This document shows, one piece after another, positions 1 through 36,717 of a stretch of 36,717 nucleotides of DNA (positions within the stretch are counted from its first letter, which is position 1; the number at the start of each line of letters is the position of its first letter). Location of the stretch: NCBI GenBank assembly GCA_014879535.1, contig JACSRX010000063.1:1-36717 (forward strand). Reading direction: 5' to 3'. Source of the stretch: Chthoniobacterales bacterium (GTDB lineage Bacteria; Verrucomicrobiota; Verrucomicrobiia; Chthoniobacterales; JACTMZ01). Below the pieces are notes generated by a model. The model was not told where the DNA came from. It ran no database searches and saw nothing but the letters and a program-made list of their open reading frames with translations. Position numbers and translations under genes: made by a program.

Positions 1-352
1 GGCACCTGCCCCGGGCGCCGCGGCCCCCAACATTCCCGGCCCCAAACCGGCCGGCGGCCCGGCTCCAGCTGCACCCAAGCCCACCACCTCACCGATTGTC
101 CCGGTCAAGAAGGAAACCTCGAAGGTGCAGGTCGCCCAGACCGCACGCCCCGCAGCACCTCAAGCCACCGTGAAACTCGGCCAAGATGCCCCCGCCGCGG
201 CCCCGAAACCGGAGATCAAACCGGCCGCCACCGCTGCGTCCGTCGTCGAAGCCTCCGGGGAAGCGCCGGACAGTTCCACCGGAGTCCTTGCGATCGCGGC
301 CGCCCTCGTGGCACTTGCGGCTCTCGGCATCCAGGTGTGGATGTTCCTCTAA
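1..352 (+). CDS. Ala/Pro-rich protein with C-terminal membrane segment (5' partial)
   Basis: The frame is open from the window edge to a TAA at 350-352, so the N-terminus lies outside the window. The visible ~116 residues are strongly biased to Ala, Pro and Lys (repeated PAP/KPA-like runs), as in a flexible linker. They end in one hydrophobic segment of about 20 residues (from GVLAIAAALVALAAL) close to the stop, which looks like a C-terminal membrane anchor. No enzymatic motif is visible. The thioredoxin gene begins 18 bases downstream on the same strand, so the two are probably cotranscribed. The function cannot be assigned; a spacer plus tail anchor of a larger protein is the plain reading. 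A GTG inside this frame at 125 is unlikely to be the real start because coding continues upstream of it. Confidence 0.7.
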   Translation, partial: APAPGAAAPNIPGPKPAGGPAPAAPKPTTSPIVPVKKETSKVQVAQTARPAAPQATVKLGQDAPAAAPKPEIKPAATAASVVEASGEAPDSSTGVLAIAAALVALAALGIQVWMFL

Positions 353-370
353 AAACCAACGCTTCATTTC

Positions 371-700
371 ATGGCCAGCACCAACATCCTGCAGCTCAAC
401 GACACCAACTTCGACTCCGAGATCAACAAGGGAGCCACTCCCGTCCTTGTCGATTTCTGGGCTCCTTGGTGCGGACCGTGCCGCATGATCGCCCCGGTGC
501 TCGACAAAATTGCCGACGACACCGTCGGTCAAGCCGTCGTGGCCAAGGTCAATGTGGATGAGGCCCCGGGCGTGGCCAGCCGCTTCCATGTGTCCTCCAT
601 CCCGACCCTCCTGTTCTTCAAGAACGGGGAGGTCCGTGAGCAGGTCGTCGGACTCCAAGGCGAGGCGGACCTCAAGGCGCGACTCCAAAGCCTGATGTAA
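371..700 (+). CDS. trxA: Thioredoxin
   Basis: This is a 109-residue single-domain thioredoxin, the usual length for TrxA. The active site WCGPC lies at residues 33-37 (redox Cys34 and Cys37). The cis-proline loop SIPTL follows at 76-80, and the typical FKNGE turn comes after it. There is no signal peptide, so it should act in the cytoplasm as a general disulfide reductase for ribonucleotide reductase, peroxiredoxins and similar partners, recycled by thioredoxin reductase. It starts 18 bases after the preceding gene and has no recognisable Shine-Dalgarno sequence. A 7-bp inverted repeat lies just after its stop. The assignment is secure. Confidence 0.96.
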   Translation: MASTNILQLNDTNFDSEINKGATPVLVDFWAPWCGPCRMIAPVLDKIADDTVGQAVVAKVNVDEAPGVASRFHVSSIPTLLFFKNGEVREQVVGLQGEADLKARLQSLM

Positions 701-710
701 CCACACGCCC

Positions 711-759
711 CCGATGGGGACACGATCACAGGTCGGCTCCCCCTGCTCCCCACCATCGG
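711..759 (+). other. Inverted repeat downstream of trxA
   Basis: CCGATGG at 711-717 is complementary to CCATCGG at 753-759. Adjacent GG and CC bases could extend the stem with a bulge. It begins 10 bases after the trxA stop and could protect the transcript 3' end or help termination. There is no T-run, so it is not a classical intrinsic terminator. Confidence 0.3.
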
Positions 760-836
760 CGAAATACCATTCTATCCGCTCAGGGAAGCTGCTTTGGTGA
801 CGGACTTCCGCAAGGAAAGGGGATATCCCCCCTCTG

Positions 837-1550
837 TCAGGATTTCTGCGAGCGCCGACGTATCACATATCCCGCCGTGCCCAGCACGGCCAATCCCAGC
901 AGGGCCAGCGTCGAGGGCTCGGGAACCGATGCAATGGCGACGTTGTCGAGACGGTTGTTGCCTGCAGCAGCAGACGCGCCGTTCACAGTGAGGCGGAGGA
1001 AACCATTGGTTGCACCGTCCAAGCCGGAGATTATTGGCGAGGTGACGATTCCCATACTCGCAAAGCTGTTGGAAATCGCAGAATTGGTGTAGAATGCCGT
1101 CCAAGCAGACCCATTGGTGCTGTATTCCCACAACTGACTTGTGAAGCCGGTGGCTGTGGCTTGGGTGGAATAGCTGAGTTGGATGTTTGTGAAGGAGATC
1201 GCCGACGCGAATTGGAAGGTGGCTGAAAAATTGTTGGCGTTGCTGTTCACCAAAGCAAGGGCCGCAGGGCTCGTCGTCGTGGTGCTGAACCCCCAATTGG
1301 TGGCGTTCACCGTAGAGCCGGCAAACGCGTTCAGTTGGTTAGTGGCCCAAGAGGAGGAACCGAAGGAGGCATCCAAGTAGAGCGTGCCCGTGCCAAAGTT
1401 GGCAATGAGCGTCGTTTGCGTGTTGGTGGCTGCCAGAACGGCCGTTCCGCCGTTGTTGGTGGTCTGGAAATCCCAGCCCGCAACGAGTTGGGCGTTCGCC
1501 GCCGACAATGGAAGAACCAAGGCGGCAAGAACAATGAGGTGACTTTTCAT
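837..1550 (-). CDS. PEP-CTERM sorting domain protein
   Basis: This is a 237-residue exported protein. The ATG at 1550 gives a clean Sec signal peptide (MKSHLIVLAALVLPLSAANAQ), whereas the longer open frame upstream adds a non-signal-like extension. The body is rich in Asn, Thr, Ser and Gly, low in charge, and predicted to be beta-structured. The C-terminus is a textbook PEP-CTERM tail: VPEPST, a hydrophobic helix (LALLGLAVLGTAGYV), then IRRRSQKS. In known systems this tail is recognised by an exosortase, cleaved, and the protein is sent to the surface, often with exopolysaccharide. No exosortase is in the window. The body matches no domain I recognise, so its specific role is unknown. A second PEP-CTERM gene lies at 4049-4792. 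Confidence 0.88.
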   Translation of the reverse strand: MKSHLIVLAALVLPLSAANAQLVAGWDFQTTNNGGTAVLAATNTQTTLIANFGTGTLYLDASFGSSSWATNQLNAFAGSTVNATNWGFSTTTTSPAALALVNSNANNFSATFQFASAISFTNIQLSYSTQATATGFTSQLWEYSTNGSAWTAFYTNSAISNSFASMGIVTSPIISGLDGATNGFLRLTVNGASAAAGNNRLDNVAIASVPEPSTLALLGLAVLGTAGYVIRRRSQKS

Positions 1551-1813
1551 GACTTGGGTGTGGTTGAAGCTTTGCCCCAACCTCGGCACATCTCGCCAAA
1601 CACGCAAGCTGCAAAAGTCTGCAGCCCTGAAAGTTTACACGAACAATCAAGTTGAACTGCCACCACAAGGCTGAAGCCGGACCAGATCAAAGCCCCATGC
1701 ATTCAAGGTCCACAGATGGCCGATGCTGAGGATGCAACGCCTCGTAAACAACAGAATCCCAAAGCTCCAAACCATTTTGATCAACAAAATCCCCCCCCTG
1801 CAGGCACACGGGA
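1551..1813. other. Intergenic region without a recognisable gene
   Basis: This 263-base gap lies between two minus-strand genes. It is less GC-rich than its surroundings and should hold the promoter of the PEP-CTERM gene at 837-1550. I could not pick a convincing -35/-10 pair and see no RNA gene. Confidence 0.5.
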
Positions 1814-3895
1814 TCACGGCTTTCCCTTCAGAACGTGCTCGCGCATCTGACGGTAAAGCGGGGCGAAGCGGCCGCTGTTCTTGATGCCGTCCTCGGCCAG
1901 CGTCAAGGCCTCCTTGGTTTGTCCCGTCTGCACATAGGACACAATGAGGGCCTGATCGGTGGCCACCAGATCCTCGGCGGACATCTTGGGTCTCGCGCTG
2001 ACGAGATAGGGAATGGCCTCGGCCCATTCCCCACGCATCTGGTGCAGGCGACCGACATAGCGCTCGGTCAGGCCGCTTTCCGAGAAGCCGTGGGCGAGGA
2101 GAAACCGGCCCTGCGCCATCGCCTCCGCGGCCTCGGCCCGGTCGCTTTCCGTGAGGGAACCATGGAGTTTCTGGCGGCAGGCCAGCGTGAAATAGACATA
2201 TTCGAGGTACCACGACGTGTAGTCCGGCACCTGACGTGACGCCAATTCGTAGAGTGGAAGCGCTTCCTCCGCGTTGTTCTCGCGCAGCAGCACGCGGGCC
2301 ACCATGCCGGTGAGCGGACGCAATCCGCCGGCATGGGGCTTGAACGTCTGCCATTCGTGGGCGGATTTCAGGACCGCAGGAGGCATTTCCTCCTCCGCCT
2401 CCCTGCAGGCCTGCTCGAAGCGGGTGAAGGCCTCCGGGTTGGTCTTGCGCATGAACGGAACGCCGAAGAGCACCTTCAGGGTGTGATTCACGCGGTAATC
2501 GTCGTAAAAATTCGCACCGAGCTTTTCGGCGTAGTCCTCGTCGTCACCCACCCTCGTGAGGTCATCCGGCGCGAGTTGCAGGGGCGCGGGAAGGTTGGCC
2601 ATGGCCCCGATCATGGATCTCGCCGCCCGCGCCTGCCCGGCCAGGGAAAGATGCACGTGGTCATCCAGCAAATCCCAGCCCGTGGCTCCATCCGGCGTTT
2701 CCTTCCGGAAAATTTCCGCCACGTCGCAAAGCACCGCCCCCTTGGTCAGCGCCGTGTTGCGGATCGCCTGTTCGGTGAGGGAAACCGGGCGCCACGGCAT
2801 CGTGTCGAGATCGCGCGCCTCAAGGAACGCCGTGCGCGCCAGCTCAGGCTGCCCCGCATCCGCCAGCACCTTCCCAAGAAGAAAACGGGCGCGTGCATGG
2901 CGCGGCGCAAGTTGGGTGGCTTCACGCAGAAGATTGACCGCCCGCGTCGGATCATCCCGCTCGGCGGCCATCACCGCCTCTGCAAGAAGACGGCGCAATT
3001 CCTTCAACTGCGCCTCGTCCAACCCGTTGGTGTCGTCCTCGCCGAGCGGCGCAAGCCCCGACTCATTGCTCGCCGTGGTACACACGAGGGCCGGGACGCC
3101 CGCGGCCCGGATCTCGTCGAGCATCACGCCGAGGTTGGTTGCGAGATTGCGCGCCGCCGACTCGCGCAGCGGGGAGTCCGCCGGAATGAACGTGCGACCG
3201 ATCATCTGCTCCATCAAGGTCCGGTTCTCGTCCGCCTTCCCGTAGAGCCAGCCGTCGAGAACCTGCACCAAGGCGAGCCCGCGTGCGGCGCGCATCAAGC
3301 GCAATGCCCATGGAGGGAGCGAACCCGCCGCATTGATCGAGGCCGTGCCGTAGGCGCCGAAGAACTCGTTGTTCCCCGTGTAGAACACGAACAGATCGGG
3401 CGAGAACTTCAAGGCGTCGCGCACGAGATAAACCAGCGGAAAACTCGCCACCGCCGTCGTGCCCGTGTCGATCACCTCGATCTTCTTGCCGGGCCACACA
3501 TCGGAGAGCATCGCCTTCAGGAATGCCCCCATGGAGAGGTTGCGCGGCTGCGGATAGCCCTTGGCCGCCGACTCGCCGATGATGAAGACGCGAATCGTGT
3601 CCGCCGGCTTCGGCATGAGGAAATTCGACTGCTCGGCGTAGCCCGGCCGCGTCGGATTCGCGAAGAAGTAGGGCTTCGACGCCGCAGGCTCGACAAGGCA
3701 GACCTGCTCGCCGGAAGGCAATGCGCCGACCTCGCGGAAAAACGGCGGATAGCCCCCCCAACCGAAACATCTCAGCGTGAACTCGGCGACCGCGAGCGCG
3801 AGGAATGGCAGACTGATCGTGATGACTGCAAACAGTCGGCGGCGTCCCGGCGACAGGGGCGCGGGTGGGGGTGCAGGCTTTTTCTTATTGGCCAT
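1814..3895 (-). CDS. Membrane-anchored SGNH/GDSL hydrolase-like protein with TPR insertion and TPR tail
   Basis: This is a 693-residue protein with a basic N-terminus and one membrane helix at about residues 20-40, probably placing the rest outside the cytoplasm. SGNH blocks are visible: GES at 107-109 (nucleophile Ser109), GNNE at 174-177 (Asn176 of block III) and DHVH at 412-415 (Asp412/His415, block V). Between blocks III and V, at about 295-365, is a TPR-like helical stretch with ARARFLLGKVLADAG and a following helix; more TPR-like helices fill residues 520-690. SGNH proteins deacylate or transfer acyl groups, often on polysaccharides or lipids; the substrate here is unknown. A related gene lies at 4850-6682 with a PEP-CTERM gene between them, which suggests envelope or exopolysaccharide modification (inference). 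The long antisense reading frame over it is a GC artefact. Confidence 0.82.
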   Translation of the reverse strand: MANKKKPAPPPAPLSPGRRRLFAVITISLPFLALAVAEFTLRCFGWGGYPPFFREVGALPSGEQVCLVEPAASKPYFFANPTRPGYAEQSNFLMPKPADTIRVFIIGESAAKGYPQPRNLSMGAFLKAMLSDVWPGKKIEVIDTGTTAVASFPLVYLVRDALKFSPDLFVFYTGNNEFFGAYGTASINAAGSLPPWALRLMRAARGLALVQVLDGWLYGKADENRTLMEQMIGRTFIPADSPLRESAARNLATNLGVMLDEIRAAGVPALVCTTASNESGLAPLGEDDTNGLDEAQLKELRRLLAEAVMAAERDDPTRAVNLLREATQLAPRHARARFLLGKVLADAGQPELARTAFLEARDLDTMPWRPVSLTEQAIRNTALTKGAVLCDVAEIFRKETPDGATGWDLLDDHVHLSLAGQARAARSMIGAMANLPAPLQLAPDDLTRVGDDEDYAEKLGANFYDDYRVNHTLKVLFGVPFMRKTNPEAFTRFEQACREAEEEMPPAVLKSAHEWQTFKPHAGGLRPLTGMVARVLLRENNAEEALPLYELASRQVPDYTSWYLEYVYFTLACRQKLHGSLTESDRAEAAEAMAQGRFLLAHGFSESGLTERYVGRLHQMRGEWAEAIPYLVSARPKMSAEDLVATDQALIVSYVQTGQTKEALTLAEDGIKNSGRFAPLYRQMREHVLKGKP

Positions 3896-3986
3896 GGACG
3901 GCTCTGCGGGCGCAAACCGGAGTCTATGTCATGAAGCGGCTCCGGTGTCCATGAGACAACCGGGAGGATGATGTTGGGGGAAAATC

Positions 3987-4025
3987 AAAAACCCCGATCC
4001 GGGAAGAATCCGAACCGGGGTTTTT
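3987..4025 (-). terminator. Intrinsic terminator of the PEP-CTERM gene
   Basis: AAAAACCCCG at 3987-3996 pairs perfectly with CGGGGTTTTT at 4016-4025. After a three-base internal mismatch, a further CGG/CCG pairing follows. On the minus strand the stem is followed by TTTTTGATTTT. It lies about 24 bases beyond the stop of the gene at 4049-4792, in the right orientation to end it. The symmetric A/T flanks would also allow termination on the plus strand. Confidence 0.85.
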
Positions 4026-4048
4026 GTGTGTTGACGACTCGGGGGAAA

Positions 4049-4792
4049 TTATTTCCGCGTGCGACGGCGGGCCACGTAGCCCGCAAGACCCATGGCGCTG
4101 AGGGCCAGAAGGGCATAGGTCGAGGGCTCGGGAACGACCTGATAGGAATTCAGCCCGGTGCCCGGATTCACCTCGGAGGTGTAAGGACCGCCCCACGATG
4201 TGATGGACACGTTCGGATTTGCCAGCGCATCAACGGCGGAATCGCCGCCACCACCGCCGGACGAGTAGGCGTCGAAGTAAAAAACATCGTCAATCGACAG
4301 GCCAAGGGAAGCCAACGTCAAAGTGTAGGTGATGGTGCTCGTGGCGCCAGCGTTGAAACTATACCCTGCGAGCGCCGAAGGTCCGTCCCAGCTAGTGCCG
4401 TTGTAACTCCACAGTTGCGATCCGCCGCCACTGTTGACCCACGATCCAACCCAATAATCCATCCCACCGATTGGCGAGTTGAGTTCGATTGGACGGTTCC
4501 AGCCGTTTCCGGTGTCCACACTCGCGGTGCTTCCGGTGGAAATACCGATCATGAAGTTGCCCCAGTCGGTCGTGGAGATGTTGCCATTCAACGTCAGCGT
4601 GAAGGTGATGTCCGTGGCATTGTTCGTCACTTCCATGCCGAGGATGTCGAGGGTGCCTCCCCCGGTCGCAATGCTGCCATCAATATCACCGGCGGCATCG
4701 GTGTAAGGAGAATTGGTGCCCTGCGCGGCGTAGGAAACGGATGCCATGGCCATGGAGGCCAGAACGACGGTGGAGAGGAGGAACTTTTTCAT
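4049..4792 (-). CDS. PEP-CTERM sorting domain protein
   Basis: This is a 247-residue exported protein. The ATG at 4792 gives the signal peptide MKKFLLSTVVLASMAMASVSYAA; an in-frame start 24 bases upstream would put extra residues before it. The body is acidic and Gly/Ser/Thr/Asn-rich with aromatic residues at intervals, as in a beta-sandwich surface protein. It begins with a short DAAGDIDG segment that resembles an acidic metal-binding turn. The C-terminus has VPEPST, a hydrophobic helix and the basic end RRRTRK, the exosortase signal. It is transcribed alone or with the SGNH gene upstream (stop at 4850) and is closed by a strong terminator. It shares the sorting tail, but no obvious body similarity, with the protein at 837-1550. 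The function is unknown beyond surface or matrix location. Confidence 0.88.
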   Translation of the reverse strand: MKKFLLSTVVLASMAMASVSYAAQGTNSPYTDAAGDIDGSIATGGGTLDILGMEVTNNATDITFTLTLNGNISTTDWGNFMIGISTGSTASVDTGNGWNRPIELNSPIGGMDYWVGSWVNSGGGSQLWSYNGTSWDGPSALAGYSFNAGATSTITYTLTLASLGLSIDDVFYFDAYSSGGGGGDSAVDALANPNVSITSWGGPYTSEVNPGTGLNSYQVVPEPSTYALLALSAMGLAGYVARRRTRK

Positions 4793-4818
4793 GGGTGGGT
4801 TTTTTGTTGGTGCCACCG

Positions 4819-4848
4819 AAACTACGCAATTTTTCGGGGCACCGTCAA
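4819..4848 (-). promoter_or_regulatory. Candidate sigma70-type promoter for the PEP-CTERM gene
   Basis: On the minus strand TTGACG (4848-4843) is followed after 18 bases by TAGTTT (4824-4819), about 27 bases before the ATG at 4792. The -35 is good and the -10 weak. The box starts one base after the stop of the upstream SGNH gene. Confidence 0.4.
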
Positions 4849-4849
4849 A

Positions 4850-6682
4850 TTATTTCTCAGGGAACTTGGCCTGTTGACGGCTTTGCTCGGAGGCCTCGTA
4901 TTGACCCAGCCGCAACTGCAGTTCGGCCAGCATTTCCCAGCCTCCAATATCATTCTGATTCTCAGCAAGATGCGACTCCAACAGGGTGGCGGCAGCCGGC
5001 AGGTTGCCCTCGCGCATCAGCAGGGCCGACTCCATCCGCGCCAACCCCTCCGCGCGGGGGCTGAATTCCTTGAGGATCTCCAAGGATGCCCGGGCGGTTT
5101 CATTGTCACCACGCATCATCTGCATGGCGGCATGGTTGAGGCGCGCCTCGGTGTTGAGGGGCTGCAGCAGGAACCCCTGCTGGAAAGCGTCCTCCGCCCG
5201 TTCCCCTTCCCCCCGCACACCCAGGAGGCGCCCCGCTGTGAAATGAATCGCCGGATCATGCGGGTTCTGCAGCACTGCCCGCTCGTAGGCCACCACGAGA
5301 TCCGTGGTGTCCCATCCCAGCACGGCGCGGCGTTGAATTTCGGCCGCTTTTCGCGCCATCTCCCCCCGGCGGGCCTCCAAGTCGTGCCTGTCACGGAACG
5401 CTCCCTGCCCCGTCGACTGCAGCGACCGGCTCCACATGTCGTGCTCGTCATAGCCGTTGAACATCACGTCCCGGGCCAGCTCTCGCTGCACCTCGGGAAA
5501 CCTCCCCCACCATGACGCGATCGCGTCCGCACTGTCGTCCGGCGGCGCCAGCCCCCAGAGCGCCGCCATGCCGTCCACAATCATCTCCGCCGCGGCCGCA
5601 CGTCCGCCGAAAGTGAGGTTCGCATGATCGAGGAAAATCTCGCGGTCGCCGGCGAAGAAGGGGTTCTCCTCATGCAGGCGCCGGTCGGCATCCACCAAGG
5701 CGGCGCCGGGACCGGAACCGCCCGCGATCGCCGCTTGGATGTCACGCACCGCGCCGGTCACCCGGATGCGCGCCGGATCGAGATCGACAGCCCGGCGGTA
5801 GAGCGGCCACGCGCGGGCCATGTCGCCGTCCGCCTCCCGCCGTTTCGCCGCTTCATACGCGGCTGCCGCCGAGCGGACCCCGGACAAATCGCAGGCCTCC
5901 TGCGCCGCCATCACCGCCTCCACCCCTGCCGGGTTCGGCGGCTCCTCCGCAACCGGAGGCCAGTCGTTCAAATTCACGGCGGGCAGGCAGAACAGCACCT
6001 TCGCGCCCCGCTCCGCGGCCATCTGCACGATGCCCCGGTAATCGGCCCCGGTGCTTTCCAGCATCTCCGCGGGCGTCGGCGCCTCCTGCACGGAAGCGCA
6101 CATTTCGATGCCCTCCCACCGGGGCAACGGCGCTTTGCCTTCACCGCCGATCCAACCCTTCACCGCCCGCCACAAGCGGCTCGCGCCGGGTCCCGGGACC
6201 GCGGAGTTCATTTCGTTGTGTCCCGCGTAGAGCACGACCATGTCCGGATCGAGCGCCATCGCCTCGCGGGCGAACGCGCGCAGCGAGGAGGACCGGACAC
6301 CGTCCATGGAGAGGTTGATCACCTCCACCGGTTCACCCGGGAAACACGCCTTCCAGCGCGCCCCGACCAGCCGTCCGAGATGGTAATCCGGCATGGGTGT
6401 TCCCGCAGCGGTGGATTCCCCAAGCAACACCACCCTCCGCGTGCCGGGGGATTTTTCCGCAGGAACCCACAAAGGCGGGGGCGAAGGCGCCCCGGCGCGT
6501 CCGAACACCTCCCGGCTGTGATCGGGATTGATCGTGAAAAACACGCCGCCATCGTGAACCCGTTTCTCCAGCAACCGCGGCGGACCGAACATGCCCGCAC
6601 CCCACAGCGCCACGGAAACCGCGGCCAGCACGGGCAGGGCGATCACGGCAAGAACAGGCGGGGAAGCAGCGCGGAAATTCAT
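4850..6682 (-). CDS. SGNH/GDSL hydrolase-like protein with C-terminal TPRs, catalytic His replaced
   Basis: This 610-residue protein has an N-terminal hydrophobic segment (residues 8-30; signal anchor or signal peptide). It is a relative of the gene at 1814-3895. SGNH blocks: GES at 88-90 (Ser90), GHNE at 154-157 (Asn156), and LDHANLTFGG at 351-360. Aligned with DDHVHLSLAG of its neighbour, the catalytic His position is Asn355; the codon is plainly AAC. Helical repeats lie between blocks III and V (about 265-305) and again near the C-terminus (about 465-605). It may be a pseudo-hydrolase, or His353 may substitute. A role in envelope or exopolysaccharide acyl chemistry together with the neighbouring PEP-CTERM proteins is inference only. 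Confidence 0.8.
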   Translation of the reverse strand: MNFRAASPPVLAVIALPVLAAVSVALWGAGMFGPPRLLEKRVHDGGVFFTINPDHSREVFGRAGAPSPPPLWVPAEKSPGTRRVVLLGESTAAGTPMPDYHLGRLVGARWKACFPGEPVEVINLSMDGVRSSSLRAFAREAMALDPDMVVLYAGHNEMNSAVPGPGASRLWRAVKGWIGGEGKAPLPRWEGIEMCASVQEAPTPAEMLESTGADYRGIVQMAAERGAKVLFCLPAVNLNDWPPVAEEPPNPAGVEAVMAAQEACDLSGVRSAAAAYEAAKRREADGDMARAWPLYRRAVDLDPARIRVTGAVRDIQAAIAGGSGPGAALVDADRRLHEENPFFAGDREIFLDHANLTFGGRAAAAEMIVDGMAALWGLAPPDDSADAIASWWGRFPEVQRELARDVMFNGYDEHDMWSRSLQSTGQGAFRDRHDLEARRGEMARKAAEIQRRAVLGWDTTDLVVAYERAVLQNPHDPAIHFTAGRLLGVRGEGERAEDAFQQGFLLQPLNTEARLNHAAMQMMRGDNETARASLEILKEFSPRAEGLARMESALLMREGNLPAAATLLESHLAENQNDIGGWEMLAELQLRLGQYEASEQSRQQAKFPEK

Positions 6683-6737
6683 CTCTGGAAGCGCCCATTA
6701 GACCTGTCGTCCCGCGCGGACACAAGGGGCGCGCGAG

Positions 6738-6766
6738 TTGACACCGTGCCAGCCGGCATGGATAGT
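6738..6766 (+). promoter_or_regulatory. Promoter of ssrA (tmRNA)
   Basis: A perfect TTGACA at 6738-6743, a 17-base spacer, and GATAGT at 6761-6766 (four of six matches to TATAAT) lie just upstream of the mature tmRNA 5' end at 6777. Mature tmRNA 5' ends are made by RNase P, so the transcription start may be a few bases earlier. Confidence 0.7.
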
Positions 6767-6776
6767 GACCGCGAAT

Positions 6777-7127
6777 GGGGGCGTATTTGGTTTCGACTCT
6801 TGGTGCGAAACGACGTCTGCATGCCGAGGATGATTCGTTGGCCTCGTAAAAAATCGGATCAAAAAATAACAGCAGAGAACGAAGATCTCGCTCTCGCGGC
6901 TTAATGCCCGCGACGGCTTCCAGTTGACGCCTGCTAGGCGGGAGGCCGACGACAGCAGGCAATCCGGGGACGGGAGCAACCGCCGCCGCCGGAGAACTTC
7001 ACGTGGATGCTAAGACAAGGGTAGCGCGTCGCCGAGCAGCCCGAGTCCGACAACTCACCGGCGACTAAGCATGTAGCAGGCGGCGTCCAACGCCATGAGG
7101 ACACGGGTTCGACTCCCGTCGCCTCCA
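6777..7127 (+). ncRNA. ssrA: Transfer-messenger RNA (tmRNA)
   Basis: This is a one-piece tmRNA of about 351 nt. The 5' end GGGGGCG (6777-6783) pairs with CGCCTCC (7120-7126, one G-U pair) to form the tRNA-like acceptor stem. The 5' TGGTTTCGACTC and 3' GGGTTCGACTCCC (T arm) are the standard conserved segments, as are GCATGCCGAGG, TTGGCCTCGTAAAAAA and GACTAAGCATGTAG. The tag reading frame resumes at GCA (6872) and encodes AENEDLALAA followed by TAA (6902-6904); the LALAA end fits the ClpXP/ClpAP degron. The discriminator is A7127 and CCA is not encoded. tmRNA with SmpB rescues ribosomes stalled on broken mRNAs. It converges on the helicase gene, whose stop is only about 30 bases away. Confidence 0.97.
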
Positions 7128-7158
7128 GCCTCCGCCCGCCGCCATTTCTGAGGCGCGG

Positions 7159-9177
7159 TCAATACCACCAATCCCGCGAGCCCGTTTTCTTCGCCGGGGA
7201 GGCCGCGCGGGGTTTTTCATCCGCCCCGGGCTTTTCGAGCAGGTGTGCCGGAAGTTCCGCAAGAAAGCGCGAGCGGCGTTGAAACGGCTCGCCATAACCG
7301 CCACCAAGGCGGATCTGCGGGTAACACAGGTGCAGATGGTCGCGTCCGCGTGTCACCGCGACGTAAAACAAGCGCCGTTCCTCCTCGAGGGCGTCCGGTT
7401 TCTCCACCGAACGCGAACTGGGGAACATCCCCTCGCTCAACCACACGACGAACACCGCGCGCCATTCGAGCCCCTTGGCCTGGTGCACGGATGAAAGCAC
7501 GACGCGGTCGGTCTCGGTGTCAGCGCGGGAGCCGGTGCCGTCCACATTGGTGAGCAATGCCACCTGCGCCAGAAAGTCCTCCGTGGAGCCGAACTGCCGC
7601 GCGTAACCTGCCAGCGTGCGCAGGTCCTCGCGGCGGTTTTCGTAGTTCGCAAACTCGGCCCGCATGTAATCCTCATAGACCGCCTCCATCACCGCCTCGA
7701 TCGCGCGGTCCGGCGCGATGGGCTTGCGGTCGGGCGCGATCTCATCGAGCGTCGCCGCGAGCTGGCTCCAGATCTTCTCCGCGCGGGACGGCGGCTTGGC
7801 GCGCAACAACACCTCGCCGAACGGCGCCGGCGAGGCGCTCCCGGCCCTGACCGCCGACCAGAGGCTGTCCGCCGTCTTCTCCCCCACGCCGGGCAGAAGC
7901 CGCACCATGCGGCGGAATGCGGTTTCATCCGAGGGATTGACGGCGAACTTGAGGAACGCCGCCACGTCCTTGACGTGCGCCTGCTCGAAAAAGCGCAGCC
8001 CGCTGGTCACCTCGAACGGGATGCCGCGCCGGGTCAATTCGAGCTGGATCTCCATGGAATGGAAATGCGCACGGTAGAGCACCGCCATCTCTCGGAACTC
8101 GATCCCCTGCCGGTTGAGCTCGAGGATCTGCGAAACCACATAGGCGGCCTGGTCGTTGTTGGTCGGCAGCTCGGCGAGGACCGGGCGCGCCCCCTCCTTG
8201 CGCCATGCCCGAAGGTTCTTCTCGAACTGACGCACATTGCCGCGGATCGCCGCGTTGGCCACGTCGAGGATTCCCGGCACGCTGCGGTAATTCGTCTCGA
8301 TCCGGTAGGTCTGCGCCCCGGTGTGCCGCTTCGGAAAATTCAGGATGTTCTCGAAATTCGCGCCGCGCCACGAGTAGATCGACTGCGCATCGTCGCCCAC
8401 GACCATGATGTTGCCGTGCTTCGATCCGAGCAGGTGCACGAGCTCGGACTGCACGAGGTTCGTGTCCTGGTATTCATCCACGAGCACATGCCGGAACTGG
8501 TCGCGGTAATGTTCCGCCACATCCGCATGGCTCGCGAGCAGCTGGTTCGTGCGGAGGAGCAGGTCGTCGAAGTCCATGACGTTGGCCGCTTGCTTGCGCC
8601 GGTCGTAGGCCGCATGCACCGCGGCGATCGGATCGAGGATGTCCTCGAAGTAACCGAACCGCTCGTGCACGATCTCCGGGAGCGGTCGCCCCGTGTTCGC
8701 CGAGAGCGAGAACAGCTCCGCCAGCACGTCGGGCTTGGGAAACCGCTTGTCCCGAACCGGGGCCCCCGCATCCGCCGCCACGCTCTTGAGCAGGTCGGAC
8801 TGGTCCTCGCGGTCGAGGATGCTGAAGCCCGGACGGAATCCGATCAGACCGGCATGCCGCCGGAGAATGCGGTTGCCGATGGAATGGAACGTCCCGCCCC
8901 AGATGCCGTCGGCGTCGGGGCCGAGAAGCTCGGTCACGCGCGCAAGCATCTCGCGCGCCGCCTTGTTGGTGAAGGTGAGCAGGAGGATGTTCCACGGGTG
9001 GAGCCCGTTTTCGAGAAGCCATGCCACCCGGTAAGTGAGAGTGCGCGTCTTGCCGCTGCCCGCCCCGGCGATCACAAGGGCTCCGCCGCCCGGAGAGGTC
9101 ACCGCCGCCAGCTGCTGCTCGTTGAGCTCGGCGGCGTAATCGATGCGGGTGGCGCCGGAGGGTCCGCCGGCGCTCAA
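7159..9177 (-). CDS. UvrD/PcrA/Rep-family 3'-5' DNA helicase
   Basis: This is a superfamily 1A helicase of 672 residues, acting in DNA repair or replication-fork maintenance. Motifs in order: Walker A GAGSGKT at 38-44, TFTNKAAREM (motif Ia) at 68-77, DEYQDTN (motif II) at 234-240, GDDAQSIYSWRGA (motif III) at 261-273, NYRS (motif IV), SSVHQAKGLEW (motif V) and YVAVTRGRD (motif VI). The C-terminal tail is short and basic, ending RDWWY. The open frame runs 39 codons further upstream, but that part lies inside the carboxypeptidase gene. I place the start at the TTG at 9177, whose TTGA overlaps the carboxypeptidase TGA (9176-9174), giving tight translational coupling and putting the conserved LNEQQLAAV about 18 residues in. 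UvrD, PcrA and Rep cannot be told apart from sequence alone. Confidence 0.93.
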   Translation of the reverse strand: MSAGGPSGATRIDYAAELNEQQLAAVTSPGGGALVIAGAGSGKTRTLTYRVAWLLENGLHPWNILLLTFTNKAAREMLARVTELLGPDADGIWGGTFHSIGNRILRRHAGLIGFRPGFSILDREDQSDLLKSVAADAGAPVRDKRFPKPDVLAELFSLSANTGRPLPEIVHERFGYFEDILDPIAAVHAAYDRRKQAANVMDFDDLLLRTNQLLASHADVAEHYRDQFRHVLVDEYQDTNLVQSELVHLLGSKHGNIMVVGDDAQSIYSWRGANFENILNFPKRHTGAQTYRIETNYRSVPGILDVANAAIRGNVRQFEKNLRAWRKEGARPVLAELPTNNDQAAYVVSQILELNRQGIEFREMAVLYRAHFHSMEIQLELTRRGIPFEVTSGLRFFEQAHVKDVAAFLKFAVNPSDETAFRRMVRLLPGVGEKTADSLWSAVRAGSASPAPFGEVLLRAKPPSRAEKIWSQLAATLDEIAPDRKPIAPDRAIEAVMEAVYEDYMRAEFANYENRREDLRTLAGYARQFGSTEDFLAQVALLTNVDGTGSRADTETDRVVLSSVHQAKGLEWRAVFVVWLSEGMFPSSRSVEKPDALEEERRLFYVAVTRGRDHLHLCYPQIRLGGGYGEPFQRRSRFLAELPAHLLEKPGADEKPRAASPAKKTGSRDWWY

Positions 9178-9971
9178 AGCTTCAGCCCCCACTCGAGAAG
9201 TTTCCGCGAATCGTTCCACACCCTTGCCTTGTTGCTGCCGAGAATCACCGTGATCACATCCTTGCCGTTCGCGTGCCCGCTGGCAACGAGGCAATGGCCC
9301 GCGGCGTCGGTGTATCCCGTTTTCATCCCGTTGCAGAAGGGCGCGGCGTGGAGGACGCGGTTGGTGTTGACCATCTCTCGCACCCGGCCATCGGCGAAAT
9401 GGAACTCGGCCCGCTGCGTCGCCACCATCTGGCGGATCACGGGATGGGCGTAGGCGTTGCGGGCGATGATGGCCATGTCTCGCGCCGTCGAATACTGGCC
9501 GTCGGCCGGGAGGCCGTTCGGGTTGATGAAGTTCGACGAGGTCGCACCCATCGAGCGCGCCCGGCGGTTCATCTTCTCGGCGAAAGCCTCCACGCTGCCC
9601 GCGTTGTCTCGCGCCAGGGCCCGGGCAACGTCATTCGCACTGCGCAGCAGCAGGGCCTGCATCAACTCCCGGCGCGAATAGACATGCCCGGCCTTGAGAT
9701 AAAGCTTGGTCGGAGGCGCCGTGGTGTCCTCGGACTTGATCGTCACGGGTGCATCGAGATTGCCGCTTTCAGCCACGAGGAGCGCGGTGAGGAGCTTCTG
9801 CGTGCTGGCCACCGCACGGCGCTCGCGCGAGTTCTTGTTGTAGAGCACGCGACCGGACTGCACATCCACGACGATGGCGGATGCGCCATGCACTTCCGGC
9901 GCGGGAATACCGGCCTCCGCGCACGGAAGCACGAAGACCAAGGCGGCCATGATCACAGTGGTCGCTCGCAT
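9174..9971 (-). CDS. D-alanyl-D-alanine carboxypeptidase (peptidase S11)
   Basis: This is a 265-residue exported penicillin-binding protein-like serine peptidase. The signal peptide runs over residues 1-20 from the ATG at 9971; the frame is open further upstream, but only this start gives a clean signal. The three active-site boxes are present: STQK (Ser56-Lys59), SAN (Ser111-Asn113) and KTG (Lys217-Gly219). The family removes the terminal D-Ala of peptidoglycan pentapeptides or cuts cross-links, in the periplasm. It ends soon after the catalytic domain, without the C-terminal beta-domain and amphipathic anchor of DacA/DacC, so it resembles the shorter PBP7-like or sporulation-type members and may be soluble. 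It lies 81 bases after the TPR gene and overlaps the helicase start. Confidence 0.93.
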   Translation of the reverse strand: MRATTVIMAALVFVLPCAEAGIPAPEVHGASAIVVDVQSGRVLYNKNSRERRAVASTQKLLTALLVAESGNLDAPVTIKSEDTTAPPTKLYLKAGHVYSRRELMQALLLRSANDVARALARDNAGSVEAFAEKMNRRARSMGATSSNFINPNGLPADGQYSTARDMAIIARNAYAHPVIRQMVATQRAEFHFADGRVREMVNTNRVLHAAPFCNGMKTGYTDAAGHCLVASGHANGKDVITVILGSNKARVWNDSRKLLEWGLKL

Positions 9972-10052
9972 CGGAAGGCGGCGAATATGGCCGCTTTCGG
10001 CGCGCGAATCAACCGGGACGAAGACCGTCCACACTCCGGCATCGACCACCGA

Positions 10053-10829
10053 TCACTTCTGCAACGCCTTGTCGATGAGCGGATCGGGCTCGGCCCCGAG
10101 TTCCAGCGCCTTGCGGTAATGCCTCCGCGCCAATTCGGTCGCGGGAGGAACCCGCTCGAGGCAGAAAACCGCGAGGTTGAAGTGCGCGTCCGCATAGTCC
10201 GGCTTGAGTTCCACCGCCCGCCGCAATTCCGCCTCGGCCGCGTCAAACCACCGGTTGCGCCCCGCCGCCACGCCGAGGTAGTTGCGCGAAACCGGATCGT
10301 TCGGTGCATGCACCACCGCCTGGGCGGCAGCCGCAAGGGCCCGCATCGGTTCGTCCCGCTCGAGATAGATGATCCCGAGGTTCAGCCAGGCCGTGGGATT
10401 GTCCGGCTTGAGTTGCAATGCGCGCCGGAGCAGACGCTCGGCCTCGGCATTGTTGCCCATCCGGTATTCCGTCGCCCCGAGATTGACCAAGGCCGGGATG
10501 TTGTTGGGCTCGATCTTGAGCACGCTCAGGTAGGCCTCGCGCGCACCGTCAAAGTTTCCCCGCTGGAACGCCACGACGCCGTCCATCCCGATCTGCTCGA
10601 CCGTGTCCGTCTCGACGGGCGGCTTGGCATCCGCCGGGATGCTCAGCGGAACAAGGGGCGGCGGGGTTGCCGGGCGAACCTCCCCGGCCGACCCCCGGAA
10701 GGGCAGGCGCGCGGAATCCGCGGGGGCGGATCCCTCCTGAGAGCGCACCACCACCGCGGACGCCGCGCAGAGCGCGGCGAGGGACAAGAGCACCATCCGG
10801 CGACGCCGGTGACTTCTAGGCGCCCTCAT
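10053..10829 (-). CDS. Secreted or membrane-anchored TPR protein
   Basis: This is a 258-residue protein with a strongly basic start (RSHRRRR), a hydrophobic segment at about 12-28, a Pro/Ala-rich linker to about residue 75, and then about five tandem TPR units (residues 80-248). Two typical TPR cores are ALVNLGATEYRMGNNAEAE and AWLNLGIIYLERDEPMRAL. TPRs are protein-protein scaffolds; no catalytic domain is present. It probably sits on the periplasmic side. Upstream it overlaps proC by 14 bases if the ATG at 10829 is used (GTG at 10838 and ATG at 10796 are alternatives), and downstream lies the carboxypeptidase. A role as partner in cell-wall work is inference from context. Confidence 0.8.
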   Translation of the reverse strand: MRAPRSHRRRRMVLLSLAALCAASAVVVRSQEGSAPADSARLPFRGSAGEVRPATPPPLVPLSIPADAKPPVETDTVEQIGMDGVVAFQRGNFDGAREAYLSVLKIEPNNIPALVNLGATEYRMGNNAEAERLLRRALQLKPDNPTAWLNLGIIYLERDEPMRALAAAAQAVVHAPNDPVSRNYLGVAAGRNRWFDAAEAELRRAVELKPDYADAHFNLAVFCLERVPPATELARRHYRKALELGAEPDPLIDKALQK

Positions 10830-11628
10830 CGCCACCACCCAACTCGCGCGCGCGCAACGTGGCCGCCTTCACGGCGTCCATGACCGTGGAGCGAAGGCGC
10901 CCGCGCTCCATCTCCGCCAACCCCGCGATGGTCGTGCCGGCGGGGCTGGTCACCATTTCGCGCAGGACGGCCGGGTGCATCATGGTTTCGGTCAGCATCT
11001 CGGCCGCACCGGCGACCGTCTGCACGGCGAGCTTGAGCGCCAGATCGCGCGGCAACCCCATCTGCACGCCGCCGTCGGAGAGCGCCTCGACAAAAAGATA
11101 AACATACGCCGGCCCGCTGCCGCTGAGCCCGGTCACCGCATCGAGCAGCGCCTCGTTCACCTCGAAGGCGCGGCCGACGGAGGTGAAGATTTGTTCCACC
11201 ACCGCGATGTCCTTCCCGCTCACCCCGGCACCGGCGGCATAGGCCGTGGCGCCCTTCTGGACCAGCGCCGCCGTGTTCGGCATCACGCGCACGACGCGGC
11301 AACCCGCCCCCGCAGCTTCCTGCAGGGAAGCGATGGTGATCCCCGCGGCGATGGAGATGAGAAGCTTTCCCTCGAGTTCCCGCCCCGCTTCGGCCAAGGC
11401 GTGCAGGGCGTCTTCCGGCTTCACGCAGAGCAGGATGACATCCGAATTCGCCACCAACTCGCGGTTTCCGGCCGCCACGCGGATGCCGCTCTCCGTCCCG
11501 AGAATCTCGGCCGCCTCGACCGCGCTGTCATAGACCTGCACGTCCTTGGGTTCGCAAATCTTGGCCGCCAGCACCCCTTGGATGAGGGCTGAACCCATTT
11601 TTCCGCAGCCGATGAAGCCCGCTTTCAT
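10816..11628 (-). CDS. proC: Pyrroline-5-carboxylate reductase
   Basis: ProC catalyses the last step of proline synthesis, reducing 1-pyrroline-5-carboxylate with NAD(P)H in the cytoplasm. The 270-residue length matches the family. The N-terminal Rossmann motif GFIGCGKMGSAL sits at residues 4-15, and the C-terminal dimerisation domain carries the family signature LSGSGPAYVYLFVEALSDGG. The ATG at 11628 is preceded by AGGGTGG, one of the few Shine-Dalgarno-like sequences in the window. The frame is open upstream but the extra residues are not ProC-like. It is the first gene of the proC-TPR-carboxypeptidase-helicase run and its leader is unusually structured. Confidence 0.96.
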   Translation of the reverse strand: MKAGFIGCGKMGSALIQGVLAAKICEPKDVQVYDSAVEAAEILGTESGIRVAAGNRELVANSDVILLCVKPEDALHALAEAGRELEGKLLISIAAGITIASLQEAAGAGCRVVRVMPNTAALVQKGATAYAAGAGVSGKDIAVVEQIFTSVGRAFEVNEALLDAVTGLSGSGPAYVYLFVEALSDGGVQMGLPRDLALKLAVQTVAGAAEMLTETMMHPAVLREMVTSPAGTTIAGLAEMERGRLRSTVMDAVKAATLRARELGGGDEGA

Positions 11629-11644
11629 GGATTCCACCCTAAAA

Positions 11645-11741
11645 TGCCCCCGCACCGGGGCAAGAGGAAACCGGCGGCATCCGCCCTCCTCTTTGCACGG
11701 AAATGCCCCAGGCACCCCAGCCGCCCCTATCCGCGGAGGGG
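11645..11741 (-). promoter_or_regulatory. Cluster of inverted repeats in the proC leader / DUF1501 3' end
   Basis: The gap between the DUF1501 stop and proC contains several stems. TGCCCC 11645-11650 pairs with GGGGCA 11657-11662; on the minus strand it is followed by TTTT. AAGAGGA 11662-11668 pairs with TCCTCTT 11687-11693, enclosing GGCGG/CCGCC (11673-11677/11681-11685). CCCCT 11724-11728 pairs with AGGGG 11737-11741. The hairpin nearest proC, with its T4 run, could terminate the DUF1501 operon or act as an attenuator 17 bases upstream of the proC ATG. Confidence 0.5.
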
Positions 11742-11753
11742 GGCATGCTGGTC

Positions 11754-13238
11754 TCAGGCTGTTCCCGCGCGGAACAGGGGATAGGTCTTCCGGATCCCGC
11801 CCCCGCCGAAGCGCTCGGCATAGCCGGGAAAGACCTGCCCGAAAAGGTCGCCGTCGGAAACGCCCATCCATTTCAGGATCGGGTAGACATATTCCTCCAC
11901 CGAGTAGGACGGGATGACCCGTCCCTGACCGACATCAATCTCGGCGAGGGACTTTGCGGCGAAGATGGGATACTCGCCGAAGACATGGCCGCCGTTGACG
12001 GCGCCGCCGAGCACGAAATGGTGGCCTCCCCAAGCATGGTCGGAACCCTGACCGTTGCCGCTCAGGGTGCGCGCGAAGTCCGAGGCGGAGAACAACGTGA
12101 CCTGATCGCGCATCGCGGATGGCTGGTGATTCCAGAATTTTTCGATCGCCCCGGCGACCATGGAGAGCAGTTCCGCCTGGGAGTTGAGGAGTTCCGAATG
12201 CATGTCAAAACCGTTGAGTGCGATGAAAAATGTCTGCCGCGACACGCCGGAGTCGCGGTGAGCCTCGATGACATTCGCCACGGCCTTGAGCTGCTGCTCG
12301 AGCATCGGGGAATCTTCCGTCACCTGCCAGTCGGGAAACCGGTCGGTCTTCAGGTCCTCATGCAGCTGCTCGAACGTGTCCTGGGCACCCTTCGTGATCT
12401 TCGCATAGGTGCGCTCGAAGACGTTCTGGTAGACACCCTGCATCATGCTGTCGACAGCCTCGGTCCTTGCGGCGATCACCTGCTCGCTGAGCGTGGCGCC
12501 GGAGCCGCCATGAACCGAGCGATCGAAACCGGCAAGGCCGACAAGGCCGTCGGGATTCATCGTGTAGGGAACGATCTCCCGGCCGGTCTGGAGGATGTTC
12601 ATGCCGGAAAACGAAATGTTGAAAGTGGATCGCCGCGCGGATTCCTGCTCCCGCGCGAGCACGTCCATCGCCCGGCCGGCCCAGCCGATTCCGCTTCGGG
12701 CATCAGGAACGCATGTCTGCCATTGCTGCTGCTGGTCGGAATGCGAGAACAGCCCGAGCGGCCAATCCCCGCGCTGGGCTTGATACTGACGGACATTCTT
12801 GAACGGCTCGCGCAGCGATCCGATGTTGGCAACGAAGGAAAGATGCCCGTCGTCGAAGAGACTCCGGAATGGTGCCAGCCCGGGATGCAGTCCGAAAGGA
12901 CGCCCGGGGATGTTCTTCGGCTGGATCGGAACAAGCATTTCCAAGGGCAGCGCAAGGCCGCCGCCCTCGGCCTCCGGATCGCGCAGCCCGCCCCGGATCG
13001 TCGTGTAGTATTTGTATTCGTCGCGCCCCGAGGGAATCAGAGTGTTGTAGGAATCGTTGCCGCCCATCAGGAAAAGACAGATGATCGCCCGGTAATCGCC
13101 GGTCTCGCGCGCACCCACGCGGCTGGCGAGACCAAGGTTGAGCAGGGTGGAGAGAAGCCCGGTCGTTCCAAGGGCGGCACATGCTGTCTGCCTGAGGAAA
13201 TGGCGCCGGGTGATGCCGTCGGGAGGACGCGTGTTCAT
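11754..13238 (-). CDS. DUF1501 family protein (Tat-exported)
   Basis: This is a 494-residue protein with a twin-arginine signal at its N-terminus (RRHFLRQ at 11-17, then a hydrophobic stretch), so it should be exported folded, possibly with a cofactor. DUF1501 hallmarks are present: the FLMGGNDSYNTLIP segment soon after the signal, NGFDMHS in the middle and GSDHAWGGHHFVLGG near the C-terminus. The family belongs to the alkaline-phosphatase/sulfatase-like fold group by published classification, but its reaction is not established. Its ATG overlaps the stop of the upstream DUF1800 gene by four bases (ATGA, 13235-13238), the usual order for this conserved pair. Confidence 0.92.
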   Translation of the reverse strand: MNTRPPDGITRRHFLRQTACAALGTTGLLSTLLNLGLASRVGARETGDYRAIICLFLMGGNDSYNTLIPSGRDEYKYYTTIRGGLRDPEAEGGGLALPLEMLVPIQPKNIPGRPFGLHPGLAPFRSLFDDGHLSFVANIGSLREPFKNVRQYQAQRGDWPLGLFSHSDQQQQWQTCVPDARSGIGWAGRAMDVLAREQESARRSTFNISFSGMNILQTGREIVPYTMNPDGLVGLAGFDRSVHGGSGATLSEQVIAARTEAVDSMMQGVYQNVFERTYAKITKGAQDTFEQLHEDLKTDRFPDWQVTEDSPMLEQQLKAVANVIEAHRDSGVSRQTFFIALNGFDMHSELLNSQAELLSMVAGAIEKFWNHQPSAMRDQVTLFSASDFARTLSGNGQGSDHAWGGHHFVLGGAVNGGHVFGEYPIFAAKSLAEIDVGQGRVIPSYSVEEYVYPILKWMGVSDGDLFGQVFPGYAERFGGGGIRKTYPLFRAGTA

Positions 13239-14980
13239 CGCTGAATGACGTAATCGGGTGAGATCATGGCGAGGTAAACCGCCAGCTTGGCGCGTTCCCT
13301 CAAGGCGGCAACGGATCCATCCGGAACCGCATTCACCGCCTTGAGGATGATCTCGCGTGTGGAGTCGCTCATCGCCCCGCCTGTCAGGAGGAGGTCGATG
13401 TTCTGCAGGAGTTCCTGAGGCCGGTCCGCCAAGGCCACCTGCGGACCGAGATCGAGAACCATGGAATGTTTTCCGGGCCGGCGCCGCTCCTCCGCATCCA
13501 CCACCTCAAGCAGGTGGTTCGGCGTCATGACAGCCGTCGTCGCGTGCAGGATCTGGAACTCCGGACCGACCAATGGCAGCTCGGTCAGCGGAACACTCTC
13601 GTTGCGCTCAGTGATCTCACCCGGCGGCTCGTAGGACGGCATGTAGAAATTGAAGACGCTGGGAGACGCCAGCGGAAACTGCCCGAGAGTCGAAAGCAGA
13701 CGCCTTTGATACGTCGCAAACCATGGGGGATCCGCCGACGGCTTGGCGCGGAACGCCCGCGCCATGTGCGTGAAGCGCAGCCATGGTTCACGCAGCTTTC
13801 CCGCCGTCTCCGCTTTCGCCCGGTCCGGAGTCCGTGCCTCGGGGTGCAGCAGGATGGCTGTCAGGACCTCCTTCAAATCCCCGCCCGTTTTCCGGAAAAC
13901 ATCCGCGACCGCGCGCACGTAGGCCGGGCTCGGATTCGATGTGACGAAGCGCTGGATGAGCGCACGGGATATGAAAGGCGCCGTGGATGGATGCACCGAC
14001 AGCCGGTCGATCACATCCCGGATTTCCTCCTCGGCCGGGCGGCGCGGGGGCAGCCTCCTGCCATCCAGAAACTTCTTGGCCCCGTCGTCATGCCTCCTCT
14101 CATCGAACATCATCGCTCCGTAGCGCACGTTTCCGTTGGGATTGATGAAGACCGTCATCGTGCGCGCTTTCCTGTCCCGTTTCATCCTTTCGACAGGCCC
14201 CTTGGGGTAGATCATGCCCGTGAAGACACGCGCCAGCTCGGTGATGTCGTCATTGTCGTAGGTCGGCACGAGGGAGCCGGCCTTGACGGCATAGCTCCCG
14301 TCTGGTTTGAGTTCGTAAAGACCGATGGTGAACAACTGCATCACCTCGCGGGCGTAATTCTCGTCCGGCCGCGAATTGCTGCTGAGAAACTTCGCCTTCG
14401 CATTGCCCGCGCTCGACAAGAAGTAGCCCATGCAGGGATGGGTGGTGACGTTCATCAGGAGATCGTCGAACCTCCCGAACGCGTTCTTGAAAAGCATGTC
14501 CTGCCAGTCGCACATCCCCTCGGGGGCGCCGTTGAGATCCCCCTGGTTTGACACCACGAAAATCTGCCCGAGCGCGTAAGCCATCCGCGTCCGGAGCTGC
14601 AGCGGACTGTCGATCATCATGCCCGCCCGCAGCGCATTGGCCTCCTGGACTCGCTGGCGATAGCCGTAATTCGGATAATCCGGGGGGAAAAAACGGCGGA
14701 AGGAGTCCAGCACGAGATCCCTCCCGGTGATCGGCCTGGCAACCTCCCGGCCAATCCAATCCGCCAAGGCGGTCTCCGGCTTTGCCTGCAACTCGATCGC
14801 GAGGGAGTCGATTTCCTCCTGCGTCGCCCCGCAGGTGGCTTGGTTGAGGAACCGTGCCGCCCGCGCCTTGTGCTCGACCGTGACGTCCTGGCCGCTCGCG
14901 CTGTCCGCCGCAGTGGCAGATCCCGCGACAAGACAATAACCGGCAACTGCCAACGACAAAACGGACGCGACACGTTGCAT
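13235..14980 (-). CDS. DUF1800 family protein (Sec-exported)
   Basis: This 581-residue protein starts with a Sec-type signal peptide (cleavage near residue 24, after ATA). DUF1800 features: ARFLNQATCGATQEEI just after the signal, a RTRMAYALGQIFVVS helix, NYAREVMQLFTIGLYEL, and a C-terminal part with LLTGGAMS. Together with the coupled DUF1501 gene it forms the two-gene unit common in Planctomycetes, Verrucomicrobia and several Proteobacteria. No biochemical role has been shown that I can cite. The protein is longer than its paralogue at 18415-19833 and carries its own signal peptide. Confidence 0.9.
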   Translation of the reverse strand: MQRVASVLSLAVAGYCLVAGSATAADSASGQDVTVEHKARAARFLNQATCGATQEEIDSLAIELQAKPETALADWIGREVARPITGRDLVLDSFRRFFPPDYPNYGYRQRVQEANALRAGMMIDSPLQLRTRMAYALGQIFVVSNQGDLNGAPEGMCDWQDMLFKNAFGRFDDLLMNVTTHPCMGYFLSSAGNAKAKFLSSNSRPDENYAREVMQLFTIGLYELKPDGSYAVKAGSLVPTYDNDDITELARVFTGMIYPKGPVERMKRDRKARTMTVFINPNGNVRYGAMMFDERRHDDGAKKFLDGRRLPPRRPAEEEIRDVIDRLSVHPSTAPFISRALIQRFVTSNPSPAYVRAVADVFRKTGGDLKEVLTAILLHPEARTPDRAKAETAGKLREPWLRFTHMARAFRAKPSADPPWFATYQRRLLSTLGQFPLASPSVFNFYMPSYEPPGEITERNESVPLTELPLVGPEFQILHATTAVMTPNHLLEVVDAEERRRPGKHSMVLDLGPQVALADRPQELLQNIDLLLTGGAMSDSTREIILKAVNAVPDGSVAALRERAKLAVYLAMISPDYVIQR

Positions 14981-15253
14981 GGGTCAATCCGTGATCTGTG
15001 GAGTGTCCGCGAAATCCCTCCGAGAAGGTGGGAAACGAAACAAAAATGTGGATCCTGCGCTCATGAAAGGCAGCAAATGCGCGGCCTGCATTTTGGAACC
15101 AAAGCAAGGGGAACTTCCGGGCATGTTGGATTCAACCCCCGTTGCGATCACGGGTTGCGGCCCTTGCGATTTTTGCAGCGCCGGCCTTTCAACCGCGCCC
15201 CCTCAAACCTCGGAAGAATTGCGCTGCACTCTCAACCGTTGCTCTCGGAAACA
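14981..15253. other. Intergenic region between tRNA-Lys and DUF1800
   Basis: This 273-base gap has no gene I can support. A plus-strand frame with several Cys codons runs through it but continues into the antisense of the tRNA, so it is probably chance. CAACCC (around 15135) and GGGTTG (around 15151) form a small inverted repeat without a T-run. The DUF1800 promoter should lie here on the minus strand. Confidence 0.4.
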
Positions 15254-15325
<72 letters not shown>

Positions 15326-15395
15326 TTGTGCGATCGGGCCGAAGAACATGGTGCCGGGACGGTCCGCGCTCAAGGAAAAACCTCCGGCTGTGCGG

Positions 15396-17042
15396 TCAAA
15401 GGACCCTCGCGAGGCACTCGGTGAGGTAGGGCAGCAACTGCTTTTTGCGCGAGACGACCCCCTCGAGAAGCCACGTGTGATCGGTCAACTCGGGATAGTT
15501 GATGCTGCGGAGGAAATCCCCGTTGCCCTCCACGAGAAGATAGGAGTTCTGCGTGTTGATGTCGGTGACCAGCAACGCGGCGAAGAACAATCCGCGTTCC
15601 CTGACGCGCGAGCCCAGCGCGGCGAGCAGTTGTCCGCGCTTCGGCTCGAAGTGGGCGAAGGTGACCTCCTCGACTTGGGCGACGCTGAAACGGACGCCGT
15701 TTTCCTCGTATTCCTTCGCGTCGGCCATCACGACCTGTTCGGGGGACAACGTCTGGAGAGGCGAACCGATGGAGAAAATTTCCGCGGCAAGATCGGCGGC
15801 GGTGATGCCGGCCGCATCCGCGAGGGAGTTCAGGAAATGACGGTCCACCGCGGTCGTCGTCGGCGACGTGCCATTGAGCGTGTCGGATATGATGCCGGCC
15901 ATGAGCAGCCCGGCCGTCGCCCGGTCGGGCACCTGACCGTGGCGTTCGTAGAGTCCGGCAACCAGGGTGCAGGTCGATCCCACCGGCTCGTTGATGAACA
16001 GGATGGGTGCCTCGGTCGCCTGATGGCCCAGACGATGGTGGTCGAGGATTTCGACGATCGGCAGATCGGCAGCGCCGGGGACCGCCTGCGACATTTCGTT
16101 GTGATCGACCAGCACGAGCTGGCGTCCGATCGGCTTGAGGAAATCTGTCTTGGACAACAGCCCCTCGAGGCGCCCCTCGCCGTCGAGCACCGGGAAAATG
16201 AACTGGTTGGACAGCACCGCCGAGCGCCGCGCCATGGCGAGCGGCACATCGGCATCGAAGCTGACCTTGCACGGTTCCAGCACGCGACCCGCAACCACAG
16301 CCCCCCGTGAAAAGAACACCGTGGTTGCGGTGTCCCAACCCGAACGGATCAGCGTGACCTGCCTCTCCTTGGCGAAATCCACGATGTCCCCGTCGATACC
16401 CTCGCCGCCGGTGACAACAATCGCCCGCACACCCGCCTCGATCCCCACCCGCTGGATGTCCGAGCGGTCGCCGACGAACAGAACCGTCTTGCCGGGATCG
16501 AGGTTGGACAATCTCCGGATGAAAGTCTCGACGTCCATCGCCGCCACCACCAAGGCATGCAGGCGATCCTCGCAGGATGCCGCCCCGGTCAGGCAGACGC
16601 CATCGAACGTCGAGGCGATGTTGGCCAGCGACGCATGCACTTCGCGGGCATGCGCGGCCGCCTTGCGGGGCGGCAGGATGAAGCCCAAGAGCTTGTTCTC
16701 GCTGATGACTCCGCGGAAAACCCTGTTGCCGTCCGTGACCGGCAACGCCCGCAACCGGTGTTCCTCCATCAACGCCAGCGCCTCGCAGACCGGCTGGTCG
16801 GGGGACGTGCAGATGTAGTCGGTGACCATCGCATCGCGCACGCGCGGGGTGACATCGGGCAGGAAATCCGGTTGCGGCACGCCGAATTTCTCAAGCACGA
16901 AGCTGATTCTCTCGTTCAACGCCCCGGCACGGGCGGCCCGCACGCCCGTGGCGCCGAGCTTTTCCTTCAAGGCGGCATACGCCACCGCGGAACACACGGA
17001 ATCCATGTCCGGATTCCGGTGGCCGATCACGATCGTTTCCAT
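15396..17042 (-). CDS. Manganese-dependent inorganic pyrophosphatase, CBS/DRTGG-regulated (family II)
   Basis: This enzyme hydrolyses pyrophosphate to phosphate in the cytoplasm. The 548-residue layout is that of CBS-pyrophosphatases. An N-terminal DHH part carries GHRNPDMDS (metal ligands His8, Asp12, Asp14). CBS1 covers about 70-120, a DRTGG-type domain about 130-240, and CBS2 about 250-300. Then comes the rest of the DHH domain with LVDHNE (Asp313) and LDHHR (334-336), and ISDTLN. DHHA2 is C-terminal, with SRKKQ at about 531-535. CBS domains in this family bind adenine nucleotides (AMP/ADP inhibit, ATP or diadenosine polyphosphates activate). The ATG at 17042 places the His-x3-Asp-x-Asp motif correctly; the upstream extension is rejected. 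It stands between two DUF1800-DUF1501 units. Confidence 0.94.
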   Translation of the reverse strand: METIVIGHRNPDMDSVCSAVAYAALKEKLGATGVRAARAGALNERISFVLEKFGVPQPDFLPDVTPRVRDAMVTDYICTSPDQPVCEALALMEEHRLRALPVTDGNRVFRGVISENKLLGFILPPRKAAAHAREVHASLANIASTFDGVCLTGAASCEDRLHALVVAAMDVETFIRRLSNLDPGKTVLFVGDRSDIQRVGIEAGVRAIVVTGGEGIDGDIVDFAKERQVTLIRSGWDTATTVFFSRGAVVAGRVLEPCKVSFDADVPLAMARRSAVLSNQFIFPVLDGEGRLEGLLSKTDFLKPIGRQLVLVDHNEMSQAVPGAADLPIVEILDHHRLGHQATEAPILFINEPVGSTCTLVAGLYERHGQVPDRATAGLLMAGIISDTLNGTSPTTTAVDRHFLNSLADAAGITAADLAAEIFSIGSPLQTLSPEQVVMADAKEYEENGVRFSVAQVEEVTFAHFEPKRGQLLAALGSRVRERGLFFAALLVTDINTQNSYLLVEGNGDFLRSINYPELTDHTWLLEGVVSRKKQLLPYLTECLARVL

Positions 17043-17125
17043 CCGGCCGATTAAAGCGTGCCGTATGCAGGAAACAACAAAGCTCTCACCTCCCCGCAAA
17101 ACTTCGCGGACCGGAATCTCCGCCC

Positions 17126-18412
17126 TCAGGCGGCCCGCAACACGGGCACCGACCCGAAGTTCCTGCCCAGCACCGTGGCCGAGGGCGTGCGGAGCCACTG
17201 GTCGAGGATGGTGGCGTAAACGCTGCGGAAATCGGTGTGGTGCACGAGGTCGCCGCGGTCGAGCTTCGTCAGGCTCGGATGTTTCCCGTGCAGCCCGCCG
17301 CGCACGCCCCCGCCGAAAAGAAAGAGCGGGGCCGCCGCCCCGTGATCCGTCCCTCCGCTGCCGTTCTGCGCCACACGACGCCCGAACTCGCTGAATGTCA
17401 GCAACAACACGCGGTCGTAGTTGCCCTGCTGTTTGAGATCCGAGCAGAACGCGCCCACGGCCTGGTCGAACGCGGCCAACTGCCTCTCATGCGCGCCGGC
17501 CTGGTTCGAGTGCGTGTCGAAACCGCCGAGAGAAACGTAATAAACCCTCGACGTCATTCCCCCGCCGATCAGCCGCGCGATGAGCTTGAGCCGGCGCCCG
17601 AGATCGGAAGCCGGGTATCGGGCTCCGTCATGCCCGCGGTGCAGGATATCCTGCACCTGCGCGGATGAAGCGACGGCATCGAGCGCCGTGCGCTGGAGGA
17701 AATCCGCCACGTCGGCTTCCTTCCCGGCGGAGCCGAACAGCATGTCGATGGAACCGCCAGCCGGGGCGTCCGCGTCGTCATCCGGCTCGACGGGGGAAGG
17801 CTCCATGCCCTCCTGGAACTTGTAGTCCTGCGGCGCCCCGATGGCGATGGCCCGTCCGCTTTTGGAATGGAGCGCCTGCGGCGTCTGGTCTCCGATGGCG
17901 ATCGGTGCGCCGGGATCCTCCCCGGAACAGGCGGCATCGCAGTAGCGGCCGAGCCACCCGAAAGCCTCGTTTTTGTCCGCATCGCTTGCCGTGTGCCAGA
18001 TCTCCGTGGAGCGGAAGTGCGAACGGTTCGGATTCGGATAACCCACCCCCTGCACGATGGCGGCCTCCCCGCCGTCGAGAAGGGCGGACAGGTTCTCCAG
18101 CGACGGATGCAGGCCGCAGTAATCGTCGAGGCGCCGGACGCGACCCGCCGGGATCGCGAGACCCGGGCGCGCCTTGAAGTAGGCGTCATCCGCGTAGGGG
18201 ACGACCGTGTTGAGTCCGTCGTTCCCCCCGGCCAACTGCATGACCACGAGGATCGTGTCGTCCTTGCCGGTGACCGGGCTGAACGCCGAGGCCGCCGTCC
18301 CGTCGAGCGCGGCAAACGTGCTGTTGATGAAGGACGGCACCGTGGGCGCAACGGCCCCTCCGAGGATGACGGTGCGGAGAAACCGGCGGCGGGTGAAGAG
18401 GGGGTCTGTCAT
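17126..18412 (-). CDS. DUF1501 family protein (Tat-exported), second copy
   Basis: This is a 428-residue paralogue of the protein at 11754-13238. The Tat signal RRRFLRT lies at residues 8-14, followed by a hydrophobic segment. DUF1501 signatures are visible: QLAGGNDGLNTVVPY, YYVSLGGFDTHSNQ in the middle, LLTFSEFGRRV and GTDHGAAAPLFLFGGGV. It starts two bases after the DUF1800 stop (ATG at 18412, stop 18417-18415); a GTG at 18421 overlapping that stop is an alternative start. It is about 65 residues shorter than the first copy and the bodies look clearly diverged, so the two pairs are ancient paralogues or separate acquisitions rather than a recent duplication. Confidence 0.92.
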   Translation of the reverse strand: MTDPLFTRRRFLRTVILGGAVAPTVPSFINSTFAALDGTAASAFSPVTGKDDTILVVMQLAGGNDGLNTVVPYADDAYFKARPGLAIPAGRVRRLDDYCGLHPSLENLSALLDGGEAAIVQGVGYPNPNRSHFRSTEIWHTASDADKNEAFGWLGRYCDAACSGEDPGAPIAIGDQTPQALHSKSGRAIAIGAPQDYKFQEGMEPSPVEPDDDADAPAGGSIDMLFGSAGKEADVADFLQRTALDAVASSAQVQDILHRGHDGARYPASDLGRRLKLIARLIGGGMTSRVYYVSLGGFDTHSNQAGAHERQLAAFDQAVGAFCSDLKQQGNYDRVLLLTFSEFGRRVAQNGSGGTDHGAAAPLFLFGGGVRGGLHGKHPSLTKLDRGDLVHHTDFRSVYATILDQWLRTPSATVLGRNFGSVPVLRAA

Positions 18413-18414
18413 GG

Positions 18415-19833
18415 TCAGCACAGTTGGTATTCGGGAACTCCAAGCAGGACGACCGACGCTTCACGCACGGTTTCGTCACTGCAGGGGAAGGAGGATTTCT
18501 GCAGCTGCGCCTCAAGCTTGTGCCTGGTGGACGGCGAGGGCTCCCCCGCCAGAAACACACGCTGCAGCCGGGCCGCAAGGCGCCCCGCATCGGCGCGGTC
18601 GGCTTCCGGGGCGACCGCAGACCACGCCGCGGCGTCCATCGAATCCACGCCGTCCCGCGGCAACGGCGGTGCCGCGACGGCGAAAATCCGCGCGGTGTTG
18701 CTGCGCCGGATGAGTGTGGCGCTGTTGATCCATGAGGGACCGCCCGTCCACCCCTTCACGCTGGGCGGCACGAAAAGGTCCTGGCCCAAGTTGGCCGCCA
18801 AACGGATCGCCAGGGCCGGCGGCAGCATTTGCCGCCCGAGTTCCCGCGAGGCCTGCACCAGCCATTGCACCGGACTCTTGATCTGTCTGCCCCGCACCGA
18901 GGGGCTGTAGAAATCGGGAAGGCTGAACATTTTCCGGAGCAGGTCGCCGGTGTTCAAATCGCGCGCGCGATAATAGGACGCCAGCATCCGCGCCAACGTT
19001 GGATTCGGCGGCTCCCCGGCGTAGAACTCCCAAATCTTCGCCGTCAGGAACTCGGCGCACGCCGGACGGGAGCAGATGACATCCACCGCCTCCTCCGCCC
19101 CGAAATTGCCCTGTTTCCCGAGGATTTTCTTCGTGTCCCCGTCGAAGTTCCGTCTGGTGAACACCGCGCGGCCATTCACGGGATCGACCCGCCAGCCGGT
19201 GAAGGCCCGGGCCGCCTCACGGATGTCCTCCTCGCTGTAATGCCCCTCGCCCAAGGCGAAAAGTTCCATCACTTCCCGGGCGAAGTTCTCGTTGGGGGCG
19301 GATGCCTTGTTGGACCGCCCATCCAGCCACACCAGCATGGCCGGGTCGCAAGCCATCGCAGTGCACAACTCGCGGAAGGGCGCGAATGCCAGCCGCCTCA
19401 GGGTCTGGTTCTGCCCGAGCATGATGTGGTTGAAGCGCACCTTCGTCTGGCTGGTGGCGAAATGACCGTGCCAGAACAGCGTCAATTTCTCGCGTGCTCC
19501 CGGCGGTCCGGCATGCATGCGGCACATCCACCAAGAACGCATGTCATCGAAGATTCGGCGCTGCTCGCGGTTGAATTCCCTCTCCTCCTCCGACGCCATC
19601 CCGTTTGCCTTGCTTTTCTCGCGTCGGAACCTCGCGCGTGTGGCGGACTCGCCGGGATCGGTCGCCGGGGGGGCGATCTCGTCCTTCGAGAATGCAAGCA
19701 ACCGCTCCACCGCCGCCTCCATTCCCAGACTCGCGAATTCCCGGGCCTCTTCCGGCGTCCCTCCGAAGGCGGCCCTCCGCAGCAGATGCGCCGCCGCATC
19801 GGCATTCCATAGGACGGAACCCGGGGTTGCCAT
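18415..19833 (-). CDS. DUF1800 family protein, second copy, no visible signal peptide
   Basis: This is a 472-residue DUF1800 protein. Features: AAHLLRRAAFGGTPEEA near the N-terminus, WMCRMHAGPPGAREKLTLFWHGHF, NENFAREVMELFALGEGHY, then EEDIREAARAFTGW, and a C-terminal QLQKSSFP region. The ATG at 19833 places the LLRRAAFG motif about 17 residues in, where it sits in cytoplasmic-looking members; neither this start nor the longer open frame upstream gives a signal peptide. Its partner DUF1501 carries a Tat signal, so export as a folded passenger of that protein is possible (inference). It is the first gene of its pair and is divergent from the repeat-protein gene. Confidence 0.88.
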   Translation of the reverse strand: MATPGSVLWNADAAAHLLRRAAFGGTPEEAREFASLGMEAAVERLLAFSKDEIAPPATDPGESATRARFRREKSKANGMASEEEREFNREQRRIFDDMRSWWMCRMHAGPPGAREKLTLFWHGHFATSQTKVRFNHIMLGQNQTLRRLAFAPFRELCTAMACDPAMLVWLDGRSNKASAPNENFAREVMELFALGEGHYSEEDIREAARAFTGWRVDPVNGRAVFTRRNFDGDTKKILGKQGNFGAEEAVDVICSRPACAEFLTAKIWEFYAGEPPNPTLARMLASYYRARDLNTGDLLRKMFSLPDFYSPSVRGRQIKSPVQWLVQASRELGRQMLPPALAIRLAANLGQDLFVPPSVKGWTGGPSWINSATLIRRSNTARIFAVAAPPLPRDGVDSMDAAAWSAVAPEADRADAGRLAARLQRVFLAGEPSPSTRHKLEAQLQKSSFPCSDETVREASVVLLGVPEYQLC

Positions 19834-19942
19834 CAGCAAATCGAACCCCGCAGACTGCGCCCGGTTGCGTTTTTGGTGAATCTCCACCCTCGGATAACAC
19901 AGCGTCTCACGAACCTCGGGTCGCCCCCACGGAAAGCGCGGC

Positions 19943-19970
19943 TTGTCAAACCATCGCATGGCAATACGCT
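19943..19970 (+). promoter_or_regulatory. Candidate promoter giving a nearly leaderless transcript
   Basis: TTGTCA at 19943-19948, a 16-base spacer and TACGCT at 19965-19970 lie only six bases before the ATG at 19977. If used, transcription would start at or next to the start codon. No Shine-Dalgarno sequence is present. Confidence 0.35.
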
Positions 19971-19976
19971 CGAATC

Positions 19977-21362
19977 ATGAAGATCCCGTCCGCATGGGCT
20001 GGTTTCGCAGCAGCCTTGGTGGTCGGGCTGGGACTGGGCTACGCGGCGGCCACGGCACTTCACGCCCCGGCAGAAGACGAACCGGCTGCCAGAACTGCCG
20101 CGGGCGAATGGGAGAATGTCGCCCTCGAGGTCGAGTTGGTCGCCAAGGCGTCGGAGGACGCCGCCGCGGCAGAGCCCGCGAAGGCTGCCCCGGGAACAGG
20201 AGGCCAAGGCACCAAGAAACTCAGTCTGGCCGAGGTGCAGGCGCGCTTGGAGCAACTGCAAGGCATGCCTTTCTCTCCCGAGACCGACGCACTGGAACAG
20301 GAACTGGTCGATCGTTGGGCGGCACTCGATCCCCGCGGCGCAGCCGAATATGCCGCCCAGGCGCTTCTGCAAGGGGATGGCGGTCGCCTGATGCGCAAAG
20401 TTGCAAACGCCTGGGCCAAGACGGATCCCGCGGCAGCCTCCGCGTGGGCCGCATCGCTTGATTCCCCCCTGGTCCGCGACACCGCGCTCCGCGAGATTTA
20501 CCGTCAATGGTCGTCGAGCGATCCCCTCGCCGCGGCGAATTCCATCGTGTCGCTCCCCTTCGGGACCTCCCAATTGGTCGCCACATCCGCCGTCGCGGCC
20601 AACTTCGCTGAGACCAACCTCGCCGGCGCCGTCCGATGGCTCGAATCGCTGCCCGGCGCACTCCAATCCGCCGCCCTGCAGGGCGTCCTCGGCCGCTGGT
20701 CCATGGCCGATCCTTCCGGCGCCGCACGGTGGGTGCTGGAACAAAGTCCCGCGAACCTGCGCAGCCAGGCCATCCGTTCCCTCGCCTCCGACTGGGCCCA
20801 ACGCGATCCCGCGGCCACCTTGGCCTACGCGCAAAGCATCGCATCCCCGGCACTTCGCGGCGAATTCATGCAGGCGGCCCTCCTGAAATACGCCGCGAAC
20901 GACCCGATGGGCGCAGCCGCATGGCTGTCCAGTCCGCAGGCCGCTCCGTATGTGGATGCCGCCATCGGAGGCGTCGCCTCCCGATGGGCCGCCTTCAACC
21001 CGGGCGCCGCGGCGGGATGGGCCACCACCATTGGCGACGCCAGCCTTCGCAACAAAGCTGTCAGCGCCATCTCGCGCTCATGGGCCCAGACCTCGCCCGC
21101 CCAAGCCGCGCAGTGGATCGGTTCGATCACCGACCCAACAACCCGCGATGCCGCAACCGCCGCCTTCAGCACGACCCTCGCCCGCACCGACCCCGCCAGC
21201 GCCGCCCAATGGGCCGCCCAGATTTCCAATCAGGCGGACCGCACCCGCTCCCTCACCGAGATCGTCCGCCGCTGGAAGCAAATGGACGCCGTGGCCGCCG
21301 CCATCTTCGTCCAATCCTCCCCCGTCATCCCGCCGGAGTTGAAGCTGCGTCTGCTGCGATAA
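19977..21362 (+). CDS. Membrane-anchored protein of eleven 32-residue alpha-helical repeats
   Basis: This is a 461-residue protein with an N-terminal hydrophobic segment (residues 5-28), an acidic/Ala-rich linker, and then a regular array. A Trp (or another large hydrophobic residue) recurs at 114, 146, 178, 210, 241, 273, 305, 337, 369, 401 and 433: a period of 32 with a single 31. The unit reads W-A-x-x-D-P-x-A-A-A-x-W-A, then a loop and a second helix, so each unit is a helix hairpin, TPR- or HEAT-like in principle. No catalytic motif is seen. Probably a periplasmic or surface scaffold. I recognise the style of repeat from Verrucomicrobia-type genomes but know no function. The amidase gene follows 31 bases later. 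Confidence 0.8.
   Translation: MKIPSAWAGFAAALVVGLGLGYAAATALHAPAEDEPAARTAAGEWENVALEVELVAKASEDAAAAEPAKAAPGTGGQGTKKLSLAEVQARLEQLQGMPFSPETDALEQELVDRWAALDPRGAAEYAAQALLQGDGGRLMRKVANAWAKTDPAAASAWAASLDSPLVRDTALREIYRQWSSSDPLAAANSIVSLPFGTSQLVATSAVAANFAETNLAGAVRWLESLPGALQSAALQGVLGRWSMADPSGAARWVLEQSPANLRSQAIRSLASDWAQRDPAATLAYAQSIASPALRGEFMQAALLKYAANDPMGAAAWLSSPQAAPYVDAAIGGVASRWAAFNPGAAAGWATTIGDASLRNKAVSAISRSWAQTSPAQAAQWIGSITDPTTRDAATAAFSTTLARTDPASAAQWAAQISNQADRTRSLTEIVRRWKQMDAVAAAIFVQSSPVIPPELKLRLLR
20316..21362 (+). repeat. In-frame ~96-bp coding repeat array
   Basis: This part of the gene at 19977-21362 encodes the eleven 32-residue units. Repetition is clear at protein level (W-x3-D-P-x2-A-A-x-W spaced by 32) and blurred at DNA level, indicating an old, diverged array. 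Confidence 0.75.
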
Positions 21363-21393
21363 CGCCGCCACAACCCCAACCAACCCGCCCGCC

Positions 21394-22263
21394 ATGCCCA
21401 GAAACGTCCGCATCGGATTGATCCAAGCCACCGTGACCCACCCCGGGGACGCCGACCCGGCCGTGATCAAGGCCGCCATGATCGAGAAGCATCTCGCCTT
21501 CATCGGGGAGGCTGCCGCAAAGGGCGTGCAGGTCCTTTGCATGCAGGAGCTTTTTTACGGTCCGTATTTTTGCGCCGAACAGAAGACGCATTGGTATGGC
21601 CTCACCGAGGCGATTCCCGACGGACCGACGACGCGCCTGATGATGGAGACGGCGAAGCGCCTCGGCATGGTGCTCATCGTGCCGATCTACGAGGTGGATG
21701 GCACGGGCATTTACTACAATGCGGCCTCGGTGATCGACGCGGACGGTTCCTACCTCGGCAAATACCGCAAACATCACATCCCTCACTGCCATCCCGGGTT
21801 CTGGGAGAAGTTTTATTTCCGACCCGGCAACCTCGGCTACCCGGTCTTCCAGACCGCCGCCGGCAGGATTGGCGTGTATATTTGCTACGACCGCCATTTC
21901 CCGGAGGGTGCGCGGTGCCTCGGGCTCCATGGCGCGGAGATCGTCTTCAACCCCTCTGCGACCGTGGCCGGCAAAAGCGAACACCTGTGGAAACTCGAAC
22001 AGCCGGCGCACGCTGTCGCGAACCAGTATTTCATCGCCGCGATCAACCGCGTGGGAACCGAGCAACCGTGGGCGATCGGCGAGTTTTACGGACAGTCCTA
22101 CGTCTGCGATCCGCGCGGGCAGATGGTCGCCGTCGCGAGCCGGGACAAGGACGAGCTGCTTGTCACGGACATCGACCTCGACCAGATCCAGGAGGTGCGC
22201 GACGCCTGGCAGTTCTACCGCGACCGCCGCCCGGAAACTTACGACGCCATCGTGGAACCCTGA
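21394..22263 (+). CDS. Nitrilase-superfamily carbon-nitrogen hydrolase (N-carbamoyl amidase type)
   Basis: This is a 289-residue cytoplasmic enzyme with the Glu-Lys-Cys catalytic triad of the superfamily: Glu52 in CMQELF, Lys126 in GKYRKHHIP and Cys164 in YICYDRHFPEG. The extended HHIPHCHPGFWEKFYFRPGN segment and the YDRHFPE context match the N-carbamoylputrescine amidase / beta-ureidopropionase branch, which hydrolyses N-carbamoyl amines or amino acids to amine, CO2 and ammonia. Whether the substrate is carbamoylputrescine (polyamine synthesis) or carbamoyl-beta-alanine (pyrimidine breakdown) cannot be decided here, because no hydantoinase, agmatine deiminase or dihydropyrimidinase gene is nearby. 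It may be cotranscribed with the repeat protein gene. Confidence 0.9.
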   Translation: MPRNVRIGLIQATVTHPGDADPAVIKAAMIEKHLAFIGEAAAKGVQVLCMQELFYGPYFCAEQKTHWYGLTEAIPDGPTTRLMMETAKRLGMVLIVPIYEVDGTGIYYNAASVIDADGSYLGKYRKHHIPHCHPGFWEKFYFRPGNLGYPVFQTAAGRIGVYICYDRHFPEGARCLGLHGAEIVFNPSATVAGKSEHLWKLEQPAHAVANQYFIAAINRVGTEQPWAIGEFYGQSYVCDPRGQMVAVASRDKDELLVTDIDLDQIQEVRDAWQFYRDRRPETYDAIVEP

Positions 22264-22335
22264 CGGTTCATGGACACAGCCGGTCGGAAGGGTGTTCGTC
22301 CGCGGGGTCGAAACGGGGGACGGTGATCACGCAAA

Positions 22336-22349
22336 GCCGGTTTTCCGGC
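22336..22349. other. Short inverted repeat between convergent genes
   Basis: GCCGG and CCGGC enclose TTTT in the 114-base gap between the convergent amidase and GH13 genes. It could slow transcription from either side, but the stem is short and has no following T-run. Confidence 0.25.
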
Positions 22350-22377
22350 GGATCTGAGACATCGGCTGGGCAGCACA

Positions 22378-25300
22378 TCAATCGGTCACCAATTGAATGC
22401 GGTAATAACGGGCACCTGCCGGTGCGCCACCTGTTGAGGTGTGGTCATCGACCCATGAGCGGGTGGTCTCCACGCCATCTTCGACGGCGCTTTCCGTCAC
22501 AACGGCCGCTTCGTGGAAGCCAAGCACGATGTTGTTCGCATATTGAATGCTGTAGGTGCGTCCACCGACGGAGCGCCATGTGATGCGCGGAAAGCCGTCA
22601 ACCTCCTCGATGTTGATGATGCAAAATGTTGTCGATGGATCCGTGGGGTTGGTGCCCAAGAGATACTCCTGGCGGTTCGAGTAACCATTCCCGTTGGAGT
22701 CCTCGACGGCGATGTCGGTGGCATGGGGATCGAGTCCGTATTGAAGATACCATCCGTCCGGAATGCCGTCGCTGTTGCTGTCGCGCTGCCACGGGTCGGC
22801 GAGGGTCGTGGCAGACTGCGTGTTCGAGTCATCGCTCGTGCAGCCGCCTTCCCTCACCCCGCGGACGCGATAGTAGTAGGTGCCATCGTCGGCGAGGCCG
22901 CTCACCAGGTCGCTGGTGCCGGAGACGGTGCGATTCTCGTAACCCGGGACAAATGACGGCTGCGGTGGGTCGTAGGGTGTCATCGAGATGTCATCGACAT
23001 TGATGCGCCGGTTGCCGGTGGTGCCGGGGTTCGTGGTCAGGATGATGCGCATCCGCACATTGCCCGCGACATTCACCGTGGCGCTGAATGTCTGCACGGC
23101 GTCGGTGGCGGTGAACGCGCTTCCCGCCTGGGTCCAGCTCGATCCGCCGTTGGTGCTGTATTGCACTGCCCATGGCTGCTGCGAAGTGTCCACGCCGTAG
23201 CGCCGATATTGGAAGGAAATCACCCCGAGCCCGTCCGGCACATCCTGCAGCATCGTCATGTTGGAACCATTCCGGCCGCGGAGATGCGCAGAACGAGCGC
23301 CGATTTTCCAATCTCCGGCGCCTGTTCCGATCAGCACGTCGGTCATGTTCCAGTTCCTGCCGTTCAGCGTGACCGTCCCGGAAGGATAATCGGTCTTTGT
23401 CTCGCCGGCTCCCTCGAAATTCACAGCGTAAGTCGAACCGGCGCCGCCTCCCGCCAGGAATGTCTCGCTGGTGGATACATCAAGTCTGTAGGAGGTCGCG
23501 CCATCCAGCGGCGCCCAGTTCGCAATGAAGCTGGTGCCGCCGATGTTGGAAGGCTCGAGCGCGACCGGCGGACCGTCGAAGCAGGGGGTGGCGAACACGA
23601 CCGGCTCGCCGTAACCGGTGCCCTCGGTATTTGTCGCATACGCGCGAACGTAGTAGGTCTGCCCGGGAGTCAGCCCGCCCAAGGCGCTGCTGTAGGCGCC
23701 GATGCCGATGCCGGAGACCACCTTGTTGTCATCGATGGTGGGCGACGGATGGGTGCTCCAGACAATCCCCCGCTCCGTGACAGCCGAATCTGCCTCGTCC
23801 GAAACCTCGCCGCCGCTCATCGCCCCGCTTGAAGTGATGTCGCTGACGGAGGACGTGGTCACGGACGGCATGCGCGGCTCGAAGTTGGACGGAGGCGTCT
23901 TCGAGAAGATCTGGATGCTATACATCCCCATGTTCACCGGGGCGACGGCGGGACTCCCGCTCGCCTGCACCTGCGACGGTCCGATGCCGCCGAAGTCGCC
24001 CTGATACGCCTTCGAGTCGCTGTTGAAGTGGCTATACCACGTGCCGGCCGACGGGAACGGGATCTGGTAACTGTTCCCGGTCCACGTGTTCGCGGAGAAA
24101 TTCACCACCACCACCACGTCGTCCGCCTGCCCGCCCTGATCCCATCGGATGTAGCTGATGATTTTGTTGGCATTGTCGATGTGATGGGCGTTGATGCCGC
24201 TGCCCTTGAGGCCCTGCATGCCATCGCGCAGATTTCGCCGCGAATGCACCAGGTCGGTGTAGGCCTGCACGATGCCCGCGTGCGAGGTGAGGCGGCTCCA
24301 CCGCAGCGGCGTGCTGTCGTGGAACGCCTGCGTCTCGTGCATTTCCTGGCCTTGGAAAATCATCGGCACCCCCGGCGTGGTCAGCACGATTCCCGCAGCG
24401 AGCAGCGCCCGCTTCCGCGCCCAGATGCTCTCGGGATTTCCGCCATCAATCTCCGTCGGCAACCGCGTGCGGCCGTTGAGCGAGCCGATATAGTCATGGG
24501 CCTCTGAAAACACGACGCGGTGCATGCCCGGCCAGCCGTTGAGCATGTTCGCCACGGTATTCATGTTGCGGTTGCTGTCGGAGCCCTGGGTCACCTGCCC
24601 GTGGAGCGCCCAGCGGTAGTCCACATCCCACTGGCTCTGGAAATTCATGCTGTGGTTGAACGCGCTGTCCTCCGCGATGCGCAGCTTGGTCGGATGAGTC
24701 TGCGCCATTTCCTGGTTGATCTCGCGCAGCAACGATTCGCCGTCGGGGTTGTGGCCGAGGTCGGTCGTGATCATGTTCCAGACGGAATCCCATCGGAACC
24801 CGTCCACCCGGAATTCCTCGAGGAAGTGAAACACCTGGTCGCGGATGAACTGCCGCACCTGCGGCCGGCCGAAGTCGGGCCGCGTCGATCCCCACCAGGT
24901 GTGCGCCCGGTTGTCGTTGTAAAAATAGATTCCGCCGAGGTTGTTCTGGGACCACCCGTCGAAGCGCCACATGTCGAGGTCGGTGGGGCCGTAGTGGTTG
25001 TGGACGATGTCCACCAGCACCGCGATGCCGCGCTCATGGGCCGCCTTGACGAAGCGCTTGAACGCATCCGCGCCGCCGTATTCATTCTCGATCGCGAACA
25101 GGTCGGCCGGGTTGTAGCCCCAGCTCCGACCGCCCGCAAATTCGTTGATCGGCATCACCTTCACCGCGTTGACGCCGAGATTCTGCAGGTGATCGAGCCG
25201 CGTGATGGCCTGGTCGAAGGTCCGCGGCGGATTGCCCCCCTCGAACGTCCCGACATGCATCTGGTAAATGACCGTGTCCTTCAGCGCCGGGGTGTTGAAG

Positions 25301-25728
25301 GAGTGGTCGCCCCAGTCGAAGGCGTCCGTCTTGTAGATGATGGAATTGCCCGCGGAATTCACCACCCGCCGTGCGCGCGGGTCGCGTTTGTAGGCGTTGT
25401 TGTTCAGGTAGTATTTGTATTGCTGCCCCGCCTGCGCGTTGGGCACATCGACCGACCAGAGGCCGCTGCCGCCGCCTTCATTGACCATCGTCGTCTGGCC
25501 CCAGCCGTTGAACTCGCCCCGCACGGTCACGCTCGACGCGTTCGGTGCCCAGACACGGAAGGTGACACCCGTGCCGTTTGTGTCGGCGTAGGGAATGGAC
25601 CCCATTCCGGGACGGCTCGACTGGCCGAAACAACTGGCCGCCAGCAGCAACAACAGGACAGCCGCAGGCATCCAGCCGTGCCACCGGCTCTCTGGGATGG
25701 GGAACATCCGGTTTAATATGGCCATCAT
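22378..25728 (-). CDS. Exported GH13 alpha-glucan branching-enzyme-like protein with C-terminal beta modules
   Basis: This is a 1116-residue modular enzyme. The signal segment (residues 20-33) ends LAASC, a possible lipobox, so it may be a lipoprotein. CBM48-type domain: about 45-135 (VTFRVWAPNASSV). GH13 catalytic barrel: about 150-515, with DIVHNH (240-245), GFRWDS (nucleophile Asp314), RIAEDS (acid/base Glu353) and FSEAHD (Asp412). A C-terminal all-beta domain follows to about 610. Then come an FN3-like domain (620-715), a second FN3-like domain that seems split by a jelly-roll-like module (about 770-917), a TSP3-like DSNSDGIPDGW...DSNGNGYSNRQEY repeat (983-1022), and a terminal beta domain. 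The motifs fit glycogen branching or related amylolytic activity on external alpha-glucans. The start is ATG 25728 or 25725. The IS110 remnant lies immediately upstream. Confidence 0.88.
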   Translation of the reverse strand: MMAILNRMFPIPESRWHGWMPAAVLLLLLAASCFGQSSRPGMGSIPYADTNGTGVTFRVWAPNASSVTVRGEFNGWGQTTMVNEGGGSGLWSVDVPNAQAGQQYKYYLNNNAYKRDPRARRVVNSAGNSIIYKTDAFDWGDHSFNTPALKDTVIYQMHVGTFEGGNPPRTFDQAITRLDHLQNLGVNAVKVMPINEFAGGRSWGYNPADLFAIENEYGGADAFKRFVKAAHERGIAVLVDIVHNHYGPTDLDMWRFDGWSQNNLGGIYFYNDNRAHTWWGSTRPDFGRPQVRQFIRDQVFHFLEEFRVDGFRWDSVWNMITTDLGHNPDGESLLREINQEMAQTHPTKLRIAEDSAFNHSMNFQSQWDVDYRWALHGQVTQGSDSNRNMNTVANMLNGWPGMHRVVFSEAHDYIGSLNGRTRLPTEIDGGNPESIWARKRALLAAGIVLTTPGVPMIFQGQEMHETQAFHDSTPLRWSRLTSHAGIVQAYTDLVHSRRNLRDGMQGLKGSGINAHHIDNANKIISYIRWDQGGQADDVVVVVNFSANTWTGNSYQIPFPSAGTWYSHFNSDSKAYQGDFGGIGPSQVQASGSPAVAPVNMGMYSIQIFSKTPPSNFEPRMPSVTTSSVSDITSSGAMSGGEVSDEADSAVTERGIVWSTHPSPTIDDNKVVSGIGIGAYSSALGGLTPGQTYYVRAYATNTEGTGYGEPVVFATPCFDGPPVALEPSNIGGTSFIANWAPLDGATSYRLDVSTSETFLAGGGAGSTYAVNFEGAGETKTDYPSGTVTLNGRNWNMTDVLIGTGAGDWKIGARSAHLRGRNGSNMTMLQDVPDGLGVISFQYRRYGVDTSQQPWAVQYSTNGGSSWTQAGSAFTATDAVQTFSATVNVAGNVRMRIILTTNPGTTGNRRINVDDISMTPYDPPQPSFVPGYENRTVSGTSDLVSGLADDGTYYYRVRGVREGGCTSDDSNTQSATTLADPWQRDSNSDGIPDGWYLQYGLDPHATDIAVEDSNGNGYSNRQEYLLGTNPTDPSTTFCIINIEEVDGFPRITWRSVGGRTYSIQYANNIVLGFHEAAVVTESAVEDGVETTRSWVDDHTSTGGAPAGARYYRIQLVTD

Positions 25729-25764
25729 CGCCCCGACTGCAACAGTTTCCCCAAAAAGGGGGCA

Positions 25765-26028
25765 GGCCACCTTGCCAAGGACAGCGGCACCCTCCAAGGA
25801 CGCCGCACCATCCGCGGCGGACGCGTGGCTGTGCGCAACGTGCTTTACATGGCCGCGGTGGCCGCCAGCCGTTGGAACCCCATCCTGCGCAACTTCTACC
25901 AGCGCCTGATCGCCAAAGGCAAACCGGCCAAGCTCGCCCTCACCGCCGTCATGCGCAAACTCATCGTCCTACTCAACCGCCTCGCTGCTAACCCCAATTT
26001 TGCCTTGCGTGAGCAACACTGTTGCTGA
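25765..26028 (+). pseudogene. IS110/IS116-type transposase, C-terminal remnant
   Basis: The frame from about 25765 to the TGA at 26026-26028 encodes the C-terminal signature of IS110-family transposases: DSGTLQGRRTIRGGR, VRNVLYMAAVAASRWNP, FYQRLIAKGKPAKLAL and VMRKLIVLLNRL. Only about 88 residues remain; the DEDD catalytic N-terminal part is missing and the sequence upstream is the start region of the GH13 gene. The last residues (ALREQHCC) are not transposase-like and run into the palindrome at 26012-26026. It is a dead fragment, evidence of past insertion next to the GH13 promoter. Confidence 0.85.
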
Positions 26029-26042
26029 CCCCTTTTCTGCCT
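26012..26042 (+). repeat. Left inverted repeat of the AT-rich cassette, with palindrome
   Basis: The palindrome AGCAAC-ACT-GTTGCT (26012-26026) is followed by TGACCCCTTTTCTGCC. The same order, palindrome then TGACCCCTTTTTGCTGCC, occurs on the minus strand at 26700-26667. The two copies face each other and enclose the gene at 26061-26600. This copy also supplies the stop codon of the transposase remnant. Confidence 0.7.
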
Positions 26043-26060
26043 TTTTGCCATTCGTTCGTA

Positions 26061-26600
26061 TCAATACCCTTGCGAGTTGTTGACCGCCCCCTTTTTTCCG
26101 TTGGCATTGGTCTGCCGTAACCATAGGAAAAATTTGTCTTTTAAAGTTTGAGTGTAAGCTAACCATACACCAAAATCTTCCGGCGCCCCATCTGAAAAAA
26201 TCAACTTAAGCTCATATATCTCACCTGACCTAATTATGTGATCTAAGTTTTGATCGGGACTAATAATGTAGCCATCTAAGCGCTTTGAGTCCAACCAACT
26301 TGCTTTGCTCGTTTGATCTATTGTGAATTCATTATCAATGACAATAACGCCATTTTTCAAAATGTTAATGACTCCTGTTGTGCCGTATGGCGCAGTTCCG
26401 CTATTATAAGGGACAGAAAGCAATAAATGATAGGCCTCTCCCCGCGGCGGAACCAGCTCAGCAGAGAGGACACTTGATTCTTCGCTCAAAAATAGCTGGG
26501 TAGACTCCAAGAATGGCGTATTGATAGCCATATAAAATACCAACAAAAAACCTCCAACGATCCCTAGAGTCCCAGTCCAAAAGCATCCCTTCATAAGCAT
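26061..26600 (-). CDS. Orphan AT-rich gene, putative membrane-anchored protein
   Basis: This encodes about 179 residues with an N-terminal hydrophobic helix (FWTGTLGIVGGFLLVFYMAI) and a hydrophilic remainder that looks mostly beta (VINILKNGVIVIDNEF, GEIYELKLIFSDG). I recognise no family. Base composition is unlike the neighbours: the stretch 26161-26220 has 24 G/C of 60, whereas the flanks are clearly GC-rich, and codons ending in A/T are common. It sits between inverted TGACCCC repeats. ATG 26600 and ATG 26594 are both possible starts; GTG at 26603 is less likely. It reads as a horizontally acquired gene. The topology suggests a bitopic protein with its C-terminal domain outside the cytoplasm, which is inference. 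Confidence 0.65.
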   Translation of the reverse strand: MLMKGCFWTGTLGIVGGFLLVFYMAINTPFLESTQLFLSEESSVLSAELVPPRGEAYHLLLSVPYNSGTAPYGTTGVINILKNGVIVIDNEFTIDQTSKASWLDSKRLDGYIISPDQNLDHIIRSGEIYELKLIFSDGAPEDFGVWLAYTQTLKDKFFLWLRQTNANGKKGAVNNSQGY

Positions 26601-26603
26601 CAC

Positions 26604-27088
26604 TTTTTGGCGGCAATTTTACATTCTGCGATCACGGCCATAGCCCAAGTGGCACATTGCGCAACCGGCAGCAAAAAGGGGTCAGTCAACAATTCTTGAC
26701 GTTTTCCCACTTCCGATTCCGATGCCCGGCAAAAGGCTGGCGGTGAAAGCGTTCGAAAAGGCGTTCCCGCCGCTCCAATTCCGTCAGTCTTGCGGGCAGA
26801 GAGGCCAAGACCATGCGGCGGGCGGCTTCGCACATGCGGACGCCCATAGGAAAGGCGCTCGGAACCGGAAAGCGCCATGGCAACCTCGGGCCGTGTGTCG
26901 ATGATGCCCTGCATTCCACCCACAGGTTATAGGTCCCCAAGGGCTGCGTCCAGCGGGCGATACAGGCCTCGTCGCAGCCGGGGCTGTCAAAGTAGGCGGG
27001 CAGCTGGGGCCAGCCGCTCCTACCGATCGACCACGAATAGCGGACTCGTCACGCCGCAGTCCGGCCCACGCGGGACGAAGGCGGGCGC
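26604..27088. other. 485-base stretch without a convincing gene
   Basis: It contains the right inverted repeat (26667-26700) and, beyond it, GC-rich sequence. A minus-strand frame is open from about 27045 to a TGA at 26688-26686 (including RWTQPLGTYNLWVE and a Leu/Arg-rich helix TELERRERLFERF). It has no good start codon (TTG at 26940 at best) and matches nothing I know. It could be the 3' remnant of a lost gene. Confidence 0.45.
26667..26700 (-). repeat. Right inverted repeat of the AT-rich cassette, with palindrome
   Basis: Read on the minus strand, the imperfect palindrome GTCAA-GAATTG-TTGAC (26700-26685) is followed by TGACCCCTTTTTGCTGCC (down to 26667). This mirrors the element at 26012-26042. 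The TGA of the repeat ends the minus-strand open frame that approaches from the right. Confidence 0.7.
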
Positions 27089-28252
27089 TCAGACTGTCCG
27101 GCAGAACTGCTCGATGCGGTCCAATCCGGTCTTGATGGTCTCGAGGTCCGCGGCGTAGCTGAGGCGGATGGTCTGGTCGTCGCCGAAGGCGATGCCGGGC
27201 ACAACCGCGACTTCCGCCTTGCTGAGCAGGCGGTCGGCGAAATTCGTCGAGCTGAGGCCGAACTTGGCAATGTTCACCAGCATGTAGAAGGCGCCGAGCG
27301 GCTTGACCGCCGAGAGGTTCGGAATGGCCGACACGCGCTCGAACATGTATTCGCGGCGGATGTTGAACTCGTCGCGCATGTCCGTGACGCACTGCTGCGA
27401 TCCCTTGAGGGCCGCAACCGCGCCTTTCTGGGCGAAGGAATTCGGACCCGACGTGCTGTGGCTCTGCAGGGAGTCGATCACCTTGGCGATTTCCTCGGGC
27501 GCGCCGAGGTAGCCAAGGCGCCATCCGGTCATGGCATAGGCCTTGCTGAAGCCATTGACTGTGATGGTGAGGTCGTAGGCTTCCTTGGAAAGGGACGCGG
27601 GGCTGATGTGCTCGACATCGTCGTAGATGAGCTTCTCGTAGATTTCGTCGGAGAGGATGAAGATGTCCTCGGTGAGCGCGACCTCGACGATGCCTTCGAT
27701 CTCGCTGCGGGTGTAAACCGAGCCGGTGGGGTTGCCGGGGCTGTTGAGAATGACCATCTTCGTCCGCGGGGTCATCGCGTTCTCGAACTCCTCGGCGGTC
27801 ATCTTGTAGGAGTTCTCGGCCTTGGTCTGGACGATGACCGGCTCGGCGCCGACGAGGCGGACCATGTCCGGGTAGCTCAGCCAGTAGGGCGCGGGGATGA
27901 CGACTTCATCGCCGGGTTCGCAGCAGGCGAGGATGGCGTTGTAGCAGGATTGCTTGGCGCCGTTGCTCACGATCACCTGGCCGGGCTTGTAATCGACGTT
28001 GTTGTCGGCGGCGAACTTCTCGCTGATGGCGGTGCGAAGCTCGGGCAGCCCGGAACTGGGCGTGTATTTGGTGAAACCTTCGCGGAGCGCCTCGATGGCC
28101 GCTTCCTTGATGTGCTCGGGCGTGTCGAAATCCGGCTCCCCGGCCCCGAATCCGCAGACGTCGATTCCCTCGGCGCGCATGGCCTTGGCCTTGCTGTCGA
28201 TGGCGAGGGTGAGGGAGGGACTGAGTTGCTGGGCGTGGGAAGAAAGTTCCAT
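27089..28252 (-). CDS. Aspartate aminotransferase (class I/II, subgroup Ib-like)
   Basis: This is a 387-residue PLP enzyme catalysing aspartate + 2-oxoglutarate = oxaloacetate + glutamate in the cytoplasm. The PLP lysine is Lys237 in NGFSKAYAMTGWRLGY. Other fold-type I residues are visible: NSPGNPTG (170-177) and SDEIYEKLIYD (Asp202, Tyr205). The YTPSSGLPELR segment (63-73) is typical of the Ib group (Thermus/Bacillus type), some of which also accept prephenate. The ATG at 28252 is chosen because homologues begin near LSPSLTLAIDSKAKAM; the 19 upstream codons are Pro-rich and unlike the family. It is the last gene of a four-gene minus-strand run, 40 bases after the NDK-like gene. Confidence 0.93.
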   Translation of the reverse strand: MELSSHAQQLSPSLTLAIDSKAKAMRAEGIDVCGFGAGEPDFDTPEHIKEAAIEALREGFTKYTPSSGLPELRTAISEKFAADNNVDYKPGQVIVSNGAKQSCYNAILACCEPGDEVVIPAPYWLSYPDMVRLVGAEPVIVQTKAENSYKMTAEEFENAMTPRTKMVILNSPGNPTGSVYTRSEIEGIVEVALTEDIFILSDEIYEKLIYDDVEHISPASLSKEAYDLTITVNGFSKAYAMTGWRLGYLGAPEEIAKVIDSLQSHSTSGPNSFAQKGAVAALKGSQQCVTDMRDEFNIRREYMFERVSAIPNLSAVKPLGAFYMLVNIAKFGLSSTNFADRLLSKAEVAVVPGIAFGDDQTIRLSYAADLETIKTGLDRIEQFCRTV

Positions 28253-28292
28253 TGTGGTTGTTGAAAAAAGGTGAACGGGGAATTTACGCGGC

Positions 28293-29165
28293 TCAGGAGG
28301 AGGATTCAACGAATCCTTTCAGCGAATTGTCCGCCACGCCCACGATGCCGATTTCCAAGAGCGCATTCTCGGGTGAGTCGGAGGCGTGGGCGGCGTTGAC
28401 CATGATGCTGGAGCCGAATTCCTTGCGGATCGTCCCCGGAGGCGCTTTCGCAGGGTCGGTGGGCCCGAGCACGGCCCGGATTTTGCCCACGGCACCGGGT
28501 CCCTCGAAAACCAGCGCGAGGATCTTGGCTGATCCCGGCTTGCCATGATCCTTCTCCGGGACGGCGGATGGTCTCTGGCCGCTCATGAACTCGACGATGT
28601 TCTCCCAATGGTCGCGGCCGGCCTCGGGGCCGAATTTTCCGATGAGGGCGTCGAGCACGGGGCCGTAGAACTTCATGCCCTGCGCCACGGACATGTGATG
28701 CACTTTCATCGCGACAAGGGGCAACCCGGTCCGCGCGAAGACATCCATCACGGCACCGGGACGGGTGCCGGGGAAGGCGAAGTTGTCGGGTTTGACCAGA
28801 ACCAGCGAGCGCTCGGCGCCAGAGTCCGCCGGTTGCGAAAGCGCATTCGATTGGGCCCCGGCGAGTTCCTTCAACCCACTGAGGATGTCCGCATCCGCCG
28901 CGGGGGCCGAAACCATCCCGTCACCGAGCATCCCGGCGAGCGAACCGGGGACATCGGCCGCTCCGACCGCCGCGGAAAGCTTCGCGGCTGCGTCCTCACC
29001 GCGGAAAACAAGCAGGCCGGCAGGCCCCTCGGGCCTTTCGACAAGTCCGGCCCAGACGAGATCAAGGCCTCCGGTGCGTGCCGTGGCTGCGGACAAAATC
29101 CATCCGGTCCAGCAGCGACGGAAAGCTTCGGGTTCGACCACCAAGTAAGAGAGGGTTTGCTTCAT
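28293..29165 (-). CDS. Tandem nucleoside-diphosphate kinase-like protein with degenerate first domain
   Basis: This is a 290-residue protein, twice the normal NDK length. The second half (about 118-290) is a recognisable NDK: LVLVKPDNFAF (Lys125), FEGPGAVGKIRAVLGPTDP, PPGTIRKEFG and VNAAHASDSPENA with the phospho-accepting His260. It has an insertion around 170-210. The first half (1-105) repeats the same order in eroded form: TLSYLVVEPEA in place of the Lys-Pro-Asp motif, LLVFRGEDAAAKLSAAVGAAD, then PGSLAGMLGDGMVSAPAADAD, where the His position is Ala. So one probable kinase domain is preceded by a pseudo-domain. The likely reaction is phosphate transfer from ATP to NDPs, but the altered segments leave activity uncertain. 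Start ATG 29165. Confidence 0.82.
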   Translation of the reverse strand: MKQTLSYLVVEPEAFRRCWTGWILSAATARTGGLDLVWAGLVERPEGPAGLLVFRGEDAAAKLSAAVGAADVPGSLAGMLGDGMVSAPAADADILSGLKELAGAQSNALSQPADSGAERSLVLVKPDNFAFPGTRPGAVMDVFARTGLPLVAMKVHHMSVAQGMKFYGPVLDALIGKFGPEAGRDHWENIVEFMSGQRPSAVPEKDHGKPGSAKILALVFEGPGAVGKIRAVLGPTDPAKAPPGTIRKEFGSSIMVNAAHASDSPENALLEIGIVGVADNSLKGFVESSS

Positions 29166-29233
29166 AAGGATATCAGCCGTCATCCGACGGGCCGGATATC
29201 GTAACTTCCGCACCCACGGGCGGCAATCACCGA

Positions 29234-29686
29234 CTACTCCCGCAAGCGCGAATCCAGAACGAGGGTCACCGGGCCGTCATTCACCAAGGAAACTTCCATC
29301 ATCGCGCCGAACCTCCCCGTGGCCACCGGGCGTCCGAGAATGCCTTCCAAGCGTTGGACAAATTCCTCGTAGAGGGGCACGGCGGATTCCGGCGGCGCGG
29401 CGCGGTGCCATGATGGCTTGGTCCCCTTGCGTGTGCTGGCCAACAGGGTGAACTGGCTCACAACCAACGCCTCGCCCTCCGCCTCGACGAGCGAGCGGCT
29501 CATGCGCCCGTCACCATCCTCAAAAATCCGCTGCTTGGTGATCTTGTCCACGAGCCATGCACCGTCATCCGCCGTGTCATCGGCAGCGACACCCAGCAGG
29601 ACAAGCACCCCCGCCTCAATGGCGCCGACAACGTCTCCGTCCACCGTCACGGAGGCCCGCGTCACTCTCTGCACGACGGCACGCAT
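29234..29686 (-). CDS. dtd: D-aminoacyl-tRNA deacylase (DTD)
   Basis: This is a 150-residue cytoplasmic proofreading enzyme that hydrolyses D-aminoacyl-tRNAs (and Gly-tRNA-Ala). It starts [17 protein letters not shown] as in the family. Both signature motifs are present: SQFTLLA (78-84) and NDGPVTL (136-142), with the Gly-cis-Pro dipeptide Gly138-Pro139 that selects against L-amino acids. The length matches the family. Its ATG shares one base with the stop codon of the 2-hydroxyacid oxidase gene (TGATG, 29688-29684), so the two are translationally coupled. Confidence 0.96.
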
Positions 29687-30756
29687 CAGCCGAGCAGGGA
29701 GTGTTCGATGTCCTTCACGCCACGCGCGCCGCACAATGCCATGGCAAGGTCGAACTCGGCCTTGAGCATCTCGAGCACGGCAAAGGCACCATTCTCACCA
29801 CCGGTGGCGAGCCCCCAGAGGATCGGGCGTCCGATGAGCGTGGCCTGCGCCCCGAGCGCGAGTGCCTTGACCACGTCCGTCCCGCGGCGGATGCCGCCAT
29901 CCACGAGCACGGGGAGGCGCCCGCCCACCGCTTCGGCCACGCGCGGCAACGCATCGATCGTCGCCGGGGCGGTGTCGAGCTGGCGTCCACCATGGTTGGA
30001 AACAATCACGCCCGCCGCGCCATTCCCGACGGCGAGCCGCGCGTCATCCGCGCGCACGACGCCCTTGACCAGCACCGGAAGCTTGGTCTCGCCCCTCAGC
30101 CAGACCAGATCGTCCCACGTGATGGACGGGTCGAGCATCTGCCCGACATAGGCGGCCAACCCCGAGCCGGACACCCCGGCGGGGAAGTTCGCCTTCGCAT
30201 GCTCGGCAAGGTTGGCCACGGTGAGGCCGCCGGGCAGGGAGAAACCGTTGCGCACATCCGCCTCGCGCCGCCCCCAGACCTGCGCATCCACCGTGAGCAC
30301 CAGCGCGCGGAACCCCGCCGCTTCGGCCCGGCGCACCAGGTCGAGCGTGGCGGCGCGGTCCTTGTAAATGTAGAGCTGGAACCACAGCGGACCGGTCGCG
30401 GCGGCGGCAACCTCCTTGATGGCCGTATTGGAGAGTGTGCTCATGACCATGACGGTCCCGGCGCGCCCGGCCGCCCGCGCCGTGGCGCATTCACCCGCGT
30501 CGCATGCCATGCGGTGGAAAGCCGTCGGCGCCACCATCACCGGGAACGACAACTCCTCCCCGAGCACGGTGGTGCGGGCGTCCCTCCGTGCGACATCGCG
30601 CAGCACGGGGTAATGCAGCACGATTTTTTCGTAGGCCTCACGGTTGGCGCGGAGGGTGATCCCGTCATTCGCCCCGCCCGCGTAGTAGTCATAGGCTTGG
30701 CGCGGAAGAAGCGTCCGCGCCGCCTCCTCGAACTCATGAAGATTGACCGGTTCCAC
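29686..30756 (-). CDS. FMN-dependent (S)-2-hydroxy-acid oxidase/dehydrogenase
   Basis: This is a 356-residue TIM-barrel flavoprotein of the glycolate oxidase / lactate oxidase / L-lactate dehydrogenase family, oxidising 2-hydroxy acids to 2-oxo acids. Visible features: [11 protein letters not shown] (22-32), APTAFHRMA (76-84), FQLYIYKDR (127-134), [13 protein letters not shown], Lys231 in VLVKGV, the catalytic His255-x-x-Arg258 in [10 protein letters not shown], and the FMN phosphate loop [18 protein letters not shown]. There is no cytochrome b2 domain. The start is not an ATG: the GTG at 30756 gives an N-terminus of family length ([14 protein letters not shown]); the long open extension upstream covers the divergent gene and is rejected. 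Glycolate and lactate cannot be told apart as substrates. Confidence 0.9.
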
Positions 30757-30850
30757 GCCGGGAGGTTGCGTGCGACGCGAACGGCGGGCAAGCGGGATCG
30801 GGGCCACCTCGCCGCTTGCGCTCCGGCCCCGGGCAGGGGAAAAGTTCCCA

Positions 30851-31747
30851 ATGCCCGGAACCTGTGCCCTCACGGTCGATGATCTTGCGCTCGGTTCGCG
30901 GCCATGCCCATGGCGGGCGGCCGACGGCACGCCTTTCCCCGGGTTGGCCTGGGATCCCGCGGAGGGCAGCCCTGTCGCCAATGTCTTGTGCATCCACGGA
31001 CTCGGCGGGGCGGCGGCGGATTTCGGCCCCCTCGCCCGGTTCCTGGCGGCGCGGGGATGCGCCGTGCGGGCGATCAACCTGCGCGGCCAGGGCAATGACC
31101 CCGATGTCTCGCGCCGCGGCCATTTTCTCGATCCTGCCGGTTGGCGCGCGGACCTTGCCGCCTTCACCCGCGGACTGGGAACGGATGTCCCGTTGTTCGT
31201 CATCGGCGAAAGCATGGGGGCGCTCATCGCCGTGGACGCGGTGGCCCACGGCACTCTGAGCCCGCGGCGCATGGTGCTCTCGGCGCCGGTCACGGAAATC
31301 CGCGCCTCGCCGCCGCCATGGGTGGTTTCGATGATGCGGAAGGCGGCGCGCATCTTCCCGCGCGCGAAAGTTTCGCCCCTGCGCTTCGTCCATGGAAAAA
31401 CGGCGATGCCCCGGTTGACCGCCGACGACGAATACATGGCCTACCTGCAGACGATCCCCCACCGCGTGGGGGGCTTCACGCTCGAATTCCTGACGAGCTT
31501 CCACGATTTCATGTCGGGATGCCGCCGTTGCGCCGGACAGGTGCAGGTGCCCACGATGATGTTGGCGGGAGGGCGCGATATTTTCATCCGGCCCGACCAG
31601 AGCCGCGGGTTTTTCGACACGATCGGCGCGAGCGAAAAGGAATACCTGTTCTATCCCCGCAGCCACCACCTGCTCTGGCACGACATCGACAGGGACGAAG
31701 TGATGGAACGCGTCGCCGCGTGGATCATGGAAGGGCGGACCGCGTGA
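30851..31747 (+). CDS. Alpha/beta hydrolase (monoacylglycerol lipase / lysophospholipase-like)
   Basis: This is a 298-residue serine hydrolase. The oxyanion-hole region is CIHGLGG (47-53). The nucleophile elbow is GESMG, with Ser121. Asp243 lies in AGGRDIFI and a His in RSHHLLWHD (about 272-277) completes the triad. The INLRGQGNDPD loop (75-84) is typical of the Hydrolase_4 group, which includes monoacylglycerol lipases. There is no signal peptide, so it is probably cytoplasmic; the substrate is an ester of unknown identity. It lies 94 bases from the divergent oxidase gene. Its TGA overlaps the GTG start of the following glycosidase gene, so both proteins are made from one message. Confidence 0.88.
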   Translation: MPGTCALTVDDLALGSRPCPWRAADGTPFPGLAWDPAEGSPVANVLCIHGLGGAAADFGPLARFLAARGCAVRAINLRGQGNDPDVSRRGHFLDPAGWRADLAAFTRGLGTDVPLFVIGESMGALIAVDAVAHGTLSPRRMVLSAPVTEIRASPPPWVVSMMRKAARIFPRAKVSPLRFVHGKTAMPRLTADDEYMAYLQTIPHRVGGFTLEFLTSFHDFMSGCRRCAGQVQVPTMMLAGGRDIFIRPDQSRGFFDTIGASEKEYLFYPRSHHLLWHDIDRDEVMERVAAWIMEGRTA

Positions 31748-34353
31748 TCGCCGAGTGCCGACGACTCTCCGACGCCCCTGCGCCCCATGATCCATGGAGG
31801 TTGTGGGGCCCCTATGTCGCCTCTCGCCAATGGGGCACCGTGCGGGAGGACTACAGCAAGGACGGCGACGCGTGGAATTACTTCCCCCACGAGCACGCGC
31901 GCAGCCGGGCCTACCGCTGGGGCGAGGACGGCATTTTCGGCATCTGCGACCGCGAGCAGCGGCTGTGCTTCGCGCCCGCGTTCTGGAACGGGCGCGACGC
32001 CATCCTCAAGGAGCGCTTTTTCGGACTCACCGGACCGCAGGGCAACCACGGCGAAGACGTGAAGGAAGCCTACTGGCACCTCGAAGCGGCCCCGACGGCG
32101 TCGTGGCTCCGCGCCCTCTACCGCTACCCGCAACGGGCCTTCCCCTACGAGGATCTGGTGGCAGCCAACGCACGGCGCTCCCACGACGATCCGGAATACG
32201 AACTTGAAGACACGGGCGCGCTCGAGGGCGGACGCTTCTTCGACATCGAGGTGGCCTATGCCAAAGCCGCGCCCGAGGACATCCTCATCCGCATTTCCGC
32301 CACCAACCGCGGACCCGAACCATCACCGCTCTGGATTCTCCCGACCCTGTGGTTCCGCAACCGCTGGTCGTGGGATCCGTCGCGCCCCAAGACCGCGTCG
32401 CTGCGGGCCGTGCCGGACGCACTGGTCGCCGCGCACGAGGAATTGCTCGGGGAATGGGCGTTGGAGGGCCCTCCGGCGGAGGAGGTTCTTTTCACCGAGA
32501 ACGAGACGAACAACATGATGCTCTTCGGCAGCCCGAATGCATCGCCGTTCACCAAGGACGCCTTCCACCGCCGCATCATCGGCGGCGAGCGGGACGCCGT
32601 GAACCCTCGGCACACAGGGACCAAGGCGGCCCCCGTTTATCGACGGGAGATTGCGCCGGGCGAAACGTGGACGCTCAAACTCCGGCTGCGTGACGCCAAA
32701 AACGCGAAGAATGGGGACAGCGGGGATTTCGACCGGGTCATGGAGCAGCGCTCGCGCGAATGCGCGGAGTTCTACGCAGACCTCGCGTCACCCAACCTCG
32801 AACCCGAGTTGCGGAAAATCCAGCGGCAGGCCTTTGCCGGACTCAAATGGAACATGCAGTTCTACCACTACGACGTGGGCAGGTGGCTGGACGGCGACCC
32901 GGCCTTTCCGCCACCGCAGCGGACCACGACGCGCAACCGTCAATGGAGGCACTTCATCGCCCACGATGTGATCTCGATGCCGGACGACTGGGAATACCCG
33001 TGGTTCGCCTGCTGGGACCTGGCCTTCCACACGATTCCGTTCTCCCTCACCGACCCCGCCTCGGCCAAGCACCAGCTCAAACTGCTCCTCAAGGAATGGT
33101 ATATGCATCCCAACGGGCGCCTCCCCGCCTACGAGTGGAATTTCGGCGACCCGAATCCCCCGGTGTATGCGTGGGCCGCGCTGCGGACGTATTTTGCCGA
33201 CGCACGCCGCACCGGAAACCACGACCGCAGGTTCCTTGAGCATGTTTTCCATTCCCTCCTCATCAATTTCACCTGGTGGGCCAACGGGGCGTCGCGCGAC
33301 GAACAACTGGAGGTGTTCGGCGGGGGATTTCTCGGCCTCGACAATGCAAGCCCCTTCAACCGCAGTGAGGATCTCCCTGCGGGCGGATACCTCGTGCAGA
33401 GTGACGGCACGAGCTGGATGGCCATGTTCGCCCTCAACATGCTGCTCATGGCCCTCGAACTCTCGCGGGAGAACCTCGCCTACCAGCCGCTGGCGGGGAA
33501 ATTCCTCATGCACTTCCTCTACATCTGCTCGTCGCTCGACATCGGCGGCGAAAAGGGCGCGGACCTTTGGGATGAGGAGGACGGGTTTTACTACGACCAG
33601 CTACATCTGCCCGGCGGACGGCGCATCCCGATCAAGCTCCGCTCGATCACCGGGCTCATCCCGCTCTTCGCCGTCGAAACCGTTCCCGCCGACCTTGCGG
33701 CGATCGGGCGCCCGTTGGTCAACCGCTGGCAATGGTTCATCGACCGGCGCCCCGACATGGAAAAGCGGTCCAACCGCTGGCGGCAGGCCAACGGTGCAGG
33801 CGATCACCTGTTCTCCCTCCTCACCCGTCGGCGCCTCGAGCGGCTCCTGGCCACGCTCCTCGACGAGAAGGAATTCCTCGGCCCCTACGGGATCCGCTCG
33901 CTTTCGCTCTGCCACCGCGACAACCCCTACGAACTCAAGCTCGACGGCCACACCTACCGCGCGGACTACGCCCCCGGCGAATCCACCTCGGGCCTCTTCG
34001 GCGGCAACTCGAATTGGCGCGGCCCCGTCTGGATGCCGGTGAACTACCTCGTGATCGAGTCGCTCCGCAAATACCACACGTTCTACGGTGACGACTTCAC
34101 CGCGGAGTTCCCCACCGGTTCGGGATACCGCCTGCACCTCGGCGCCATTGCGGATGAGTTGACCTCGCGTCTCACGTCATTGTTCCTGCCGGGGCCGGAG
34201 GGGACGAGGCCGTGCGACGGCGGCAGGGAGGGCGACCCGCTGCTGTTCCACGAATATTTCCATGCGGAAACCGGACGCGGGCTCGGCGCGAGCCACCAGA
34301 CCGGATGGACCGCCTGCATCGCCGACCTCCTGCAACGCGGCCGCGCGACCTGA
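31744..34353 (+). CDS. GH63-like (MGH1-type) glucosidase
   Basis: This encodes 869 residues from the GTG at 31744, which overlaps the upstream stop in GTGA (31744-31747). The family is the large bacterial and fungal group annotated as glucosidase with a mannosylglycerate-hydrolase/GH63-like (alpha/alpha)6 barrel. Recognisable pieces: EDYSKDGDAWNYFPHEHARS and YRWGEDGI near the N-terminus, then a beta-sandwich domain. In the barrel are WRHFIAHDVISMPDDWEYPW, GDPNPPVYAWA, NRWRQANGAGDHLFS, and the GH63-type SNWRGPVWMPVNYLVIESL. It ends with LLFHEYFHAETG and SHQTGWTACIADLL. There is no signal peptide, so it probably acts inside on alpha-glucosides or compatible-solute glycosides. The exact substrate is unknown. 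Confidence 0.88.
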   Translation: MIAECRRLSDAPAPHDPWRLWGPYVASRQWGTVREDYSKDGDAWNYFPHEHARSRAYRWGEDGIFGICDREQRLCFAPAFWNGRDAILKERFFGLTGPQGNHGEDVKEAYWHLEAAPTASWLRALYRYPQRAFPYEDLVAANARRSHDDPEYELEDTGALEGGRFFDIEVAYAKAAPEDILIRISATNRGPEPSPLWILPTLWFRNRWSWDPSRPKTASLRAVPDALVAAHEELLGEWALEGPPAEEVLFTENETNNMMLFGSPNASPFTKDAFHRRIIGGERDAVNPRHTGTKAAPVYRREIAPGETWTLKLRLRDAKNAKNGDSGDFDRVMEQRSRECAEFYADLASPNLEPELRKIQRQAFAGLKWNMQFYHYDVGRWLDGDPAFPPPQRTTTRNRQWRHFIAHDVISMPDDWEYPWFACWDLAFHTIPFSLTDPASAKHQLKLLLKEWYMHPNGRLPAYEWNFGDPNPPVYAWAALRTYFADARRTGNHDRRFLEHVFHSLLINFTWWANGASRDEQLEVFGGGFLGLDNASPFNRSEDLPAGGYLVQSDGTSWMAMFALNMLLMALELSRENLAYQPLAGKFLMHFLYICSSLDIGGEKGADLWDEEDGFYYDQLHLPGGRRIPIKLRSITGLIPLFAVETVPADLAAIGRPLVNRWQWFIDRRPDMEKRSNRWRQANGAGDHLFSLLTRRRLERLLATLLDEKEFLGPYGIRSLSLCHRDNPYELKLDGHTYRADYAPGESTSGLFGGNSNWRGPVWMPVNYLVIESLRKYHTFYGDDFTAEFPTGSGYRLHLGAIADELTSRLTSLFLPGPEGTRPCDGGREGDPLLFHEYFHAETGRGLGASHQTGWTACIADLLQRGRAT

Positions 34354-34391
34354 GACCGGGAGCGGAAAATCATCCGGACCTTCTTGTCATC

Positions 34392-34422
34392 GCAGCCCGG
34401 AACATCCAGTCTTGAGGGCTGC
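34392..34422 (+). promoter_or_regulatory. Stem-loop between the glucosidase gene and ilvE
   Basis: GCAGCCC (34392-34398) pairs perfectly with GGGCTGC (34416-34422) across a 17-base loop, about 30 bases before the ilvE ATG. It has no T-run. It could be a transcript end for the glucosidase operon or a leader hairpin of ilvE. A TTGTCA at about 34385 might be a -35 box but has no good -10. Confidence 0.35.
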
Positions 34423-34451
34423 CCGGTGCGCAAATCCCGAGCCCTCATGCC

Positions 34452-35321
34452 ATGAAAATTTATCTCAATGGAAATCTCGTCCCGAAGGAACAGGCCACCG
34501 TCTCGGTGTTCGACCACGGGTTGCTTTACGGCGACGGCGTGTTCGAGGGCATCCGTTTCTATTCCGGTCGCGTCTTCCGCCTCGACGACCACATCGACCG
34601 CCTCTACCGCTCGGCCCGCGCCATCGCCCTGTCGATCCCTCTCGACCGCGACGCCATGTCGCAGGCCGTCCTCGACACGATCCGCGCCAACGGCATGTCC
34701 GACGGCTATGTGCGCCTCGTGGTCACCCGCGGCGAGGGATCCCTCGGCCTGTCCCCGAAAAGCTGCCCCACGCCGACCGTGTTCGTCATCGCGGCCGGCA
34801 TCACGCTCTACCCGGAGGAAATGTATCGCAACGGGCTCAAGCTGGTGACCTGCAGCACGCGCCGCATCGCCCACGGCGCGCTCAGCCCGATGGTCAAATC
34901 GCTCAACTACCTCAACAACATCATGGCCAAGATCGAGGCCGAACAGGCGGGCGCCGGCGAGGGCCTCATGCTCAACGAGCAGGGCTACGTCGCCGAATGC
35001 ACGGGGGACAATGTGTTCATTGTCCGCGACGGCCGTCTCGTCACCCCCCCCATCGCCGCCGGCGCCCTCGCCGGCGTCACGCGCGCGGTCGTGTTCGAGC
35101 TCGCCCGGCAGCTCGGCATCGACATCCGCGAGGAGGACATCACCCGCTACGACATCTACACCGCCGACGAATGCTTCCTCACCGGCACCGCCGCGGAGAT
35201 CATCCCCGTTGTCGAACTCGACTCCCGTCCGATCGACGACGGCAAGCCGGGGCCGCTCACCCTGCGTTTGACGGAACTCTTCCGCGAGTTGACTCGCACC
35301 ACGGGCACGCCGATTGGTTGA
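34452..35321 (+). CDS. ilvE: Branched-chain amino acid aminotransferase (class IV)
   Basis: This is a 289-residue fold-type IV PLP enzyme interconverting Leu/Ile/Val and their 2-oxo acids with glutamate as amino donor. Features: MKIYLNGNLVP and VSVFDHGLLYGDGVFEGIR (18-36), Arg in RLVVTRG, PLP lysine Lys149 in MVKSLNYLNN, Glu183 in YVAECTGDNVF, and AGALAGVTRAVV and FLTGTAAEI in the phosphate-binding region. This pattern is typical of the Methanocaldococcus/Thermotoga-type BCAT, and D-amino acid transaminases are a less likely alternative. It is followed after six bases by mcsA, so ilvE, mcsA and mcsB form one run. Confidence 0.93.
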   Translation: MKIYLNGNLVPKEQATVSVFDHGLLYGDGVFEGIRFYSGRVFRLDDHIDRLYRSARAIALSIPLDRDAMSQAVLDTIRANGMSDGYVRLVVTRGEGSLGLSPKSCPTPTVFVIAAGITLYPEEMYRNGLKLVTCSTRRIAHGALSPMVKSLNYLNNIMAKIEAEQAGAGEGLMLNEQGYVAECTGDNVFIVRDGRLVTPPIAAGALAGVTRAVVFELARQLGIDIREEDITRYDIYTADECFLTGTAAEIIPVVELDSRPIDDGKPGPLTLRLTELFRELTRTTGTPIG

Positions 35322-35327
35322 ACCATC

Positions 35328-35819
35328 ATGCTCTGCGATGTCTGCCAGAAATCCGAGGCGTCCGTCTACTACACCCGCATTGTCGAAGGGAAGGTGCAGA
35401 CGGTGAACCTGTGCGAATCCTGCGCGAAGGACAAGGGTGTGGATGAATCGGCCAGTTTCACCACGGCCGACCTTCTTCTGGGGCTCGGCGCCACCCGGCA
35501 GATCGAGCGCAGCCAACCGTCCCAGCATTGCCCGGTGTGCGGCTTCACCCAGGCCGACTTCAAGAAAACCGGTCGCCTCGGCTGCAGCGCCTGCTACGAC
35601 ACGTTCGCCGACGGGCTGGCCAACCTTCTCCGCGGCATGCACAAGGGCCTCAAGCACACGGGCAAAATGCCCGCGCACCTGTCACGCCGCTTCGCCATGG
35701 CCGACCGGGTGAAATCCCTGGAAACCGAATTGAAGCAGGCCGTGCAGGATGAGAAATACGAGGAGGCGGCCCGTCTCCGCGACGAAATCCAGAAGCTCGA
35801 GCACGAACTGCAGGCATGA
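35328..35819 (+). CDS. mcsA: McsA, zinc-finger activator of protein arginine kinase
   Basis: This 163-residue protein has four Cys-x2-Cys pairs: Cys3/Cys6, Cys29/Cys32, Cys68/Cys71 and Cys86/Cys89, forming two zinc-binding modules. A C-terminal UVR motif coiled coil (about 126-161, LETELKQAVQDEKYEEAARLR) follows. In Bacillus, McsA binds zinc and activates the arginine kinase McsB, which marks proteins for ClpCP. The gene lies directly before mcsB and overlaps it by four bases (ATGA, 35816-35819), supporting complex formation here too. The zinc sites and UVR motif are seen directly; the kinase-activator role is by family. Confidence 0.94.
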   Translation: MLCDVCQKSEASVYYTRIVEGKVQTVNLCESCAKDKGVDESASFTTADLLLGLGATRQIERSQPSQHCPVCGFTQADFKKTGRLGCSACYDTFADGLANLLRGMHKGLKHTGKMPAHLSRRFAMADRVKSLETELKQAVQDEKYEEAARLRDEIQKLEHELQA

Positions 35820-36717
35820 AGTTCGAGGACATCACGGCCAATCCCGGCCAGTGGCTGCAGGGCGAGGGGCCCCATGGCAAGATCGTCGTCAGCAGCCGGA
35901 TCCGCTTCGCCCGAAATCTGCGCGAGCGCCCCTTCCCCGGATGGGCCAAAAAGGCCGAGCGCCTGCAGATTCTCGGCGAGATCCAGGACCACGTCGCCGC
36001 CATCCCCGCCATGCAGGACGGCTTCATCACCCCCCTGCCCGAACTTTCGTCCCTGCAGAAGCAGATCCTCGTCGAGCGCCATCTCGTCAGCCGCGAGCAC
36101 GCCTCGCGCAGCGCGGGCAGCGCGGTGGCCATCAGCCACGACCAGCAGCTCAGCATCATGGTCAACGAGGAGGACCACTTGCGCATGCAATCCCTCCTGC
36201 CGGGACTCCAGTTGCGCGAGGCCTACAGGATCAACAACGAGGCCGACCTTTTCCTCGAGGACCGCCTCCCCTATGCGTTCCATCCCGATCTGGGCTACCT
36301 GACCGCGTGTCCGACCAACGTCGGCACCGGCCTGCGCGCCTCCGCCATGGTGCACCTTCCGGGGCTCGTCCTCGCCGAGCAGATCAACCAGATCGTCAAC
36401 TCCGTCGGCAAGATCGGCTTGGCCGTGCGCGGCCTCTACGGCGAGGGCACGGAGGCACTCGGCAACCTCTTCCAAGTCTCCAACCAGACCACCCTCGGCG
36501 AGAACGAGGAGGAAATCATCGACCGTCTGGTCAAGGTCATCGAACAGGTGATCGAGCACGAGCAGAACGCACGGCAGACCCTCCTTGAGCGCCGGGCCAA
36601 CATGCTCCTCGACCAGATCGGCCGCGCCTACGGCGTCCTCGGCCACGCCCGCTCCATCGCCTCGAAGGAGGCCCTCAACCTCCTCTCGATCGTCAAGCTC
36701 GGCGCCGACCTCGGCAT
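35816..36717 (+). CDS. mcsB: McsB, protein arginine kinase (3' partial)
   Basis: About 300 residues are visible and the gene runs off the window. It belongs to the phosphagen (guanido) kinase fold family: SSRIRFARNL (26-35, phosphate-binding arginines), VNEEDHLRM (116-124), ACPTNVGTGLRASAM (164-178, the CPTN Cys165 signature), and SVGKIGLAVRGLYGEGTE and SNQTTLGENEEE (222-233). There is no N-terminal alpha domain of creatine/arginine kinases, as expected for McsB. The enzyme phosphorylates arginine residues in proteins, which are then degraded by ClpCP. clpC is a likely next neighbour but is not in view. Confidence 0.94.
   Translation, partial: MKFEDITANPGQWLQGEGPHGKIVVSSRIRFARNLRERPFPGWAKKAERLQILGEIQDHVAAIPAMQDGFITPLPELSSLQKQILVERHLVSREHASRSAGSAVAISHDQQLSIMVNEEDHLRMQSLLPGLQLREAYRINNEADLFLEDRLPYAFHPDLGYLTACPTNVGTGLRASAMVHLPGLVLAEQINQIVNSVGKIGLAVRGLYGEGTEALGNLFQVSNQTTLGENEEEIIDRLVKVIEQVIEHEQNARQTLLERRANMLLDQIGRAYGVLGHARSIASKEALNLLSIVKLGADLG

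What the first reader, a model, noticed from the sequence alone, without database searches (positions are those of the whole stretch)
26012..26700. AT-rich orphan gene enclosed by facing inverted repeats with adjacent palindromes
Left: palindrome AGCAAC-ACT-GTTGCT then TGACCCCTTTTCTGCC on the plus strand. Right, on the minus strand: palindrome GTCAA-GAATTG-TTGAC then TGACCCCTTTTTGCTGCC. Both have the order palindrome (outside) then TGACCCC motif (inside), and enclose one low-GC gene coding a membrane-anchored protein of unknown family. This looks like a small mobile or exchangeable cassette, next to an IS110 remnant. The enclosed gene is the only clearly foreign-composition gene in the window.
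Basis: partly seen in the sequence, partly recalled or inferred. Interest (0 to 1): 0.72.

Follow-up and report, generated by a model that had tools for sequence, protein, structure and literature searches.

The report
IS110 end and REP around foreign gene
The two facing "repeats" are the scar of a jumping gene (IS110) that landed in a short palindromic repeat and, on the other side, an intact repeat of the same kind; they enclose a foreign AT-rich gene, possibly a stray immunity gene, but nothing shows that they move it as a unit.

Summary
The sequence is as described, but the two units are not alike. Left: palindrome AGCAACACTGTTGCT is the last codons (E-Q-H-C-C-stop) of an IS110 transposase remnant and is the IS right end. 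IS110 relatives in the same order end ...CAGTTG|CT|GACCCC, and their bridge-RNA guide (GGGTCAG) pairs with that target. So TGACCCC here is core CT plus half of an IS110 target. Right: GTCAAGAATTGTTGAC-TGACCCCTTTT is a REP of RAYT (Y1 transposase) type; the same or nearly the same unit flanks a RAYT gene in a relative and occurs twice in another. IS110 insertion into REPs is known. Between them lies a 42% GC gene (window 64%) for a 180-aa membrane-anchored protein, absent from 57 relatives, with two distant relatives in the phylum. The debris on the right is the tail of an AbiEii-like nucleotidyltransferase operon. Facing REP or IS110-end pairs around single lower-GC genes recur in the order (Imm52; an Rhs tip plus small gene; an AT-rich membrane gene plus Rhs-core relic; a lipase-like gene). 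Most likely it is a foreign, possibly immunity-type, gene in a REP/IS110-rich variable spot. Mobilisation of the pair as a cassette is not shown; no empty site was found.

The parts
25754..25764 (-). degenerate REP-like motif (TGCCCCCTTTT), possibly the outward partner of the left unit
   Evidence: one mismatch to TGACCCCTTTT; repeat D1, 84% to the right unit
25765..26025 (+). IS110-family transposase remnant (C-terminal ~90 residues), ends ...NPNFALREQHCC; stop codon TGA at 26026-26028
   Evidence: translation; NF033542 IS110 1.1e-10, PF02371 4.4e-7; relatives 40-70% identical
26012..26026 (+). left 'palindrome' = IS110 right end (codons E-Q-H-C-C-stop), core dinucleotide CT at 26025-26026
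   Evidence: junction comparison with relatives
26025..26036 (+). CT core plus right half of the IS110 target, a REP-like GACCCCTTTT
   Evidence: same junction in L077, L078, L079, L085, L086; guide GGGTCAG complementary to CTGACCC
26074..26096 (+). degenerate REP half-site overlapping the 3' codons of the orphan gene
   Evidence: 20 of 23 complementary to 26673-26695
26061..26603 (-). orphan gene, 180 aa, one N-terminal membrane segment plus predicted beta-rich domain, GC 0.42
26674..26700 (-). RAYT-type REP: 16-nt palindrome (26685-26700) followed by TGACCCCTTTT (26684-26674)
   Evidence: same unit in L112 (twice), near-identical in L113 (next to RAYT) and L114
26690..27045 (-). 3' remnant of a two-gene nucleotidyltransferase operon (AbiEii/DUF6036-like)
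27089..28309 (-). right-hand neighbour: aminotransferase, conserved in the genus (88-91%); what lies downstream of it varies

Best explanation
A foreign AT-rich gene lies between two unrelated mobile-element traces in an intergenic spot next to a conserved aminotransferase gene. The left unit was made when an IS110-family element, guided by its bridge RNA, recombined at CT|GACCCC inside a REP-like repeat; most of the IS was later deleted, leaving its right end joined to the right half of the target. The right unit is an intact REP of a RAYT (Y1 transposase) family. The facing order arises because the target half lies outside an inserted IS and because REPs point away from the RAYT that made them, so DNA between two such insertions sees both motifs pointing inward. 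Shown: identity of the IS110 end, the IS110 target preference and guide pairing in relatives, the REP identity of the right unit, and the foreign composition of the gene. Inferred: that the left target was itself a full REP, and that the gene is an immunity-type protein displaced from a toxin locus (about 35%).
For: IS110 C-terminus in frame into the motif. In IS110 copies of the same order the right end is ...CAGTTG|CT followed by GACCCC in L077, L078, L079, L085, L086, GACCCT in L080 and GACTCC in L103, and by other sequence elsewhere. A 6-7-nt stretch upstream of the transposase gene is complementary to the right flank in L077, L078, L079 and, with other targets, in L081, L084, L089, L094, L095, L096 and L100. 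In L085 the joined flanks read ATTACAGACT|GACCCC, one arm of an inverted REP pair. GTCAAGAATNNTTGACTGACCCC occurs in three Verrucomicrobiota contigs: next to a RAYT in L113, as two direct copies in L112, singly in L114. RAYT genes have the motif facing outward at one or both ends in nearly all loci examined. IS110 into REP with a CT core is published (PMC1525189, PMC11208160), and RAYTs flanked by inverted REPs too (PMC2817692). The gene is absent from 57 relatives, with two distant relatives in 388 genomes of the phylum; one lies 6 bases downstream of a gene for a 1113-aa protein that starts with a signal-peptide-like stretch. Similar bounded loci carry Imm52, SUKH and Rhs tip or core relics.
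Against: The left end of this IS110 is gone, so its own guide cannot be checked. The host genome has no Y1 transposase and no other exact motif. Facing pairs with cargo (window, L137, L141, L142, L154, L085, L148) outnumber outward pairs with non-transposase cargo, which a purely accidental arrangement need not give. The 23-nt partner at 26074-26096 makes the gene's borders more symmetrical than the model demands. Evidence for immunity is by company only.
Confidence: 0.72

Rival explanations
1. A REP-bounded mobile cassette: facing REP-type ends carry one foreign gene, often toxin or immunity, and are moved in trans by a RAYT or by IS110-type recombination at CT|GACCCC.
For: Facing pairs around single lower-GC genes in L137 (Imm52, GC 0.48), L141 (GC 0.51), L142 (Rhs tip plus small gene, IS110 end on one side as in the window) and L154 (membrane gene GC 0.41 plus Rhs-core relic, 630 bp); L154 and the window show no outward partner for the right unit.
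Against: Upstream halves differ within most pairs; of the 150 exact sites listed across the order (more were not listed) only the window has a facing exact pair within 3 kb; no empty site, no repeated cargo, no known enzyme for inward-facing REPs.
Confidence: 0.13
2. The gene is an integron cassette gene inserted or stranded outside an array.
For: All three genomes with the family carry integron integrases over the cut-off, the host too; the L105 homologue is bordered by attC-like hairpins (z -3.4 for one of two); the host array holds lower-GC orphan genes.
Against: No attC-like site was found by a simple scan around the window gene, though that scan also missed sites judged attC-like by eye; the L106 homologue shows no attC-like neighbour by eye; the background rate of integrases was not measured.
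Confidence: 0.1
3. Chance: an AT-rich gene between two short motif matches with no common history.
For: Short motifs; the order also has many isolated copies.
Against: Both motifs have identified, different mobile-element origins, and the only two exact copies in 3.17 Mb lie 650 bp apart.
Confidence: 0.05

Closest known systems
IS110-family insertion into REP elements (IS621, ISPpu9, ISPpu10, ISPa11)
   Same: IS110 transposase family (PF02371), CT core, REP-like target, RNA guide complementary to the target in relatives
   Different: remnant only; the left end with the bridge RNA is lost; target of the type CT|GACCCC in Verrucomicrobiota
RAYT-associated REP and REPIN repeats
   Same: short palindrome plus conserved tail, flanks Y1 transposase genes in inverted orientation
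   Different: tail TGACCCCTTTT instead of the GTAG/CGTC tags described (TGACC not found in the text of PMC3733652); the host has no RAYT
Orphan Rhs toxin-immunity modules
   Same: single AT-rich small genes, some with Rhs-core relics in other loci of the order, in variable spots
   Different: no Rhs relic in the window; the gene family has no Pfam match

Membership tests
IS110 insertion sequence | IS110 transposase with Transposase_20 C-terminal domain | tested here: met
   C-terminal part only: PF02371 4.4e-7, NF033542 1.1e-10 (below that model's whole-protein cut-off), both on a 91-residue remnant
IS110 insertion sequence | right end with CT core joined to a specific target | tested here: met
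   same or near-same junction in seven relatives
IS110 insertion sequence | bridge RNA guide matching the target | tested here: inconclusive
   met in relatives; the window copy has lost its left end
RAYT-type REP (right unit) | palindrome with constant tail, repeated and flanking a Y1 transposase gene | tested here: met
   L112, L113, L114; PF01797 3.7e-12 for the L113 gene
RAYT-type REP (right unit) | cognate RAYT in the same genome | tested here: not met
   no PF01797 match in the host assembly, 96% complete; so the unit is REP-like in form, but a REP without a local RAYT
Mobile cassette with terminal inverted repeats | homologous ends | tested here: not met
   6 of 34 upstream positions shared; left end is IS110
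Mobile cassette with terminal inverted repeats | empty site or second copy | tested here: inconclusive
   no second copy in 57 relatives or 388 phylum genomes; downstream of the aminotransferase gene the genus differs but no matching empty site
Polymorphic-toxin immunity protein | gene directly downstream of a toxin gene | tested here: inconclusive
   true for the L106/L128 relative only if the 1113-aa protein is a toxin; no toxin in the window
Integron gene cassette | attC at the 3' end of the gene | tested here: inconclusive
   none seen in the window, but the scan was insensitive

The most novel reading that the evidence does not exclude
In Verrucomicrobiota of this order, inward-facing REP-type units (TGACCCC tails), sometimes capped by an IS110 end at the same CT|GACCCC site, form a cassette system that collects and exchanges single toxin-immunity or orphan genes, using RAYT or bridge-RNA recombinases in trans.
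Probability: 0.12. Interest if true: 0.75.

Novelty: new member of a known kind. Interest (0 to 1): 0.38.

Why it matters
It explains a striking facing-repeat pattern by two known mobile elements and shows an IS110 group with a readable target code (guide GGGTCAG, target CTGACCC) that hits REP-type repeats in Verrucomicrobiota. The recurrence of REP- or IS110-bounded Rhs and immunity genes in the order suggests that such repeats mark exchange points of interbacterial competition genes, which can be tested with more genomes.

Tried and rejected
Cassette with homologous ends: rejected as stated, since the left end is IS110. Phage or plasmid origin of the gene: no match in phages, plasmids or viral contigs. 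Known families for the 180-aa protein: none in Pfam, NCBIfam, PADLOC, PHROGs or PDB sequences. Fold: model pLDDT 50 with three sequences, so the PDB matches mean nothing. Close relatives in GTDB contigs: none. Debris on the right as a RAYT remnant: no; it is a nucleotidyltransferase operon tail. Several facing pairs look like chance matches inside coding sequence (L028, L135, L168) and were not counted.

Full report
What is there. The enclosed stretch is the only clear low-GC part of the window (gene 0.42, GC3 0.44 against 0.86 for the neighbour).

Left unit. Frame 25753-26028 reads as the C-terminus of an IS110 transposase ending NPNFALREQHCC-stop (IS110 models). The 'palindrome' AGCAACACTGTTGCT is therefore coding sequence, and the TGA of TGACCCC is the stop codon. 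In 213 genomes of the order, IS110 relatives end in ...CAGTTG|CT or a close variant, after which the sequences diverge, except that GACCCC follows in L077, L078, L079, L085 and L086 and near forms in L080 and L103. Upstream of the transposase gene, L077, L078 and L079 carry GGGTCAG in a constant context; copies with other flanks carry the complement of their own flank at a like place (L081, L084, L089, L094, L095, L096, L100). L085 carries GGGTCAG in the same context too, as read from its left end. This is what bridge-RNA guidance predicts (PMC11208160). Not every copy showed such a match (none of 6 or more bases in L080, L086, L088, L092, L103 and a few others, some of them truncated). In L085 the left flank joined to the right flank gives one arm of an inverted pair GGGGTCAGTCTGTGATTCTCG / CGAGAATTACAGACTGACCCC, so at least there the target was a REP pair. 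Insertion of IS110 elements into REPs is published (PMC1525189).

Right unit. GTCAAGAATNNTTGACTGACCCC was found in three Verrucomicrobiota contigs of GTDB genomes: two direct copies in L112, one in L114, and in L113 directly outside the start of a 350-aa Y1 transposase gene (PF01797 3.7e-12), whose stop codon lies in the opposite copy. In nearly all RAYT loci examined the motif next to the gene points away from it, as published for RAYTs and REPs (PMC2817692). The window's right unit is thus a RAYT-type REP; the host itself has no Y1 transposase.

More copies. A third, degenerate copy at 25754-25764 points left, and a half-site at 26074-26096 pairs with the right unit over 23 nt at 87%. The latter overlaps the last codons of the gene.

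The gene. 180 aa, one N-terminal membrane segment, beta-rich by a low-confidence model. No family in any library, no copy in 57 relatives, two distant relatives in 388 phylum genomes (22% identity over 135 residues to L105). L105 is a small lipoprotein-like gene between attC-like hairpins; L106 lies 6 bases downstream of a gene for a 1113-aa protein without informative domains. All three genomes have integron integrases, but no attC was seen near the window gene.

Right flank. 26690-27045 is the tail of a nucleotidyltransferase operon (AbiEii/DUF6036-like), next to an aminotransferase gene conserved in the genus, downstream of which the genomes differ. The spot is a variable junction.

Does the arrangement recur? 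Yes. In G046: L137 has facing units around an Imm52 gene (GC 0.48; Pfam 2.6e-19), beside SUKH and DUF7919 genes and a RAYT; L141 around a gene of GC 0.51 that looks lipase-like by eye (no Pfam match); L142 has a REP on one side and an IS110 right end on the other, as in the window, around an Rhs tip (TIGR03696 1.4e-9) and a small gene. In G088, L154 has same-type facing units 630 bp apart around a 41% GC membrane gene and an Rhs-core relic (weak match, 0.0085). Outward pairs in the same set mostly enclose RAYT or IS110 or are short. This makes toxin-immunity cargo a reasonable guess for the window gene and keeps the cassette idea alive, but facing pairs are also what two neighbouring outward-pointing elements produce. 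The loci were chosen from motif hits, in part by eye, so these counts are not a fair statistical sample.

Conclusion. The units are an IS110 right end on a REP-like target, and a REP. The gene between them is foreign and may be an immunity-type orphan. Movement of the whole as a cassette is possible but unproven; the empty-site test could not be done with the genomes at hand.

Noticed in passing
L077, L078, L079, L081, L084, L089, L094, L095, L096, L100: IS110 elements of this order show a readable right target guide upstream of the transposase gene, complementary to their own right flank, so targets can be predicted from sequence.
   Followed up: partly
L137 (G046:C73): Three AT-rich small genes (Imm52, SUKH, DUF7919) around a RAYT, separated by TGACCCC units of two types on 5 kb.
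   Followed up: partly
L125 (host contig C38:1-4237): Host integron: integrase at 1983-3392 and four small genes of GC 0.47-0.57 facing away, separated by attC-like sites.
   Followed up: partly
window 26690-27045: Truncated AbiEii/DUF6036-like nucleotidyltransferase operon tail whose stop codon lies in the REP palindrome.
   Followed up: yes
L011, L012, L015, L016, L130, L131, L138, L139, L141: A second unit type, about CTTAAnTnAGnGCCATTC-n4-CTGACCCCTTTT, often at contig ends, so probably the end of a multicopy element.
   Followed up: no
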